From Rugosimonospora africana (GTDB taxonomy: Bacteria; Actinomycetota; Actinomycetes; Mycobacteriales; Micromonosporaceae), in assembly GCF_016862975.1 (NCBI RefSeq), contig NZ_BONZ01000061.1, forward strand, positions 62,001 to 126,000: 64,000 nucleotides of DNA. Direction: 5' to 3'. The position numbers were made by a program, and so were the translations under genes. The notes beneath the pieces were generated by a model, which searched no databases, was not told where the DNA came from, and worked only from the letters and a program-made list of their open reading frames with translations. Position 1 is the stretch's first letter; each line of letters starts with the position of its first letter. Shown piece after piece: positions 1-64,000 of the stretch.

Positions 1-354
1 GTGGACCTGCTCGGGACCGCCGGCCCGTCCGCCCTCGTGTGCGCCAGCGACTCGCTCGCTCTCGGGGCGCTGCGCGCGGCCACCGCGCACGGGACAGCCC
101 CGGGCGGGATCGCCTCGCCCCGGATCGCCGTGATCGGCTTCGACGACACGCCGGTGGCTCAGGCCGTCGGGCTGACGAGCGTGAGCCAGCCGCTGACCGA
201 GGCGGCGGCCGGCTGCGTCGCCCTGCTGATCCGGCTGCTCGACGGCGGCGACCACGACGGCGACCTCGACCGCGAGGGCGAAGGCGAGGGCGACAGCGGC
301 GGCCGCAGGCACCTCCTGCTGCGCCCGCGGCTCGTCGTCCGCGACTCCGGCTGA
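1..354 (+). CDS. LacI-family transcriptional regulator, C-terminal part (cut by window edge)
   Basis: Only the end of a LacI/GalR-type regulator is present. The visible part belongs to the periplasmic-binding-protein-like sugar sensor: the segment with CASDSLALGAL, then IAVIGFDDTPVAQ and SVSQPLTEAA, is the typical C-terminal core and dimer region of this family. The DNA-binding helix-turn-helix lies left of the window, so the GTG at position 1 is probably internal rather than the true start. Before the end there is an acidic Gly/Asp/Glu stretch (roughly residues 80-100) that looks like a repeat expansion not usual in the family. The target sugar cannot be read from this fragment. Confidence 0.8.
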   Translation: MDLLGTAGPSALVCASDSLALGALRAATAHGTAPGGIASPRIAVIGFDDTPVAQAVGLTSVSQPLTEAAAGCVALLIRLLDGGDHDGDLDREGEGEGDSGGRRHLLLRPRLVVRDSG

Positions 355-375
355 CCCGTACGGCCCGCCTCTCCC

Positions 376-426
376 GACCAGTCTGGCTCGGCGCATCTGA
401 CGCCGCGCGACGCCCCAGGCCGGTCG
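376..426. repeat. Dispersed palindromic element, copy 1
   Basis: Begins GACCAGTCTGGCTCGG and ends near CCGGTCGTC. It matches five other copies in the window, and its two ends are largely reverse complements. This copy touches the 3' end of the DUF6745 gene (stop codon at 427-429) and could also act as a hairpin terminator between the two genes. It has more mismatches in the right arm than the copies at 11057 and 44487. Confidence 0.7.
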
Positions 427-1794
427 TCAGGACGGGTCGGTGCCGAAGGCCAGCCGCGCGGCGTCGCGGGGCACCCGCTGGTCCGGCGGTACCGGGACCA
501 CCCGGCGCCGGGTCGGCCCGGACAGGCCCGGCACGCCCCCGGTTGCCTCCAGCAGCACGAGGTCGTGCGGAAGCTGCCAGAGGCTGCCGGACTCGTCCGT
601 GGCGATCCGCTGCGCGGGTACCCGACCGAGCAGCCAGTCGTACCCCATCCGGTCGGCGATCGCCGCGCGCACCTGTTCGTCGGGCTCGCGCTCCCAGTCC
701 CGGCCGGTCACCTCGCCGCCGATCACCTGGCGCGGCACGACGACGCCGTGCCAGACGTACGCGGCGAAGCCGTCCCGGTACTCGATCGCCGCCCCTTGTG
801 GGCTGTGCGACCGCATCCCGCTGTCGGTCGGCTCCACCGCCAGCCGGGTGGGTCGCTCGGCGACCACGCAGGCCGCCGGGTGCGGCCACCACCGGCCCGC
901 CGAGCGCAGGATGTCCGCGACCAGGTCCAGTCGCAGTTGCGCGTTCGGGTGGTACTCGACGACACCGAGCCGGCGGTACAGGTCGTACCGGGCAATCCAA
1001 CCGATCTCGTCCAGGCCGCCCCGGTGTCCGGTGGCGGACGCGCGCAGCGACCGGGCAAGCGACCGGCGCAGCGGATCGGCCTCCCAGTCGGACGCCTCAC
1101 CGAGCCCGATCAGCAACGTGTCCCGCAGTGCCTGTCGCTGCGCGCGCAGTACGGTGTCGAGGTCGGTCGGCCCCCAGGACCGTTCGATCGCCTTGCGCAG
1201 TGACTCGTGCACCTGCCGGTTCACCGTGCGACGCAGTGCGTCGCCGAGGGACACGTCATGCAGCCGCCGGCGCCGTACCGGCTCGGGCATCCGCCGTACG
1301 TTGCGGAACAGGGTGGCCCACTCCCACCAGGGCGGGTACCCGCTGAGCAGGTCGAGGCCGAACAGCCCGGTCGTCGCCTCGGCGAAGGACCGGTACGGGT
1401 CGTGCAACAGGTCGTGCACCCGACCGGCCCGGGGCAGCAGGTCGCCGACCGACTCGCCCAGCGACGCGGACACCGAGTCCCGCAGCCCGCCGCCGATGGC
1501 GTCCCACAGCGGGTCGGACAGCGCCTCCCGCAGCGTGCCGACCAGCGGCGAGCCCTCCTCGGTGGTGACGCCGGACAGCAGCCACAGGGCGAGGCTGCCG
1601 GTGGCGGGCGAGTCCACCCACACGAACCGGGGCGGCCCGAGCCCCCGCAGCTCATACAGCGCGGCGATCGCGGTCTCGGCGGCGGCACGGTCGGCGGGCT
1701 CGGTCGTCAGCGCGTGCCCGAGCCACTCGGCACGTACCTGCTCGACGAGGTTCCACTGCTCCCCGGTCAGGCTACGTACCTGCGTATTGGCCAT
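427..1794 (-). CDS. DUF6745 domain-containing protein
   Basis: A 455-residue protein with no signal peptide or membrane segment. The C-terminal third contains EYRDGFAAYVWHGVVVP followed by an acidic EREPDEQVRAAI segment and MGYDWLL. This resembles the conserved part of the DUF6745 family of actinomycetes (small domain after a long helical region), whose function is unknown. The N-terminal part is rich in Trp and Arg and probably helical. The ATG at 1792-1794 is the first good start; only a weak purine-rich stretch precedes it. The gene stands alone, and its 3' end touches a copy of the dispersed palindrome. Family assignment is from memory of the motif pattern and is moderately sure. Confidence 0.65.
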   Translation of the reverse strand: MANTQVRSLTGEQWNLVEQVRAEWLGHALTTEPADRAAAETAIAALYELRGLGPPRFVWVDSPATGSLALWLLSGVTTEEGSPLVGTLREALSDPLWDAIGGGLRDSVSASLGESVGDLLPRAGRVHDLLHDPYRSFAEATTGLFGLDLLSGYPPWWEWATLFRNVRRMPEPVRRRRLHDVSLGDALRRTVNRQVHESLRKAIERSWGPTDLDTVLRAQRQALRDTLLIGLGEASDWEADPLRRSLARSLRASATGHRGGLDEIGWIARYDLYRRLGVVEYHPNAQLRLDLVADILRSAGRWWPHPAACVVAERPTRLAVEPTDSGMRSHSPQGAAIEYRDGFAAYVWHGVVVPRQVIGGEVTGRDWEREPDEQVRAAIADRMGYDWLLGRVPAQRIATDESGSLWQLPHDLVLLEATGGVPGLSGPTRRRVVPVPPDQRVPRDAARLAFGTDPS

Positions 1795-2044
1795 CCGAAT
1801 GCTCGCTCTCGCCGCATAGGGGGCTATTGACAGAATACGAAAAGGCCGTGATGTCCGAACTGTTGGCGAAAGCGCCTACATGAAAGATGGTCACGGAGAT
1901 TATGCCCTGATCACCTCAGTCGATCGGTCCCAGGACGCGCGCGTTGGTAGGACACGGACTCCATCGATGAGTGAGTGTATGTAGCGACGGGGACCGGCCC
2001 GCGTACCAGGTGTCCGTCGGCGACGGCCGGTCAGGTCACGGGCG

Positions 2045-2482
2045 TCATGCCACGACCGGCGGAGCATCCTCCCCGCGGACCGGGCCGGAGCCGGCGACAC
2101 GGTCGGGACCCGACGCACGGGCTCGGTGGCAGTCGGCGCACAGCGCGGTCTGCGGCAGGGTACGCAGGCGCTGCATGCCGATCGCCGCCCCGCACTCGAG
2201 GCACTTGCCGTACTCGCCGTTGTTGATTCGGTACAACGCGGTGTCGATGTCGGTCAGCGCCTGCCGCGCCCCGGCCAGCAGGGCGGCCGTGACCTGACTC
2301 TGCGCGGTGTCGACGGCCAGGTCGGTCCCGGCCGGTGGTTGCCCGGGGTCGTTGCCGGCCAGGGCGGTGATCTGCTCGATCCGGAACTGGCGCTGCTCCT
2401 CCAGCCGCGCGCGCAACGCGGGGAGGCTGAGCAGCAGCTCCGGTCGGGGCTGGTCGGGGGTGGGCGTGATTGTGCCAGACAT
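2045..2482 (-). CDS. TraR/DksA-family zinc-finger protein
   Basis: A 145-residue protein with a C-terminal four-cysteine zinc finger: Cys94-x2-Cys97 and Cys115-x2-Cys118, in the contexts GKCLECG and ALCADC. Upstream is a charged helical region (about residues 20-85), as in DksA/TraR proteins that reach into the RNA polymerase secondary channel. The segment RINNGEYGKCLECGAAIG is the family signature. Actinobacterial members often act in stress responses, but the target here is unknown. The ATG at 2480-2482 is preceded by AGGAG at suitable spacing. The C-terminal tail after the finger (about 25 residues) is low complexity. Confidence 0.85.
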   Translation of the reverse strand: MSGTITPTPDQPRPELLLSLPALRARLEEQRQFRIEQITALAGNDPGQPPAGTDLAVDTAQSQVTAALLAGARQALTDIDTALYRINNGEYGKCLECGAAIGMQRLRTLPQTALCADCHRARASGPDRVAGSGPVRGEDAPPVVA

Positions 2483-2572
2483 GCTGGTCTCCTGGAGCGG
2501 AGTTCTGTTTCGGATTGTTCGGCCGGGTGTGCCGGCCTCACGGGCGGCACCGAGATTTCGGGCGCGCGGCGA

Positions 2573-3025
2573 TCAGAGGACCGTGAGTGGCGCGCGGCTC
2601 GTGGCCCACGCCGCAGCGACTCGATCAGCCGCCGCGAGGGCCGGCGGCGCTCGGACGCCGTGCATCAGGACCGCCGGGCGGCGCCTCGGATCACGGCGCA
2701 TCAGGCCGAGGCTGAACAGCATCGCGAGCACGATGGCCAGGACGCGCAGGGCGACTGTGCCGGCCAGGTTGCGTTGCGACGCGGAGATCAGGGCCGCTCT
2801 GACGTGCCCGAGCCGGGCGGCCATCCGCTGCGCGACGTGCTGCGTCGACGGCTGGATGACCACGACCTCGGCCCCGGCGTGGACGACCCGGGGGACCGGA
2901 CCGATCTCCGTCGCCGCGGCGGCGACTCCCAGCCAGGCCAGGGCGCAGGCCAGAGCCGCGGCGAGGACGACCCTCGTCGAATGTCGTCGGTGCGCGTGGC
3001 CGGACATCTTCCGCTCAGGGTACAC
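2573..3025 (-). CDS. Hypothetical small membrane protein
   Basis: A 150-residue frame with a hydrophobic segment near residues 17-38 (RVVLAAALACALAWLGVAAA) and a second one near 88-108 (TVALRVLAIVLAMLFSLGLM). This suggests a two-pass membrane protein or a secreted leader plus one anchor. No family is recognised. An in-frame ATG (residue Met7) is an alternative start. It lies between the DksA-like gene and the pirin gene in the same direction with gaps of 90 and 139 bases, so it need not be co-transcribed with either. High GC makes spurious frames common; the two clean hydrophobic stretches are the main support. Confidence 0.4.
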   Translation of the reverse strand: MYPERKMSGHAHRRHSTRVVLAAALACALAWLGVAAAATEIGPVPRVVHAGAEVVVIQPSTQHVAQRMAARLGHVRAALISASQRNLAGTVALRVLAIVLAMLFSLGLMRRDPRRRPAVLMHGVRAPPALAAADRVAAAWATSRAPLTVL

Positions 3026-3164
3026 AACCGTGTCGCGGGAACGGCAGGTCAGCCCGGTTCACCCGGATGAGGGTACGGACGCGGTGTTCGCCCGGTCGCG
3101 AACGCGAAAAACCGGGAACGTGAACGGCCGCGAACGTGAACGGCACGGCTCGCGGCGGCCGTAC

Positions 3165-4088
3165 TCAGCGGGTGAGCAGCCGGGCCTGGCGCGGGATGTC
3201 GCCGAACCTGCCGGCGTGAAAGTCCGCGAACGCCTGCTGGATCTGCGCCTTGCTGTTCATCACGAACGGGCCGCCCGCGACGACCGGCTCGCCCAGTGGC
3301 CGACCCGCGTACAGCATCAGCCGGGTGCGCTCGTCCCCGGCCGGCGTGGCCAACGCGAGCGAGGTGGCGTCCGGGTTCACGGCGACCGGATCCGAACAGA
3401 CGGCCGGATCCGACCACGCGACCGGATCCGACCAGGCGATCTGGCCGGCTTTCAGGTGCCGACCGGCGACGGTGACCCGGCCGGACAGCACGTAGCAGAA
3501 GGCGCGGTGGTCGGCCGGCAGCAGCTGCGCGTACCGGGTGGCCGGGTCGAGGGTGAGCAGTAGGCCGAGGATCGGCCAGTGGTTGGCCGCCGGGCCGGTG
3601 ACGCCCTCCGACCGTCCCGAGACCACCGCGACGCTCACTCCGCCCGCGGTGTGCGCGGCGTGACTGGTAGCGCGCAGATCCTGGTACCGGGTCGGGACGA
3701 ACTTGCGGTCGGCGGGCAGGTTGACCCACAGCTGGAGGGTGTGCGCGTGCTCGTCGCGGAAGGCCAGTTCCCGGTGGATGATGCCGCTGCCCGCGGTCAT
3801 CCACTGCACGTCTCCCGGTTCCAGAGTCCCGGCGTTGCCCAGGCTGTCGCCGTGCTCCAGTACCCCGTCGAGGACCAGGGTCACCGTCTCCACTCCGCGG
3901 TGCGGGTGCCACTGGAAGCCGGGCGAGGAGAACCGGTCCTCACTGAGGACCAGGAACGGGTCGGTGAGAGCGGTGCTGTCCGGGGAGATGATGACGGCCT
4001 TCGCGTCCACCTGGGCGTCCGGCCCGAGGACCGTCTTGGTGTGCACTCGATCCACCCGGCGCGGTCGCGGGGCTTTCGAGTCGGCCAT
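3165..4088 (-). CDS. Pirin family protein (cupin)
   Basis: A 307-residue bicupin. The N-terminal cupin carries the pirin metal ligands: His61 and His63 in FQWHPHRGVETVT, then His105 and Glu107 in SGIIHRELAF. The C-terminal cupin ends with the characteristic GRPLGEPVVAGGPFVMN. Pirins bind iron; some bacterial members are quercetinases, others bind partner enzymes. The start at 4086-4088 follows GGAGG at good spacing. The frame stays open further upstream, but only as a shadow of the opposite-strand SDR gene. Residues 219-238 are an insertion made of repeated W-S-D-P-V-A units not seen in ordinary pirins, from a tandem repeat in the DNA. Confidence 0.9.
   Translation of the reverse strand: MADSKAPRPRRVDRVHTKTVLGPDAQVDAKAVIISPDSTALTDPFLVLSEDRFSSPGFQWHPHRGVETVTLVLDGVLEHGDSLGNAGTLEPGDVQWMTAGSGIIHRELAFRDEHAHTLQLWVNLPADRKFVPTRYQDLRATSHAAHTAGGVSVAVVSGRSEGVTGPAANHWPILGLLLTLDPATRYAQLLPADHRAFCYVLSGRVTVAGRHLKAGQIAWSDPVAWSDPAVCSDPVAVNPDATSLALATPAGDERTRLMLYAGRPLGEPVVAGGPFVMNSKAQIQQAFADFHAGRFGDIPRQARLLTR
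3375..3434. repeat. In-frame tandem repeat inside the pirin gene
   Basis: Three to four copies of a unit of about 18 bases containing CCGGATCCGACCA. Because the unit is a multiple of three it adds S-D-P-V-A-W type units to the second cupin of the pirin without breaking the frame. Confidence 0.8.
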
Positions 4089-4171
4089 CGGTGGACCTCC
4101 CTGGTCCGGTGCACGCGCAGTGGTCGGCGGCAGGTCTACTATGCCCGACGCCCGCCGCCGCCGTGGGCCGC

Positions 4172-4260
4172 GACCGGTCAGGGTCGCGCGGCACCAGACG
4201 CGCCGAGCCAGACGCGCCGGGCCAGACGCGCCGGGCCAGACGCGCCGGGCCAGACTTGCC
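4172..4260. repeat. Dispersed palindromic element, copy 2, with 14-bp unit amplified
   Basis: Opposite orientation to copy 1. The left part GACCGGTCAGGGTCGCGCGG corresponds to the element end. The other end, with the core GACGCGCCGGGCCA, is repeated four times in tandem (14-bp period, about 4197-4252) before GACTTGCC. It fills the spacer immediately before the ATG of the SDR gene at 4263, and so displaces any normal ribosome-binding site. Confidence 0.8.
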
Positions 4261-4262
4261 CC

Positions 4263-5015
4263 ATGACTTCTCGCTTCACTGGAAGGGTGGCGTTGGTGAC
4301 CGGTGCGAGCCGGGGCATCGGCCTGGCCGTCGCACGGCGCATCGTGGCGGAGGGCGGCCGGGTCTGCCTGACCGCCCGCAAGGAAGACGGCCTGCGCGAC
4401 GCGGTGGCATCGCTCGGGCCGGAGTACGCCATCGGCGTCGCCGGGCGGTCCGACGACGAGGAGCACCGGTCGTCGACGGTGGCGCGGGTACTGGACGCGT
4501 ACGGGCGGCTCGACGTGCTGGTCAACAACACCGGGATCAACCCGGCCTACGGTCCCCTGCTCGACCTCGACCTCGGTGCTGCCCGCAAGACGCTGGAGGT
4601 CAACGTGGTCGCCGCCCTGGGTTGGGTCCGGGAGGCGTACCGCGGGTGGCTGGGCGCCCACGGCGGCGCGGTGGTCAACGTCGCCTCGGTCGCGGGGCTG
4701 CGCCCGGCGGGCGGCATCGGGCTCTACGGCGTCAGCAAGGCGGCGCTCATTCAGCTCACCGCGCAGCTCGCCATGGAGCTGGGGCCGGCGGTACGGGTGA
4801 ACGCGGTGGCGCCCGCGGTGGTCAAGACCCGATTCGCCACGGCGCTCTACGAGGGGCGGGAGGAGGAGGTCGCCCAGGCGTACCCGCTGCGCCGCCTCGG
4901 CGTACCGGCGGATGTCGCCTCCGCCGTCGCCTACCTGGCCTCCGACGACGCCGAGTGGGTGACCGGCCAGACGCTGGCGATCGACGGCGGCATCACCCTC
5001 ACCGGCGGGGTGTGA
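4263..5015 (+). CDS. SDR-family oxidoreductase
   Basis: A 250-residue classical short-chain dehydrogenase/reductase. It has the cofactor motif TGASRGIG (13-20), NNTG at 88-91 in place of the usual NNAG, catalytic Ser142, and Tyr155-x3-Lys159 (YGVSK). The C-terminal AIDGGITLTGG is typical of FabG-like enzymes. It reduces or oxidises a carbonyl or hydroxyl substrate with NAD(P)H; the substrate is unknown. The ATG at 4263 sits 2 bases after the amplified palindrome, and no Shine-Dalgarno sequence is visible, so translation is either leaderless or starts unusually. Divergent from the pirin gene. Confidence 0.9.
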   Translation: MTSRFTGRVALVTGASRGIGLAVARRIVAEGGRVCLTARKEDGLRDAVASLGPEYAIGVAGRSDDEEHRSSTVARVLDAYGRLDVLVNNTGINPAYGPLLDLDLGAARKTLEVNVVAALGWVREAYRGWLGAHGGAVVNVASVAGLRPAGGIGLYGVSKAALIQLTAQLAMELGPAVRVNAVAPAVVKTRFATALYEGREEEVAQAYPLRRLGVPADVASAVAYLASDDAEWVTGQTLAIDGGITLTGGV

Positions 5016-5128
5016 CCGGCACGGCGACGTGAGCGAACCGGGCGCGCGTGAGTAATCACGTTCTGTATTCATCCGCCCACGTCCCGTTATCCTGGTGCTC
5101 CGGGGGGCCGGCCTATCGGCGGTGACAG

Positions 5129-5695
5129 ATGTACGGCGCAGACTTCCTACCGGTCCTCTCAGACACCAAGCCCGAACCGATCCCCCGCCGGCACATGCTG
5201 TACGGCTGGGTGGTGCGCATCGACGAGGCGTACGGCCGGGACGTGCGGGTCAGCCCGCACCTCGTGGCCGGCGTCGTGGGCGCCACGGCGGTCGCCCGAA
5301 CCGCGAGCCGGCTGCTGGCCGCCGTGGTCCGGGCGCCGGTCAAGGCGGGTCCCGTCCGCAAGTGGAAGGACCTGCGAAAGGGGCCCGAGTTTCAGGTCAC
5401 CCAGGTCTGGCTCACCGACGTCGACGGCGTGATCGAGCCGTTCGAGATTCACGGGCACCTGTCCCAGGGCGCGGTCGTGCAGCGCGACCGGGTACGGGTG
5501 GCGGTGCGCCGGCAACGGGACCCGTACCAGCCGCCGCGCGCGGTGGAGATCGAGAACCTGTCGACCGGCCGTACCCTCAAGCCACGCGGCGCCACAGTGT
5601 GGTCGCACCTGGGTCCGGCACTGCTCCTTCAGGCGATGGTCGGTCTCACCGTGGCCGCGGTGGTGCTCGCCGGTGTGCTCGGGGCGCACCGCTGA
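5129..5695 (+). CDS. Hypothetical protein with C-terminal membrane segment
   Basis: A 188-residue protein, no family recognised. The N-terminal part is soluble. The middle has FQVTQVWLTDVDGVIEPFE, perhaps a small beta domain, followed by an RDRVRVAVRRQRD stretch. The end is a hydrophobic helix (about residues 163-186, ALLLQAMVGLTVAAVVLAGV) that would anchor it with the bulk in the cytoplasm. The ATG at 5129 has a weak GGCGG upstream. It is convergent with the acyl-CoA synthetase gene, with only 3 bases between the stop codons. Base composition and frame use look like a real gene. Confidence 0.6.
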   Translation: MYGADFLPVLSDTKPEPIPRRHMLYGWVVRIDEAYGRDVRVSPHLVAGVVGATAVARTASRLLAAVVRAPVKAGPVRKWKDLRKGPEFQVTQVWLTDVDGVIEPFEIHGHLSQGAVVQRDRVRVAVRRQRDPYQPPRAVEIENLSTGRTLKPRGATVWSHLGPALLLQAMVGLTVAAVVLAGVLGAHR

Positions 5696-5698
5696 CGG

Positions 5699-7405
5699 TC
5701 ACGACTGCGGGTCGGCGAAGTCCTCGTCCCGGTACTCGCCGTCCGGCCGAGCCTGCGGGTCGGCGTGCTTGACGGTCTCGCTGGCCCGCAGCTCCACCCG
5801 CCGGATCTTCCCGGAGATGGTCTTCGGCAACTCGGCGAACTCCAGGCGCCGTACCCGCTTGAACGGCGAAAGGTTCGCCCGGCAGTGCGCGAAGATCGCG
5901 GCAGCGGTCTCCGCCGACGATTCCCAGCCCGTGGCCAGCACCACGTACGCCTTGGGCACGGCCAGCCGAACCGGGTCCGGCGACGGCACCACCGCCGCCT
6001 CGGCCACCGCCTCGTGCTCGATCAGCACGCTCTCCAGCTCGAACGGTGAGATCCGGTAGTCCGACGCCTTGAACACGTCGTCGGCCCGTCCCACGTAGGT
6101 CAGGTAGCCCTCGGTGTCCCGGGACGCCATGTCACCGGTGTGGTAGAAGCCGTCGGCCATCGCCTCCGTGGTCCGCGCCGGGTCGCCGTGGTAGCCGGCC
6201 ATCAACCCGAGCGGGCGGTCCGACAGGTCCAGGCAGATCTCGCCCTCGTCGGTCACCTCGCCGGTGGCCGGGTCGACCAGCGCCACCCGGTATCCGGGGG
6301 TGGCCCGGCCCATCGACCCCGGCTTGACCACCTGCCCCGGCGTGTTGGCCACCTGCACGGTCGTCTCGGTCTGCCCGAAACCGTCGCGGATGGTCACTCC
6401 CCACGCCTTGCGGATCTGGTCGATGACCTCGGGGTTCAGCGGCTCCCCGGCACCGACGACCTTCTCCGGCGGGGTGCGCAGCTGGCCGAGGTCGGCTTGG
6501 ATGAGCATCCGCCACACGGTCGGTGGGGCGCAGAAGCTGGTCACCCGGCAGCGGTCCATCTCGCGCATGAGCCGGGTCGCGTCGAAGCGGGCGTAGTTGT
6601 AGATGAACACGCACGCCTGCGCGTTCCACGGCGCGAACACGTTGCTCCAGGCGTGCTTCGCCCAGCCCGGTGACGAGATGTTCAGGTGGACGTCACCGGG
6701 GCGCAAGCCGATCCAGTACATGGTGGACAGGTGCCCGACCGGGTACGACGCGTGGGTGTGCTCGACCAGCTTCGGCAGCGCGGTGGTGCCGGACGTGAAG
6801 TACAGCAGCAGCGTGTCGGAGGCCCGGGTGGGCCCGTCCGGGGTGAACTCGCCCGGTGCGCCGTACGCGTCCGCGTAGTCCGACCAGCCCGGCACCGGGG
6901 CGCCGACCACGGTACGCGTGTAGTCCCCGGGTACCTCGTCGAACTTGGCGGCGTCCGCGGAGCCGACCACCACGTGCCGCGCGCCGCCGCGCTGCACCCG
7001 GTCGCGCAGGTCGGCCGGGCCGAGCAACGGGGTGGCCGGGATCAGCACCGCGCCCAGCTTCATCGCGGCGAGGATGGTCTCCCACAGCTCCACCTGGTTG
7101 CCCAGCATCAGCACCAGCCGGTCGCCGCGGTGCACGCCCAAGCCGCGCAGCCAGTTCGCCACCTGGTTGGAACGGTGCGACAGCTGGGCGAAGGACAGCT
7201 TCGTCTCGCTGCCGTCCTGCTCGACGATCCACAGGGCCGGCCGGTCGTTGCCCTCGGCCACCACGTCGAACCAGTCGAGCGCCCAGTTGAACTCGGTCAG
7301 CTCGGGCCAGTCGAACTCACGGTATGCCGTCTCGTAGTCTTCCGCGTGCGCGAGCAGGAAGTCACGCGCCGCGCGAAAGGTCGCGGTGCCAACGGTCTCC
7401 GCCAT
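5699..7405 (-). CDS. AMP-dependent acyl-CoA synthetase/ligase (medium-chain type)
   Basis: A 568-residue ANL-superfamily ligase, which activates a carboxylic acid to acyl-AMP and then acyl-CoA. Motifs: P-loop YFTSGTTALPK (202-212), DGFGQTE (341-347), TGD at 423-425, the hinge around YVGRADDVFK, and the catalytic lysine in TISGKIRR (Lys533). The overall pattern resembles the ACSM medium-chain family. The P-loop has Ala where almost all ANL enzymes have Gly (TTG-x-PK). The ATG at 7403-7405 is preceded by GGGGAGG. Co-oriented with the GH43 gene upstream, but separated from it by 110 bases that include a short direct repeat. Confidence 0.93.
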   Translation of the reverse strand: MAETVGTATFRAARDFLLAHAEDYETAYREFDWPELTEFNWALDWFDVVAEGNDRPALWIVEQDGSETKLSFAQLSHRSNQVANWLRGLGVHRGDRLVLMLGNQVELWETILAAMKLGAVLIPATPLLGPADLRDRVQRGGARHVVVGSADAAKFDEVPGDYTRTVVGAPVPGWSDYADAYGAPGEFTPDGPTRASDTLLLYFTSGTTALPKLVEHTHASYPVGHLSTMYWIGLRPGDVHLNISSPGWAKHAWSNVFAPWNAQACVFIYNYARFDATRLMREMDRCRVTSFCAPPTVWRMLIQADLGQLRTPPEKVVGAGEPLNPEVIDQIRKAWGVTIRDGFGQTETTVQVANTPGQVVKPGSMGRATPGYRVALVDPATGEVTDEGEICLDLSDRPLGLMAGYHGDPARTTEAMADGFYHTGDMASRDTEGYLTYVGRADDVFKASDYRISPFELESVLIEHEAVAEAAVVPSPDPVRLAVPKAYVVLATGWESSAETAAAIFAHCRANLSPFKRVRRLEFAELPKTISGKIRRVELRASETVKHADPQARPDGEYRDEDFADPQS

Positions 7406-7486
7406 GCCGCCTCCCCGTGCCCGATGGGCTGGATGCCGACGATCTCGCTGGAAACAATAGGGTGCGACGGCAACCGGGGGCTAGAT

Positions 7487-7520
7487 CGCGCGACGGGCTT
7501 ACTCGCGCGACGGGCTTACT
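7487..7520. repeat. 17-bp direct duplication at the GH43 gene end
   Basis: Two adjacent copies of CGCGCGACGGGCTTACT (7487-7503 and 7504-7520), followed by a third partial copy. The right copy holds the TAA stop codon of the GH43 gene; the left copy carries an extra TAA just beyond it. Confidence 0.85.
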
Positions 7521-9282
7521 CGCGCGAGGTGAAACGCGCCCGGTCGAAGTCCGCGTAGGCCCCGTCCCCGCCCAGGTCCTGCACCCAGAGCCCGACGAAG
7601 GCACCGGTGAAGCCCCACGCCTCCGGCTCGCCGGGGACGATCTGCGCGGCGTGCTCGTCGGACAGGATCGTCGCGTCCAACTCGACCGGCAGGCCCTGCC
7701 ATCCGCCGCCGGTGTCGTAGCCGAACCGGACCATCGGGCCGTCGAACTCCACCCGCAGTCCGAGCCGGTCGACGCCGGTGACGTCGACCCGGGCCTCCCG
7801 GTGGGCGATGCGGTGCCCACCGTCGCGGCTGAGCAGTTCGAGCACCCGCCGGCCGTCGTCGTCGAGGCTGACGTAGGCGTAGTGCCAGTTGCGGGTGTTG
7901 TAGTACGCGGTGATCCCGGCCAGCTGCCGGAAGTTCGCCGGCCGGAACTCCATGACCGTCTCCAGCGCACACTCCGGCGAGGTGACCCGCCGGGCCACGA
8001 GGCTGGGCGCGACCCGCCCGACCGGCGACTGCCCGCCGTGGATCCGCAGGTACCCGGGCCGGGCGGACAGCGACAGCCAGTCCTCACCGGCCGGTCGGCG
8101 CAGGGTGCTCCAGTGGACGCCGAGTCGCGGCGCGTCGAACTCGTCGACCTCCGGCTCTGCCGGCCACGGGTGCGGCGGCAGGTCGGGGCCGGGCACCTCC
8201 ACCGCCGGTACGGCTCCGGCCACCCGGGGCCAGCCCTGCGGGGTCCAGTCGACCCGCTGGATCGCCGTCTCCCGGCCCAGTACGCAGTCGCCCAGCGGGG
8301 TGTACGGCCGCCCGACCAGATGAGCCAGATACCACTCCCCGGCCGGCGTGGCCACCAGCGCGCCGTGCCCGGCCTTCTGCAGCTCGAGATCCGGCCGGCC
8401 CCGGGAGGTCAGCAACGGCCCCTCCGGGTCGGGCTGGTACGGGCCGGTCAGCGTCCTCGACCGGGCAACCGTGACCTGGTGCTCCCAACTCGTGCCGCCC
8501 TCGGCGGTCACCAGGTAATACCAGCCCTGGCGCCGGTAGATCCGCGGCCCTTCTGTCATCCCGACCTCGGTGCCCGAGAACAGCGTCCGGACCGGGCCGA
8601 CCACGCACATGGCGTCCCGGTCGAAGCGCTGCGCCTCGATGCCGGCGAACGGTTCCCGGCCCGGGCGCCAGTCGGCGCTCATCGACAGCAGCCAGCTGGT
8701 GCCGTCCTCGTCGTGGAACAGCGACGGGTCGAACCCGCGCCCGTGCAGCGGCGCCGGGTCGGACCACGGTCCATTGATGTCGGGCGCGCTGACCACGTAG
8801 TTGCGCGGATCCCAGTACCCGCTCTCGAAGCTGGCCACGTCCGTGAAGATGAGGTAGAACCGGCCGTCCACATAGGACAGGTCCGGCGCCCAGACACCAC
8901 ACGAGTCGCCCGCGCCACGCAGGTCGAGCAGCCGCCGCTCGGTCAGGACGCCGCCCAGCGCCCGCCAGTGCACCAGATCCCGGGAGTGGTGCAGCCGCAC
9001 CCCCGGGTACCACTCGAACGTCGAGGTGGCGAGGTAGTAGTCCTCGCCCACCCGCAGGATCGACGGATCCGGGTGAAATCCGGGCAACACAGGGTTGTGA
9101 ATGAGCGGGACGGCGGTGGTTGTGCCGGTGGTCGCGGCGGTGGTTGTGCCGGCGGTCGCGCGACCACCGGTGACGGCGAGGCCGGAGGTGTCGCCGTCGA
9201 GGGGGCGTCCTGCGGCGGTCATCCGACCGCCACCGGCGCCGGGGTCCGAGGTGCCGCGATCAAGCGGGCGCTCTGCGGTCAT
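7516..9282 (-). CDS. Glycoside hydrolase family 43, beta-xylosidase-like
   Basis: A 588-residue protein, probably cytoplasmic (no clear signal peptide). The five-bladed GH43 domain starts at NPVLPGFHPDPS, with the catalytic base Asp72, the pKa-tuning Asp185 in GRGFDPSLF, and the acid Glu244 in MTEGPRIY. A C-terminal beta-sandwich of the GH43 subfamily 11/12 type follows from about residue 385. It likely releases xylose (or arabinose) from oligosaccharides. Residues 1-58 are a Thr/Ala/Gly-rich low-complexity extension not needed for the fold. The ATG at 9280-9282 has GAAGGGA upstream, but a start near residue 58 cannot be excluded. Divergent from the LacI regulator, with two operators between them. 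Confidence 0.9.
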   Translation of the reverse strand: MTAERPLDRGTSDPGAGGGRMTAAGRPLDGDTSGLAVTGGRATAGTTTAATTGTTTAVPLIHNPVLPGFHPDPSILRVGEDYYLATSTFEWYPGVRLHHSRDLVHWRALGGVLTERRLLDLRGAGDSCGVWAPDLSYVDGRFYLIFTDVASFESGYWDPRNYVVSAPDINGPWSDPAPLHGRGFDPSLFHDEDGTSWLLSMSADWRPGREPFAGIEAQRFDRDAMCVVGPVRTLFSGTEVGMTEGPRIYRRQGWYYLVTAEGGTSWEHQVTVARSRTLTGPYQPDPEGPLLTSRGRPDLELQKAGHGALVATPAGEWYLAHLVGRPYTPLGDCVLGRETAIQRVDWTPQGWPRVAGAVPAVEVPGPDLPPHPWPAEPEVDEFDAPRLGVHWSTLRRPAGEDWLSLSARPGYLRIHGGQSPVGRVAPSLVARRVTSPECALETVMEFRPANFRQLAGITAYYNTRNWHYAYVSLDDDGRRVLELLSRDGGHRIAHREARVDVTGVDRLGLRVEFDGPMVRFGYDTGGGWQGLPVELDATILSDEHAAQIVPGEPEAWGFTGAFVGLWVQDLGGDGAYADFDRARFTSRE

Positions 9283-9357
9283 GGCATCCCTTCAGTCGCA
9301 CGCGCCGCGCCGTTCTCGCGCGCCGAGGTCGGCGGGCCCGACCTTTCGATGACCCTT

Positions 9358-9371
9358 CCGATAAGTTTCGG
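9358..9371. promoter_or_regulatory. Operator-like site for the divergent GH43/LacI pair, distal copy
   Basis: Reads CCGATAAGTTTCGG; its complement CCGAAACTTATCGG differs by one inserted base from the site at 9436. The CGAAA-N-TTTCG type of palindrome is known as the target of LacI-family xylan/xylobiose regulators in streptomycetes. It lies between the gene starts, nearer the GH43 promoter side. Confidence 0.6.
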
Positions 9372-9427
9372 TTGCCGGACCATAATTCGACCGATGTTTC
9401 CGCGTCAATAGGCGGGGACCGAGGGCT

Positions 9428-9456
9428 TTCGAATGCCGAAACTTTCGGAGTAAACT
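9428..9456 (+). promoter_or_regulatory. LacI promoter, leaderless, with operator in the spacer
   Basis: A -10-like TAAACT at 9451-9456 is followed by 6 bases and the ATG of the LacI gene, the geometry of leaderless transcripts in actinobacteria. TTCGAA at 9428-9433 is a possible -35 with a 17-base spacer. The perfect palindrome CCGAAACTTTCGG (9436-9448) lies wholly within the spacer, so a bound repressor would shut its own gene. Confidence 0.55.
9436..9448. promoter_or_regulatory. Operator-like palindrome, proximal copy
   Basis: CCGAAACTTTCGG is a perfect inverted repeat about a central C. It is 14 bases before the LacI start codon and is the best candidate for the LacI autoregulation site. 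Confidence 0.7.
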
Positions 9457-9462
9457 CCGCCC

Positions 9463-10491
9463 ATGTCACGAAACCGGACCACCATGTCCGAGATCGCGGC
9501 GGCCGCCGGTGTCTCCGTCCCCACTGTGTCCAAAGTGGTCAACGGACGGCCGGATGTGGCCGCCGGCACCCGGGAGAAGGTGGAGGCGCTGCTGCGCCAG
9601 CGCGGGTACCAGCCGCGCCGGGCCCGGCCCGAGCACCGGATCGGGCTGATCGACCTGGTCTTCGTCGACCTCGGCAGCCCGTGGGCGATGGAGATCCTGG
9701 CTGGCGTCGAGGAGGTCACCCACCGGGCCGGCACGGGCGTCGTCGTCTCGGCGGTGCACGGCCGCCACCGCACCCGGCCCGACCGGCGCTGGCTGGAGAA
9801 TCTCGCCGCCCGGCGGTCCGACGGCGTGCTGCTGATCCTCTCCCAGCTCTCCCCCGGCCAGCAGGCGCAGCTCGACGACCTGGGCATCCCGGTGGTGATC
9901 GTCGATCCGGCCGGGCAGCCGGCCCCGAAGGTACCGTCGGTGGGCGCGACCAACTGGGCCGGCGGCCTCACCGCCACCCAGCACCTGATCGGCCTCGGCC
10001 ACGAGCGCATCGCGGTCATCGGCGGCCCGCCCGACGTGCTGTGCAGCCGGGCGCGGATGGACGGATACCGGGCCGCGATGAGCGGCGCCGGGCTCAAGGT
10101 GCGGCCCGGCTACGTGCGCTCCGGCGACTTCCTCAGCCCGACCGGATACCAGCAGACCACCGCTCTGCTCGACCTGCCGACCCCGCCGACCGCGCTGTTC
10201 GTCTGCGCGGACCAGATGGCGCTGGGCGCCTACGAGGCCCTGTACGAGCGCGGCCTGCGGGTGCCCGACGACATGAGTGTGGTCGGATTCGACGATCTCG
10301 ACGAGGCGCGCTGGGCGATCCCGCCGCTGACCACGATCCGGCAACCGCTGACCGAGATGGCCGGCATGGGCGCGCGCATGCTGCTCAGCCTGATCGACGG
10401 CGAGGAGTTGGAGACGCCCCGGGTGGAGCTGGCCACACCGCTGGTGGTCCGGGCGAGCACCGCGCCGCCGGCCGCCGTTCATCAGGCTTGA
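9463..10491 (+). CDS. LacI-family transcriptional regulator (probable regulator of GH43 gene)
   Basis: A 342-residue LacI/GalR regulator. The N-terminal helix-turn-helix (about residues 6-27) and hinge helix carry MSEIAAAAGVSVPTVSKVVN, with the hinge ending in GYQPRRAR. The sugar-binding core runs from about residue 60 to 330 with GHERIAVIGG, DQMALGAYEAL and MSVVGFDDLDEARW. It is divergent from the GH43 gene, and two CGAAAC-type palindromes lie in the shared spacer, so it most likely represses itself and GH43 until a xylo-oligosaccharide binds. No Shine-Dalgarno is visible; the TAAACT box 6 bases upstream supports leaderless translation from this ATG. Confidence 0.93.
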   Translation: MSRNRTTMSEIAAAAGVSVPTVSKVVNGRPDVAAGTREKVEALLRQRGYQPRRARPEHRIGLIDLVFVDLGSPWAMEILAGVEEVTHRAGTGVVVSAVHGRHRTRPDRRWLENLAARRSDGVLLILSQLSPGQQAQLDDLGIPVVIVDPAGQPAPKVPSVGATNWAGGLTATQHLIGLGHERIAVIGGPPDVLCSRARMDGYRAAMSGAGLKVRPGYVRSGDFLSPTGYQQTTALLDLPTPPTALFVCADQMALGAYEALYERGLRVPDDMSVVGFDDLDEARWAIPPLTTIRQPLTEMAGMGARMLLSLIDGEELETPRVELATPLVVRASTAPPAAVHQA

Positions 10492-10512
10492 GACGACGGG
10501 CGGCCCGACCGG

Positions 10513-11031
10513 TCATCGCCGCTTGCTGCGGCGGATCTCCTGTACCCCGACGGTCACCGCGAGCAGCGCGGCGCCCGACGGCCCGGCGACCCACATCGGC
10601 CACGGGTAGATCGCCTCCCCGGTGCCGACCATGACCAGCAGCCACACCACCAGATTGATGGCGACCACGCCACCCCAGATCGTCCAGAGCACCATCAGCG
10701 CCGTCGGCATCCGCTTGTACGGCTTGCCGGACGGGCCCGGCGAGGTCGACGGGGTCGAGGGCTCCGGAGCGTGCTGCGGGGCCGGCGTCACCGCGGAGGC
10801 TGCCGCCGCCGCGGGCGACGGCAGGTCATCGAGCAGCGCGTTGAGTTCGGCGTAGGTGGTCGCCGCGTAGGCCAGCCGGAGCCGGTCGTCGTATTCGGCC
10901 AACCGCAGCCGGCCCTGGTCCAGCGCGATGCGCAGCCGGTCGGCGACCCACTGGCGGTCCTCGTCCGCCGCCCGCAACCGGTCCTCGTCGCGTGTGCGGT
11001 GACTCTCGCGTTCCTCGCCCTGCGCGGTCAT
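10513..11031 (-). CDS. DUF1707 domain-containing membrane protein
   Basis: A 172-residue protein. The N-terminal DUF1707 domain (about residues 21-70) shows the typical pattern of VADRLRIALDQGRLRLAEYDDRL followed by AYAATTYAELNALLDDLP in the actinobacterial family. A Pro/Ser/Ala linker follows, then two membrane helices (about 107-130 and 140-160) and a basic tail RRSKRR. Function is unknown; such proteins are often near regulators. The start is placed at Met with GGGGGAAAGG upstream. The frame continues open for 44 codons further, but that part reads through palindrome copy 3, so the inner start is preferred. Convergent with the LacI gene. Confidence 0.85.
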   Translation of the reverse strand: MTAQGEERESHRTRDEDRLRAADEDRQWVADRLRIALDQGRLRLAEYDDRLRLAYAATTYAELNALLDDLPSPAAAAASAVTPAPQHAPEPSTPSTSPGPSGKPYKRMPTALMVLWTIWGGVVAINLVVWLLVMVGTGEAIYPWPMWVAGPSGAALLAVTVGVQEIRRSKRR

Positions 11032-11056
11032 CTCGGCCTTTCCCCCGGTGGTGTGC

Positions 11057-11105
11057 GACTGGTCTGGATCGTCGCGCGGCGCCAGACGCGCCGAGCCAGA
11101 CTGGT
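11057..11105. repeat. Dispersed palindromic element, copy 3 (near-perfect hairpin)
   Basis: The cleanest copy, 49 bases. The left arm GTCTGGATCGTCGCG can pair with the right arm CGCGCCGAGCCAGAC in a 15-bp stem with two mismatches and a 10-base loop. It lies in the spacer upstream of the DUF1707 gene start. Confidence 0.85.
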
Positions 11106-11252
11106 GCTGCGCTGCCGCGCCTGGATGGTACCCAGTGCGCCACGGCGGCGTGGCCGCGCGCACATGTTACTCAGGATGGCGCCAGCCGTGGCCTCGTTCA
11201 AGCGGCCCGACTTCGCCGCCGGGCAGACGTGGCCCCGGGCCGTACCGGCGAG

Positions 11253-11258
11253 TAACCT
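11253..11258 (+). promoter_or_regulatory. -10 box of a leaderless promoter for bcp
   Basis: TAACCT followed by 7 bases and the GTG start codon. No ribosome-binding site lies between them, so the transcript probably starts at or next to the start codon. Confidence 0.5.
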
Positions 11259-11265
11259 TCTGCCC

Positions 11266-11745
11266 GTGGCCAACGTCAACTCACTCGCGGTCGGTGACCG
11301 AGCCCCGGATTTCACTCTCCCCACCCAGACCGGTGAGCAGGTGTCGCTGCACGACCTCCTTAAGGAACGGGTGGTCGTGCTCTACTTCTACCCGAAGGAC
11401 GACACCCTCGGTTGCACCCGCGAGGCATGCGCGTTCCGGGACGCCTACGAGGTGTTCGTCGAGGCCGGTGCGCAGGTGGTCGGCATCAGCTCGGACTCGG
11501 TGGGCTCGCACGACCAGTTCGCCCGCAAGCACAACCTGCCGTTCGTCCTCGTCGCCGACGAGGGGGGCGAGGTCCGCCGGAGCTTCGGGGTGCGGTCGAC
11601 CCTGGGCTTCCTGCCCGGCCGGGTCACCTACGTCATCGACCGGCAGGGGATCATCCGGTACGTATTCTCCTCGCAGACCCAGTTCAACAATCACGTCCAG
11701 GGCGCCCTGGCGGTGGTGCGGCAGCTGACCGGTATGCCGGCCTGA
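11266..11745 (+). CDS. bcp: Thioredoxin-dependent thiol peroxidase (Bcp/PrxQ type)
   Basis: A 159-residue atypical 2-Cys peroxiredoxin that reduces hydrogen peroxide and organic peroxides. The active segment DDTLGCTREACAFRD has the peroxidatic Cys50 and, five residues on, the resolving Cys55, exactly as in BCP/PrxQ proteins. LPTQTGEQVSLHDLL and VVVLYFYPKD are also typical. The GTG at 11266 is chosen because family proteins start just before the G-D-x-A-P-D-F segment and because a TAACCT box sits 7 bases upstream; the frame is open further left but without homology. Length matches the family. Confidence 0.93.
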   Translation: MANVNSLAVGDRAPDFTLPTQTGEQVSLHDLLKERVVVLYFYPKDDTLGCTREACAFRDAYEVFVEAGAQVVGISSDSVGSHDQFARKHNLPFVLVADEGGEVRRSFGVRSTLGFLPGRVTYVIDRQGIIRYVFSSQTQFNNHVQGALAVVRQLTGMPA

Positions 11746-11748
11746 CGC

Positions 11749-11793
11749 ACCCGGCCCCGACACACCCGGCCCCGACACACCGGGCCGCGGCAG
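11749..11793. repeat. 15-bp tandem repeat in the bcp-SDR spacer
   Basis: Two exact copies of ACCCGGCCCCGACAC and a third diverged copy in the 82-base gap between bcp and the following SDR gene. Confidence 0.85.
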
Positions 11794-11827
11794 ACCCCGC
11801 CGCGTCGACCCGTACCCGAGGAGAACG

Positions 11828-12508
11828 ATGAGCCGAACCGCACTGATCACCGGAGGGGCCGGCGGCCTCGGCGCCGCGGTCACCAGCACCCTGCTGGCGG
11901 GCGGCTGGCGGGTGGTGGTGCCCCGGCGCGGCCGCGCCGAGCCGGACCGGCTCCCCGCCCACGAGGCGCTGACGCTGGTGGAGGCCGACCTGTTCGACCC
12001 CGACGCGGTACAGCGGTGCGTGGACGTCGCCGCGGGCGAGGCCGGCCGGCCGTTGCGCGCGGTCGTCAACCTGGTCGGCGGGTTCGCCATGGGCGGCAGG
12101 GTGCACGAGACGCCGGTCGAGGACTTCGAGGAGCAGCTGCGCCTCAACCTGCGCCCGACCTACCTGGTCTGCCAAGCGGCGCTGCCACACCTGGTGTCGG
12201 CCGGTGGCGGTGCCGTGGTCTGCGTGTCCAGCCAGGCGACGCGCGCCCCCTTCCCCGGCGCGGCCGGCTACCTGACCGCGAAGACGGCGGTACTCGGGCT
12301 CGTCGGCGCGCTGCACGCCGAGTACGCGCGGGACGGGGTGCGGGTCAACGCGATCCTGCCGGGCGTGATCGACACCCCGGGCAATCGCGCCAGCCAGCCG
12401 GACGCCGACCGGCGCTCCTGGACACCGGCTCAGGACGTCGCCGACACGGTGGCGTTCCTGTGCGGGGACCGGTCGTCGGCGGTACGGGGAGCGCACATCC
12501 GGGTGTGA
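11828..12508 (+). CDS. SDR-family oxidoreductase, first gene of an acyl-CoA operon
   Basis: A 226-residue short-chain dehydrogenase. It has the cofactor motif TGGAGGLG (8-15), Ser134/Ser135 in VCVSSQA and Tyr148-x3-Lys152 (YLTAK). Compared with FabG-like enzymes it is short in the substrate loop and ends soon after the AVRGAHIRV strand. The ATG follows GAGGAG. It is followed after 52 bases by two MaoC-type genes and a CoA racemase that overlap one another, so it probably supplies a 3-hydroxyacyl-CoA or related dehydrogenase step in the same pathway. Confidence 0.88.
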   Translation: MSRTALITGGAGGLGAAVTSTLLAGGWRVVVPRRGRAEPDRLPAHEALTLVEADLFDPDAVQRCVDVAAGEAGRPLRAVVNLVGGFAMGGRVHETPVEDFEEQLRLNLRPTYLVCQAALPHLVSAGGGAVVCVSSQATRAPFPGAAGYLTAKTAVLGLVGALHAEYARDGVRVNAILPGVIDTPGNRASQPDADRRSWTPAQDVADTVAFLCGDRSSAVRGAHIRV

Positions 12509-12560
12509 GCGCCGGCCCGATGGTCACGGGCCGCGCCGAACAGTCCCAAGGAGGCGGTTG

Positions 12561-13052
12561 ATGACCAGCGAGCCGTACGAGTTCCCGGTCGAGCGCGGGA
12601 AGATCCGCGAGTTCGCCCGGGCGACCCGGGCACGCCGGACCAGCTACTTCGACGACCCGGAGGCGGTGACTCCCCCGACGTTCCTGATGGCCTCGTCGTT
12701 CTGGGCCGGCCCGGGCGCCGCCCCGTTCCGGGACGAGTCGCGCGACTGGTCGCGGACGCTGCACGGGGAGCAGGAGTTCGTCTTCCCGGCCGGGCCGCCC
12801 CGCGCCGGTACCGTGCTGACCGCCACCCAACGCGTCGAGGACACCTACACCAAACAGGGCCGGCGCGGCGGCACGATGGAATTCACCGTGCTGCTGACCG
12901 AGTACCGGGACCAGGCCGGCACGCTGGTCGCGCAGGCGCGCAGCACGGTCATCGAGACCAGTCGGGCACCGGAGAAGGGGCCGGAGCCGCCAGGACCGGG
13001 GTCGTCAGGGGTTGAGCCGCCAGGGGCTGAGCAGTCAGGGGCGGAGTCGTGA
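12561..13052 (+). CDS. MaoC-like N-terminal (FAS1-type) dehydratase domain protein
   Basis: A 163-residue hot-dog-fold protein of the type that pairs with a separate MaoC subunit to form an enoyl-CoA hydratase. The pattern SYFDDPEAVTPPTFLM then LHGEQEFVFPAGPP and the beta strands TVLTATQRVEDTYTKQGRRG are characteristic of the N-terminal half. It lacks the hydratase Asp/His pair, which the next gene supplies. AAGGAGG lies 7 bases before the ATG. The last 25 residues are a Pro/Gly/Glu-rich tail encoded by 15-bp tandem repeats. It overlaps the next gene by 4 bases, so the two are translationally coupled. Confidence 0.85.
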   Translation: MTSEPYEFPVERGKIREFARATRARRTSYFDDPEAVTPPTFLMASSFWAGPGAAPFRDESRDWSRTLHGEQEFVFPAGPPRAGTVLTATQRVEDTYTKQGRRGGTMEFTVLLTEYRDQAGTLVAQARSTVIETSRAPEKGPEPPGPGSSGVEPPGAEQSGAES

Positions 13053-13486
13053 CCGCGCCGGCCGAGTTGAGCTGGGAGGCGCTCGCGGTCACCACCCCCC
13101 TGCCCGAGTTCGTGGACGAGCCGCTGACCCGTACCGACTTCGTGCGCTACCAGGGTGCCTCCGGCGACCTGAACCCGATCCACCACGACGAGCAGTACGC
13201 CCGCGCGGCCGGGTTCCCCGGGGTGTTCACGGTCGGCATGCTCCCTGCCGGGATCCTGGGCACCTACCTGGCGGACCTGTTCGGTCCGGAGTCCATCCGG
13301 CGGTTCAGGGTCCAGTTCCGGGAGCAGTCCTGGCCCGGCGACGTGCTCACGTACCGCGGCGTGGTGGTCGGTCGCGAGGAGCGCGACGGCGAGCGTCTGG
13401 TCACGCTGGAGCTCGAGGTGGTACGCCAGACCGGCGGCGTACACGCCAAGGGCTGGGCGACGGTCGCGTGCGGCGGGGCCGCATGA
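13049..13486 (+). CDS. MaoC-family enoyl-CoA hydratase
   Basis: A 145-residue hot-dog hydratase. The R-specific hydratase motif is complete: ASGDLNPIHHDEQYA with catalytic Asp40 and His45, followed by AGFPGVFTVGMLPAG. It would hydrate an enoyl-CoA double bond, most likely as a heterodimer with the product of the gene just before, with which it shares a GTGA overlap. The downstream racemase gene also overlaps by 4 bases. A similar pairing is known in mycobacterial sterol side-chain degradation, but the substrate here cannot be read from the sequence. Confidence 0.9.
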   Translation: MTAPAELSWEALAVTTPLPEFVDEPLTRTDFVRYQGASGDLNPIHHDEQYARAAGFPGVFTVGMLPAGILGTYLADLFGPESIRRFRVQFREQSWPGDVLTYRGVVVGREERDGERLVTLELEVVRQTGGVHAKGWATVACGGAA

Positions 13487-14658
13487 GCGGACCGCTGTCC
13501 GGGATCCGGGTGGTGGAACTCGCCGGGATCGGGCCGGGCCCGTTCACCGCGATGATGCTGGCCGACATGGGCGCCGACGTGATCCGGGTCGACCGGCCGG
13601 AGCAGGTGCGCCCGGAGCGCTTCGGCACCCCGCACCCGGACGTGCTGAACCGGGGCCGGCGCTCGATCGCGGTGGACCTCAAGCACCCGGTCGGCAGGGA
13701 GGTCGTCCTGGACCTGGTACGCCACGCCGACGCCCTGGTCGAAGGCTTCCGGCCGGGCGTCGCCGAGCGGCTGCGCCTCGGCCCGGACGACTGCCTCGCG
13801 GTCAATCCGCGGCTGGTGTACGGGCGGATGACGGGCTGGGGGCAGGACGGGCCGAACGCTGCGCATGCCGGCCACGACATCGACTACCTGGCGCTGACCG
13901 GCGCGCTGTACGGCATCGGTCGCGCCGGTACCCCGCCGGTACCGCCGCTGAACCTGGTCGGCGACTTCGGTGGCGGTGGCATGCTGCTCGCCTTCGGCGT
14001 GGTGTGCGCGCTGCTGTCGGTGCGCGCCGGCGGTGGCGGGCAGGTGATCGACGCGGCCATGGTGGACGGCGTGTCGCTGCTGTCCACCGCGATCCACGGG
14101 CTGCGCGGGCTGGGCATGTGGCGTGACGAGCGGGGCGCCAACCTGCTCGACGGCGGCGCTCCGTTCTACGACACGTACGAGTGCGCGGACGGCCGGTACC
14201 TGGCGGTCGGCGCCCTGGAGCCGCAGTTCTACGACGAACTGGTGCGGCTGACCGGCTTCGAAGAGCCGGACGGTGGCGACAACGGCGACGACGACAACGG
14301 CAACGGCCGGGCCGGCGACCGGTTCGATCCGGCCGGGTGGCCCGCGGCCCGCCGGGCGTGGGCTCGCCTGTTCCGGTCCCGTACCCGCGATGAATGGGCC
14401 GCGCTGCTGGAGCACAGCGACGCGTGCGTGGCCCCGGTGCTCGACTGGCGGGAGGCGCCGCGGCACCCGCACCTCGCGGCCCGCCGCACCTTCGTCGAGT
14501 ACGCCGGCGTGACCCAGCCGGCCCCCGCGCCCCGGTTCAGCGCCACACCCGGTGCCATCCGCAGGCCGCCGCCGCAGCCCGGCGAGCACACCGACGAGGT
14601 CCTGCGTGAGCTGGGCCGCGACCCGGCGGCGTTGCGGGCGGACCGGGCAGTGGCCTGA
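13483..14658 (+). CDS. CoA transferase/alpha-methylacyl-CoA racemase family
   Basis: A 391-residue family III CoA-transferase fold protein, closest in pattern to alpha-methylacyl-CoA racemase. The three residues known to be catalytic in the M. tuberculosis enzyme (His126, Asp156, Glu241) are present here as His131, Asp161 and Glu246, a constant shift of five, in GHDIDYLALTGAL, LVGDFGGGG and GALEPQFYDEL. It would interconvert 2-methylacyl-CoA stereoisomers so that beta-oxidation can proceed. Residues about 263-280 are an Asp/Asn/Gly-rich insertion with repeated codons. The ATG overlaps the previous stop by 4 bases. Confidence 0.9.
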   Translation: MSGPLSGIRVVELAGIGPGPFTAMMLADMGADVIRVDRPEQVRPERFGTPHPDVLNRGRRSIAVDLKHPVGREVVLDLVRHADALVEGFRPGVAERLRLGPDDCLAVNPRLVYGRMTGWGQDGPNAAHAGHDIDYLALTGALYGIGRAGTPPVPPLNLVGDFGGGGMLLAFGVVCALLSVRAGGGGQVIDAAMVDGVSLLSTAIHGLRGLGMWRDERGANLLDGGAPFYDTYECADGRYLAVGALEPQFYDELVRLTGFEEPDGGDNGDDDNGNGRAGDRFDPAGWPAARRAWARLFRSRTRDEWAALLEHSDACVAPVLDWREAPRHPHLAARRTFVEYAGVTQPAPAPRFSATPGAIRRPPPQPGEHTDEVLRELGRDPAALRADRAVA

Positions 14659-14760
14659 CGCCGCGCCCGCGCCCGCGCCCGCGCCGGGGATCCTATTGAT
14701 CGGAACCGATGGAAAGGGTGATCTGCGTCCGGTTCTCCGCACCAGCGTGCCGGGATCCCT

Positions 14761-14779
14761 AAACTAACAGCGTCAGCTT
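14761..14779. promoter_or_regulatory. Operator-like palindrome before the TetR gene
   Basis: AAACTAAC-AGC-GTCAGCTT is an 8-3-8 imperfect palindrome (6 of 8 positions pair). Its left half AAACTAACAG recurs exactly at 20423 before the liv operon. It lies 21 bases before the TetR start codon, where an autoregulatory site would be expected. Confidence 0.55.
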
Positions 14780-14800
14780 TTGTACCAGCGGAAGGTCGCG

Positions 14801-15442
14801 ATGCCCGTGGCGAGACCGCGGCAACCCGTGTTGAGCCGGCAGCGCATCGTCGAGGTCGCGACCGCGATCCTCGACAAGGAGGGGCTGGACGCCCTGTCCA
14901 CCCGGAGGCTCGCCCAGGAACTGGGGGTGCGGGCTCCCTCGCTGTACAACCACTTCGCCACCAAGGACGCGATCCTGGACGCGGTGGCCGACGCGATCAT
15001 CGCGCAGGTGGACCTGCGCATGTTCGGCAAGGGCGAGTGGGCCGTCGCGCTCACCGAGTGGGCGCGCACCTACCGGCGGGCGCTGGCGGCGCACCCGAAC
15101 GCGGTGCCGTTCCTGGCGCACGGTCCGGCACTGCGCCCGGCGGCGCTGGCCCTCGCCGACGCGGTATACGGCGCCCTGGTCGAGGCCGGCTGGCCGCCCA
15201 GCTACGCCACCCGGATCGGTGCCGCGATGCGCTACTTCGTCGCCGGCTCCTCGCTCGGCTCGTTCGCCCTCGGGTTCCCCGACGACCCGTCGGTCTACGC
15301 GCAGCGCTACCCCAACCTGCGCGACGCGCACCGGCTGCGCGGGCGCCACCGGCAGGTCGACGACGGCGCGTTCGAGCTGGGCCTGGCCACCCTGGTGCGC
15401 GGCTTCGAGACGCTGTACGCGCAGGTCGTCGACGCACGGTGA
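14801..15442 (+). CDS. TetR/AcrR-family transcriptional regulator
   Basis: A 213-residue regulator. The N-terminal helix-turn-helix (about residues 32-51) reads STRRLAQELGVRAPSLYNHF, the TetR signature. The rest is helical with the TetR C-terminal type found in actinomycetes. The ATG is chosen because GGAAGG lies 7 bases upstream; a TTG 21 bases earlier is possible. It follows the SDR-MaoC-MaoC-racemase operon and is convergent with the liv-type operon. Shared palindromes in its own promoter and in the liv promoter suggest it controls both; an acyl-CoA ligand would fit the neighbouring operon, but that is inference. Confidence 0.9.
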   Translation: MPVARPRQPVLSRQRIVEVATAILDKEGLDALSTRRLAQELGVRAPSLYNHFATKDAILDAVADAIIAQVDLRMFGKGEWAVALTEWARTYRRALAAHPNAVPFLAHGPALRPAALALADAVYGALVEAGWPPSYATRIGAAMRYFVAGSSLGSFALGFPDDPSVYAQRYPNLRDAHRLRGRHRQVDDGAFELGLATLVRGFETLYAQVVDAR

Positions 15443-15475
15443 ACGGGGCCGGGGTGGTGCACCCCCGGCCCCGTT
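15442..15475. terminator. Bidirectional terminator hairpin
   Basis: A perfect 13-bp stem: AACGGGGCCGGGG at 15442-15454 and CCCCGGCCCCGTT at 15463-15475, with an 8-base loop. It sits between the convergent TetR and substrate-binding-protein genes. Confidence 0.85.
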
Positions 15476-15497
15476 GCGCCGACCCGCCAACCGCGGT

Positions 15498-16775
15498 TCA
15501 GGACGGGATGCCGTCCTCCGGTGGTGCCGGCTGCGTGGAGCTGGTCTCGGTGACCGGCCCCGACCCGTCGTCGGTCGTGTAGAGCGGGCCGAACACCAGC
15601 TGCTTCCCGTCCTGGACCTTGCCCATCTGCAGGCCGCCGAAGCCGGAGTGGTCGGTCGCCGAGAAGCGCAGCGCGGACAGGCCGGGCCCGGAGAATCCGT
15701 TCTTCTCCACGGCGTCGACGATGCCCTGCCGGGTCAGGTCCTTGCCGGCCGCCTTGAGTGCCTGGACGAACAGGTACCCGACGGCGAAGCCGTACTCGAC
15801 GTTGCCGTCGAACGCGGTGTTGTTGTTGTACTGCTGGTTCAACTTCATGAACAGGGACACCCACGGGTTGCTGGTGTCCATCGGCGCCGGCAGGTACGCG
15901 GTGCTCAGCACGCCTTCCAGCAGCGGCCCGGTGGCGTCCTTGAGCAGCCCGCCCAGGGTGGCGTAGTCGGCGCCGACGTTGGAGACCATCCACTGGGTAC
16001 GGAAGCCGAGCTGCGCCGCCGCGCCGAGCGCCAGCGCACTGAACCCGGGCACGGTGAACGCGATGGTCACCTGGCAGCCCGCGGCCTTCAACGCGCCGAT
16101 GGCCGGCCCGACGTTGGTGTTGGTCACGTCGTACGTCTCGCTGTGCGTGACGCCGGACGCACCCAGTACCGCCTGGACGCCCTTGAGACCGTCGGCCCCG
16201 AAGTCGTCGTTCTGGCCGAACGTGCAGACCTTCTTGCCGGCGAGGTTGGCCTTGATGTAGTTGGCGAAGATCTTCCCCTCGATGGTGTAGTCGGGGTTGT
16301 ACCCGAAGGTGTACGGGTACTTCTTCGGCTGGTTCCAGCTCAGGCTGCCGGACGCCACGAACAGGTCGGGGACCTTGTTGGTGTTGAGGAAGTCCAGCAC
16401 TCCGGTGTGCGTCGGAGTGCCCAGCCCGGACAGGATCGCGAACACCTTGTCCTGCAGGACCAGCTGACGCACGACCTGCTGGGTCGTGGCCGGGTTGTAC
16501 CCGTCATCCATGATCTTGAAGGTGATCTTCCGGCCGTTGACGCCACCCTTGCTGTTGACGTAGTCGAAGTACGCCTTGGTGGCGGCCGATATCTTGCTGT
16601 AGCCGGCCGCGGCCGGCCCAGTCAGCGGGGTGTGGGTACCGACGATGATCTCGGTGGACGTGACGCCCGGAACGGACGCGCCGGACGTGCCCGAACTGCC
16701 ACTGCACGCGGCCACGGCGCCCACCACGACCATCGCGGTGAGCACGGATACACCGCGTCGCACGATGTGGTACAT
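15498..16775 (-). CDS. ABC transporter substrate-binding lipoprotein (branched-chain amino acid type)
   Basis: A 425-residue lipoprotein with a signal peptide ending at the lipobox VAAC (Cys24). The mature protein is a type I periplasmic-binding fold of the Leu/Ile/Val class: TEIIVGTHTPLTGPAA at the start, AILSGLGTPTHTG, and VCTFGQNDDFGADG in the middle. It is the last gene of the operon after the two ATPases and two permeases. GAAGGGGG precedes the ATG. Amide or branched-chain amino acid uptake is the family role, but such systems in actinomycetes also take up other small carboxylates. The frame is open further upstream without signal-peptide character. Confidence 0.92.
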   Translation of the reverse strand: MYHIVRRGVSVLTAMVVVGAVAACSGSSGTSGASVPGVTSTEIIVGTHTPLTGPAAAGYSKISAATKAYFDYVNSKGGVNGRKITFKIMDDGYNPATTQQVVRQLVLQDKVFAILSGLGTPTHTGVLDFLNTNKVPDLFVASGSLSWNQPKKYPYTFGYNPDYTIEGKIFANYIKANLAGKKVCTFGQNDDFGADGLKGVQAVLGASGVTHSETYDVTNTNVGPAIGALKAAGCQVTIAFTVPGFSALALGAAAQLGFRTQWMVSNVGADYATLGGLLKDATGPLLEGVLSTAYLPAPMDTSNPWVSLFMKLNQQYNNNTAFDGNVEYGFAVGYLFVQALKAAGKDLTRQGIVDAVEKNGFSGPGLSALRFSATDHSGFGGLQMGKVQDGKQLVFGPLYTTDDGSGPVTETSSTQPAPPEDGIPS

Positions 16776-16788
16776 GCTCCGGCCCCCT

Positions 16789-17904
16789 TCAGGGGTTGGG
16801 AATCGAGGTGCGCGACGCCGCGGGAGCGTGCGGCTGCGCATCGGGGGCGGATGGCTCCGCCCGGTACGCGGCGACGCGTTCACGCCGTCCGCGCACCCGT
16901 CGGCCCGCCCGGTTCAGCAGGCCCTGTATGCCGCCTGGGGCGGCGATCATCACTATGACGAGCAGAAGCCCGAAAATTGCCAGGGACAGGTTTCCGGCCA
17001 GCCGCTGCTGAGCAGCCGGCGAGTGGATGAGCGAGTTGGTCAGGTCGTCGGCCAGCCACGGCAGCAGGACCAGCAGGACGCTGCCCCACACCGCGCCGGT
17101 CAGGCTGCCCAGCCCGCCGACCACGACGGCGAGCAGCAGGTTGAGTGACAGCGTGAACGCGTACGCGCCCGGCGACACGCTCTGCGCCAGGACGGCGAGC
17201 ATCCCGCCGCCCAGCCCGGCGCAGGCGGCGCTGACCACGAACGCGGTCACCTGGGTACCGGCGACGTTGATGCCGGCCAGCTTCGCGGCGATCTCGTCGT
17301 CGCGGACCGCCCGCATCGTGCGGCCGAACCTGCCGCTGGACAGGTTGCCCAGCGCCAGCATGGTGAGCAGCGCGGCGATCACGGCGAGCCAGGCTTGCCA
17401 CCGTTCGAGCGGGAAGGTCTCGCCGAGCGAGGCCGGCGCGGGCAGCAGGTACACCGACAGGCCCTGGTCGCCGTGCAGGAGCGAGTGCCAGAGAGTACCG
17501 ATCGACGGCACGGCGACCGCCACCACGAGGGTGAGCCCGGCCAGGTACGGGCCGCGCAGCCGGGCCGCCGCGACGCCGATGACCGCACCCGCGACCGAGG
17601 CCACGCAGATCGCGGCCACGAGCGAGCCGAGCAGCGCCCACTGGGTGGTCACGTTGTGCGCGCCGAACTGGTTCTGCACCAGGGCGACCGTGTAGCCGCC
17701 GACCGCCATCAGCGCGCCCTGTCCCAGCGACAGCTGCCCGCTCTGCCCGGCCAGCAGGGTGAGTCCTGCCGTGGCGCACAGGTACGCGGCCGCGGTGGCG
17801 AGCTGGTAGTCGCGGAACGGGTCGAGCGCGTAGGTCAGCCCGAACAGCAGGACGCCACAGGCCACCGTCACGACCAGGTGCCGCAGCAGGGTCGAACGGC
17901 TCAT
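16789..17904 (-). CDS. Branched-chain amino acid ABC transporter permease (LivM type)
   Basis: A 371-residue inner-membrane permease with about nine or ten hydrophobic helices. The family landmark GQSGQLSLGQGALMAVGGY is near residue 55, and the coupling-loop region SSGRFGRTMRAVRDDEIAAKLAGINV is near residue 200. The C-terminal 45 residues are a charged, Pro/Ala-rich tail. It overlaps the LivH-type gene by 4 bases and lies 13 bases before the binding-protein gene, so the unit is one operon. Confidence 0.92.
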   Translation of the reverse strand: MSRSTLLRHLVVTVACGVLLFGLTYALDPFRDYQLATAAAYLCATAGLTLLAGQSGQLSLGQGALMAVGGYTVALVQNQFGAHNVTTQWALLGSLVAAICVASVAGAVIGVAAARLRGPYLAGLTLVVAVAVPSIGTLWHSLLHGDQGLSVYLLPAPASLGETFPLERWQAWLAVIAALLTMLALGNLSSGRFGRTMRAVRDDEIAAKLAGINVAGTQVTAFVVSAACAGLGGGMLAVLAQSVSPGAYAFTLSLNLLLAVVVGGLGSLTGAVWGSVLLVLLPWLADDLTNSLIHSPAAQQRLAGNLSLAIFGLLLVIVMIAAPGGIQGLLNRAGRRVRGRRERVAAYRAEPSAPDAQPHAPAASRTSIPNP

Positions 17905-18779
17905 ACCCGCCTCGCCGTACTCGCCGAGAACAGCCCGCCCGGCCGAGCCAGGAGCACCACGACGAGCAGCGCCAGCACGGCCAGGGGTGTGCTGGCGCTG
18001 TTGAGATAACCGCCCACATAGGACAGCACCAGGCCGACCACCAGACCGCCGACCACCGCGCCGATCGGGCTGTCCAGCCCGCCCACCACAGCCGCGGTGA
18101 ACGACGAGACGAACACCAGGTCCATCGCGGTCGGGTGCAGCCCGAGCCCGGTCGGGATGATCAGCATGCCGGCCACCGCCCCGACCAGCGCGGCCAGCGC
18201 CCAGCCCAGGGTGAGCATCCGGCCGACGTTGACGCCGAGCAGCCGGGACACCTGCGGGGCGAAGGCGGCGGCACGCATCCGCAGGCCGGTCGCGGTACGG
18301 GTGAACAGCACCGCGAGGGCGAGCATGAGCACCAGCACGGTGCCGAACACGAACAGGTCGTACCGGGTCATCAGCGGCACCCCGTGCACCGTCATGGCGA
18401 CCGTGCTGAACGGTGCCGGAAACGCCCGGTACTGGTTGCCGTAGATCATGCCGAGGATGCCCTGGGTCAGCAGTACCAGGCCGAGCGCCACGATGACGGC
18501 GTTGAGCGGCGGGGCGTGCTCGACCCGGCGCATCACCACCCGTTCCACGACCGCCCCGAGGACCAGCCCGCTGACCAGTGCCGCACCGAACCCGAGCCAG
18601 TAGGACCCGGTCGCGCCGGAGACGCTGTATGCCAGGTACGCGGACACCACCGCCAGCACGCCCTGGGCGAAGTTCACGACCCGGGTGGCACGGAAGATCA
18701 GCACCAGGGCCAGCGCGAACGCGGCATAGATCGCGCCGCGCGAGAGCCCGTAGACGGTGAGGAACACGAACCGATCCAC
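17901..18779 (-). CDS. Branched-chain amino acid ABC transporter permease (LivH type)
   Basis: A 292-residue permease with eight or so membrane helices. The N-terminal YGLSRGAIYAAFALALVLIF and RVVNFAQGVLAVVSAYLAY are the LivH hallmark, and LDSPIGAVVGGLVVG marks the C-terminal part. The start is a GTG with AGGGGG upstream. It forms the membrane channel with the LivM-type protein, whose gene it overlaps by 4 bases. Confidence 0.92.
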   Translation of the reverse strand: MDRFVFLTVYGLSRGAIYAAFALALVLIFRATRVVNFAQGVLAVVSAYLAYSVSGATGSYWLGFGAALVSGLVLGAVVERVVMRRVEHAPPLNAVIVALGLVLLTQGILGMIYGNQYRAFPAPFSTVAMTVHGVPLMTRYDLFVFGTVLVLMLALAVLFTRTATGLRMRAAAFAPQVSRLLGVNVGRMLTLGWALAALVGAVAGMLIIPTGLGLHPTAMDLVFVSSFTAAVVGGLDSPIGAVVGGLVVGLVLSYVGGYLNSASTPLAVLALLVVVLLARPGGLFSASTARRV

Positions 18780-18797
18780 TCGCGACCCCCTGGAGGT

Positions 18798-19510
<713 letters not shown>

Positions 19511-19514
<4 letters not shown>

Positions 19515-20368
19515 GCCGGACCGCCATCGGCTGCCCCGTCCCGCGGCTGGTCGCCCTCCGTGGCCGCGGAGCCGAGATACGCCTCAGCGACCGCCGGATC
19601 GTCCTTGATCTGCTCCGGCGTGCCGGTCGCGATGACCCGGCCGAAGTCGAGCACCACGACCTGCTGGCAGACCTCCATCACCAGGTCCATGTGGTGCTCG
19701 ACCAGCATGACCGTGGCGCCGCCGCCGCGCCGGCGAGGCAGCGAGCGGATCAGCGCGGCCAACTCCTCGATGTCGTCGCTGCCCAGGCCGCCGGCCGGCT
19801 CGTCGAGCAACAGCAACCGGGGCTGCGCCACCAGTGCCCTGGCCAGCGCGACCTTCTTGCGTACCGGATAGGGCAGGTCGTCCGGCTTGCGGCCGGCATA
19901 TTCCGCGATCTTGAATTCGTCCAGCCGGGCCATGGCCGTGCCGCGCAGCTCGCGCTCGGCACGGTCGGAGCGGGGCAACGCGATCAGCGAGGAGCCGAAG
20001 CCGATCTTCTTGCGGTCGCCGGCCCCGGCCATCACGTTTTCCAGGACGGTCAGCCCGGGGAACAGCCCGATGCCCTGGAGTGTGCGGGCGATGCCGAGCC
20101 GCACCAGCCGGTGTGGCCGTGGCCGCAGCTCCCGGCCCTCCCAGCTGATCGTGCCGGCATCGGGTCGGACAAAACCGCAGATAACGTTGAAAAGAGTGGT
20201 CTTCCCGGCACCGTTGGGACCGATGATCCCGACCGTGCCGCCCTCGGGCACCTGCAACGACACGTCGTCGAGCGCGGTCAGGCCGCCGAAGCGCACGCTG
20301 ATCCCGCGCAGGGCCAGCGCGGGATCCGGCGCCGTTTCCGGACGCTGTGTCCCCTGTGCCTGAGCCAT
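19511..20368 (-). CDS. ABC transporter ATP-binding protein (LivG type)
   Basis: A 285-residue ATPase, first gene of the operon. Walker A GPNGAGKT is at 50-57; Walker B is LLLLDEPAGGLGSDD; the LivG-specific IARTLQGIGLFPGLTVLENV is present. The usual signature (LS-x-G-x-Q) is replaced by LPYPVRKKVALARAL, an unusual form that may lower or change ATPase coupling. The ATG at 20366-20368 is preferred. A GTG at 20422 in the same frame would put the start directly against the palindrome at 20423-20441 and leave no room for a leader. Confidence 0.9.
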
Positions 20369-20422
20369 ATCCACATCAGCCTCGATCCGGCGATGATGCA
20401 CGGGTTGGCGGTGTTGACCCAC

Positions 20423-20441
20423 AAACTAACAGTGGTAGTTA
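20423..20441. promoter_or_regulatory. Operator-like palindrome before the liv operon
   Basis: AAACTAAC-AGT-GGTAGTTA, an 8-3-8 imperfect palindrome whose left ten bases equal the site at 14761 in front of the TetR gene. Its place about 55 bases before the LivG start fits a repressor site over the promoter. Confidence 0.55.
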
Positions 20442-20496
20442 ATGTGCGCCAGACCCCCGGCACGCCTGGGGTCTGGGCTCGTCGGGCTCGCGGGAG

Positions 20497-20626
20497 GGCC
20501 GGTCATGCGGCTCCGGAAGAACACCGCCGCCAGGCCCGCCCGGTTTGTGGGTGGGCCGGTCAAGCGGCTCGAGACGAACACCGCCGCCAGGCCCGCCCGG
20601 TTCGCGGGCAGGCCGGTCAAGCGGCC
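20497..20626. repeat. 57-bp tandem repeat, about 2.3 copies
   Basis: Each unit starts GGCCGGTCA and contains AACACCGCCGCCAGGCCC. Units begin at 20497, 20554 and 20611 (the last partial), an exact 57-base period. The first two units differ at only a handful of positions. Confidence 0.9.
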
Positions 20627-20783
20627 GGAAAGCGTCCGACGGCCGGAGTGGGAAACGCCCTCCAGTGAACTCGCCGGCCTTTCCCAGGCGTCGCAAAGCA
20701 AACTCCCAGACGGAGGAGGTCTACTGGAGGAGATCGGAAATTCGGCACCACCGCACCTGCGCCTTTCGAGGAGGAGTTACGCG

Positions 20784-22340
20784 ATGAGCGCGGCTAGCGA
20801 GCCCACACCTGGCGATCGGCCGACGGCCGACGACACGACCGAGGGTCTGCGGCCACCCGCCGCCCCGTACGGTCAGCCGGGCGGCTACCCGCCGCCGGCG
20901 CCATACCCTCACCCGGCCGCCCAGGCCGGTCCGCCGGGGTACCCGGCACCGCAGCAGGGCGAGACCTGGTACCAGGGTCAGCCCATCTACCAGCCCGGCT
21001 ACGCCACCCCGGGCGGTCCGCACGGCGCCCCGCAGGAACAGCCGACCATGTGGGGATGGCCGCCGCAGCAGCCGAGCGGCCCCTGGGGGCCACCGCCGCC
21101 GCCGCAGCAGCAGCGTCCGGTTACCCACCGGATGCCCGTTCTCGTCGCCGTCGGCTGCCTGCTGATCATCGTGGCCATGGTGGCCGGGCTGCTCGTCGGT
21201 CGCGCGGTCTGGCAGCCGGATTCGTCATCGAACGCGGGCGGCCCGACCAACGACGGGTCCTTCCCCGGCGTCAACGGCCCGGGCAACAACCAGGGCATCG
21301 GCCCCGGCAACCAGGGTGGCCCCGGCAACCAGGGCCAGCCGAACAACCCGGGCGGCCCGGCCAACGCCGCGGACATCGCCAACGCCGTGGACCCGGGCCT
21401 GGTGGACGTCGTCACGCAGCTCGGCTTCCAGGGCGGTGAGGCGGCCGGTACCGGAATGGTGCTGTCCTCCAACGGCGTCGTGCTCACCAACAACCACGTG
21501 ATCCAGGGCGCCACCGCGATCAAGGTGACCGACATCGGCAACGGGAAGACCTACGACGCGACGGTGGTCGGGTACAACCGGTCCGACGACGTCGCGGTGA
21601 TCCAGATGACCGGCGCCTCCGGGCTGAAGACGGTGTCCACCGGCGACTCCTCGAAGGTCAAGGTCAACGACCAGGTGCTGGCGATCGGCAATGCCGGCGG
21701 CACCGGCGGTACGCCGAGCGTGGCCGGCGGTACGGTGACCGCGCTGAACCAGGCGATCACCGCGAGCGATGAGTCCGGCGGCGGTTCGGAGCAGCTCACC
21801 GGCCTGATCCAGCTCAACGCGGACGTGCAGCCGGGCGACTCGGGCGGCCCGCTGGTCAACGCCGACGGCAAGGTGATCGGCATGGACACCGCGGCCTCGG
21901 CCGGGTTCCAGTTCCAGGACCAGGGCAACCAGGGCTTCGCCATCCCGATCAACCAGGCACTGTCCATCGCCAACCAGATCCGCGCCGGCCATTCCTCGGC
22001 CGACGTCCACATCGGAGCCAGCGCGTTCCTCGGCGTCGAGGTCTCCACCGGAGACCAGAGCGGCCAGGGTGGCCAGGGCGGTCGGGGTGGCCGGAGCGGC
22101 ACCAACAGCAACGCGGCGATGGTGGCGGGCGTGGTGAACGGTTCCCCGGCCGACCAGGCCGGCCTGGAAGAGGGCGACACGATCACGTCGCTCGGCGGCA
22201 AGACCGTGGACAGTGCCACCACGCTGACCACCCTGATGACCCAGCACCACCCGGGCGACAAGGTCACGCTCGGCTGGACCGACCAGGAGGGACAGTCGCA
22301 CTCGGCGACAGTCCAGCTGGCCACCGGTCCGGCGTTCTGA
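20784..22340 (+). CDS. Membrane-anchored HtrA/DegP-like serine protease with PDZ domain
   Basis: A 518-residue protein. Residues 1-115 are Pro/Gly/Gln-rich and cytoplasmic; a single membrane helix spans 117-139; a Gly/Asn/Pro linker (150-195) leads to the trypsin-like domain. The catalytic triad is His238 (TNNHVI), Asp269 (RSDDVAVIQ) and Ser353 (QPGDSGGPL). A PDZ domain covers about 430-510 (VVNGSPADQAGLEEGDTI). It degrades or refolds damaged proteins outside the membrane. The ATG follows GAGGAGGAG; the longer open frame upstream is repeat DNA. Convergent with the sulfate operon. Confidence 0.93.
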   Translation: MSAASEPTPGDRPTADDTTEGLRPPAAPYGQPGGYPPPAPYPHPAAQAGPPGYPAPQQGETWYQGQPIYQPGYATPGGPHGAPQEQPTMWGWPPQQPSGPWGPPPPPQQQRPVTHRMPVLVAVGCLLIIVAMVAGLLVGRAVWQPDSSSNAGGPTNDGSFPGVNGPGNNQGIGPGNQGGPGNQGQPNNPGGPANAADIANAVDPGLVDVVTQLGFQGGEAAGTGMVLSSNGVVLTNNHVIQGATAIKVTDIGNGKTYDATVVGYNRSDDVAVIQMTGASGLKTVSTGDSSKVKVNDQVLAIGNAGGTGGTPSVAGGTVTALNQAITASDESGGGSEQLTGLIQLNADVQPGDSGGPLVNADGKVIGMDTAASAGFQFQDQGNQGFAIPINQALSIANQIRAGHSSADVHIGASAFLGVEVSTGDQSGQGGQGGRGGRSGTNSNAAMVAGVVNGSPADQAGLEEGDTITSLGGKTVDSATTLTTLMTQHHPGDKVTLGWTDQEGQSHSATVQLATGPAF

Positions 22341-22361
22341 ACGGACGCACCGCGCACCACA

Positions 22362-22398
22362 CCGTGGGCGCCCACCGCAGGTCGGTGGGCGCCCACGG
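22362..22398. terminator. Bidirectional terminator hairpin, 16-bp perfect stem
   Basis: CCGTGGGCGCCCACCG (22362-22377) and CGGTGGGCGCCCACGG (22383-22398) with a 5-base loop. Lies between the convergent protease gene and cysA. Each arm is itself near-palindromic. Confidence 0.88.
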
Positions 22399-22434
22399 CC
22401 GTGTACGCGTGATCTCTCGGGGCCGGCGGCAGGC

Positions 22435-23400
22435 TCAGGTGGGCTGGCGCGGAGCGGGGATGCGGGTGGTGCCCGGTGCCGGGCGTACCCAGACGTTCGC
22501 GCCCTCGGCCAGGTTCAGTGCCTCGCTCTGGCCCCGGGTCAGCTGCGCCCAGCCGCCGGTGTCACCCAGTTCGGCGCGGACCTCGAAGCCGATGCGTTGC
22601 AGCCGGGTCACCTTCGCCGGCACCGCGTCACCGACCGGATCCGTGAAGACCTCGATGTCGTGCGGGCGGACCAGCTGACCGTCCAGCGTGGTCACCGGGC
22701 CGAGGAAGGACATCACGAACGGGTTGGCCGGCCGGTCGTAGAGCTCGTCGGGCTTGCCCACCTGCTCGACGCGGCCGTCGTTGATGACCACGATCTCGTC
22801 CGAGACCTCCAACGCCTCCTCCTGGTCGTGGGTCACGAAGACGGTGGTCACGTGTACCTCGTCGTGAAGGCGGCGCAGCCAGTCGCGCAACTCCTTGCGG
22901 ACCTTCGCGTCCAGGGCTCCGAACGGCTCGTCCAGCAGCAGCACCTTCGGCTCGACCGCCAGCGCGCGGGCGAGCGCCATCCGCTGCCGCTGCCCGCCGG
23001 ACAGCTGGGCCGGCAGCCGGTCGGCGAACTGCTCCAGGTGGACGAGTTCGAGCAGTTCGTTGACCCGCTTGCGGATCTCGGCCCGCGGTCGCTTGCGGAT
23101 CTCCAGGCCGAACGCCACGTTCCGGTACACCGACAGGTGGGTGAACGCGGCGTAGTGCTGGAAGACGAATCCGACGTTGCGATGCCGGGGCGCCAGCCGG
23201 GTGGCGTCCGCACCGTCGATCTCGACCGTACCGGTGTCCGGCTTCTCCAACCCGGCGATGATGCGCAGCAGCGTCGACTTGCCGCCGCCGCTCGGTCCCA
23301 GCAGCGCGGTCAGCGCGCCGGTACGCATGGACAGGTCGATGTTCTCGAGCGCGACGAAGTCGCCGAAGCGCTTCCCGATCCCGTGTACCTGGATACCCAT
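22435..23400 (-). CDS. cysA: Sulfate ABC transporter ATP-binding protein CysA
   Basis: A 321-residue ATPase. Walker A GPSGGGKS is at 35-42; the signature [15 protein letters not shown] and Walker [21 protein letters not shown] are intact. [22 protein letters not shown] is the CysA form of the Q-loop. A C-terminal regulatory (TOBE-like) part begins near residue 235 with PVTTLDG and RPHDIEVF. It energises sulfate or thiosulfate import and is the last gene of the operon, directly abutting cysW. Confidence 0.95.
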
Positions 23401-24273
23401 TCAGCTTCTCCTTCTCCGCCGGATCCACGCCGACAGGAGGATCGCGGCGAAGGCGACGATGATGAGCACGAACGTGATCGCGTACGCCGCGTTGTAGTTC
23501 AGTTCGTTTTCCACCAGGTTCCCGACCCGCAGCGGCGCTGTCTCGGTCTGCCCCTCGATGTTGTTCGACACGACGAGTACGGCGCCGTACTCCCCGATGC
23601 ACCGGGCCAGGCTCAGCACGACCCCGTAGGTGAGCGCCGCGCGGATGGTCGGCAACGTGATGCGGCGCAGCCGGGTGACCGCGCTCGCCCCCAGCGACGC
23701 GGCGGCCTGTTCCTGCTCCATGCCGGACTGCTCCAGCACCGGAACGAGGGCGCGCACGACGAGCGGCAGTGACACGAACACCGTCGCGACGATCATCCCC
23801 GGCTTGGCGCCGATCATCGTGACCCCGTGGTGCTCCACGAACGGTCCGAGCCAGCCCGTCGGCCCGAACACCAGCACCAGGGCGAGCCCTACCACGATCG
23901 GCGAGACGCTGACCGGCAGGTCGACGAACGCGCTGAGCAGGCGACGCCCCCAGAACCGGTACCGTGCCAGCAGCACGGCGACGGCGACGCCGAACACGGT
24001 GTTGATGACGACCGCGGACAGCGCGACGATGCCGGTCATCTGGAACGCGTGCAGGGCCTCCGGCGAGTCCAGCGCGGCGAAGAACACGTTCAGCCCAGGC
24101 TGGAAGGTGCGGTACAGGATGACGGCGACCGGCAACAGCACGAGCAGTCCGACGTAGACCATCGCCACGCCGCGCAGCACCAGGGAACCCGGCGTGCGGG
24201 CGGCCCGGGCCGGCTCCCTGGCGCTGTGCGGCGCGGGAACCGGTCGCGTCACCGGTGCGACGGTGTCAGCCAC
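23401..24273 (-). CDS. cysW: Sulfate ABC transporter permease CysW
   Basis: A 290-residue permease with six hydrophobic helices and the binding-protein-dependent transport motif QEQAAASLGASAVTRLRRITLPTI in shortened form (EQAAASLGAS). RCIGEYGAVLVVSNNI is conserved in CysW. The GTG at 24271-24273 is chosen as start because it gives a normal family length and an 8-base overlap with cysT, consistent with coupling. The longer open frame upstream is an out-of-phase shadow of cysT. Confidence 0.92.
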   Translation of the reverse strand: MADTVAPVTRPVPAPHSAREPARAARTPGSLVLRGVAMVYVGLLVLLPVAVILYRTFQPGLNVFFAALDSPEALHAFQMTGIVALSAVVINTVFGVAVAVLLARYRFWGRRLLSAFVDLPVSVSPIVVGLALVLVFGPTGWLGPFVEHHGVTMIGAKPGMIVATVFVSLPLVVRALVPVLEQSGMEQEQAAASLGASAVTRLRRITLPTIRAALTYGVVLSLARCIGEYGAVLVVSNNIEGQTETAPLRVGNLVENELNYNAAYAITFVLIIVAFAAILLSAWIRRRRRS

Positions 24274-25159
24274 GGCGGGCCACCCTCCTCTGCAACACGT
24301 CGATGAGCACCAGCACCACGGCACTCGCGGCCAGCAGGACCGTCGCGATGGCGGCCGCCTGCTGGGTGGAGACCGCCGCGTTGTCGGCGTCCTGGAGCTT
24401 GCCGTAGATGACCGAGGAGGCGATCTCGGTCTTGAACGGGAGGTTGCTGGAGATGAGGACGACCGACCCGTACTCACCGATCGCGCGGGCGAACGACAGC
24501 ACCGCGCCGGAGATGATGGCCGGCATGAGCTGCGGCAGGGCGATGCGGCGGAAAATCACCGGTGCGCTGGCGCCGAGCGACGCGGCGGCCTCCTCCGCCT
24601 CCCGGTCGAGGTTGAGCAGTACCGGCTGCACCGTGCGGACGGTGAACGGCAGGGTGACGAACAGCAGTGTGACGAGCAGTCCGGTGCGCGTGCCGACCAG
24701 GCTGACGCCGATCGGGCTGTCCCCGCCGTAGAGCGCGAGCATCACCAGGCCGGCCACGATGGTGGGCAGCGCGAACGGAATGTCGATGACCATCTCGAAG
24801 ATGCCCGCGCCGGGAAACCGCCCCCGGACGAGCACCCAGGCGACGATCGTGCCCATCACCGCGTTGATGACCGCGACGGCCACCGACAGCGTGATGGTCA
24901 GCCGCAGCGCGGCGGCCGTCGCGGGCTGTGTGATCGCGTCGGCGAACGCGCTCCAACCGCCGTCGAACGCCTTGCCCAGCACGGCGGCGAGCGGGATCAG
25001 GACGAGCAGGCTCATCCAGAGGACGACGACGCCGAGAGTGGTCCCCGATGCGCCGCCCAGCCGCAGCCCGGTCTTGGCCCGCGGGCGGCGGCGCGGCCCG
25101 GCGCCCCCGGCGGGCACCTCATCGAGTGCCGCCGGGGGCGCGTGAACGTCGGTTGTCAT
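24266..25159 (-). CDS. cysT: Sulfate ABC transporter permease CysT
   Basis: A 297-residue permease with six membrane helices and the conserved EEAAASLGASAPVIFRRIALP loop that meets the ATPase. ARAIGEYGSVVLISSNLPFKTE is typical of CysT. The N-terminal 30 residues are Pro/Arg/Ala-rich and cytoplasmic. The ATG at 25157-25159 lies 7 bases after the stop of the binding-protein gene, so the operon order is sbp-cysT-cysW-cysA. Confidence 0.94.
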   Translation of the reverse strand: MTTDVHAPPAALDEVPAGGAGPRRRPRAKTGLRLGGASGTTLGVVVLWMSLLVLIPLAAVLGKAFDGGWSAFADAITQPATAAALRLTITLSVAVAVINAVMGTIVAWVLVRGRFPGAGIFEMVIDIPFALPTIVAGLVMLALYGGDSPIGVSLVGTRTGLLVTLLFVTLPFTVRTVQPVLLNLDREAEEAAASLGASAPVIFRRIALPQLMPAIISGAVLSFARAIGEYGSVVLISSNLPFKTEIASSVIYGKLQDADNAAVSTQQAAAIATVLLAASAVVLVLIDVLQRRVARRG

Positions 25160-25166
25160 CCGGACC

Positions 25167-26285
25167 TCAGCCGGACCCTTCGATCTTGGTGACGATGCCG
25201 TCGCTGGCGAAGAACTTGTCGTTCACCGCGCTCCAGCCGCCGAGCTGTTCGATCGTGGCGATCTTCTGCGGGTTGGGGAACGGATTGTTCGGGTCGTTCG
25301 CGCCCTCGACCGGGCCCGGGTTCGTACCGGTGATGACCGGCCGGAATCCCTTCTGCGCGAAGACCGTCTGGCCGTCGACGCTCTGCACGTAGTCGAGGAA
25401 GTTCTTCGCCGACGCCGACGCGTTCTTCGTCACCGCGGCCGGATTCTCGATCAGGAAGCTCTGCGCCGGTACCACGTAGTCGATCGACTGGCCGGCCTGG
25501 CGGGCGTCGATGGCCTCGTCCTCGTAGGAGATCAGTGCGTCGCCGGTGCCGGACGTGAACTGGGTCGTCGCGACCGCGCCGCTGGAGGCCCGGACGACCA
25601 CGTTCTTGAAGAACTTCGTCAGGTAGTCCTTCGCCTGCGCCTCGGTCCCGCCGTTCAGCAGCACGTGCTCGTAGGCGGCCAGGATGTTCCACTTGGCCGA
25701 GCCCGACGTGGCCGGGTCGGGGGTGACGATTTTGACGCCGGACTTGACCAGGTCATCCCAGCCGCAGATGTGCTTCGGGTTGCCCTTGCGGACCGCGATG
25801 ACCACCACCGAGTCCGAGACGAGCCCCTTCGTCGGGCCGGAGTCCCAGCCGTCGGCCACCTTCGACGGGACCAGCTTGGTCAGGTCGGACCCCACCGAGA
25901 AGCCGACATAGTCCGCCTTCTGCCCACCGGCGACGTTTTTGCTCTGCGTGCCGCTCGGGCCGTAGGAGGACTTGAACGTCACCCCGGAACCGGCCGGGGT
26001 CTTCTGGAAAGCCGAGCTGAGCGCGTCATAGGCCGGCTTCGGCACGGAGTAGGCGACGATGTTCACCGTGCCGCCGGCACTCGCCGCCGCTGGCGGCGCG
26101 GACGGCGCCGCGATCGTCGGCGACCAGTCGCCACTCGTGGTGGTCGGGCAGGTGAACGACCCCGCGCCGCCCCCCTGCGCGCCGGCCGTCGACGAAGAGG
26201 AGCAGGCGACCAGTCCCGTCATCGTGGCCAGTCCGGCGATGACCACCGCACCCGCCCGGGTGCGGCTCAATCCCACATTCAGCAC
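25167..26285 (-). CDS. sbp: Sulfate-binding lipoprotein
   Basis: A 372-residue lipoprotein of the sulfate/thiosulfate-binding class. It has a signal peptide with the lipobox LVAC (Cys28), then a Thr/Ser/Ala-rich linker of about 60 residues that is longer than usual. The folded domain begins at TVNIVAYSVPKPAY. Sulfate-site segments ADYVGFSVGSDLTKL, VVVIAVRKGNPKHI and TSGSAKWNILAAY are in order. The GTG at 26283-26285 is preferred: GAGGAG lies 6 bases upstream and it places the signal peptide correctly. First gene of the operon. Confidence 0.93.
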   Translation of the reverse strand: MLNVGLSRTRAGAVVIAGLATMTGLVACSSSSTAGAQGGGAGSFTCPTTTSGDWSPTIAAPSAPPAAASAGGTVNIVAYSVPKPAYDALSSAFQKTPAGSGVTFKSSYGPSGTQSKNVAGGQKADYVGFSVGSDLTKLVPSKVADGWDSGPTKGLVSDSVVVIAVRKGNPKHICGWDDLVKSGVKIVTPDPATSGSAKWNILAAYEHVLLNGGTEAQAKDYLTKFFKNVVVRASSGAVATTQFTSGTGDALISYEDEAIDARQAGQSIDYVVPAQSFLIENPAAVTKNASASAKNFLDYVQSVDGQTVFAQKGFRPVITGTNPGPVEGANDPNNPFPNPQKIATIEQLGGWSAVNDKFFASDGIVTKIEGSG

Positions 26286-26600
26286 GGATGCTCCTCTGTT
26301 GACGCATCTTTTCGATGTAGTCGATCGGGCTAGTAGAGAATAGCCCACGAGCAGCGGCTGGTCGCCTCCCCCGTATTCACGATGTGCACCACATCCGTAC
26401 GGCTCGCGCTCGCGTCGCCGTCACCCGGCCACGTCACACCGCCACGGCCACGGCCACGGCATTGGCAGCGGCAGCGGCAGCGGCAGATTTTGGCACCGCG
26501 GTGACTCCAGGCCAGCTGTCGGCTACCCGGCGCAACGTCAACGGCTCGGCGCGCGTGTCCTCCATGACTCGAAGCCAGAGATTCGACGGGGGGAATCGCG
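26286..26600. other. Divergent spacer between sbp and the O-antigen-ligase-like gene
   Basis: 315 bases. Near the sbp side is an inverted repeat GGGCTA-N8-TAGCCC (26327-26346), 42 bases before the sbp start, a possible operator of a sulfur regulator. Further right are hexamer runs: GCCACG three times (26441-26458) and GGCAGC about four times (26465-26487). A ribosome-binding GGGGGGAAT precedes the next gene. No convincing riboswitch or small gene was seen. Confidence 0.55.
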
Positions 26601-28100
26601 GTGACCGTTTCCGATGCCACGCGCCTTGCCCGGCCCGCGCCGGACCGGCCCGGCACCCTGCCTGCGGCCGTGCTCGCACTGCTGGCGGCGTTCGGCGTCG
26701 GCGTGGTCGCCCAGGGCGGTTACTACCCGCCCGGGCGGGTGGCGGTCACCGCGCTGGTGGCGGTCGGTCTGGTCGCGACCGTACCGGGACTGCGCCGGGG
26801 TGTACCCGCCTCCGCCGAAGACCCGCTCCGGCCGCGCCCGGCCTGGCCGAGGTCGCTCGCGGACGGGTGGCCGGTACCGGCGGCGTGCGCGGCGCTGGGC
26901 GGATGGGCACTGGTACGGGCCGGCAGCGCCGGCGGGTACCCGGCCGCGGCCGGTGCGGTGGCCACGCTGTTCTGTCTGGCCGGGGCGTTCCTGGTGCTGC
27001 GCGGTACCGGGCCGGATGTCGCCGAGCGCGTCGCCGGGGTGCTGGCCGGCGCCGGTGCGCTGGTCGCGGTGACCGTGTGGCTGGGGGTGGCCTGGCGGTT
27101 GCCGCGCTTCGCCGTCCCGGTGGACGCGCAGTTGTGGCGTGGCGCCGGCACGCTCACGTACCCGAACGCGGCCGCCGCGCTGCTGGTTCCGCTCGCCCTG
27201 CTGGCCGTCGCCGCGGAAACTGCGGCCGTACCGGGGACTACAGCCTCACCGGGGGCCGCGCCTCGGTCGCCTGCCCGCGTGGCCATCCGGTACCTGCTGC
27301 TGGTCGGGGTCGGCGCGACGCTGAGCCGGGCCGGGTTGCTGGCGCTGGCCGTCGGCCTGATCGTCCTCGCCGTGCTGGCCGGTGCGGCCGGCGTCGGCGA
27401 GACGGTCCGACGCGCGGCAGGCCCGGTCGTCGGTGCCGCCGTCGCGACCGCCGCGCTCGCGCCGTCCTTTCCGGTCCGGGCGCAGCCGCATCCGGTTCTG
27501 GCCGCCGCGGGCCTCCTCGCCGGTGCCGCCGTCGCGCTCGGTGCCGAGTTCCTGCCGCGCCGGGTGCGCGCCGCGGCCCTCACCGCCGCGGCGGTGCTGC
27601 TCGGTATCGCGGTCTCCAGCAGGCTCGGCACCGGCGCGGCTCAGGACTTCCTGCGCGACCGGTGGAGCCTGTCCTCGTCCGGGCGCAGCGGTGCCGCCGG
27701 TGCCGCCGTCGACCTGATCGCCGCCCGGCCGCTGACCGGTACCGGAATCGGTCAGGCGCGGTTCCTGTGGCGTACCCCGGACGGCAACGGGCAGATCGCG
27801 CTGTACGTCCACGACGAGTACCTGCAGACCCTGGTGGACCTCGGCGCGATCGGTCTCGCGCTGCTGCTCGCCCTGCTCGGCGCGATCGTGTTCACCGTGC
27901 GCCGCGGCCGGGCGTTCCCGCACCGGCCGGGAGTCCGGGCCGGTGCCGTCGCGGCACTCGCCGCACTCGCCGCACACAGCGGCTTCGACTTCCTGTGGCA
28001 CGTGGCGGTACTCCCGCTGTGCGCGGGGCTGTTCCTCGGCCTCGCCTCGCCGGCCACCGGAGGAACACCCGACACCTTTCACGAAGGGGAACCGGTATGA
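26601..28100 (+). CDS. O-antigen ligase/polymerase-like membrane protein
   Basis: A 499-residue protein with about a dozen hydrophobic helices. The Wzy_C-type signature sits in the last third: AARPLTGTGIGQARFLW, then VHDEYLQTLVDLGAIGLALL, and near the end HSGFDFLWHVAVLPL. Such proteins join oligosaccharides to a lipid or protein carrier or polymerise them, using a periplasmic loop. The GTG at 26601 follows GGGGGGAAT. There are no polysaccharide genes around it; its only partner is the small secreted protein whose ATG overlaps its stop, so the two probably work together. Confidence 0.8.
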   Translation: MTVSDATRLARPAPDRPGTLPAAVLALLAAFGVGVVAQGGYYPPGRVAVTALVAVGLVATVPGLRRGVPASAEDPLRPRPAWPRSLADGWPVPAACAALGGWALVRAGSAGGYPAAAGAVATLFCLAGAFLVLRGTGPDVAERVAGVLAGAGALVAVTVWLGVAWRLPRFAVPVDAQLWRGAGTLTYPNAAAALLVPLALLAVAAETAAVPGTTASPGAAPRSPARVAIRYLLLVGVGATLSRAGLLALAVGLIVLAVLAGAAGVGETVRRAAGPVVGAAVATAALAPSFPVRAQPHPVLAAAGLLAGAAVALGAEFLPRRVRAAALTAAAVLLGIAVSSRLGTGAAQDFLRDRWSLSSSGRSGAAGAAVDLIAARPLTGTGIGQARFLWRTPDGNGQIALYVHDEYLQTLVDLGAIGLALLLALLGAIVFTVRRGRAFPHRPGVRAGAVAALAALAAHSGFDFLWHVAVLPLCAGLFLGLASPATGGTPDTFHEGEPV

Positions 28101-28597
28101 AGCTCAACCGCCCGGCCTGGCTCGGCACGTCTGCCGCCGCGCCGCGACCCAGACCAGTCGCCCGTCGACGCACGCAACTGCTCGCCGCCGGCGCCATCGG
28201 CGTGGGCGCGGTGATCGCCTTCGCCCTGCCCGCGGGCGCCGCCGTGGTCAACCAGTCGCCGCCCGCGCCGGTACTGAAGCTCGGCAAGACCGCCACCCTG
28301 GAAGCCAACGGCGCGGTGGTCTTCGCACCGGTCACGATCACCTGCCCGGCCGGAACGAGCCAGTACCTGACGGTCGCGGTCACCGAGAACGTCGCGGGCG
28401 GGTTCATCGCCAGCGGTGCGGCCAGCCTCGACGTCGACTGCACCGGCCAGTCGCAGACAGTCCGCCTGGCGGTGACGCCGACCCAGCGCGCGTTCACGAA
28501 GGGTGTCGCGTTCGGCCAGGCGAGCATCGACGTCTGCGGCCCGTACTCCTGCAAGCCCTTGAGGGACCAGCACGAGATCCAGATCGTCAAGTCGTAA
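28097..28597 (+). CDS. Secreted protein of unknown function, coupled to the ligase-like gene
   Basis: A 166-residue protein with an N-terminal signal sequence: a long Arg-rich head (residues 1-26), a hydrophobic core LLAAGAIGVGAVIAFALPAGA and a probable cleavage site after AGA. The mature part (about 115 residues) has two Cys pairs (TITCPAG, VDCTG, DVCGPYSCK) and reads like a small beta-sandwich. No family is recognised. The ATG shares an ATGA overlap with the upstream stop. The Arg-rich head is encoded by copy 4 of the dispersed palindrome. Confidence 0.7.
   Translation: MKLNRPAWLGTSAAAPRPRPVARRRTQLLAAGAIGVGAVIAFALPAGAAVVNQSPPAPVLKLGKTATLEANGAVVFAPVTITCPAGTSQYLTVAVTENVAGGFIASGAASLDVDCTGQSQTVRLAVTPTQRAFTKGVAFGQASIDVCGPYSCKPLRDQHEIQIVKS
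28114..28160. repeat. Dispersed palindromic element, copy 4, inside a signal-peptide region
   Basis: CCTGGCTCGGCACGTCTG at the left and CGACCCAGACCAGTCG at the right, same orientation as copy 1. It is read in frame as residues 7-21 of the secreted protein. Confidence 0.75.
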
Positions 28598-28743
28598 CAT
28601 CACCCACCTGGCGGGGCGCGGGCCGATCCACGGTCCGCGCCTCCGGCGTACCGGCGGCACGCGGCGGCGAAGCACAGTCACCAGCCGTGCGGCATCCACC
28701 CCTTGACCGGCCCTCAACTGTCCTCTCGGGCGGGTGGTACGTG

Positions 28744-28780
28744 CTGTGCCACGAGCCGTCGAGGCCGTAGGGTGGCACAG
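28744..28780. promoter_or_regulatory. Perfect inverted repeat before arsR
   Basis: CTGTGCCAC at 28744-28752 and GTGGCACAG at 28772-28780, 19 bases apart, ending 24 bases before the ArsR start codon. A similar half-site GTGGTACGTG lies just upstream. It may be an ArsR operator pair, or a hairpin in the leader. Confidence 0.5.
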
Positions 28781-28804
28781 ACGCCGCCGACGAGAGGGGG
28801 GACC

Positions 28805-29167
28805 GTGACACTCGTAACCGTCACCAGCCAACCGGTGGGTGGCGAGGAGATGACGCCGGAGCTGCTACAGACCGCGGCCGGCATGTTCGGCATGCTCGCC
28901 GCCACCGTCCGGCTGCACATCGTGTGGTTGCTCGCGCACGGCGAACGGGACGTCGGTTCGCTGGCCGAGGAGGTCGGCGCGACCGCTCAGGTGGTCAGCC
29001 AGCATCTGGCCAAGCTGCGACTGGCCGGGCTGGTGCACGCCCGTCGTGAGGGCCGGCGGCAGGTCTACCTGGTGGACGACCGGCACCTGGTGATGATGGT
29101 CCGGGAGATGGTGGCACACCTGCAGGGCGACGCGCTCCAGGGAGGGGCACGTGGCGTCAGCGCCTGA
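28805..29167 (+). CDS. ArsR-family metal-responsive repressor
   Basis: A 120-residue winged-helix regulator. DNA-binding part: DVGSLAEEVGATAQVVSQHL then AKLRLAGLVHARREGRRQVYLV. The C-terminal helix carries Asp92-x-His94-x10-His105, the alpha-5 metal site spacing of SmtB/CzrA proteins; the usual fourth ligand three residues later is Gly here. There are no cysteines, so arsenite sensing is unlikely. The GTG is preceded by GAGGGGGG. Its end overlaps the P-type ATPase gene by 17 bases, so it most likely controls that transporter according to a metal ion. Confidence 0.88.
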   Translation: MTLVTVTSQPVGGEEMTPELLQTAAGMFGMLAATVRLHIVWLLAHGERDVGSLAEEVGATAQVVSQHLAKLRLAGLVHARREGRRQVYLVDDRHLVMMVREMVAHLQGDALQGGARGVSA

Positions 29168-31859
29168 CCTGGCGCCGATGACCGCTTCGCCCACGGCAGA
29201 CCAGCCGATCGCACCATCGAGTCCGTTGCCCGCTGTGCCCGCACGGCTGCACCGGCTCGCGGCCATGTCGCCGCTGCAGGTCCTGCGCCTGGTCGACTCC
29301 TCGCTGTCCGGACTCGACGAGCCGCAGGCGCAGTTGCGGGCGCAGCGCGACGGGGAAAACGGGCCGGCCGCGCAGCGCCCGTACGGTTGGCCGCAACGGC
29401 TGCGGCGCGCGATGGTCAACCCGTTCGTGCTCATCCTGTTCTGCCTCGCCGCGGTGTCGGCCGCCACCGAGGACCTGCCCGCCGCGGCTGTCATCATCAC
29501 GCTCGCCGCGATCAGCTGCGTCCTGCAGGTCCGTCAGGAGCAGCGGGCCGACCAGGCGGTGGCCACGCTGCGCGCGATGGTGGCGCGGACCGCCACGGTG
29601 GTCCGGCGCGCCCGGCCCGGTGGCCGGTCCGTGGCTCGCGAGGTGCCCACCGATCATCTGGTACCGGGCGATGTTGTGCGCCTGGCCGCGGGCGAACTGG
29701 TACCGGCCGACATCCGGCTGCTGCGCTCCGGCGACCTGATGGTCAACCAGGCGCTGCTGACCGGCGAGTCGTTGCCCGCGTTCAAACACGCCACACTGGA
29801 CGGTCTCGAGGTCCACGACGCAGCCGGGCATTCCCGCCATCCGGCGACCCTGTTCGACGACCCTCGGCTGTGCCTGCTGGGCAGCATGGTCATCGGCGGC
29901 TCGGGCACCGGCGTGGTGGTCGGGACCGGTACCGACACCTATGTCGGCGAGACCCGGCGGAGCCTGCCCCCGCGCGGTGAGACGGCGTTCGACCGCGGCG
30001 TCCGCGGCGTCTCGCGCACGCTCATCCGGGTGATGCTCGCCGCCGCGCCCGCGGTGCTCGCGGTCAACGCGCTCGCCCGGGAAAACTGGCCGCAGGCGTT
30101 CCTGTTCGCGATGTCGGTCGCGGTCGGGCTCACCCCGGAGATGCTGCCCGTGGTGACCACGACCGTGCTGGCCCGCGCCGCGGCCCTGCTGCGGGCGCGC
30201 GGGCTGATCGTCAAGCGGCTGCCCGCGATCCACAACCTGGGCGCGATGGACGTGCTGTGCACGGACAAGACCGGGACGCTGACCCAGAATCGCACCACGG
30301 TCGCCTGCCACCTCGACCCGGCCGGCGTCTCCGACCGGTCGGTGCTCGGCTGGGCCGCCCTCAACAGCCAGATCAACGCCGACCGGCTCGGACCGCTGTT
30401 CTGCGACCCGCTCGACGAGGCGCTGATTCGCCGGGCCGACGAGCTGGGCCTGCGGATCGACGACGGGCTGTCGCCGGTCGAGGCGTTCGGCTTCGACGTG
30501 GCGCGCCGGCGGGCCACCGTGGTGGTACGCCGGACCGCCGTGCCGGGCGCGGACACCGTGATCACCAAGGGCGCGGTCGAGGAGGTACTCGACTGCTGCA
30601 CCTGGGTACGATCCGGCGGGGTCGACCGTCCACTGTCACCGGACGAACGGCTCCGCCTCGACGAACTGGCCGCCTCGCTGTACGACGCCGGGGTGCGGTT
30701 GCTGGCGGTCGCCATCGGTGACCGGTACGGCCGGCGTGGCGCGGTCGGCGAGCGGGACATGACGCTGATCGGGTTCATCGGCCTGCGCGACGACCTGCGC
30801 AACGGTGTGCCGTCGGCGCTGGCGGCGCTGGCCGGCCAGGGGGTGAGCGTCAAGCTGGTCACCGGCGACCATCCGCAGGTCGCGGCGCGGATCTGCCGGG
30901 AGGCCGGGCTGCCGCCGGGCAGGCCGGTACGCGGCAGCGAACTGGACCCGCTGGACGACGCCGCGCTCGCCGACCTCGCCGAACGCACCACGATCTTCGC
31001 GCGGGTCGACCCGCACCAGAAGGCGCGCATCGTCACCGCCCTGCGCAGCCGCGGGCACACGGTGGGATACCTGGGCGACGGGCTCAACGACGCGTCCGCG
31101 CTGCGCGCCGCCGACGTCGGGGTGTGCGTGGAGAACGCGGCGCCGGTCGCCCGCGCGTCGGCCGATGTGATCATGGCCAGCAAGGATCTGGCCACGCTCA
31201 GCGGCGCGCTCGGGCTGTCCCGCCGCGCGTTCGTGAACATCATCAAACACATCAAGATCACGGTGTCGTCGAACGTCGGCAACGTCACCGCGGTGGTGGC
31301 CGCCGGAGCGCTGCTGCCGTTCCTGCCGATGTTGCCGCTGCAGATCCTGGTGCAGAACCTGCTGTTCGACGTCTCCCAGCTCTGCCTCGCCTTTGACCGC
31401 GCCGACGATGGCGGCAACAGCCGGCCGCGCACGTTCGACAGCGGCGACCTGCTGCGGTTCGTGGTCTGCTTCGGCATCCTCAACTCGCTCGCCGACCTGG
31501 CCACGTTCGCGGCGCTGCGGCACGTGCTCGGCGCCCACCTGAGCCCGTCGGCTCAGGTGCTGTTCCACACCGGCTGGTTCGTGGAAAACCTGCTCACCCA
31601 GGTCCTCGCGGTGCACCTGCTGCGCAGTGACGGCAGCCTGCGCCGGTGGTCGTGGGCGAGCCGCCCGGTCCTGGTGGCCTCGCTCGCGATCGTGGTGGCC
31701 AGCCTGGCGCTCACCGCCGGGCCATTCGCCGGGATACTCGGCTTCCGGGCCCTGCCGCCGGCCTACTTCGGCTGGCTGGCCGTGGTGCTGGCCGCGTTCT
31801 GCGTGACCACGCTCGCCGGCAAGTTCGCCTACCAGCGGGCGGTACGCAGCTGGCTGTGA
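29151..31859 (+). CDS. P-type ATPase, magnesium-transport (type IIIB, MgtA-like)
   Basis: A 902-residue P-type ATPase. Phosphorylation motif CTDKTGTLTQ with Asp372; actuator LLTGESLP (204-209); hinge GDGLNDASAL with Asp643; ion-site helix with TPEMLPVVTT, the form found in MgtA/MgtB. No heavy-metal CPC motif or N-terminal metal domain. The C-terminal helices include LPLQILVQNLLFDVSQL, also typical of Mg2+ ATPases. It would import Mg2+ (or a related divalent ion) at the cost of ATP. The start is a GTG inside the end of the ArsR gene. Mg2+ ATPases are not usually paired with an ArsR of the alpha-5 type. Confidence 0.9.
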   Translation: MASAPDLAPMTASPTADQPIAPSSPLPAVPARLHRLAAMSPLQVLRLVDSSLSGLDEPQAQLRAQRDGENGPAAQRPYGWPQRLRRAMVNPFVLILFCLAAVSAATEDLPAAAVIITLAAISCVLQVRQEQRADQAVATLRAMVARTATVVRRARPGGRSVAREVPTDHLVPGDVVRLAAGELVPADIRLLRSGDLMVNQALLTGESLPAFKHATLDGLEVHDAAGHSRHPATLFDDPRLCLLGSMVIGGSGTGVVVGTGTDTYVGETRRSLPPRGETAFDRGVRGVSRTLIRVMLAAAPAVLAVNALARENWPQAFLFAMSVAVGLTPEMLPVVTTTVLARAAALLRARGLIVKRLPAIHNLGAMDVLCTDKTGTLTQNRTTVACHLDPAGVSDRSVLGWAALNSQINADRLGPLFCDPLDEALIRRADELGLRIDDGLSPVEAFGFDVARRRATVVVRRTAVPGADTVITKGAVEEVLDCCTWVRSGGVDRPLSPDERLRLDELAASLYDAGVRLLAVAIGDRYGRRGAVGERDMTLIGFIGLRDDLRNGVPSALAALAGQGVSVKLVTGDHPQVAARICREAGLPPGRPVRGSELDPLDDAALADLAERTTIFARVDPHQKARIVTALRSRGHTVGYLGDGLNDASALRAADVGVCVENAAPVARASADVIMASKDLATLSGALGLSRRAFVNIIKHIKITVSSNVGNVTAVVAAGALLPFLPMLPLQILVQNLLFDVSQLCLAFDRADDGGNSRPRTFDSGDLLRFVVCFGILNSLADLATFAALRHVLGAHLSPSAQVLFHTGWFVENLLTQVLAVHLLRSDGSLRRWSWASRPVLVASLAIVVASLALTAGPFAGILGFRALPPAYFGWLAVVLAAFCVTTLAGKFAYQRAVRSWL

Positions 31860-31884
31860 CAGGCCGACGGGTGCCGGCGCGGCG

Positions 31885-31923
31885 CGACCCGTCCCGAACG
31901 CGGACAGCGCTCGGGACGGGTCG
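31885..31923. terminator. Bidirectional terminator hairpin
   Basis: CGACCCGTCCCGA (31885-31897) and TCGGGACGGGTCG (31911-31923), a perfect 13-bp stem with a 13-base loop between the convergent ATPase and CBS genes. Confidence 0.85.
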
Positions 31924-31933
31924 GGACCCGTGG

Positions 31934-32353
31934 TCAGGAGTTCGGGTCGGCAGAGGAGATCTCCGACAGCATCGACGTCTCGTCCCGATCGATCGCGATC
32001 TCGCCCAGCGAGAGCACGCCAACGAGCTTGCCGTCGTCGACCACCGGAAGCCGCCGGATCGCCGCCTTGCGCATCAGCGTCTTGGCCTGCTTCACCTCGT
32101 CCTCCGGCCGCACGGTCACCAGGTCGGTGCTGCAGATCTGGCCGACGGTCATGTTGCCGGGCTGTGCGGTCTCGGCGACGGCCCGCACCACGATGTCGCG
32201 GTCGGTCACGATGCCGACCGGCTTCATGGCGTCCACCACGATCACGTCACCGATGTCGGCATCCCGCATCAGCCTCGCGGCCTCGGCCAGAGTGGCGTTC
32301 GACTGTACCGTCACGGCCGAGTCCACCATGATTTCCTGTACCAGCTGTGCCAT
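31934..32353 (-). CDS. CBS-domain pair protein
   Basis: A 139-residue protein made of two CBS domains. Each has the G-I-V-[ST]-D-R-D or G-V-L-S-L segment: VGIVTDRDIVVRAV in the first and LVGVLSLGEIAI in the second, with MRDADIGDVIVVD and MRKAAIRRLPVVDD before them. Such pairs bind adenosine nucleotides as energy sensors. It is a paralogue of the protein at 55954; both end in a P-N-S motif. The ATG lies at 32351-32353. It stands alone between the P-type ATPase and the methyltransferase gene. Confidence 0.9.
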   Translation of the reverse strand: MAQLVQEIMVDSAVTVQSNATLAEAARLMRDADIGDVIVVDAMKPVGIVTDRDIVVRAVAETAQPGNMTVGQICSTDLVTVRPEDEVKQAKTLMRKAAIRRLPVVDDGKLVGVLSLGEIAIDRDETSMLSEISSADPNS

Positions 32354-32433
32354 GGCTACCCCCTCTTGATGTCACTCTGAGGGCGTACCCCTGGCACCTA
32401 CCCACAAACGGATCTTGGCCGATCCCGGGCCGG

Positions 32434-33111
32434 CTACCGGCCCTGGCGCTCCGGCTGTCCGGAACGCCCCGGCAGCTCCCACACCGAGGTGCGCCTGACC
32501 CGCACGCCCTCCAGCACCCGGGGAACCGGCACCTCGTAGGTGGCCGCGAGCGCGAACAGTTCCCGCCGCAGGAACTTGCGCTCCGGGTCGCCGGCGAACA
32601 CCCGGCCGCCCCGCCGGGCCACCCGCCGCAGGAAATCGGTCATCCGGTCGGACATCGCCTTGCTGTAGAAGGCGTCCCCGGCGAGGACGACGTCGAAGCC
32701 GGCCCCGTCGCCGTCAATGACATCGGCCACCACGCCTTCGACGCTCACCGCGTTCGCCTCCGCGTTGCAGCCGACCGCGGCCACCGCCAGCGGATCGATG
32801 TCGACCGCCCGGACGTGGACGGCACCGGCCCGCGCCGCCGCGATGGCCACCAGCCCGGACCCGGTGGCCACGTCCAGCACCCGCCGCCCGGCGACCGTGT
32901 CGGGGTTGTCGAGCAGGTACCGGGCCAGCGCCTGCCCACCGGCCCAGGCGAACGCCCAGAACGGCGGCGGCTGGTCGCTGTGGTACTCCCCCTCGGACAG
33001 CTCCCAGAGCCCGATCGGCTCGTCGGCCTGCCGCAGCCGGATCTCGGGGACGAACGCGACCGGGGCAAGCGCGGTATTGGCCGTGACGAAGGCGATCTGA
33101 TCGGCGTGCAC
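32434..33111 (-). CDS. Class I SAM-dependent methyltransferase (protein/small-molecule type)
   Basis: A 225-residue Rossmann methyltransferase. Motif I is VLDVATGSGLVAIAAARAG; the acidic end of strand 2 is VRAVDIDPLAV; motif IV region is DVVLAGDAFYSKAM. The N-terminal helix with PIGLWELSEGEY and PPFWAFAWAGGQALARYLL matches the nicotinamide N-methyltransferase/ETFB-lysine methyltransferase class. The substrate is unknown. A GTG at 33109-33111 is chosen since the family begins shortly before FVTANTALAPV; the upstream in-frame extension is made of 14-bp repeats. Confidence 0.85.
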   Translation of the reverse strand: MHADQIAFVTANTALAPVAFVPEIRLRQADEPIGLWELSEGEYHSDQPPPFWAFAWAGGQALARYLLDNPDTVAGRRVLDVATGSGLVAIAAARAGAVHVRAVDIDPLAVAAVGCNAEANAVSVEGVVADVIDGDGAGFDVVLAGDAFYSKAMSDRMTDFLRRVARRGGRVFAGDPERKFLRRELFALAATYEVPVPRVLEGVRVRRTSVWELPGRSGQPERQGR

Positions 33112-33172
33112 GGTCCGAATTCTCCCGCCTCGCCCCGCTGCGGTGGCGGCGGGGTCGCGGCGCCGGGTCACG

Positions 33173-33228
33173 GCCGTCGGGCCACAGCCGTCGGGCCACA
33201 GCCGCCGGGTCGCGGCCATCGGGTCCGG
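33173..33228. repeat. 14-bp tandem repeat, four copies
   Basis: Units start at 33173, 33187, 33201 and 33215. The first two are identical (GCCGTCGGGCCACA) and the last two diverge. It lies in the divergent spacer between the methyltransferase and lipoprotein genes. Confidence 0.85.
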
Positions 33229-33343
33229 CCGGCCGGCGGGCCGGTCGCTGATCGGGCGGCGCGCGATTAATCCGGCCCGCACGGGTAACGCGGACGGGGA
33301 AGAAGTCCCGTTTGTCGGGGACCGCCTGACCGGCGTGGTACAC

Positions 33344-33393
33344 GACTGATCTGGGTCGTGGCGCGGCGTCAGACGCGCCGAGCCAGACTAGTC
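33344..33393. repeat. Dispersed palindromic element, copy 5
   Basis: Starts GACTGATCTGGGTCGTGG and ends GCCGAGCCAGACTAGTC; same orientation as copy 3. It ends just before the ribosome-binding site of the lipoprotein gene. Confidence 0.8.
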
Positions 33394-33414
33394 GGAACCG
33401 GGAAAGGAGCGGAC

Positions 33415-34401
<987 letters not shown>

Positions 34402-34447
34402 CCCGACCACCTCGACGGTCGCCGCGCCGTCGTGAGAGCCTGGCCGG

Positions 34448-35362
34448 ATGCGGATCCTGCGTACCCCCGACGAGCGTTTCGCGGTGCTGCCCGACCTCGC
34501 GGCGCTGCCCGACTTCGCCGCCCGTTACGCCGACGTCGGCGGGCTGCGGATGGCCTACGTCGAGGCCGGACCCGCCGACGGCCCGCCGGTGCTGCTGTTG
34601 CATGGCGAGCCGAGCTGGTCGTTCCTCTACCGCCGGGTCATCGACGTGCTGGCCGCCGCGGGGCTGCGCGCGATCGCCCCGGACCTCATCGGGTTCGGCC
34701 GGTCCGACAAGCCGGCCGACGCCGCCGAGCACAGCTACGCCCGGCACGTGGAGTGGGTGCGGGCGTTCGCCTTCGACGCCCTCGACCTCCGGGCGGTCAC
34801 CCTGGTCGGCCAGGACTGGGGCGGCCTGATCGGCCTGCGGCTGGTGGCCGAGCACCCGGAGCGGTTCGCCCGGGTGGTCGCGTCCAACACCGGCCTGCCC
34901 ACCGGCGACCAGGCGCTGCCGCCGGTCTGGTGGCGGTTCCGCGAGGCGGTCACCACCGCGCCGGTGCTGAGCGTGTCGCGGCTGGTCCAGGCCGGGTGCC
35001 AGACCCCGCTGTCCGATGCGGTGCTCGCCGCGTACGACGCGCCGTTTCCGGACGAGAGCTATCTGGCCGCGGTACGGGCGATGCCGCTGCTCGTCCCGAC
35101 CTCGCCGGACGACCCCGCCGCGCCCGCCAACCGGGCGGCCTGGCAACGGCTGTCCACACTGGACATTCCGTTCCTCGTCGCGTTCAGCGACGGGGATCCG
35201 ATCACCGGCGGGATGGCGCCGGTCCTGAAGCGCGCCATGGCGGGCGCGGCGGGCCTGGACCATCCCACGATCCACGGCGCGGGCCACTTCCTCCAGGAGG
35301 ACGCCGGGGACCGGTTGGGTGAGGTCATCGTGGACTTCGTGGCGGCAAGCGGGCCGGCCTGA
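34448..35362 (+). CDS. Haloalkane dehalogenase-like alpha/beta hydrolase
   Basis: A 304-residue alpha/beta hydrolase. The oxyanion region LLHGEPSWSFLYR, the nucleophile elbow VGQDWGG (Asp123, with halide-holding Trp124) and the catalytic His280 in GAGHFLQED are those of haloalkane dehalogenases, which replace a halogen on an alkyl chain by a hydroxyl. FSDGDPITGG near residue 245 is consistent with the acid residue location of subfamily I. An epoxide hydrolase is the main alternative, but the E-P-S-W after H-G favours the dehalogenase. The gap to the next gene is 1 base, so the two are probably co-transcribed. Confidence 0.85.
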   Translation: MRILRTPDERFAVLPDLAALPDFAARYADVGGLRMAYVEAGPADGPPVLLLHGEPSWSFLYRRVIDVLAAAGLRAIAPDLIGFGRSDKPADAAEHSYARHVEWVRAFAFDALDLRAVTLVGQDWGGLIGLRLVAEHPERFARVVASNTGLPTGDQALPPVWWRFREAVTTAPVLSVSRLVQAGCQTPLSDAVLAAYDAPFPDESYLAAVRAMPLLVPTSPDDPAAPANRAAWQRLSTLDIPFLVAFSDGDPITGGMAPVLKRAMAGAAGLDHPTIHGAGHFLQEDAGDRLGEVIVDFVAASGPA

Positions 35363-35363
35363 C

Positions 35364-36869
35364 GTGGAGCGGTACATCCTCTTTCCCGGCCGGCACCACG
35401 TACTGACCCTGTTCCAGGCCGAGTACCTGCGTGAACTGGCCGGCGACGGGGTCACGGTGGTGTGGGCGGTCACCTCCGCGAACCACGAGAACACCAAGCG
35501 CAACCCGGTCCCGTACGACCGGCGGGAGGCCGCGATCGAGCGGTTCAGCATGCTGGAGGGGCTTCGCTCACTGGTGGTACCGGTGTTCGACACCGCGTAC
35601 ACCGGGCGCTTCGCCGAGGTGACGGTGAAGAACATCGCGGCGACCCTGGGCCTGTCGCTGACTCCGGCGAACACCGTCGTGGCATGCTCCACGCCCGAGG
35701 TGGCGGACCTGTACCGGCAACTGGGCTTCACCATCGCCGGCGTGGAGGCGTCCCGCGCTCGGGTGCCGCCCCGGCCCTGGGACGTGCTGCTCGCGCTGGC
35801 CGCCGGCGACCCCGGCTGGACGAAGCTGGCCCACCCGGCGACCGTGGACGTGTTCGAGCGGTACGGCCTGGTGGCGCACATCCGCACGGTCGTGGGCGAC
35901 CCGGTCGTCGGCGACGAGGGCGGCCTGACCACCACCCGCGACTACCGCAGCTATGCCGAGGCGTTCGAGGACAGCGCCGCGCGGAAGTGGGACGCGGTCC
36001 GCCGGTACGTGCGGCCCGGTCGCATCGTCGACATCGGCTGCGGTGCCGGTGCCGTGCTGGCCCTGGCCGACCGCGAGCCGGCGCTGCGGGAGAGCGACCT
36101 GATCGGCGTCGAGGTGGCCCGGCACCTGTACGAGGAGTGCGTCCACCGCAAGGCGCAGGGCGCCTTCGCCAACCCGAACGTGTTCTTCTACCAGCGCAAC
36201 GTGCTGGGTGGCGCGGTCTTCCCGCCGCGGTCGGTCGACACCACGCTGACGTTCGCGCTGACCCACGAGATCTGGTCGTACGGGTCGCGGCTGGACTCGG
36301 TGCGCCGGTTCGCCCGGGCAATCTACGACCACACGGTGCCGGGCGGGGTCTGGCTCAACAGTGACGTGTGCGGGCCGGAGGGCAAGGACGCCACCGTGAC
36401 GCTCCGGCTGTCCACAATGGATGGCGAGAACCCGGGAAAGGCGCGCGACGACCTGGAGACGGTGTCCCGCGAGGAAGTGACCCGGTACGTGGCCGGCCTG
36501 TCGACGAGGGCACGGTTCGACCAGTTCGTCGTGGACTACCGGTTCCCGGTGCCGTTCGAGGCGCACGGCGACGAGGTGGTGCGCGTCCGGCTGGCCGACG
36601 CGATGGACTTCCTGACCCGCAAGGACTACCCGGACAACTGGCTGTCCGAGACGCACGAGCAGTTCTGCGGGCTGGCGTACCCGGACTGGGTCGAGGTGTT
36701 GACCGGGGTCGGGTTCGAGGTCGACCCGGCCTCGCACGCGTGGCGCAACGACTGGGTCGTGGACAACCGCATCGCCCCGGTGGCGTCACTGTCCACTCTG
36801 GACGGTCGGCCGCTCGACTGGCCGGTCACCCATGTCCTGCTGGTCGCCCGCCGCCCGGTCGGTACCTGA
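35364..36869 (+). CDS. Nucleotidyltransferase-like/methyltransferase fusion protein
   Basis: A 501-residue protein in two parts. Residues 1-130 resemble an NMNAT-type nucleotidyltransferase: the HxxH-like FPGRHHVLTLFQ near the start, then TSANHENTKRNPVPYDRREA, which matches the S-A-x(5)-T-x2-N-P-x5-R pattern that binds ATP and the nucleotide, and VVACSTPEVADLY further on. Residues about 195-500 are a class I SAM methyltransferase (motif I IVDIGCGAGAVLALAD at 221-236, then LIGVEVARHLYEE, and YDHTVPGGVWLNSDV). I know of no named function for this arrangement. GTG start, 1 base after the dehalogenase stop. Confidence 0.7.
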   Translation: MERYILFPGRHHVLTLFQAEYLRELAGDGVTVVWAVTSANHENTKRNPVPYDRREAAIERFSMLEGLRSLVVPVFDTAYTGRFAEVTVKNIAATLGLSLTPANTVVACSTPEVADLYRQLGFTIAGVEASRARVPPRPWDVLLALAAGDPGWTKLAHPATVDVFERYGLVAHIRTVVGDPVVGDEGGLTTTRDYRSYAEAFEDSAARKWDAVRRYVRPGRIVDIGCGAGAVLALADREPALRESDLIGVEVARHLYEECVHRKAQGAFANPNVFFYQRNVLGGAVFPPRSVDTTLTFALTHEIWSYGSRLDSVRRFARAIYDHTVPGGVWLNSDVCGPEGKDATVTLRLSTMDGENPGKARDDLETVSREEVTRYVAGLSTRARFDQFVVDYRFPVPFEAHGDEVVRVRLADAMDFLTRKDYPDNWLSETHEQFCGLAYPDWVEVLTGVGFEVDPASHAWRNDWVVDNRIAPVASLSTLDGRPLDWPVTHVLLVARRPVGT

Positions 36870-36879
36870 GCCGTCGCGT

Positions 36880-36911
36880 GCCCGGGGCCGGTTGGGCGAC
36901 CGGCCCCGGGC
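36880..36911. terminator. Bidirectional terminator hairpin
   Basis: GCCCGGGGCCGGT (36880-36892) and ACCGGCCCCGGGC (36899-36911), perfect 13-bp stem with a 6-base loop between convergent genes. Confidence 0.88.
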
Positions 36912-36925
36912 GCCATCGGCGCTAA

Positions 36926-38110
36926 TTAGTGAGCCGACACCGGCACGCCCACCTTGAGGAACGCGTTGGCGTGCGCGCCCGTCGCGGTGACCGGTCCGGT
37001 GGTCCAGATGCCGATCTGGTCGTTCGAGATGGCGTTCGCCTCGACCCGGATCGACAACGGGGAGACCGTGGCCACGAGGACCCCGGTGGTCTGGGTGTCG
37101 GCCGGACTGAAGTCCGGGTCGCCGCCCAGGTTGTTGGTACCGATCTGGTTGGCCAGGATGACGTTGCCGTTGAGGTCCTGGCCGGGAGCGTGGCTGTGTA
37201 CCGTCACGCCGGACATGCCGTTGCCGTTGATGGCGTTGCCCTCGACGACGTTGTCGTACGACGCGCCACCCGGTACGCCGGTCGCGATGACCACCCCGGC
37301 ACCCGCGCCGTCGACTCCGTTGCCGCTGATGCGGTTGCCGATGACCTGGGTGTCGAACACGCCGGCCACGGTCGGCGCGGGTACGCCGTTCGGGGCCGCC
37401 GCCGGGTTGTGGCCGACGACCGTGACGCCGCAGGCGTACAGGTTGTCGGTCACCACGTTGCCGATGACGCGGTTGTGCCCGGCGGGTCCGGTCTCATCGC
37501 TGATCAGGATTCCGCCGCTGTTGTCGGTGCTGGTGTTGCCGCTGATGGTGGAGTTCGAGCTGCCCATCAGGTGGATGCCCTCGCCGCAGTCGCCGGGGAC
37601 ACCCTGCGTCGGAGCGCAGAACGGGTAGCTGTTGGGCACCGGGTTCACCGGTGACCCGCCCAGGTCATTGTGCTTGACCACGTTGCCCTGGATGGTGACA
37701 TTGTTCGCGCCGTTGACGAGGATCCCCTCGCCGATGGCGTTCTCCACGGTGAAGCCACTGACCGTGGCGTGGCCGGCGGTGACCGTCACCCCGTTGGTCT
37801 GGTTCGTGGCGTCGATCGTGGCGGAGGAGCGTCCCCGCAGCGTCACGGTCTTCGTGACCGAGACGTCCTCCCGGTAGGTGCCGCCGCAGACGACAACGGT
37901 CCCGTTGGCGGCCACCGCGGTGATCGCGGCGTTGATGGAGTGGTACGCGGCGGAGGTGCAGCTGTTGCCGGCCGCGGTGCTCGCACCGTGCGTCGACACG
38001 TACACGGTGTGCGCCTGAGGATTCGCCTGGGCCGCGCCGACTCCCAGGAGAGGGCTTGCCAGAACGATTCCTCCGGCGGCCGCGATCGCTGACACTCTGA
38101 CCTTGGTCAT
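36926..38110 (-). CDS. Secreted right-handed beta-helix protein
   Basis: A 394-residue secreted protein: a signal peptide of about 29 residues ending A-Q-A before NPQAHT, then repeated turns of a parallel beta-helix such as VTIQGNVVKHNDLGG, STISGNTSTDNSGG, NRVIGNVVTDN and NVVEGNAINGNGMSG (NosD/pectate-lyase-like repeats). These domains bind or cut polysaccharides; no catalytic set can be named. Two Cys pairs (GNSCTSA, VVVCGG; PFCAPT, GDCGEG) may form disulfides. The codon pattern is typical of the genome. A sigma factor gene lies 160 bases upstream in the same direction. Confidence 0.85.
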   Translation of the reverse strand: MTKVRVSAIAAAGGIVLASPLLGVGAAQANPQAHTVYVSTHGASTAAGNSCTSAAYHSINAAITAVAANGTVVVCGGTYREDVSVTKTVTLRGRSSATIDATNQTNGVTVTAGHATVSGFTVENAIGEGILVNGANNVTIQGNVVKHNDLGGSPVNPVPNSYPFCAPTQGVPGDCGEGIHLMGSSNSTISGNTSTDNSGGILISDETGPAGHNRVIGNVVTDNLYACGVTVVGHNPAAAPNGVPAPTVAGVFDTQVIGNRISGNGVDGAGAGVVIATGVPGGASYDNVVEGNAINGNGMSGVTVHSHAPGQDLNGNVILANQIGTNNLGGDPDFSPADTQTTGVLVATVSPLSIRVEANAISNDQIGIWTTGPVTATGAHANAFLKVGVPVSAH

Positions 38111-38270
38111 TGAAACTCCGTGCGTTTGGTGAACTCATCGCCGGTCACTGTGACTCGGCGACTGCCGTAACCGGAACGGCTCTTTGTGGATGTAGCACCG
38201 CGGGTGACTCCCCCGACCCACCCGCGACCGACACGTCTCCGGAATCGACGTGCCTGGTTCAGGTCGCCAA

Positions 38271-38861
38271 TCAGGCGAGTGCCGCGCCGATCGCCGCGGA
38301 CAGGGAGCGCAGCGCGTAGTGGGTGCGCGACTTGACGGTGCCGACCGGGATGCCCAGCCGCTGCGCGGCCTCGGCGGTCGAGCGCTCGCGGTAGTACAGC
38401 TCGATGAGCACGGACCGGTGGTCGGGGTTGAGCGTCACCATCGCCTCGCGCACCGCCTGCACGTTCACCAGCCGTTCGATCGCGTCCTCGGTGGTCGGCA
38501 GCGTGGCGGCGTCGGCGGTGTGTACCTCGGTCGGCCGGACGTTGCGGGCCCGGGCCGCGTCGATCGCGATCCGCCGGCCGACGGTGAACAGCCATGGCCG
38601 CACCGAGTCCACGTCCGGGTTCAGCCCGTCGAGGTTCCGCCAGGCCCGCAGCAGCGTCTCCTGCATCAGGTCCTCGGCGGCGTGCGCGTCGCCGAACGTG
38701 ATGCGCAGCAGGAAGCGGTACAGCGGCCCGGCGTGAGCCCGGTAGAGCGCCCGCATCCGCTCATCGGCGCTGCTCGGCGGCGCGGCGGGGTCGGAGGCGT
38801 CGGAGGCGTCCGCGGCGGTACTGGCCGGCGCACCCGCGGCGGGTACGGAGGCGGTGATCAT
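38271..38861 (-). CDS. ECF-type RNA polymerase sigma factor
   Basis: A 196-residue sigma-70-family factor with regions 2 and 4 only. Region 2 (about 36-105): LYRAHAGPLYRFLLRITFGD, AAEDLMQETLLRAWRNLD, VRPWLFTVGRRIAIDAAR. Region 4 (about 135-190): LNPDHRSVLIELYYRERSTA and RLGIPVGTVKSRTHYALRSL. An Ala/Ser/Asp-rich head of 30 residues precedes it. The ATG follows AAGGGAG; a longer GTG-started form is possible. No anti-sigma gene lies next to it on either side, which is unusual for this class. Confidence 0.9.
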   Translation of the reverse strand: MITASVPAAGAPASTAADASDASDPAAPPSSADERMRALYRAHAGPLYRFLLRITFGDAHAAEDLMQETLLRAWRNLDGLNPDVDSVRPWLFTVGRRIAIDAARARNVRPTEVHTADAATLPTTEDAIERLVNVQAVREAMVTLNPDHRSVLIELYYRERSTAEAAQRLGIPVGTVKSRTHYALRSLSAAIGAALA

Positions 38862-39074
38862 GGAACGGAACTCCCTTCGCGTGCCGGCTGTCGACACCTC
38901 AGAGACTTCCGCAACGGCGATGAGCGATCATCGGTGTCGAGACGCATGTTTTGGCACCGGTAGCCACCGCCCCGGCCGTGTTTGCCTACGTCATGGCACT
39001 CATGCCCAGGTTTCCGGCCGGATCAGGGCACGGTGAGATACCGCTTGCTCACGAACGATAATCGGGGGCGGACC

Positions 39075-42000
39075 TCAGGTCCGGGCGCCGGCCTCGCGCA
39101 TGATCTCGATGCGCGAGCGCAGGCTCAGCTTCGCCAGGACGTGCGACACGTGGGTCTGCACCGTGCGCGGTGAGGTGAACAGCTGGGCCGCGATGTCCGC
39201 GTTGCTGTGCCCCTGCGCCACCAGGTCGACGACCCGCTGCTCTGCCGGGGTCAGCGAGCCCCACCCCGTGGTCTCCCGCCGGCGCAGGCTACGCGGGCCG
39301 CGGCGGATCCCGGCCGCGCGCAGCCGCGAGTCGGCCCGGCGCAGGTCCCAGGAGGCGTTGGCGGCGGCGTACCCGCGTACCGCGTCGCTCAGCAGGACCC
39401 GGGCCTGCGCGGCGTCGCCGGCGAGGGCGAGCCGCAGCGCCGCCTCTTCCAGCGCGAACGAGCGGGCCATCGTCCAGCCGTGCCGCTCGAAGTCGCCGGC
39501 GACCCGGACGAGTTCCGGAGCGTCGTCGGCGAGCTGCGCCTCGCACAGGTCCGCTGCGAGCAGCTGCCTGATGATGGCGTCGGGGTGGCCCGCGTCGTCT
39601 CGGGCGGCCCGGGCGGCCCCCTGCGCGGTGTCCCGGTCGCCAATCGTCAGCGCGACCCGGACCAGGTCCGGCAGCCACATGTACCGCTCCCGGCCGTCGT
39701 GCCCGATGCCCGGATCGAGCCACGTGGTGAGCAGCTCGACCGCGCGGGTCGGGTCGCCGTCGGCCTCCGCGCGGATCGCCTGCGCGGCGACCAGGTACCC
39801 GGAGTAGATCCGCACGTCGCCGGTGGTGACCCCGATGTCCCGGCCGGCCTCCACCTCGGCCCGCAGCCGGGCCCAATCCTCCTGGTGGCCGGCGATGAGG
39901 GCGGCGAGCCCGTGTGCCGCCATCCGGAGCGCGGGGGCCATCGGCGGCTGCAGCGAGCCGACGTGCAGCAGGGCCTCGTCCCACTCGCCGAAGTCGTAGT
40001 AGCCCATGGCCCCGGCGATCTGTACCCGCCCGGTGCGCTTGGTGCCTGTCTTGACCGAGAACCTCAGCGTCTCCTGGAACGTCGCGTCGAATTCATCCCG
40101 GCGACCCAGGTTGTTCAGGTGCGCCAGCCGGTTGGTCAGCAGGATCAGGCGCAGCTCCGTCGAGTCCGGGTCGGTGTTCGGCACGGCCAGGGCCGCGGAG
40201 ATGTGCACCAGTGCGGTGGCACTGTCGGCCAGGTGGGACAGCACGTGGTGGGCGTACCCGATGGCGACCGGGTCGCCGCTGCGCCCACCCTCGGCCATCG
40301 CGACCCGGGCCCGCCGCATGGCCTCGTCCTCCCGGCCCACCTTGATCAGCGTGATCGCCGACCAGGCGCGGATCCGGGCGCGCCAGGCTTCCGACAGCCC
40401 GTCCTCGGCGAACGCCTTCTCCGCGACCGTCAGCGCCGGCCCGTTGTCGCCGTGCTGGCTCGCCGAGCGGAGCCGGTACAGGTACATCCGGCCACGCACC
40501 TCGGGATCCTTCGCGAAGCGCAGCACCCCGGCGGCCACCTCGGCGGCCCGGAGGCTGTCGCCGGTCCAGAACAGTACGGTCGCCAGGCGTGCCTCCAGCA
40601 CCTCACGCTGGCGCTCATCGAGCCCGGAGTGGATGAGCCGGTTCAGCACGTCGACCCCCACCTGCGGGGCCACGAACATCGCCGCGACCGGCAGGGTGAC
40701 CGCCCAGTCGATGGCCCACGCGTCGACCGTCCCCTCGGCCGCCATCAGGTGCCGGGCGACCGGGCCGATCCCCGCGCCGCTTCGCGCGAGCGACCGCGCG
40801 ATCTGGTTGTGCAGCGCGTGGCGGAGCGAGCCGGGAATCTCCGCGCTGAGCGTCTGGCGGATCAGGCCGTGCCGGAACGCCAGCCGGGCGCCGGTCTCCG
40901 CCAGTACACCGGCGGCCAGCGCGTCGGCCAGCGAGGTCTGCAGAGCCGCGGCCGGCCGGTCCGCGACCCGGGTCAGGTCCTGCACGGTGAATTCCTCGCC
41001 GAGCAACGCCGCCAGCCGCAGCAAGCTGCGGGTGGACTCCTCCAGGAAGCCGAGCCGGCGGCCGATCGCGGCACCCAGCGACTCGGGGATGTCAGAGAAG
41101 TCCTGGGGCAGGTCCGACTCCATCTCGCCCCCGTCGGCCCGGAGGCTGCCGTCCCGGCGCAGCGCGTCGACCAGCTCGCGGACGTACAGCGGGTTGCCCC
41201 CGGCGCGGGCCAGCTGCGCCGACAGCCGGGGCCCCGGCCGCGCCGACAGCAGCTGGGCGGTCAGCTCGGTCACCGCCGCCTCGTCCAGCGCGCCGACCAC
41301 CTGGACCACGCCGTCCCGATCCCGCAGCACCTCCTTGAGCCGTTCCACCTCGGGCCGGCGCGGTACCGGGCGCGCGGTGCCGACGAGCAGGAGCGGCAGC
41401 TGGTCGACGAGCCGATCCAGCCGGTACCAGACCGACAGGCTCGGCACGTCCGCCCAGTGCAGATCCTCGACCGCGAGTACGACCGGCCCGGCCGCGCACA
41501 GCTGGTCCACCAGGTCGATGATTTTCTCGGCGCCGGCGACCACCGGGTCGATCACGTCCTGCTCGACCACCGTGCCGGCCAGCAGGCGCGCGATCGCCCT
41601 GCGCTGCGGATCCGCCGAGCGGTGCGAAGCGCCGAGGCCGTCGGCGAGCGGACGCAGCGGGAAGGGCTGGGTCAGCTCCTCGGCACGACCCCGGAACACC
41701 TGGCACCCGGCCGCGGAGGCCCGGGCCAGCAACGCGTCGACCAGGCTCGACTTGCCGATCCCGGGCTCGCCCTCCAGCCAGATCGCGCCGCCCCGGCCGG
41801 ACGACAGGTCCGCGACGAGGGACTCGACGAGCGCCCGCTCCTCGGAACGCCCGACGAGAGCGGCGGCGGCGAGACCGGCAGAGGCGGGGCTGGCAGAGGC
41901 GGGGCCGGCAAAGACAGTGCCGGCAGAGGTGAGGCCGGCGGAGGTGAGGCCGGCGGAGGTGGGCGGGGAGTCGTCACCGCGCGCCGCGCGGGGCTCCGAC

Positions 42001-42101
42001 CGGTCGCCGGTTCCGGGCCGTTGGCCGGCGACCCGCGGGTGCGGCACGGGCGGGTCGGCCGCGGTGGGGCTGGGTCGGCTCGCGGTACCGGTCGAATCCA
42101 C
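39075..42101 (-). CDS. LuxR-family regulator with N-terminal AAA ATPase (LAL type)
   Basis: A 1008-residue large ATP-binding LuxR regulator. Walker A GEPGIGKSS is at 111-119; Walker B is PVVLAVEDLHWAD; a TPR-like helical middle follows; the C-terminal LuxR helix-turn-helix has LTPAEQRVVDLVAQGHSN and IAAQLFTSPRTVQTHVSHVL. Such proteins are signal-responsive activators of nearby or pathway genes. Residues about 45-80 hold a five-residue repeat of the T-S-A-G-L type from a 15-bp DNA repeat. The GTG at 42099-42101 is preferred: TAGCCT lies 7 bases upstream (leaderless). An upstream frame remains open for 58 codons without homology. Confidence 0.9.
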   Translation of the reverse strand: MDSTGTASRPSPTAADPPVPHPRVAGQRPGTGDRSEPRAARGDDSPPTSAGLTSAGLTSAGTVFAGPASASPASAGLAAAALVGRSEERALVESLVADLSSGRGGAIWLEGEPGIGKSSLVDALLARASAAGCQVFRGRAEELTQPFPLRPLADGLGASHRSADPQRRAIARLLAGTVVEQDVIDPVVAGAEKIIDLVDQLCAAGPVVLAVEDLHWADVPSLSVWYRLDRLVDQLPLLLVGTARPVPRRPEVERLKEVLRDRDGVVQVVGALDEAAVTELTAQLLSARPGPRLSAQLARAGGNPLYVRELVDALRRDGSLRADGGEMESDLPQDFSDIPESLGAAIGRRLGFLEESTRSLLRLAALLGEEFTVQDLTRVADRPAAALQTSLADALAAGVLAETGARLAFRHGLIRQTLSAEIPGSLRHALHNQIARSLARSGAGIGPVARHLMAAEGTVDAWAIDWAVTLPVAAMFVAPQVGVDVLNRLIHSGLDERQREVLEARLATVLFWTGDSLRAAEVAAGVLRFAKDPEVRGRMYLYRLRSASQHGDNGPALTVAEKAFAEDGLSEAWRARIRAWSAITLIKVGREDEAMRRARVAMAEGGRSGDPVAIGYAHHVLSHLADSATALVHISAALAVPNTDPDSTELRLILLTNRLAHLNNLGRRDEFDATFQETLRFSVKTGTKRTGRVQIAGAMGYYDFGEWDEALLHVGSLQPPMAPALRMAAHGLAALIAGHQEDWARLRAEVEAGRDIGVTTGDVRIYSGYLVAAQAIRAEADGDPTRAVELLTTWLDPGIGHDGRERYMWLPDLVRVALTIGDRDTAQGAARAARDDAGHPDAIIRQLLAADLCEAQLADDAPELVRVAGDFERHGWTMARSFALEEAALRLALAGDAAQARVLLSDAVRGYAAANASWDLRRADSRLRAAGIRRGPRSLRRRETTGWGSLTPAEQRVVDLVAQGHSNADIAAQLFTSPRTVQTHVSHVLAKLSLRSRIEIMREAGART

Positions 42102-42108
42102 ACGGGCG

Positions 42109-42114
42109 AGGCTA
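42109..42114 (-). promoter_or_regulatory. -10 box of a leaderless promoter for the LuxR gene
   Basis: Read on the minus strand, TAGCCT is followed by 7 bases and the GTG start codon, and no ribosome-binding site is visible. Same geometry as at 9451 and 11253. Confidence 0.45.
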
Positions 42115-42384
42115 CGACAGGAAACAGCACCCGCCAGCCAAGCGTCGGATTTACGCGCTCGGCAGCCCGCTCGCCGTGAGTAATCACACACGGTTCGGAG
42201 GCCGCCAGCGAACGCGGGGCGTCGGCGAGCCGTACAGCCGCTCGGCAGGGGCATTGATTTGGGTAATTGCGCCACTCATGCTTACGCAACGAGCGGTTCA
42301 CGAAGCCGGAGTCCTGCCGACGCCTCGCGGTCACCTGCTCCGCCCAGAATTCGGGCCAACATATCGCTGATCATGGAGGACCCC

Positions 42385-43266
42385 ATGCGTCTCCGATCCC
42401 GTACCCTCGTCCCGCTGGCCATCGCGGCCAGCGCACTGCTGGGTGCGACCGGTCTCTACGTGAACGCCCACGCGGCGGCGCCGGTCAAGCTCGCGGCGGC
42501 CACCATCCCGGCCTACGACCACGTCGTCGTGGTCATGGAGGAGAACCACTCGTACGCCGACATCATCGGCAACACCAAGAGCGCCCCGTACATGAACTCA
42601 CTGGCCTCGCAGGGCGCCCTGATGACGGCGTCGTACGCGGTCACCCACCCCAGCGAGCCGAACTACATGGCGCTGTTCGGCGGCAGCACGTTCGGCCTGT
42701 CCAGCGACGCCTGCCCCACGAACGAGGGCGCCAAGGCCAACCTCGGCTCGGAGTTGCTGGCCGCCGGCAAGACGTTCAAGGGGTACTCGGAGGGCCTGCC
42801 GTCGACCGGCTCGACCACGTGCTCGTCCGGTTCGTACGCCCGCAAGCACTCTCCGTGGATCAACTTCAGCAACGTACCCGCCGCCGACTCGCTGCCGTTC
42901 ACGAGCTTCCCGTCCTCGTCGAACTACGCGAGCCTGCCCACCCTGTCGTTCGTCATCCCGAACCTGAAGGACGACATGCACGACGGCACCATCACCCAGG
43001 CCGACACCTGGCTCAACTCGCACCTGTCGGCGTACGCGACCTGGGCCAAGACGCACAACAGCCTGCTGGTCGTCACGTGGGACGAGGACGACAACACCGA
43101 GGGCAACCAGATCCCGACCATCTTCGTCGGGCAGCACATCGCCACCGGCCACTACAACCAGAACATCAACCACTACAACGTGCTGGCGACCCTGGAGAAG
43201 ATGTACGGCCTGGGTCTGGTCGGGTCGAGCGCGTCGGCCACGCCGATCACCAGCATCTTCAACTGA
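42385..43266 (+). CDS. Secreted phosphoesterase (acid phosphatase/phospholipase C-like)
   Basis: A 293-residue secreted enzyme of the AcpA/PLC phosphoesterase family. Signal peptide of about 30 residues (LVPLAIAASALLGATGLYVN). The metal-binding start DHVVVVMEENHSYADIIGN carries the Glu53/Asn54 pair, THPSEPNYMALFGGSTFG contains the Ser-containing catalytic loop, and LLVVTWDEDDN near residue 230 has the Asp/Glu set. The ATG at 42385 is preferred over the ATG at 42373 because GGAGGA is placed between them. Likely scavenges phosphate or attacks phosphate esters outside the cell. Confidence 0.88.
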   Translation: MRLRSRTLVPLAIAASALLGATGLYVNAHAAAPVKLAAATIPAYDHVVVVMEENHSYADIIGNTKSAPYMNSLASQGALMTASYAVTHPSEPNYMALFGGSTFGLSSDACPTNEGAKANLGSELLAAGKTFKGYSEGLPSTGSTTCSSGSYARKHSPWINFSNVPAADSLPFTSFPSSSNYASLPTLSFVIPNLKDDMHDGTITQADTWLNSHLSAYATWAKTHNSLLVVTWDEDDNTEGNQIPTIFVGQHIATGHYNQNINHYNVLATLEKMYGLGLVGSSASATPITSIFN

Positions 43267-43280
43267 GTCACCTGTCGCCT

Positions 43281-43331
43281 GAGCCACCGGTTCACCTGAG
43301 CCACCGGTTCACCTGAGCCAGCGGTTCACCT
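43281..43331. repeat. 17-bp tandem repeat, three copies
   Basis: Units start at 43281, 43298 and 43315: GAGCCACCGGTTCACCT twice exactly and once with one change. It lies 14 bases after the phosphoesterase stop, before efeO. Confidence 0.92.
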
Positions 43332-43430
43332 GAATCGCCGGCAGCGGCCGGTCTGGCGGGGTCGGGCCCCACGGGTTTCCGGGGGCCCGACTCGCCGCCC
43401 CACATCCATCGATCCGCGAAGGAGGCCGCG

Positions 43431-44666
43431 GTGCGTTCCCCCGCCGGCTGGTCGAGCGTGCGGCGGCACCCCCGCTGGTGGATCGCCGGTGCCGCGGTCG
43501 TGGCCCTGGCCGCGGCCGGCACGGTGTACGGCGTCCTGGCGGTGGACCGGGTCGTGACGCTGTCCGAGAAGGACTGCGGGAACGGCTGGTCCGGCCCGGT
43601 CGACGGGCGCCAGAGCCTGGTCCTGCGCGACGCGGCACCCAACCCGGTCCAGGTGTACCTGATCGATCCCCGGCGCAACCTGGTCTACGCCGAGGCACGG
43701 GACCTGACGCCCGGTACGCGGCGCACGATGAGCACCACGCTCGGTGCCGGCCGGTACGCGCTGCGCTGCGTGTTCACCGACGGTACGGTGCTCACGTCGC
43801 AGGCGCACACCCTCACCGGTACCGTGGCCGGCGCCGTCACCGGCGTGCCGCCCATGCCGGACCTGGACCTCACCGGACCGGTCGGCGCGTACCGTTCCTC
43901 CGTGGAGCGCGGCCTCCCACCGCTGCTGGCCGACGCGACCCGGCTCGCCGCCGATGTCGCCGCCGGCAACCTGGCCGCCGCCCGGACCGACTGGCTGCCC
44001 GCGCACCTGGACTACGAGCGCCTGGGTGCGGCGTACAACTCGTTCCAGGACTTCGACGGAGCCATCAACGGTACGGCCGACGGGCTGCCGGACGGCGTCG
44101 ACGACCAGTCCTGGACCGGACTGCACCGGATCGAGTACGGCCTGTGGCACGGCCAGCCCGCGGCGGTGCTCCGGCCGCTGACCGGCCGTCTCGTCTCCGA
44201 CATCAAGGGCCTGATCGAGGACCTGCCCAGCGAGGACATCGACCCGGGCGACCTCCCGCTGCGCACCCACGAGATCCTGGAGAACACCCTGCAGTTCCAG
44301 GTCACCGGCCACGACGACTACGGCAGCGGAACGACGCTTGCCACTGCGTACGCCAACACGCAGGGCACCCAGGCGGTGCTCGGCACGCTGACCGGGCTGA
44401 TCTCGGCCCGGGACCCGGCACTGCTCGCGGCGATCGACCGGGGCATCGCGACCGTGCAGGCCGACCTGCTGGCCTGCCGGGTTTCGGACCAGTCTGGCTC
44501 GGCCCGTCTGGCGCCACGCCACGATCCAGACCAGTCGTCCGGCATCTGGATCGCCGCCGGCGCCCTGCCGCAGGCGCGCCGCCAGAAAGTCGACGCTGAC
44601 CTCGGCGCGCTGCTCGAACAGCTCGACGCGGTACCCAATCTGCTGCACGAACGGACCTCAGCATGA
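43431..44666 (+). CDS. efeO: EfeO-type iron uptake lipoprotein/M75 protein with inserted repeat
   Basis: A 411-residue exported protein. A membrane/signal segment spans residues 17-38. A cupredoxin-like domain (about 45-135) and the M75 imelysin domain (about 145-410) follow; [18 protein letters not shown] near residue 192 lies where M75 proteins carry their conserved metal-site motif. EfeO binds ferrous/ferric iron outside the membrane for delivery. Residues 353-369 ([17 protein letters not shown]) are encoded by palindrome copy 6 and break the normal run of the last helices, yet the frame stays open. GTG start after AAGGAGG. EfeB follows after 13 bases. Confidence 0.85.
44487..44537. repeat. 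Dispersed palindromic element, copy 6, inside efeO
   Basis: GACCAGTCTGGCTCGGCC at the left and GATCCAGACCAGTCG at the right, 51 bases, so in frame. Near-identical to copy 3 read in reverse. It sits about 40 codons from the efeO end. Confidence 0.9.
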
Positions 44667-44679
44667 CACGGACCCCGGC

Positions 44680-45957
44680 ATGACCTCGACGACCGCGACC
44701 CCGCCCACCGGCTCCGGCTCCGGCGCGTCCCGACCGGGCCTGGGCCGGCGCTCATTCCTGCGCGGTACCGCGCTCGGCGCCGCCGCCACCGCCGCACTCG
44801 GCGCCGCCGGGTACGGCACCGCCCGGGCGGTGGCCGCCGGCACCGACGGCCGGAGCATCGCCTTCCACGGCGCGCACCAGGCGGGCATCGTGACACCGCA
44901 GCAGGCCGCCGCGACGTTCGTCTCCTTCAACGCCACCGCGCCCGACCGCACCGCGCTGCGCGAGCTGTTCCAGACGCTGACCGAGCGGGCGCGCTTCCTC
45001 TGCGCCGGCGGCACGCCACCCGACGTCCCGGTCTCCTCGGTGCCGCCGGACAGCGCGACGCTCGGCCCGGTCGTGCCCACCGACGGGCTGAGCGTCACCG
45101 TCGGCGTGGGCGCGTCGCTGTTCGACGACCGGTACGGGCTGGCCGCCCGCAGGCCGGCCAAGCTGACACCGATGCCGATCTTCCCGAACGACAACGTGGC
45201 CGGCTCGACCGAACTGCACGGCGACATCATGCTGCAGCTCTGCGCGGACTCGCGGGACACCGTGATGCACGCGCTGCGCGACATCACCCGGCACACCCGC
45301 TCCGGAATGCAGCCGAACTGGAAGGCCGACGGGTTCATCTCCGCGCCCCGGCCGTCCGGTACCCAGCGCAACCAGCTCGGCTTCAAGGACGGCATCGCCA
45401 ACCCGGACGTCGCGGACGCGACCGAGACCGACCGGCTCATCTGGGCCAAGGGCGGCGTGAACGGCGAGCCCGCCTGGGCCGAAGGCGGCAGCTACCAGGT
45501 GGTGCGCATCATCCGGATGCTGGTCGAGTTCTGGGACCGGGTCTCGCTGCACGAGCAGGAGACGATGATCGGCCGGCGGCGGGACAGCGGCGCCCCGCTC
45601 AACGGCGCCGTGGAGAGCGACGTCCCGGACTACACGAACGATCCCAACGGCATCGGGATCCCGCTGACCGCGCACATCCGGATGGCCAACCCGCGCACTC
45701 TGGAGACGGACAACCAGCGGATCCTGCGCCGCGGATACAACTACGACCGGGGCGTGGACCTCGACGGCAACCTGGACGTGGGGCTCATCTTCTGCTGCTA
45801 CCAGCAGGACGTCGCGCGGCAGTTCGAGGCGGTACAGAACCGGCTGGCCGACGAGCCGCTGGTGGACTACATCCAGCCGACCGGCGGCGGGTACTTCTTC
45901 GCACTGCCCGGGGTGCGCGACGCGAGCGACCACCTCGGCTCCGGCTTGTTCACGTAG
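44680..45957 (+). CDS. efeB: Tat-exported DyP-type haem peroxidase EfeB
   Basis: A 425-residue peroxidase with a twin-arginine signal (GRRSFLRGT, Arg23-Arg24). The DyP hallmark GFKDG is at 234-238 with the distal Asp237; the proximal haem ligand is His332 in [11 protein letters not shown]. In EfeUOB systems EfeB oxidises ferrous iron or strips iron from haem outside the membrane and passes it to EfeO and the EfeU permease. Here efeB lies 13 bases after efeO, so it is coupled with it, but no EfeU-like permease gene follows or precedes. Confidence 0.92.
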
Positions 45958-46299
45958 TATCGCGCCGCTCAGTATTTCGGTGGCGTGGCACAGCTGACCG
46001 GCACTACCGTCAGGCCGTCATCCAGGAGGCGCCGACCGGCGCGCGCCTGTGCAGCCTCCCAAGGGACAGGCCGTTGTACACCAGCTGAGACGTTCATCGC
46101 GTCGAGAAAGCACGCCGCGCCCTGACGGGCCCGCGGTCGCGTAGCGCCGCCGCGCTGCCGGCCCGCTTCAGCGTGCCCTCGGCAGGTCATCGACGTCCGG
46201 TTGTTAGCTTCGCGGCATCCGCGGCTCGATCCGGCGCCGCGCCCATCCGCGCCGCGCCGACCTCGCAACGATGGTCTCGCAGCCGATTGGCCTTTTCCT
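45958..46299. other. Spacer after efeB, possibly holding remnants of a minus-strand gene
   Basis: 342 bases without a clear gene. On the minus strand a frame ending at 45969 gives about 42 residues from MNVSAGVQRPVPWEAAQAR to the end VPVSCATPPKY that read like natural protein, while the rest of that frame is compositionally poor. It may be a gene remnant. No hairpin terminator is visible after efeB. Confidence 0.35.
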
Positions 46300-46878
46300 G
46301 TGCACGACGACACCTTCCTCGTGCGCGCCACGACGCAGTGGCTCGTACGCCCGAACGACTTTCCGACTATCCGGCGCCGCTGCCGGACCTGCCCTTCCAC
46401 GAAGTACCGGACCCGGGGACGATTCCGGGTCAACGCGAATCACAAGCTGCTCGACGTCTGGCTGTTGGCGCTGTGCGACCGGTGCGGCGAGACGATCAAG
46501 CTGACGGTGCTGGAGCGTGTCCACGTTCGCTCCATCGATCCCACGATGCTCAACGGCTTCCACCACAACGCTCCCGCGCTCGCGGCGAAACTGCTGGCCG
46601 ATCCTCGGCTGGCACACCGCAACGACATCGCGCTCGACTGGACCGATGCGTGGACGCTGGAGATGAGCCCCGTCGAACTGCCAAAAGCCGACGTCCTCGA
46701 GGTCAGCGTCCGGTTCGCACAACCCATCCCGATCAGGCCGACGACGCTCATCGCGACGGGCTTGGAGCTCTCGCGCGCCGAGGTCGCGAGGTGCGTCGCC
46801 GCCGGACTGGTCTCCTCGGAACGCAGGCTGACCGGTCGCTGCGCGCAGGACTTCAGCTTTGCGTTCCGGTGGCAGTGA
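46300..46878 (+). CDS. DUF1062-family zinc-ribbon protein
   Basis: A 192-residue protein. The first half carries two Cys pairs, Cys28-x2-Cys31 (RRCRTCPS) and Cys59-x2-Cys62 (LCDRCGE), around GRFRVNANHKLLDVWLLAL, the conserved core of DUF1062. RVHVRSIDPTMLNGFHHN and LALDWTDAW-like segments follow as in that family. The second half is helical and ends in an S4-like segment (ATGLELSRAEVARCVAAGLV) that could bind RNA. Function is unknown. The start is uncertain: the GTG at 46300 or 46321 are both possible, and no good ribosome-binding site is seen for either. Confidence 0.75.
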   Translation: MHDDTFLVRATTQWLVRPNDFPTIRRRCRTCPSTKYRTRGRFRVNANHKLLDVWLLALCDRCGETIKLTVLERVHVRSIDPTMLNGFHHNAPALAAKLLADPRLAHRNDIALDWTDAWTLEMSPVELPKADVLEVSVRFAQPIPIRPTTLIATGLELSRAEVARCVAAGLVSSERRLTGRCAQDFSFAFRWQ

Positions 46879-47075
46879 GCGGCGATGATGCAAGAGAGGG
46901 CGATGACGCCGATTAGGGCAGTGACGCCGGAGAGCGTGCCGCCGTGGCCGGGGGGACCGTGAGCCGGGCGATCCGCCGGTCGGCGGGTGCGGGCCGGGTC
47001 ACGGTGAGCACGCGGAACGGATACGATCCCATCGGTCGATAACGGGACCGTGTGACGAGCTGTGAGGGAGTCCGC

Positions 47076-47711
47076 GTGGCTGACTCGCCGCTGACCGCGA
47101 CCGACGCGGCCGCGCCTGCCGGGCGGCCGAGGCCGGAACTGCCGACGCCAGAACTGCCAGGGCCGGAACTGCCGAGGCCCAGACCGCTGAGGCCGAGGCT
47201 GCTGGCCGCGCTGCTCGACTACTGCGTGGTGCTCGGCTGGCTCGCCGTTCTCGCCGCGGTCTTCGTCCCGCTGTACGCGGCCGATCTCGTTCCCTGGCGA
47301 GGGCACGTCGACCTGGTCTCGTTCGCCGGCTCGGTGGTGCCGGTCTGGCTCTACCTCACCGTCACCGAGGCGGGTGCGGCACACGCGACGTGGGGCAAGC
47401 GCCGCCTCAGGCTTGTCGTCCAAGCGCGGAACGGCGGCGCCGCCGGACCGGCGCGGATCGCGGCGCGCAACGCGGTCAAGCTGCTGCCGTGGGCCTGCGC
47501 CCATCTGGGCATCGCGCCGCTGTGGGCGGGCTCCGGCGCCGGCACCGTGGTCAGCCCGGCTCTGGCCTGGGTACCCATCACCGCCGCGTACCTGATCGCC
47601 GGCGCGACCGTTGCCTCGGTACTGGTTTGCAAGGATCGCGCCGCGCTGCACGACCTCGTGGCCGGCACCCGGGTCGGCCGGGCGCCCCTGCCGGCGACCG
47701 TGGCGTCGTGA
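47076..47711 (+). CDS. RDD-family membrane protein
   Basis: A 211-residue protein. After a Pro/Glu/Leu-rich head (residues 15-48, made of 15-bp DNA repeats) comes the RDD pattern: RLLAALLDYCVVLGWLAVLA, a middle helix, GKRRLRLVVQARNGG, and CKDRAALHDLVAGTRVG at the end. About four membrane helices. The role of RDD proteins is not settled; some are ion or compatible-solute exchangers. The GTG at 47076 follows GAGGGAG at 5 bases. The next gene overlaps by 4 bases. Confidence 0.85.
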   Translation: MADSPLTATDAAAPAGRPRPELPTPELPGPELPRPRPLRPRLLAALLDYCVVLGWLAVLAAVFVPLYAADLVPWRGHVDLVSFAGSVVPVWLYLTVTEAGAAHATWGKRRLRLVVQARNGGAAGPARIAARNAVKLLPWACAHLGIAPLWAGSGAGTVVSPALAWVPITAAYLIAGATVASVLVCKDRAALHDLVAGTRVGRAPLPATVAS

Positions 47712-48058
47712 ACCACCGTACCGATCAGGCGAATTTCCGCCGGGCGTTCGCGGCCCGGTGGGAGCGGTCGTCGCCCGAGCAACAGGGCCGGTTGGCGCTG
47801 ATCCTCTGGGGTCACGCGGTCGCCGCGGTGCTGACCGACGGCGGTCTCGCCGCCTGCCTGGCGCTGTCCGCCACGAGGATCTGGCGGCGCCGCGACCAGG
47901 GCTGGGTCCGGGCCACCGCCGACGGCGGGTACTGGAAGACCGCCGCCGGCCTCGCGCTCGCCGCGGCCGCCCGCCGGGCCGGTCGCCGGCACCTCGTCCG
48001 GCGGCTGACCGCCGAGGAGGCCGGAGACGGTGCCGCCCGCGCTCACGATGTTCCGTGA
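47708..48058 (+). CDS. Small hypothetical protein coupled to the RDD gene
   Basis: A 116-residue protein, no family recognised. Charged head NHRTDQANFRRAFAARWERS, a mildly hydrophobic middle (LALILWGHAVAAVLTDGGLA) and an Arg/Ala-rich end. Not clearly membrane-bound. It starts with a GTG that overlaps the RDD stop codon by 4 bases, which is the main argument that it is real. Convergent with the GH3 gene. Confidence 0.6.
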   Translation: MNHRTDQANFRRAFAARWERSSPEQQGRLALILWGHAVAAVLTDGGLAACLALSATRIWRRRDQGWVRATADGGYWKTAAGLALAAAARRAGRRHLVRRLTAEEAGDGAARAHDVP

Positions 48059-48101
48059 CCGCAGGCGGCACCGCTCGAATCTCGTTACGCCAGCCCAGCC
48101 G

Positions 48102-51100
48102 TTAGGCCAGCCCAGCCTTGGTGTAAGCCTGGGTCAGCAGCGACACGGCCTGGTCGGGCCGTCCGGTCAGCAGGGCGTGCTCAGCGTTCGCGGTCAGTGA
48201 CGCGGTCAGCGGCATCGCCGCCGGGCCCCCGTTCGCGATCCTCGCCTGGGCCACGTCCCGGGCCACCGACACCACGGCGTTGTCCTGGTCGAACGTGTCC
48301 CTGCGGGACCGGTTCAGCGCGTTCGTCGCGTCCTGCAACGCACCGAGCACCTGCTTGGCGTCGCGGACCGTGCCGTCCTTGTTCCACCAGCCCGGCGTCA
48401 GCGCCCGACCCAGCGCGCTGACCGCGGCCGCGATGTCGCGGTCCCCGTGGACGCCGGCCAACTGGTCGCGTACCGCGTCCAGCCGGTTGCGGCCGTTGTC
48501 GGTACGCAGGCCCCAGCCGTAGGCGTACAGCGGGTCGTACGTCGCGTCGCCCACGTTGATGGGCAGCTGGCTCTCCGCCTTCGCCCAGGTCTCCGGCAGC
48601 CGGCCGGTGAACGGATTGGCGCCGAACAGCACGTCGGCCACGCCCTCGCCCTCGGTGCCGGGCAGCCATGAGGCGACCACCCCGGCGGCCTCCGGCACGA
48701 TGCCGGTGATGTCCAGCGGGCGCCCGGACACCGTCATGACGACGCACTTCATCGCGCCACACACCTTGTCCACGGCGGCCCGGTCGGCCACCGACAGCTG
48801 AAGCGTGTGCCCGTTGCCCACGTCGCCGACGCCCTCGGCGTACGGCGTCTCGCCGACCACCACGACACCGACGTTGTAGCCGGCCGTCGGCGCCGAGGCG
48901 TCCTTGCTGTACGTGATGGTCGCGTGCGGTGCGACCTGCTTCATGCCGGCCAGGATCGTGGTACCCACGTCACCCGGTCCGGACTGCCCCTGCCAGCTCA
49001 GCGTCCAGCCACCGGTCTGGTTGCCCAGGTCGTCGGCGTTGGACCCGGCGACGTACACCTTCGCGGTCTTCGACAGCGGCAGGACGTTCCCGGCGTTCTT
49101 CAGCAGCACCTGCGACTCGGCGGCGGCCTGCCGGGCGACCTGGCGGTGCGCCGCGTCGCCGATGGTGGGCAGGTTGGTCCGGTCGGAGTACGGGTGGTCG
49201 AACAACCCGAGCTCGAACTTCTGGGTCACGATGCGGGACACCGCGTCGTTGATCCGGGCCGTGGTCACATCGCCGCTGCCCGCCAGTGCGGTCAGGTCGG
49301 TGATGAAGTCCTTGTAGCTGTACGGGGCCATCACCATGTCGATGCCGGCGTTGACGCTGACCTTGACGTCGTTCTTGTAGTCCGGGCCGATCTGGTCGAT
49401 GCCATTCCAGTCGCTGACGACGAAACCCTTGAACCCGAGCTGGTTCTTGAGGACGCCGGTGAGCATGTCGGTACGGGCGTGCATCTTCACCGGCGCGGAG
49501 TCCTTGCCGAGGATCTGCAGGCTGGAGTACGACGGCATGACCGCGCCCACGCCCTTGTCCACGGCCGTCTGGTACGGCGGCAGGTACAGCGCGTCGACCT
49601 GCTGCTGGGTCGCGTAGGTCACGCCCTGGTCGATCGTGTACGTGCCGTTGGTCGAGGAACCGTACTGCGTCCCGCCGTCGCCGAGGTAGTGCTTGGCGGT
49701 GGCCAGTACCGCGGTCGGGTCGGCCAGGTTCCCGTTGTTCTGCAGGCCGTCGATGACGGTCTCCATCAGCTGCACCAGCGCCGGGTCCTCACCGAACGCC
49801 TCGTACGAGCGGCCCCACCGCTCGTCGCGGGTCACGCACACGCACGGTGCGAACGCCCACTGCACGCCGGTCGCCCGGGTCTCGGTCGCGGTGATCCGCC
49901 CCTCCTGCTCGGCCAGGCCCGGGTCGCGGGTGGCGCCCATGCCGATGTCGTGCGGGAAGACCGTCGCGCCCTGCAGGTTGTTGTCGCCGTGGACCGAGTC
50001 CTCGCCGTAGATGATGGGGATCTGCAGCGGGGTCGCCTGCGCGTGGAGCTGGAAGTTGTCGACCATGTCGGCCCACGCCTGCGGGGTGTTGGGCGTGGGT
50101 ACCGATCCGCCACCGGAGAGGATCGAGCCGAGCCGGTACGTGGCGATGTCCCCGCCGCCCGCGACCGCGGCCCGCTCGGCCTGCGTCATCTGGCCGACCT
50201 TGTCCTGCAACGACATCCGGCTCATGAGGTCGGCGACCCGCTGCGCGATCGGCAGCGCCGGGTTCAGGTACGGCAGGCCGTGGGCGTTGATGACGACCGT
50301 GGCGCCGGAGCCGCTCAGCGTGGCCCCGGTGGCGGTCAGCTTGACCGGGATCGTCTTGGCGACCGACGCCGGGTGGCCGCCGCTGGTCTGCACGGCGATC
50401 GTCTTGACCGTGCCGGACGGGGTACCGGCCGGGAACGTCAGCGTGCCGCTGCCGGCGGTGAAGTCGGTGCCGGCGACCGCGGTACCGCCGCCGAGGGTGT
50501 ACCCGACCGAGACGTCATCGCCGAGCGGCCCGCCGCCGGGCTGGTTCGCCACCACGCCGACGGACGCCGAGCCACCCTGGTCGGTGACGTACACGTCGTT
50601 GGCCACCGTGACGGTGGGCTGGGCGGTGCCGTACAGCACGACGTCGTCGAAGATCAGGTCACCGGACGAGGAGCCGGCCAGGTTGACCGCGTAGCCCCAC
50701 ATCGAGGTGAGGTTCAGGGTGTTGTCCGACGGGGCGCCGGAGGGCTGGTAGTCGGTGCGCTTGACGAAGTCGCCGAACGGCACCTTGATCTGCTGCCAGC
50801 CGGTCGCGGAGTCGGTGAAGAAGGACTGCCACAGCTCGGCGTGCTCGCCGTCGGTGCCGCCGTCCTTGACCTCGAACTCGATGCGCTGGCCGGTCGCGGT
50901 CTCCTTGACCCAGAAGCTGAAGCCGCCGTACGCGCTCCAGTTCTGCGCGGTCGACAGGTTGTTGCTGAAGCCGCCGTACGTTCCCACGTGGTAGGTGACG
51001 TCGAGTCCGTGGTTGTCGGCGGCGCCGCCGGGCCGGTCGGCGACCGCGACCTGGGTCAGGGTCGGCGTGCTCGCCGCGTCGCTGCCGAACGGGAAGATTC

Positions 51101-51284
51101 CCGGGCTCGCGGTGGTGATGGGCAGGGTGCCCTCGAAGTTCTCGACGACCGGGAGGCCGGTCGAGCCGAACGCGGTTTCGGCCGGCAGCCAGGAGACCAG
51201 CGTGGCCAGCAGTACGCCGACGCCGAGCGCCGCGGCGCCGGTGCGCGCCCGGTGCCGCGCGGCCTGGGGTAACGGTACGAACAT
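48102..51284 (-). CDS. Secreted multi-domain GH3 glycoside hydrolase (beta-glucosidase/exo-glucanase type)
   Basis: A 1060-residue secreted enzyme: a signal peptide (to about residue 40), a carbohydrate-binding-like beta-sandwich (about 45-225, CBM11/CIA30-like), a Calx-beta-type domain (about 225-335, with VSVGYTLGGGTAVAGTDF), the GH3 barrel and C-terminal GH3 sandwich (about 340-900), and a helical tail. The nucleophile is Asp625 in GFVVSDWNGI; IPIIYGEDSVHG and ATAKHYLGDG fit the GH3 exo-beta-glucanase group. It releases glucose from beta-glucans. The ATG follows GGAGG. A near-consensus promoter lies 170-200 bases upstream, between two palindromes, so sugar control is likely. Confidence 0.93.
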   Translation of the reverse strand: MFVPLPQAARHRARTGAAALGVGVLLATLVSWLPAETAFGSTGLPVVENFEGTLPITTASPGIFPFGSDAASTPTLTQVAVADRPGGAADNHGLDVTYHVGTYGGFSNNLSTAQNWSAYGGFSFWVKETATGQRIEFEVKDGGTDGEHAELWQSFFTDSATGWQQIKVPFGDFVKRTDYQPSGAPSDNTLNLTSMWGYAVNLAGSSSGDLIFDDVVLYGTAQPTVTVANDVYVTDQGGSASVGVVANQPGGGPLGDDVSVGYTLGGGTAVAGTDFTAGSGTLTFPAGTPSGTVKTIAVQTSGGHPASVAKTIPVKLTATGATLSGSGATVVINAHGLPYLNPALPIAQRVADLMSRMSLQDKVGQMTQAERAAVAGGGDIATYRLGSILSGGGSVPTPNTPQAWADMVDNFQLHAQATPLQIPIIYGEDSVHGDNNLQGATVFPHDIGMGATRDPGLAEQEGRITATETRATGVQWAFAPCVCVTRDERWGRSYEAFGEDPALVQLMETVIDGLQNNGNLADPTAVLATAKHYLGDGGTQYGSSTNGTYTIDQGVTYATQQQVDALYLPPYQTAVDKGVGAVMPSYSSLQILGKDSAPVKMHARTDMLTGVLKNQLGFKGFVVSDWNGIDQIGPDYKNDVKVSVNAGIDMVMAPYSYKDFITDLTALAGSGDVTTARINDAVSRIVTQKFELGLFDHPYSDRTNLPTIGDAAHRQVARQAAAESQVLLKNAGNVLPLSKTAKVYVAGSNADDLGNQTGGWTLSWQGQSGPGDVGTTILAGMKQVAPHATITYSKDASAPTAGYNVGVVVVGETPYAEGVGDVGNGHTLQLSVADRAAVDKVCGAMKCVVMTVSGRPLDITGIVPEAAGVVASWLPGTEGEGVADVLFGANPFTGRLPETWAKAESQLPINVGDATYDPLYAYGWGLRTDNGRNRLDAVRDQLAGVHGDRDIAAAVSALGRALTPGWWNKDGTVRDAKQVLGALQDATNALNRSRRDTFDQDNAVVSVARDVAQARIANGGPAAMPLTASLTANAEHALLTGRPDQAVSLLTQAYTKAGLA

Positions 51285-51438
51285 GGCAGTCCTCCGCCGC
51301 GGCCCGGACGTCGAGGAGCGGGCCGCGCAGCTGTTGTCTCGGGGGTTGGGGGTTCGTGGGCGGCCGCGGGCTTTCCTGGGTACGGCTGCCTCGACGCGGC
51401 CGGCCAGGCGTGGTCGGGTTTCGCCAGCGGGATGATCG

Positions 51439-51452
51439 GGAGAGCGTTCTCC
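51439..51452. promoter_or_regulatory. Operator-like palindrome over the GH3 transcription start
   Basis: GGAGAGCGTTCTCC: arms GGAGA and TCTCC are perfect reverse complements. It lies right after the -10 box, where a bound LacI-type repressor would block initiation. Resembles GGGAGCGCTCCC-type boxes of cellulose-utilisation regulators. Confidence 0.6.
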
Positions 51453-51455
51453 ACG

Positions 51456-51484
51456 AGATTAGGAGTGGCCTTCCTCTATGTCAA
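51456..51484 (-). promoter_or_regulatory. Consensus-like vegetative promoter of the GH3 gene
   Basis: On the minus strand TTGACA (51479-51484), a 17-base spacer and TAATCT (51456-51461). This is a near-perfect housekeeping-sigma promoter, rare in such GC-rich DNA. The predicted start near 51449 leaves a leader of about 165 bases before the ATG. Confidence 0.8.
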
Positions 51485-51505
51485 CGTCGGTCTATGGATC
51501 ATGCT

Positions 51506-51517
51506 GAAAGCGCTCTC
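51506..51517. promoter_or_regulatory. Second operator-like site upstream of the GH3 promoter
   Basis: GAAAGCGCTCTC; with flanks its complement reads GGGAGAGCGCTTTCAG, matching the first site (GGGAGAGCGTTCTCC) in 12 of 15 positions in inverse orientation. The two sites bracket the promoter and could form a DNA loop. Confidence 0.55.
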
Positions 51518-51728
51518 CCGGACGAAAACGCCGCACTCACTCACACCGGCCCGACCGCCACACCGGCCCCACTGCCACCGCGGGACCCGTGCGCACCGAG
51601 TGTGACACGGCGGAGGCGCTGCGCGACACCGTCCGGTATGCCTGCCGCAGCAGCGGGCATACCGGCAGGGTGCGCGGAGCGCGCCGTCCGGCCGCCGCGG
51701 GCGGGTAACCGCGAGGGAGGGGTAGCCC

Positions 51729-54098
51729 ATGCTCATCGTCGACGGCGTACCGCTGAGCCGGCAGCAACTGGACGCGATCGACGGGTACTGGCGCGCCGCG
51801 AACTACCTGTCCGTCGGCCAGATCTACCTGTTGGCCAACCCGCTGCTGCGCGAGCCGCTCGCACCCGAGGACGTGAAGCCGAGGCTGCTCGGCCACTGGG
51901 GCACCACCCCGGGCCTGAACCTGGTCTATGCCCACCTGTCCCGGATCGTCGCGGCCCGGGAACAGGACATGATCTACGTGGCCGGACCGGGGCACGGCGG
52001 CCCCGGGATGGTGGCCAACGCCTGGCTGGACGGTACCTACAGCGAGATCTACCCCGCGGTGTCGCTCGACGAGCGGGGCATGGCCCGGCTGTTCAAGCAG
52101 TTTTCCTTCCCCGGCGGAGTGCCCTCGCACAACGCGCCGGAGACGCCCGGGTCGATCCACGAGGGCGGCGAGCTGGGCTACTCGCTGTCCCACGCGTACG
52201 GCGCCGCGCTGGACAACCCCGACCTCGTGGTCGCCTGCGTCATCGGCGACGGCGAGGCGGAGACCGGAGCACTGGCCGCGTCCTGGCACTCGAACAAGTT
52301 CCTCGATCCGGTGACCGACGGGGCCGTGCTGCCGATCCTGCACCTGAACGGGTACAAGATAAGCAACCCCGCGGTGCTGGCCCGGATCGGCGACGACGAG
52401 CTGGAGGATCTGCTCACCGGGTACGGGTACCGGCCGTATCTCGTGCAGGGCTACCAGCCGGAGCCGGTGCACCAGGTACTGGCCGCGACCCTGGACGCCG
52501 TCTTCGACGAGATCGCCTCCATCCAGCGGGCGGCCCGTGAGGACGGGGTCGACGAGCGTCCACAGTGGCCTATGATCGTGCTGCGCACCCCGAAGGGGTG
52601 GACCGGCCCGCGGGTGGTGGATGGCCATCCGGTCGAGGGCACCTGGCGCGCGCACCAGGTACCGCTGGGTGCCGCCCGCGACGACAGCCGGCACCTCAGT
52701 GCGTTGCGGGACTGGATGCTGTCGTACCGGCCGGAGGAGCTGTTCGACCGGCACGGCGCCCCAGTGCCGTCCATTGTGGACTGGCTACCGAGCGGGAGCG
52801 CCCGGCTGGCCGCCAACCCGCACGCCAACGGTGGCCGGCACTCACGCGACCTGGAGCTGCCCGACTACCGCGGCTACGGGGTGATGGCCGGCTCGATGGC
52901 CGGTGCCACCAGCGTTCTGGGCACGTACCTGCGCGACGTCATGGCCGCGAACCGGCCGTACGGGAACTTCCGCATGGTCGGCCCGGACGAGACCGAGTCC
53001 AACCGGCTCGGCGCGGTCTTCGAGGTGACCGACAAGGTGTGGCAGGCCGCCACCGCGCCGGTGGACGAGCACCTCGCGCCGCGCGGCGGGGTGATGGAGA
53101 TCCTGTCCGAGCACACCTGCCAGGGCTGGCTGGAGGGGTACCTGCTCACCGGGCGGCACGGCATGTTCCCGTGCTACGAGGCGTTCGTGCACGTCGTGGA
53201 CTCGATGGTCAACCAGCACGCGAAGTGGTTGAAGGTCAGCCGGAAACTGGCCTGGCGCAAGCCGATCCCCTCGTTGAACTACCTGCTCACCTCGCACGTC
53301 TGGCGTCAGGACCACAACGGGTTCTCGCACCAGGATCCGGGGTTCATCGACCACGTCATGAACAAGAAGGCCGAAGTGGTCCGGGTGTACCTGCCGCCGG
53401 ACGCCAACACCCTGCTGGCGGTCACGGACCACTGCCTGCGCAGCCGCGACTACATCAACGTCATCGTCGCCGGGAAGAATCCGGCCCCGACCTGGCTGGA
53501 CATCGACGCGGCCGAACGACACTGCCGGCGCGGCCTCGGCATCTGGGAGTGGGCGTCGAACGACGCGGGCGACCCCGACGTGGTCCTGGTGGCGGCCGGC
53601 GACGTCCCGACGATGGAGATCCTGGCGACCGCCGAATTGCTCCGCACCCACCTGCCGGAGTTGCGGGTACGGGTGGTCAACGTGGTGGACCTGATGCGCC
53701 TGCAACCGACCTCCGAGCACCCGCACGGGTTGCCGGACGCCGAGTTCGACGCCATCTTCACCACCGACCGGCAGGTCATCTTCGCCTACCACGGGTACCC
53801 GTGGCTGGTCCACCGGCTGACCTACCAGCGGAACAACCACGACAACATCCACGTGCGCGGGTACAAGGAGGAGGGCACCACGACCACGCCGTTCGACATG
53901 CTGGTGCTCAACGACATGGACCGGTTCCACTTGGTGATGGACGTCATCGACCGGGTACCCGGCCTGTCCCGCAAGGCCGCCACGCTGCGCCAGCGGATGG
54001 TCGACAAGCGGGCCGAACACCGCGACTACGTCCGCGAGACCGGCGAGGACCTGCCCGAGATCCGCGACTGGTCCTGGCAGGCGATCCCGGCCGGCTGA
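51729..54098 (+). CDS. xfp: Phosphoketolase (xylulose-5-phosphate/fructose-6-phosphate)
   Basis: A 789-residue thiamine-diphosphate enzyme that cleaves xylulose 5-phosphate (and fructose 6-phosphate) with phosphate to acetyl phosphate plus a triose or tetrose phosphate. Family landmarks: [15 protein letters not shown] near residue 56, [37 protein letters not shown], the TPP segment [17 protein letters not shown] near 172, and [15 protein letters not shown] near the end. Length is that expected. ATG after GAGGGAGGGG. The next gene, FBP aldolase, follows after 44 bases in the same direction, so the two probably form a carbon-flux operon. Confidence 0.96.
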
Positions 54099-54142
54099 TC
54101 CGGATCTCGTTTCGCGGCGGGCAGGTGGGTAGAGAGGAAAAC

Positions 54143-55039
54143 ATGACGGGTAACCACGCGCAACTGCGCCAGTTGGGGCTCTCCACCGGCAAGAAGGCGC
54201 GGCTGCACCGCATCCTGTACCAGCACGGGCTGGGCAACGGCAAGGCCATGTTCCTGCCGTACGACCAGGGGTTGGAGCACGGTCCCCGGGACTTCTTCGC
54301 CAACCCGGCCGCGGCGGATCCGAAGTACATCATCCGGCTGGCGGTCGAGGGCGGGTTCAACGGCATCGCCGTACAGATCGGCCTGGCCGAGAAGTTCTAC
54401 TGGGACTACGCCGGCCAGGTGCCGCTGATCGTCAAGCTCAACGGCAAGACCGAGATCCCGTCAGACGACTACGCCCTGTCCCCGTTCAACGCGACGGTCG
54501 AGGACGCGGTGCGGCTGGGCGCGGACGCGGTCGGCTACACGCTCTACATCGGCAGCCCCGCCCAGCACGAGGACTTCACGCAGTTCATGACCGTACGGCG
54601 GGACGCCGAGCGCCTGGGCATGCCGCTGATCGTCTGGGCGTACCCGCGCGGTACGGCGATCGAAGCCAAGGGCGGCAAGGATTCCTTCTACTCGGTGCAC
54701 TACGCGGCGCGGATAGCCAGCGAACTGGGTGCCGACGTGGTGAAGGTGAACTTCCCGAAGCCGGACAAGCGGACCGCCGTTCCGGCGCCGTACGACGGCG
54801 AGTTCACCAACCAGCAGGCGATCGACGCGGTGATCCAGGCGGCCGGCCGGTCGCTCGTCCTGGTCTCCGGCGGCGAGAAGGCCGGCGACGAGAAGATGCT
54901 GGAGAAGGCGACCGAGTCGATGCGCGCCGGCGCGATGGGGCTCATCTTCGGCCGCAACGTCTGGCAGCGCGACCACGACGCGTCGCTGCGGCTGGTCGGT
55001 CAACTGCGCGAGATCCTCGCCCAGCACCACTCGGACTGA
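54143..55039 (+). CDS. Class I fructose-bisphosphate aldolase (DeoC/FbaB type)
   Basis: A 298-residue Schiff-base aldolase of the archaeal/FbaB class, cleaving or forming fructose 1,6-bisphosphate. The N-terminal FLPYDQGLEHGPRDFF and LIVKLNGKTEIPSDDY, and the Schiff-base Lys201 in ADVVKVNFPKPD, are typical; VLVSGGEKAGDEKML and GLIFGRNVWQR bind the phosphate. ATG after AGAGAGG. The pairing with phosphoketolase suggests a route for pentose or hexose phosphate use outside the usual class II aldolase glycolysis. Confidence 0.93.
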   Translation: MTGNHAQLRQLGLSTGKKARLHRILYQHGLGNGKAMFLPYDQGLEHGPRDFFANPAAADPKYIIRLAVEGGFNGIAVQIGLAEKFYWDYAGQVPLIVKLNGKTEIPSDDYALSPFNATVEDAVRLGADAVGYTLYIGSPAQHEDFTQFMTVRRDAERLGMPLIVWAYPRGTAIEAKGGKDSFYSVHYAARIASELGADVVKVNFPKPDKRTAVPAPYDGEFTNQQAIDAVIQAAGRSLVLVSGGEKAGDEKMLEKATESMRAGAMGLIFGRNVWQRDHDASLRLVGQLREILAQHHSD

Positions 55040-55047
55040 GCATGAGA

Positions 55048-55069
55048 GCCAGCCGCGTCAGCGGCTGGC
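55048..55069. terminator. Terminator hairpin after the aldolase gene
   Basis: GCCAGCCGC (55048-55056) and GCGGCTGGC (55061-55069), 9-bp stem with a GTCA loop, between convergent genes. Confidence 0.75.
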
Positions 55070-55079
55070 CCGGTCGGAT

Positions 55080-55577
55080 TCAGTGGCTGGTCAGGCCGCC
55101 ATGCTGTGAGGACAGCGAACTCGACGCGTTCACGTCGGCGTTCGGGTCGACCCCGACACCCAGCCGCTCCACCAGTTCGCCGCCGAGCCAGGAGGTACCG
55201 GCCAGCAGCACGATGCCCACGAAGCCGAGGATCAGTGCCACGGCACTCGCGTGCCAGGCAACCCCCTGCTCCCGCAGAATCCAGCTGATCCCGAACAGCA
55301 CCAGCGCCACGACGTTGCCGAGGCCGTGCAGCAGACCGATGCGCTTGGCCCGGGTACGGGACGGGATCGCGGCCGCGTCGATCATCCCGAACAGGCCCGC
55401 CAAGAGCCCGCCGATGACACCGGCGCCGATCGTGTACGCCGCCGCGATCTCGAAGCCGTGCCGGTCGGTCGCCAGGTACACGATGTCGAAAATCACCCCG
55501 GTGGCCAGCAGCCCCAGGGGAAACGTCACCAGCATCGGGTGGATCTGGTGACCCAACGCCTTCGCTCGGGTCTGCAT
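55080..55577 (-). CDS. DUF2231-family membrane protein
   Basis: A 165-residue protein with four hydrophobic helices. The start HQIHPMLVTFPLGLLATGVIFDI is the DUF2231 hallmark (His-Pro-x-x-V/I-x-F-P), followed by GLFGMIDAAAIPSRTRAKRIGLLHG and helix LGFVGIVLLAGTSWLGGELV. The conserved His residues hint at metal or haem binding, but the function is unknown. The ATG at 55575-55577 follows GGGAGAGG. The C-terminal 25 residues are soluble. Convergent with the aldolase. Confidence 0.88.
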   Translation of the reverse strand: MQTRAKALGHQIHPMLVTFPLGLLATGVIFDIVYLATDRHGFEIAAAYTIGAGVIGGLLAGLFGMIDAAAIPSRTRAKRIGLLHGLGNVVALVLFGISWILREQGVAWHASAVALILGFVGIVLLAGTSWLGGELVERLGVGVDPNADVNASSSLSSQHGGLTSH

Positions 55578-55953
55578 ACGCCTCTCCCCTCCCGGCACGC
55601 GCGTCGGCCTGCCGTGCCTGGCCTACCCGGAAGGAGCCGCGTTATGCGCGGCATCACCGCGGCCGGCGCCTCCACCGGTGCCCCGCGCCCTCGAGCCGGC
55701 ATCCCACGGACGCCGCGAACCCTCAAGCCGGCGCCTTTGCCGCCGCCGCGAATCCTCGTGCCGGCACCTTCGCCGACAGCGGCAACCTCCCAGCCGGCGC
55801 CTTCGCCGAGGCTGCGACCCCTTCCCGCCAGTGGCAAGCACGCCGATTCCGGCCCTGGCGAAGGGGGCGGCCGGTTAGCGTGAAAGAACGTCAGCGCGGG
55901 GGGTCGCAGACCTCGCCGCGGGACGGCCTCGCGGCGAGGAGGGAGAGGCGGCC
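55578..55953. other. Divergent spacer with 33-bp tandem repeats
   Basis: 376 bases between DUF2231 and the Hrp1-like gene. The middle (about 55680-55830) is a degenerate tandem repeat; the right side has GAGGAGGGAGAGG before the Hrp1-like ATG. No gene or clear operator is visible in it. Confidence 0.6.
55680..55830. repeat. 32/33-bp degenerate tandem repeat, about four copies
   Basis: The marker GCCGGC, preceded by a CTC triplet, recurs at 55695, 55727, 55760 and 55793, spaced 32-33 bases. Units share a pyrimidine-rich GCGCCTTTGCCG-like middle. Copies diverge at several positions, so the expansion is not recent. Confidence 0.7.
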
Positions 55954-56382
55954 ATGACGACCGCTCGGGAGATCATGCATACCGGCGTGAAGTGTGTCGG
56001 CGAGAACGAGGCGCTGAGCATCGCCGCGCGGGCCATGCGTGATCTGCACGTCGGCGCCGTACCGATCTGCGGCGAGGACGGCAGCCTGCGCGGGATCCTG
56101 ACCGATCGCGACATCGTCGTGCGGTGCGTCGCCGAGGGTGCGGACCCGCGGGAGATGCGGGCCGGGGAACTGGCCCGCGGCATGCCGGTGTCGGTGGACG
56201 CCGACGCGGACATCGGCGAGGCGCTGCGGCGCATGGCGGACAACACGATCCGCCGGCTTCCGGTGCTGGACGAGCAGCGGTTGGTGGGCATCATCTCCGA
56301 GGCCGACATCGTGACCAACCTGACCGAAGGGGAGGTCCAGCGCTTCACCGCCGCGGTGTACGCGGCACCGCCGAACAGCTGA
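55954..56382 (+). CDS. Hrp1-like CBS-domain protein
   Basis: A 142-residue two-CBS protein. The start TTAREIMHTGVKCVGENEAL, then MRDLHVGAVPICGEDG, GILTDRDIVVRCVAEGADP and RRLPVLDEQRLVGIISEADI closely follow the order and wording of the M. tuberculosis hypoxic response protein 1 (Rv2626c). In that organism the gene belongs to the DosR dormancy set; the molecular role is unknown and it does not bind AMP. It is a paralogue of the CBS protein at 31934 and ends in the same P-N-S. GAGAGG precedes the ATG. Confidence 0.9.
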   Translation: MTTAREIMHTGVKCVGENEALSIAARAMRDLHVGAVPICGEDGSLRGILTDRDIVVRCVAEGADPREMRAGELARGMPVSVDADADIGEALRRMADNTIRRLPVLDEQRLVGIISEADIVTNLTEGEVQRFTAAVYAAPPNS

Positions 56383-56419
56383 AGCGGTCACCCGTTCGAG
56401 GCCCGCCGGCCGGGCCCCC

Positions 56420-56689
56420 TCACGCTTCCTCGGCCGCCCCACCCAGTCCGCGCAGGAGCCGGGACCAGTGCTGGTCCGCGAGCAGGTGCCCGGTGCCGAT
56501 CACCAGGGCCAGCGGCCACTCGATGATTTCGACCGCGGCCAGGATGCCGAGGCCCGCGAAGTAGGCCATCTGGCCGGGAGGGGGCACCGTGACATCGCCG
56601 ATGACTGGTATCCGCAGCCGCTGCGGATACAGCTTCACGCGCTTGTCGTGGGGTTCACGCGTCAGGGCGCGCGGCACTGTGATGGTCAT
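56420..56689 (-). CDS. Small single-pass membrane protein, divergent from the giant ATPase
   Basis: An 89-residue protein. The soluble head has VKLYPQRLRIPVIGDVTVPP, then one hydrophobic helix (about residues 42-68, AYFAGLGILAAVEIIEWPLALVIGTG) and a basic tail. No family is recognised; similar small proteins occur next to CtpI-type ATPases in actinomycetes, which may mean a subunit or regulator, but this is inference. The ATG at 56687-56689 has GGAGGAGG just upstream. Only 81 bases separate it from the start of the ATPase on the other strand. Confidence 0.7.
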   Translation of the reverse strand: MTITVPRALTREPHDKRVKLYPQRLRIPVIGDVTVPPPGQMAYFAGLGILAAVEIIEWPLALVIGTGHLLADQHWSRLLRGLGGAAEEA

Positions 56690-56770
56690 GGCGGCCTCCT
56701 CCGGCTTCCCGACTGGTATTCCACCGGAGGCTGGTTCCATGCGTCGCGGTCGCGCGGAAGCGGCGGGCCG

Positions 56771-59700
56771 ATGACCCAGTGGAAGATCATTCAGTGGAAC
56801 CAGTCGCCCGACCACGACACGCCCGACCACGACACGCCTGATCACGCGCCTGCCCCCGAGACGCCTGCCCGCGACACGTCCGACCGTGGCACCACTGCCC
56901 ACGACACCACTGCCCACGGCACCACTGCCCACGACACACTTGCCCACGACACCCTGCCCGCGCCGGACGTGTCCCCCGACGGCGCCGGTGGCCGACCGCC
57001 CCGGCGCCTGCTGCCGATGGCCGCTCTCGGCGCGGCCGGCGTACCGACCCTCGTCGCCGGGCTGTCCCGTGCCGCGGGATCGGCGCTGCACCGGTTCGCC
57101 CGAGTGGCCAGTGGTACCGACCGGTGCGTCTGGTCGGTACCGGGCCGGCACCACATCGAGGTACGCGGTGTCGAGCGGGACGGTGCCGACGCGCTGGCCG
57201 CCCGCGTGGAGCAGTTGCTGGAACAGTTGCCCGGCGTGGCCTGGGCCCGGGTCAACGCGCCGACGGCCCGGGTCATCGTCGCGGTGCAGCCGCCGGAGCC
57301 GCGGATCGCCGACCTCACGGCGGCGGTCGCCGCGGCCGAGCGGATGGACGGACTGGAGCCGGACGGCGACCTGGAGCCCCCGCACCCGCCGGAGGAGGGG
57401 CCGCGTACCCGCAAGGCGCTGTCCACGCTGGCCGCCGACGGAGTCGGCCTCGGCTTGTCGGTGCTGACCCGGATCCTGCCGTTCGCTCCGCTGCCCGGCG
57501 AGGTGGCCGGGCTGGCCAACTTGATCGATTACCATCCCCGGCTGCACGCGCTGGCCGCGAAGTGGCTGCACGGAGCGCGCCGGGCCGACTCGGTACTGCC
57601 GCTGATCGAGGCGCTGTCGCAGGGGCTCGCCGGCGGCTGGACCGGCATCGCCGTCGACGGTACCCAGCGGATCCTGCAGTGGCGTGAGGCTCGGGCGCAG
57701 CAGGCCGCCTGGGCGGCGGCGGAGGAGCAGCTGACCGGTACGCCGGAGCGGGCGGCCGCGGCCCGGGTCGCCCAGATCCGGCCGGTACCGCTGCCGGACG
57801 GTCCGCTGGAGCGCTACGCGAACCGGATCCTCGCCGCCGGCGGGGCCGCCGGCGCGATCGCCTTCCCGCTGGCCGGGTTCAAGCGTTCGGCGGCCCTGGC
57901 GCTGTCCGCGCTGCCGAAGGCGGCCTTTGGCGGCCGGGAGGCGTACGCGGCCCGGGTCGGCCGGATCCTCGCCCAGCGCGGGGTGATCGCGATGGACCGC
58001 GGTGTGCTGCGCGAACTCGAACGGCTGGACACGCTGGTCCTCGACGAGGACGCGGTGGGCTCGGACCGCGCGATGCTCACCGACCTGGCCCCGCTGACCA
58101 ACGTCGACCCGGAGCAGGTGGCCACCGCGGCGTTCGCGCTGTTCGACCCGTACCAGCCGGACGCCCGGCGGGAGGGCGACGGCTGGGTGCTCGCCCCGCT
58201 GGACCAGCTGCCGGAACGGGCGGCGCAGCCGGAGCCGGGGTCTGGCGAAGGCGAGCACGCCCCGTCCGGGCCCAGCGCGGCGCAGCCGGAACCGGGGCCT
58301 GGCGGAGGCGAGCACGGCCCCTCGTGGCCCAGCGGTGCCAACACCGAACACGCGCGGCGGCTGGGCGCCGACGGCGGCACCGCGCTCGGCCTGGCCCGGG
58401 GCGGCGAGCTGGTCGCGGTCGTCCGCGCCGAACCCGAGCCGACTCCCGACCTGGACGTGGTGGCCGCCGCCGCCCGCCGGGCCGGGATGCGCCTCATCGT
58501 GGCCGGCGGGGACGGCCGGCGCCATGACTTCGCCGACCGCCTGATGCCCGGCGGGGCACAGCTCGTCGACTCGGTACGCACCCTGCAGGGCGAGGGCGCC
58601 GGGGTGATGCTGGTCTCCGGGAACCGGCGCGCGCTGGGCGCCAGCGACTGCGGGCTGGGCGTACGCGGGAAGGACGGCGAGCCGCCCTGGGGCGCCCACC
58701 TGCTGCTCGAAACCGACCTGACCGCCGCCGCCCTGGTCGTCGACGCGGCCGGGATGGCCCGGGCGGTGGCCCGGCACAGCGTCACGCTGTCCCGGGCCGG
58801 GACCGGGCTGGGTGCCCTGGCCGCGTTCACCTCGCCGCCCCGGCGGCTGCCCACCCGTACTCTCAACGCGGTCAACACGACGGCCGGGGTGGCCATGGCG
58901 GCCGGGCTGTGGAGCGCGCAGAAGCTGGACAGCGAGGTGCTCACACCGCCCGGGGCGAGCGTGCCGTGGCACCTCATGCCGATCCAGAACGTGCTGGAAC
59001 GGCTGCACACCGGACCGGATGGGCTGTCGGCCGAGGAGGCTCACCGGCGGACACAGAGCCACGCCAGCGAGGGCGGCGGGAGCATGGGCCTGGGCCGCGC
59101 CTTCGTCGAGGAGCTGGCCAACCCGCTCGCCCCGGTGCTGGCCACCGGCGCCGGCCTGTCCGCGGTGGTCGGTTCGCCGGTGGACGCCGGCCTGGTCGGC
59201 GGGGTGCTCGGCCTGACCGCGCTGGTCGGCGCGGTGCAGCGGGTCGCCACCGACCGGTCGCTGGCCGCGCTGCTGTCCCGCTCGATGGTCTCCGCGCGGG
59301 TACGCCGCGACGGTACCGAACAGGTGGTCGCCGCCGGGGACCTGGTACCCGGCGACGTCGTCGCCCTCCATCCCGGCGACGTGATCCCGGCCGACTGCCG
59401 GGTGATCGAGGCGGACGGCCTGGAGGCGGACGAGTCGTCGCTGACCGGCGAGTCGCTCCCGGTCGGGAAGGCCGCGGCACCGGTCATCGCAGCGGCGGTC
59501 GCGGACCGCACCTCGATGCTGTACGAGGGGACCACGGTCGCGGCCGGGCAGGGCAGCGCGGTGGTGGTCGCGACCGGCGTGGACACCGAGGTCGGGCGCG
59601 GCATGGCACTGGCCCGCCAGGCTCCGCCGGCCACCGGTGTCGAGGCCCGCCTAGGGCGGCTGACCCGCACCGCCGTACCGCTGGCGGCCACCTCCGCCGC

Positions 59701-61630
59701 CGCGGTCGCGAGCGCCGGGCTGCTGCGCGGGGTACCGCTCGGGCAGACCGCCGCGGAGGCGGCCAACCTCGCGGTCGCCTCGGTGCCCGAGGGCCTGCCG
59801 TTCCTGGTCAGCGCAGCTCAGCTCGCCGCCGCCCGGCGGCTGGCCGGGCAGGGTGCGCTCGTGCGCAACCCGCGGACGATCGAGGCCCTCGGCCGGGTGG
59901 ACGTGCTGTGCTTCGACAAGACCGGCACGCTCACCGAGGGGCGGCTGGGCCTGGCCGGGGTGGGTTCCGGCGACCGGTACGCCGATCTCCACTCCATCGA
60001 AGAGCCGCTACGCCGGGTACTCGCCGCCGCCCTGCGCGCCACCCCGGCCGATCCGACGTCGGGTACCTCGCTGCAGACCGACCGGGCGGTGCTGGAGGGG
60101 GCCGAGAGCGCGCAGGTGCGGGTGGACATCGGCGCGCCCGGTTGGGAGCACACCTGCACGCTGCCGTTCGAGCCGTCCCGCGGGTACCACGCCACCGTCG
60201 GTACCAGCCAGGAAGGCCACCTGCTGAGCGTGAAAGGGGCCCCGGAGACGATCGTGCCGCGCTGCTCGGCCCAGCGGCTCGACGACGAACAGCGCCCGCT
60301 GGGCGACGCCGAACGGCGGGAGCTGCTGAGCGTCCTGGAGCGGCACGCCGGCGCCGGGCACCGGGTGCTGGCCGTCGCCGAGCGGGCGCACCCCACCCCG
60401 ACCGTGTGCGACGACGACGTCGACGAGCTGACCTTCGTCGGTTTCGTCGCGCTGGCCGACTCGGTACGGGAGAGCGCGTCGCCGGCGGTACGGCGGATCC
60501 GCGAGGCGGGCGTACACACCATCATGATCACCGGCGACCACCCGGCGACGGCCGAGGCGATCGCCGCCACGATCAGTACGGACGGCAGCGCACAGCGGGT
60601 GGTCACCGCGTCCGAACTCGACGAGGTCGACGACGACGGGCTGGCCCGGCTACTGGCGGAGACCGACGTGGTGGCCCGGTGCACCCCGGCCCACAAGGTA
60701 CGCATCATCCAGAGCCTGCAGCGGGGCGGCCGTACCGTCGCGATGACCGGAGACGGCGCCAACGACGCCCCGGCGATCCGGCTCGCCGACGTCGGCATCG
60801 CGCTGGGCCAGCGCGGCACGCCGGCGGCCAGCGCGGCCGCCGACCTGGTGGTCACCGACGACCGGCTGGAGACCATCATCGCCGCGCTGATCGAGGGGCG
60901 GGCGATGTGGTCCTCGGTACGGCACGCACTGAGCATCCTCATCGGCGGCAACCTCGGCGAGATCACGTTCAGCGTGCTGACCGCCGCGGCCACCGGCCGG
61001 TCCGCGTTGACCGCCCGGCAGCTGCTGCTGGTCAACCTGCTCACCGACCTGGCACCGGCGATGGCCATCGCGGTCCGCCCGCCGAAGGCAACCGGCGGCG
61101 ACGAGCTGTTGCGCGAGGGGCCGGACGCGTCCCTGGACAGCATCCTCACCCGGGACATCGCGGTACGGGCGGCGTCCACCGCGCTCGGCGCGACGACCGG
61201 CTGGACACTCGGCCGGGTGACCGGACCCCGTCGGGCCGGCACCATCGCGCTAGCCGCGCTCGTCGGCACCCAGCTCGGGCAGACCATGCTGGCCGGCGGC
61301 ACCAACCCGGCCACCGTGGCGGCGACCGCGGCGTCCGCGGGGGTGCTCGTCGCGATCATCCAGACCCCGGGGGTCAGCCAGTTCTTCGGGTGTACGCCAC
61401 TGGGCCCGGTCGGCTGGACCATCGCGGCCGGGGCGGCCACCGGCGCGACACTCGGCAACGCCGCGCTGAGCCGGCTGCTACCCGGTGGGCTCCCGCTCGG
61501 GCGGCACCACGACAAGTCGCAGGACGAGAAGTCGCAGTCGGAACAGCCACCGGATGACGCGCAGCTTCCGGCCCACGAGCGTCCCGGTGATGAGCGGCCC
61601 GGCGATGAGCGGCCCTACTCGAACCAATAG
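56771..61630 (+). CDS. CtpI-like giant cation-transporting P-type ATPase
   Basis: A 1619-residue P-type ATPase, similar in size to M. tuberculosis CtpI. The C-terminal half is a complete ATPase: TGES at 892-895, PEGLP at 1006-1010, phosphorylation Asp1049 in CFDKTGTLTEG, hinge GDGANDAPAI with Asp1328. The N-terminal half is a second, degenerate ATPase-like unit whose phosphorylation loop reads LVLDEDAV around Asp425, so it cannot be phosphorylated normally; a P-type-like nucleotide region follows (PEPTPDLDVVAAA). Residues 12-62 and about 485-521 are Asp/His/Thr- and Glu/Gly/Pro-rich tandem repeats. The transported ion is unknown. Confidence 0.88.
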   Translation: MTQWKIIQWNQSPDHDTPDHDTPDHAPAPETPARDTSDRGTTAHDTTAHGTTAHDTLAHDTLPAPDVSPDGAGGRPPRRLLPMAALGAAGVPTLVAGLSRAAGSALHRFARVASGTDRCVWSVPGRHHIEVRGVERDGADALAARVEQLLEQLPGVAWARVNAPTARVIVAVQPPEPRIADLTAAVAAAERMDGLEPDGDLEPPHPPEEGPRTRKALSTLAADGVGLGLSVLTRILPFAPLPGEVAGLANLIDYHPRLHALAAKWLHGARRADSVLPLIEALSQGLAGGWTGIAVDGTQRILQWREARAQQAAWAAAEEQLTGTPERAAAARVAQIRPVPLPDGPLERYANRILAAGGAAGAIAFPLAGFKRSAALALSALPKAAFGGREAYAARVGRILAQRGVIAMDRGVLRELERLDTLVLDEDAVGSDRAMLTDLAPLTNVDPEQVATAAFALFDPYQPDARREGDGWVLAPLDQLPERAAQPEPGSGEGEHAPSGPSAAQPEPGPGGGEHGPSWPSGANTEHARRLGADGGTALGLARGGELVAVVRAEPEPTPDLDVVAAAARRAGMRLIVAGGDGRRHDFADRLMPGGAQLVDSVRTLQGEGAGVMLVSGNRRALGASDCGLGVRGKDGEPPWGAHLLLETDLTAAALVVDAAGMARAVARHSVTLSRAGTGLGALAAFTSPPRRLPTRTLNAVNTTAGVAMAAGLWSAQKLDSEVLTPPGASVPWHLMPIQNVLERLHTGPDGLSAEEAHRRTQSHASEGGGSMGLGRAFVEELANPLAPVLATGAGLSAVVGSPVDAGLVGGVLGLTALVGAVQRVATDRSLAALLSRSMVSARVRRDGTEQVVAAGDLVPGDVVALHPGDVIPADCRVIEADGLEADESSLTGESLPVGKAAAPVIAAAVADRTSMLYEGTTVAAGQGSAVVVATGVDTEVGRGMALARQAPPATGVEARLGRLTRTAVPLAATSAAAVASAGLLRGVPLGQTAAEAANLAVASVPEGLPFLVSAAQLAAARRLAGQGALVRNPRTIEALGRVDVLCFDKTGTLTEGRLGLAGVGSGDRYADLHSIEEPLRRVLAAALRATPADPTSGTSLQTDRAVLEGAESAQVRVDIGAPGWEHTCTLPFEPSRGYHATVGTSQEGHLLSVKGAPETIVPRCSAQRLDDEQRPLGDAERRELLSVLERHAGAGHRVLAVAERAHPTPTVCDDDVDELTFVGFVALADSVRESASPAVRRIREAGVHTIMITGDHPATAEAIAATISTDGSAQRVVTASELDEVDDDGLARLLAETDVVARCTPAHKVRIIQSLQRGGRTVAMTGDGANDAPAIRLADVGIALGQRGTPAASAAADLVVTDDRLETIIAALIEGRAMWSSVRHALSILIGGNLGEITFSVLTAAATGRSALTARQLLLVNLLTDLAPAMAIAVRPPKATGGDELLREGPDASLDSILTRDIAVRAASTALGATTGWTLGRVTGPRRAGTIALAALVGTQLGQTMLAGGTNPATVAATAASAGVLVAIIQTPGVSQFFGCTPLGPVGWTIAAGAATGATLGNAALSRLLPGGLPLGRHHDKSQDEKSQSEQPPDDAQLPAHERPGDERPGDERPYSNQ
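58223..58336. repeat. 57-bp tandem duplication inside the giant ATPase gene
   Basis: Two units starting at 58223 and 58280, each encoding A-Q-P-E-P-G then a GEHAPS- or GEHGPS-like run. The period is in frame. It lies in the linker of the degenerate N-terminal half. Confidence 0.85.
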
Positions 61631-62067
61631 GTCAGGACGTCTCTGGCTGCCCAACCGGTCCGGCTGTCGGCCGTCTGCTTGGCGTAGAACGCGGCGAAGC
61701 CCCGCAGTCCGGCCAGTTCTCCCGTTCCCGAGCCGGGAACCACCTCCCACCGGCCGTGTACCACGCTGGCCTCGTCGGTGAATCCCTCGGCGACAAGCGC
61801 GAACGAACCCGGCCGCCCGTCCAGCGAGCCGCTGAACCGCTCGACGCAGGTGAACGTGCCCGTACCGTCCTCGTTCATCACGCGAAGATGCTTGGCGATC
61901 GCGTCACCGTCCAAGCCTCCGGAGAAGCGCTCCTGGAGCGTGGTCTCGACCAGGGTGATCCCGCTGTCGTCCGGCGGGCTGATGACCGCCTGGTCGTACT
62001 TGAGCACGGCCACGTCGCTCTCGCTCGTGACATGGTCGCGTCCTGGTCCGTTGGGCTTCAGACTCAT
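61615..62067 (-). CDS. DUF3224 domain-containing protein
   Basis: A 150-residue protein with a small beta-barrel. The pattern TLQERFSGGLDGDAIAKHL, then FTCVERFSGSLDGRPGSFAL, and WEVVPGSGTGELAGLRG is the DUF3224 family (allene oxide cyclase-like barrel). Function is unknown. ATG after GGGAGAGG. Its last 16 bases overlap the 3' end of the giant ATPase gene on the other strand, so the two mRNAs would have complementary 3' ends. Confidence 0.88.
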   Translation of the reverse strand: MSLKPNGPGRDHVTSESDVAVLKYDQAVISPPDDSGITLVETTLQERFSGGLDGDAIAKHLRVMNEDGTGTFTCVERFSGSLDGRPGSFALVAEGFTDEASVVHGRWEVVPGSGTGELAGLRGFAAFYAKQTADSRTGWAARDVLTYWFE

Positions 62068-62130
62068 CTGTCCCTCTCCCTTCGTGACGCCGGCGCTCCG
62101 GCCGTCGCCACCAATGTCGGGTCCTGCTGA

Positions 62131-62967
62131 TCAGGCGGTCAGGACGTCGCGGATGGCCGCAGCGGTCGCGGTCGCATCGACCGCGTACGGCATGTGTCCT
62201 CCGGGCACTTCGCGCAGTTCGACACCCACGCGGTCGGCCAGCCAGCGAGTGATGCGGTACGGAGGCGACTGGATGTTCTCCGGGCCGGCCATGAACGCGA
62301 CCGGGATGTCGGTCCGGTCGAGCACGGCCGTGACCGCGTCGGCCGTGGGCAGCGATCGGACCAGCCCGGGTACCTCCAGGTCGAAGAAGACCCGGCCATT
62401 GGCGGTCATCCGCTCGCGAAGCTGCGGTGTCAGGCGCTCGAAGACATCGCCGAGCGTCTCGTGCGCGTGCTGCCGCACGGCGGAGTCGACCCGGTCGTCG
62501 CGGACGGCGGCGGCCGCCAGCGTGGCGAGTTGCCCGGCGATCCGGTCTCCGATGTCCAGCACGCTGAACAGCGGGGGTTCGTGCACGATCGCCGCGCGAA
62601 CGAGGCCTGGCCGACGGGCGAGGAGTTCCAGCAGCACGAGGCCGCCGAGGCTGCCGCCCCAGATCGCGCACGGGGCCAGTCCGAGTGACTCGATCAGACC
62701 CGCGAGGTCGTCGGCCTGTTCGCCCAGGTCGGTGGAGTGCCAGCCGGTGGGGCGAGGGCTGCCGGCGTTGCCGCGCCGGTCATAGGTGAGCACCGTGAAC
62801 GCGTCGGCGAGGAGCCCGGCCACCTCGGCATAGTGCGCGGAGTCGACCAGCCCGCCCGGAACGAAAGCCAGCGCCGGCCCCGTCCCGCGCAGTTCGTAGT
62901 GGAGCCGGGCGCCGTTGACCACGACGTCACCTGTCCTGGGCACTCGCGCCTGACACACAAGGGGCAT
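62131..62967 (-). CDS. Alpha/beta hydrolase
   Basis: A 278-residue alpha/beta hydrolase. The oxyanion turn VPGGLVDS, the nucleophile elbow WGGSLGG with Ser106, an acid in the IPVAFMAGPENI region and the catalytic His in VPGGHMPYAVDA complete the family set. TYDRRGNAGSPRP is typical of hydrolases that act on small esters or ring-cleavage products. The substrate is unknown. The ATG at 62965-62967 lacks a ribosome-binding site; the GTG of VVVNGARLHYELRG, with AGGACAGG upstream, is an alternative start that would shorten the protein by about 15 residues. Confidence 0.88.
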   Translation of the reverse strand: MPLVCQARVPRTGDVVVNGARLHYELRGTGPALAFVPGGLVDSAHYAEVAGLLADAFTVLTYDRRGNAGSPRPTGWHSTDLGEQADDLAGLIESLGLAPCAIWGGSLGGLVLLELLARRPGLVRAAIVHEPPLFSVLDIGDRIAGQLATLAAAAVRDDRVDSAVRQHAHETLGDVFERLTPQLRERMTANGRVFFDLEVPGLVRSLPTADAVTAVLDRTDIPVAFMAGPENIQSPPYRITRWLADRVGVELREVPGGHMPYAVDATATAAAIRDVLTA

Positions 62968-63020
62968 GTCTGCTGGCGTGTCGGTAGTCAGTAGTGCTCA
63001 TTGACGCGCGAGAGTGGGGT

Positions 63021-63544
63021 GTGAACTTGATGGAGTGGGCAGCGGCTGCCGGGATCTCGCACGCGACCGCTCGACGGCGTTACGAGTCTGAGATGCTGCT
63101 GTTCCCACGTACCGGGCTGGTCGGCTTATGCTGATTTGCGACCCGGTGACCGGGCACATCCCCGCACGTCGGGCAGACTGTGATGTGCGCACGCGATTGT
63201 TCGGCAGACCGGAAGGCGGATTTGGACCGGCAGGTTTCTCGGGTCACCACGTGGATGGCCGGACAGTACTTGGGCGAGGATCGGGTCGTCACTGAGACTG
63301 GCTGCGCAGTTGACGAGCACCGAATGAAAGTTCCTCGCCCTGCTGTGCGACCCCACCGTGTCGACCATCGTGGTCGAGCACCGCGATCGGTCCGCTCGCT
63401 TCGGCGCCGAGTACGTCGAAGCGGGCTGTGTGTGACGTGACCGAGATCCTGATTTCGCTGCGCGCCCATTTGCATGGTCGCCGCGCCACCGTCAACCGTG
63501 CCCGCGGCGGGGTCGAGGTCGTGACCGAGGGTGCTCCGGTGTGA
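63021..63544 (+). pseudogene. tnpA: Decayed IS607-type serine recombinase (tnpA)
   Basis: Broken remains of an IS607 TnpA. The first part (63021-63134) encodes VNLMEWAAAAGISHATARRR, the MerR-like DNA-binding start, then a stop at 63132. Further on, ADRKADLDRQVSRVTTWMAG and DRVVTETGCAVDEH are recombinase segments in another frame. After a frameshift near 63329, PTVSTIVVEHRDRSARFGAE and later DVTEILISLRAHLHGRR follow. The catalytic motif A-R-V-S-S is changed to A-R-D-C-S, so the nucleophile serine is lost. The last segment ends 4 bases into tnpB (GTGA overlap), as in intact elements. Confidence 0.85.
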
Positions 63545-64000
63545 AGACGATGCAGGCGTACCGGTTCGCGCTGGACCTGACCGCCGGGCAGGAGCGTGAC
63601 GTGCTTGCGCACGCCGGAGCAGCCCGCCTCGCGCACAACTGGGCGCTGGCGAGGGTCAAGGCGGTGATGGACCAACGGGCAGCCGAACGCACCTATGGTG
63701 TGCCCGACGGGCAGCTCACCGAGTTGGTCTCCTGGTCGCTGCCCGCGCTGCGTAAGGCGTGGAACGCCGTGAAGGCCGACGTGGCGCCGTGGTGGGCGCA
63801 GTGCTCGAAGGAAGCGTTCAACACTGGCCTTGACACCCTCGCCCGCGCGTTGAAGAACTGGGCCGACTCTCGCAGCGGCAAGCGCAGGGGCCGGCCGGCC
63901 GGGTTCCCCCGGTTCAAGTCCCGCCGCCGCGGCGTCGCGTCAGTGCGGTTCACGACCGGGGCGATCAGGGTCGAGCCGGATCGGATGCACGTGGTGCTGC
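63541..64000 (+). CDS. tnpB: TnpB RNA-guided nuclease/OrfB, N-terminal part (cut by window edge)
   Basis: An open frame of 153 codons that continues past the window. It starts with the GTG at 63541 (or ATG at 63550) inside the end of tnpA. The segments MQAYRFALDLTAGQERDV, RLAHNWALARVKAVMDQR, SKEAFNTGLDTLARALKNW and RPAGFPRFKSRRR are the N-terminal helix-turn-helix region of IS605/IS607 TnpB. TnpB cuts DNA guided by an RNA made from the 3' end of the element; the RuvC residues and the guide RNA lie beyond position 64000. No break is seen so far. Confidence 0.9.
   Translation, partial: MKTMQAYRFALDLTAGQERDVLAHAGAARLAHNWALARVKAVMDQRAAERTYGVPDGQLTELVSWSLPALRKAWNAVKADVAPWWAQCSKEAFNTGLDTLARALKNWADSRSGKRRGRPAGFPRFKSRRRGVASVRFTTGAIRVEPDRMHVVL

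Follow-up and report, generated by a model that had tools for sequence, protein, structure and literature searches.

A 54-nt palindromic repeat inserted in frame in EfeO, with related copies in Micromonospora enzyme genes, resembles the protein-coding palindromes of Rickettsia

Among described repeats, those closest in behavior to the one reported here are the RPEs, elements of 100–150 bp from Rickettsia and Wolbachia (PMC3767692), which, in the parts of the literature drawn on here, are dispersed palindromes that lie between genes and also in frame within them, including in a gene for a tRNA synthetase subunit, and whose mode of movement is given there as unknown (PMC3767692, PMC10969869, PMC3733652). 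REPs, in the relevant sections of two reports, are short hairpins (21–65 nt) of high copy number that occur in clusters, some of them inside genes (PMC3733652, PMC6006769), and a 2025 survey, in the portion that bears on this question, predicts REPs in three Actinomycetota genomes and does not mention Micromonospora (PMC12306157). The CGTC REPs, which include RPE-4/RPE-6 and dRS3, are hairpins, some of them intragenic, for which the sections drawn on give a dedicated transposase as not known and which are reported there from five phyla, Actinobacteria not included (PMC3733652). MITEs, as introduced in one of these papers, are non-autonomous elements with inverted-repeat arms and possible protein fusions (PMC10969869). 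Since the Rickettsia reports it has been an open question by what route palindromes get into coding genes and which agents mobilize them.

The window analyzed here is a 64,000-nt stretch of DNA within an 11.1-Mb genome of 219 contigs, in which a preliminary description had pointed to a palindromic element of 51 bases that adds 17 residues to EfeO. The features of the window that concern us are the following; for copies of the repeat, the strand named is the one with the more stable fold.

375..426, minus strand: intergenic copy of the repeat (repeat profile)
4171..4213, plus strand: degenerate intergenic copy beside 14-nt tandem repeats (repeat profile)
11056..11107, plus strand: intergenic copy; predicted fold −28.3 kcal/mol (minus strand −21.9)
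28109..28160, minus strand: intergenic copy, 12 nt past a predicted stop codon (repeat profile)
33343..33394, plus strand: intergenic copy (repeat profile)
43431..44666, plus strand: efeO, the host gene (EfeO, imelysin/M75; Pfam PF09375, E 1.1e-19, residues 154–351; PDB match EfeO 7wgu)
44484..44485, no strand assigned: left TC flank, which may be a 2-bp duplication or a favored 5' flank (TC on both sides)
44486..44537, minus strand (the best-folding one): the 52-nt hairpin element in efeO, with 4 differences from the family consensus
44538..44539, no strand assigned: right TC flank of the efeO element (TC on both sides)
44680..45957, plus strand: gene for an efeB-like DyP peroxidase that adjoins efeO, carries no element and is the empty paralogue of a filled gene at C30:17539 (Pfam DyP; DNA alignment)

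The window's EfeO has four PDB matches, 7wgu among them. Its element matches the family consensus at 48 of 52 nt, is 82, 88, and 94% similar to three other copies in the window, and, read on the plus strand, encodes 17 residues; the minus strand folds at −27.3 kcal/mol, compared with −21.5 for the plus strand. The gene has gained a net 54 nt (the 52-nt element plus 2 nt), or 18 residues, and efeO stays open when the 54 nt are removed (...LLACRVSGIW...), which gives Arg-Val-Ser-Gly-Ile as the inferred empty site. In a MAFFT alignment with 30 EfeO homologues, two of them paralogues from the same genome, the 17 element columns hold 0–2 residues in all 30, and the distance between two anchors is longer in the window's EfeO by 18 residues relative to 21 of the 30 and by 17 relative to three (the excess is 15 for four homologues, 16 for one, and 22 for one). 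The insertion itself, the preserved reading frame, and the uninterrupted course of most EfeO proteins at this point, all of which the preliminary description had claimed, are thus borne out, and none of the 30 element-free homologues has the residues of the insert; the TC flanks and anchor lengths revise the size of the insertion from 51 nt and 17 residues to 54 nt and 18 (the excess over 21 of 30). The insert had also been placed in the C-terminal part of the M75 domain, which does not hold, since it starts directly past the Pfam M75 match. In a low-confidence single-sequence AlphaFold2 model (mean pLDDT 37.9, pTM 0.23) it lies between the last two helices and has no predicted secondary structure, and it may form a loop there. 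Upstream of the gene, at window positions 43275–43341, a 17-nt unit (family D11) is repeated three times in tandem.

The element belongs to a large family. In the 2.43 Mb (22%) of the genome read for the repeat, which include stretches chosen for holding matches, iterated nhmmer searches located 109 places that together hold 134 copies (E < 1e-3), and the same search of reversed sequence returned no repeat matches; the window itself has six copies. Two fully tiled contigs, C13 and C15, span 797 kb and contribute 37 copies at that threshold, equivalent to ∼520 per genome, and extrapolation suggests roughly 500–600. A covariance model matched all 150 candidates scored, which came from a larger first-look list. 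Fourteen of 84 single copies differ from the 52-nt consensus at two positions or fewer, and one is identical to it. Two to four units stand in tandem at 20 places, with 54 nt as the commonest pitch (11 of 25 steps) followed by 53 nt (6 steps), and neighboring copies within 200 nt of each other form 26 same-strand pairs and no inverted ones. At window positions 4160–4259, the degenerate copy merges into its tandem array of 14-nt (GCCGGGCCAGACGC-like) units, which gives the impression that a segment of the element was amplified. A second dispersed repeat, with GGATCCTCGCTCCGC- and GGTCCGGCATGAG-like parts, has the 52-nt element nested in it at C1:118948-118999 and C26:9430-9481 and occurs without it at C15:109.6 kb, C15:278.2 kb, and C13:492.9 kb; one in-genome empty site in this second family looks, in our reading of the alignment, like 53 rather than 54 nt.

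Outside this genome, 77 of the 79 named element-bearing loci among the matches listed come from Micromonospora and the other two from Planosporangium, and the family and genus designated f1 and g4 in our searches are probably Micromonosporaceae and Micromonospora. At least 120 of 354 genomes and at least 9 of 44 genera of the family match the repeat (E 1e-3, two candidates scored per genome); in the order, under stricter filters (E 1e-5), at least 34 of 298 genomes do, all of them in the window's own genus or g4 (2 of 77 genera). The 32-mer core of the own-genome type has no exact match in the contigs of named genomes, where this genome's own records may be absent. Fourteen of 37 Micromonosporaceae loci form six groups, each with the element at one position shared by two or three genomes, which gives no sign of recent movement at those loci. 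Literature searches, covering titles and the openings of abstracts, found no account of this repeat or of in-frame palindromes in Micromonosporaceae.

The copies are imperfect palindromes that form a 20-bp hairpin, and the hairpin is conserved with strong covariation. Among 98 of 101 reference copies (L038:4878-4929, L159:10780-10831, and L173:1495-1546 were left out because their ends are out of register), 96.5% of the cells assigned to pairs are paired, compared with 91.0% after shuffling, and changes on both sides of the stem number 112, compared with 28.2 in shuffles that do not preserve relatedness (none of 500 reached the observed value); versions slid out of register pair in 23–36% only. 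Unaided, RNAalifold recovered 15 of the 20 pairs, six of them with changes on both sides. Among the 98 copies, GC and CG occur at pair 7-46 in 61 and 25, CG and UA at pair 10-43 in 44 each, and GC and AU at pair 11-42 in 80 and 15. Stem sequence differs between own-genome and Micromonospora copies and the pairing is kept; the apical part (3 bp, a 2-nt bulge, 5 bp, and an 8-nt loop) is near-constant except for the bulge and one loop base. The two strands are not equivalent: among the 102 sequences above the score cut-offs, pairs 5-48 and 6-47 are Watson-Crick or G.U in 98 and 99 on the bottom strand but in only 33 and 32 on the top strand. On the bottom strand these pairs are mostly G.U, and at 5-48 either side may be the G. 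This asymmetry suggests that just one of the strands is recognized, either as RNA or as single-stranded DNA. A search of window positions 44300–44750 against Rfam gave no match up to E 1.

Copies are depleted in genes and occur there in a restricted set of frames. Of the 109 own-genome places, 74 are intergenic, eight are at a gene edge, and 27 are inside genes predicted by a purpose-written, codon-usage gene finder to which only in-frame insertions are visible; the in-gene share is about threefold below the expected 0.78 (binomial p 2e-32). Seventeen in-gene cases are solid by score, one of them with a weak copy of the repeat (score 25), and EfeO, whose right-hand score (0.09) lies under the cut, is counted with them because of its homologues. 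An exact-core scan gave at least 86 Micromonospora places, and the matches listed do not amount to a random sample: 34 are solid in-gene cases and 10 weak ones, 17 are intergenic, 20 are at gene edges, and five are at locus ends; merged by hand, the 34 solid places represent 25 independent ones. The resulting 43 independent in-gene places divide among the six frames as 12, 11, 0, 12, 7, and 1 (chi-square p 0.0008); that is, in-gene copies lie in both orientations and four frames, and the two Arg-rich frames are nearly unused. The absence of the TSLARRVW frame is partly trivial, since a stop interrupts it in 18 of the 74 single copies (and interrupts the RLVWVV frame in 2 of 74), and the sixth frame may be wholly unused, since its lone case, L286, has an extra base and a peptide like that of the TAPGRGAASDAPS frame. 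Openness in all six frames is by itself unremarkable: shuffled versions of the consensus have it in ∼23% of cases and 52-mers drawn at random from the genome in ∼30%. Between genes, 24 places are divergent, 21 and 15 co-directional, and 12 convergent, with respective shares of the available space of 0.39, 0.25, 0.23, and 0.12; places roughly follow that space, and divergent gaps are not markedly avoided. Relative to genes within 40 nt, copies at 3' ends are in the same orientation in 17 cases and opposite in 15, and copies at 5' ends in 12 and 13, respectively; 28 of 60 3'-side distances are at most 30 nt from the stop codon.

Filled and empty forms of a site can be compared directly in hisC, a familiar auxotrophy marker, which is present in 61 of 61 Micromonospora genomes and is one of the element hosts identified by profile. 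Thirty hisC loci were taken, 29 of which could be aligned over the region: five carry the 54-nt unit (four as a single copy and G183 as three in tandem), G204 retains a remnant of 30 nt, and in 23 the site is empty and undisturbed. The filled site of G315 reads GGCGAC-[CGAC...GTCG]-ACCAGG and the usual empty site GGCGACCAGG, so that the insertion corresponds to the 52-nt element plus a repeated AC. Because the carriers are closely related, these insertions may represent one event followed by growth and decay. In the host genome, the DyP paralogue at C30:17539 carries 54 nt (aligned as 9 + 45) that are missing from two in-genome paralogues, and a 3-hydroxyacyl-CoA dehydrogenase has 18 residues in its second half that are missing from its first. 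Profile identification places inserts at residue 547 of a Micromonospora ValS (L229), between the catalytic and anticodon domains, and inside the domain in both HemE and protoporphyrinogen oxidase of L225. The element in L229 is shared in frame by L259, L274, and L275 (Micromonospora yasonensis, sp. MW-13, inaquosa, and trifolii for the four loci in order), with near-identical flanking protein sequence; the last three are assigned to ValS by likeness only, and the tRNA synthetase insertion seems, from sequence comparison, to have been kept across Micromonospora species. The adjoining hemE and protoporphyrinogen oxidase genes each hold their own in-frame copy in L225 (by profile) and in L243 (by likeness).

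An AlaS-like protein of 643 aa at C35:42816-44744 also contains an in-frame element, and a separate AlaS with an 895-aa open frame is found on C51. The AlaS-like case was dropped as a clean empty-site comparison: owing to length variation in this region, 15 homologues have 11–15 residues in the 18 columns of the element. The place is still among the 18 own-genome in-frame places in the frame counts.

At the element boundaries, identical 2-nt flanks are found in 12 of 54 high-scoring single copies compared with 3.98 expected (0 of 2,000 shuffles), a strong result for one score-chosen subset in a test in which five lengths, seven shifts, and four subsets were tried; overall the count is 15 of 101 against 8.8 expected (p 0.0145), a weak signal. 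At the position two bases 5' of the element T is favored (35 of 53). These signals do not establish a fixed duplication or a fixed target. Some right flanks, for example at C36:20415, C38:18158, and C13:289335 and in the hisC of g4, begin with a NCGACCAG-like sequence that resembles the element's own end and may reflect either a decayed tandem copy or a target preference.

An HUH/Y1 transposase was considered as the mover and is conceivable but unsupported. The host genome has one Y1 HUH gene (Y1_Tnp), with no element copy in its 3.4-kb locus, and Y1 genes are found in three of seven element-rich and none of five element-poor Micromonospora genomes, a difference that decides nothing (Fisher p 0.20). 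Eight Y1 loci (∼3 kb each) from the three Y1-bearing element-rich genomes, with one further match not among them, gave no element matches; one of these genomes, G268, has seven Y1 transposase matches, and six of its loci (L315 and L318–L322) hold no element. GTAG occurs within 0–2 nt 5' of the hairpin foot in one of 74 copies on each strand, GTGG in none (top) and four (bottom), and CGTC in six (top) and one (bottom). For an insertion sequence with matching ends, inspection by eye of 53 partial matches in the 2.43 Mb revealed no same-orientation half-end pair 0.5–3.5 kb apart; one pair lies 4.9 kb apart (C21:197254/202162). The Y1-locus and matching-ends searches thus yielded no mobilizing enzyme.

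These observations are probably best explained by a non-autonomous palindromic repeat of Micromonosporaceae (∼54 nt net) that spreads, or once spread, as a one-stranded hairpin and whose copies in genes are tolerated. The hairpin, as single-stranded DNA or RNA, would be recognized by a putative trans-acting enzyme; the repeat would land mostly between genes, and in-gene copies would survive where the 54-nt length keeps the frame and the peptide is polar, as in EfeO, with tandem copies growing head-to-tail in ∼54-nt units. Movement is suggested by the many unrelated sites and by the differences in presence and absence. The preliminary description had read the efeO copy as direct evidence that the element moves into genes and is tolerated or exapted as protein: in-frame insertion holds for EfeO, DyP, and hisC, and "tolerated" fits, with an inserted peptide that may be neutral, but movement enters only through the indirect signs just given, and the "exapted" reading is unsupported, the peptide being different according to the frame used. 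A bolder reading, which we regard as possible but doubtful, is that of a distinct class of actinobacterial mobile hairpin, copied via a single-stranded DNA or RNA intermediate by a putative host or mobile enzyme and repeatedly lengthening housekeeping enzymes (ValS, HisC, HemE, and protoporphyrinogen oxidase), as well as proteins such as EfeO, in the course of Micromonosporaceae evolution; its 54-nt size and largely stop-free frames would make such a hairpin compatible with coding sequence.

Nearly an even chance must be given to the family being dead, that is, an old burst now simply inherited, in which slippage has lengthened the tandem arrays and copies have undergone some conversion, a history that is compatible with the past tense of the explanation we prefer. 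Positions common to Micromonospora genomes at 14 of 37 loci, the missing 2-nt flank match in most copies, and the lack of a Y1 transposase in four of seven element-rich genomes all fit inheritance, whereas the presence/absence pattern in hisC (possibly itself one old event) and the 14 of 84 single copies at most two differences from the consensus, one of them identical, speak for later activity. That the EfeO loop is just a peculiarity of its lineage, resembling the repeat by chance or through GC-rich codon bias, is hardly conceivable: GC content is high and open 52-mers are common, but the DNA identity (48 of 52 nt) already refutes it, and the 30 of 30 homologues without the insert, the absence of decoy matches, and the empty hisC site for the same element add to this.

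A regulatory role, in which the hairpin is a terminator, mRNA stabilizer, or protein-binding site retained locus by locus for that purpose, would account for the strong covariation on one strand and for the many 3'-side distances within 30 nt of a stop codon, yet we think it unlikely, given that copies within genes occupy four frames and both orientations, the lack of an Rfam match at 44300–44750, and the lack of orientation bias relative to genes. We take the last point to favor involvement in the element's own spread rather than in host transcripts. Template-switch correction during replication makes the arms of a palindrome match without any selection, and the symmetry could in principle arise in that way rather than by selection on the hairpin; this process predicts Watson-Crick pairs, however, and one strand preserves G.U pairing at both 5-48 and 6-47, with the G on either side at 5-48, which leaves it improbable. 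Spread as a one-stranded hairpin remains our preferred reading. With hundreds of copies, many sequenced Micromonospora species, filled and empty sites, and a strand-specific hairpin, both mobility and the effect on host proteins are directly testable. A caution for annotation also follows: where a protein from Micromonosporaceae contains such an 18-residue peptide, the peptide may stem from inserted DNA rather than represent a conserved motif.

Set against the known systems, the repeat resembles RPEs in behavior, being likewise intergenic and also in frame in unrelated genes with shorter homologues, and differs from them in its 54-nt size, its Micromonosporaceae hosts, and its use of four frames and both orientations. 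Like the REPs and REPINs served by RAYT (TnpA-REP), it is a short hairpin present in many clustered copies, but a GTAG/GTGG guide is not the rule, no element stands beside the Y1 genes examined, and REPINs or BIMEs are inverted pairs whereas neighbors here are all on the same strand. It is also unlike the CGTC REPs, in that the tag is rare and the host actinobacterial, and it differs from MITEs in having no parent element with matching ends in the part examined and a weak duplication signal. The repeat is thus RPE-like by behavior and REP-sized, and departs from REPs in its tag, in the absence of inverted pairs, and in the absence of a linked transposase; its related copies, as read from sequence, lie in frame in several well-known Micromonospora enzyme genes, much as the protein-coding palindromes of Rickettsia do in theirs.
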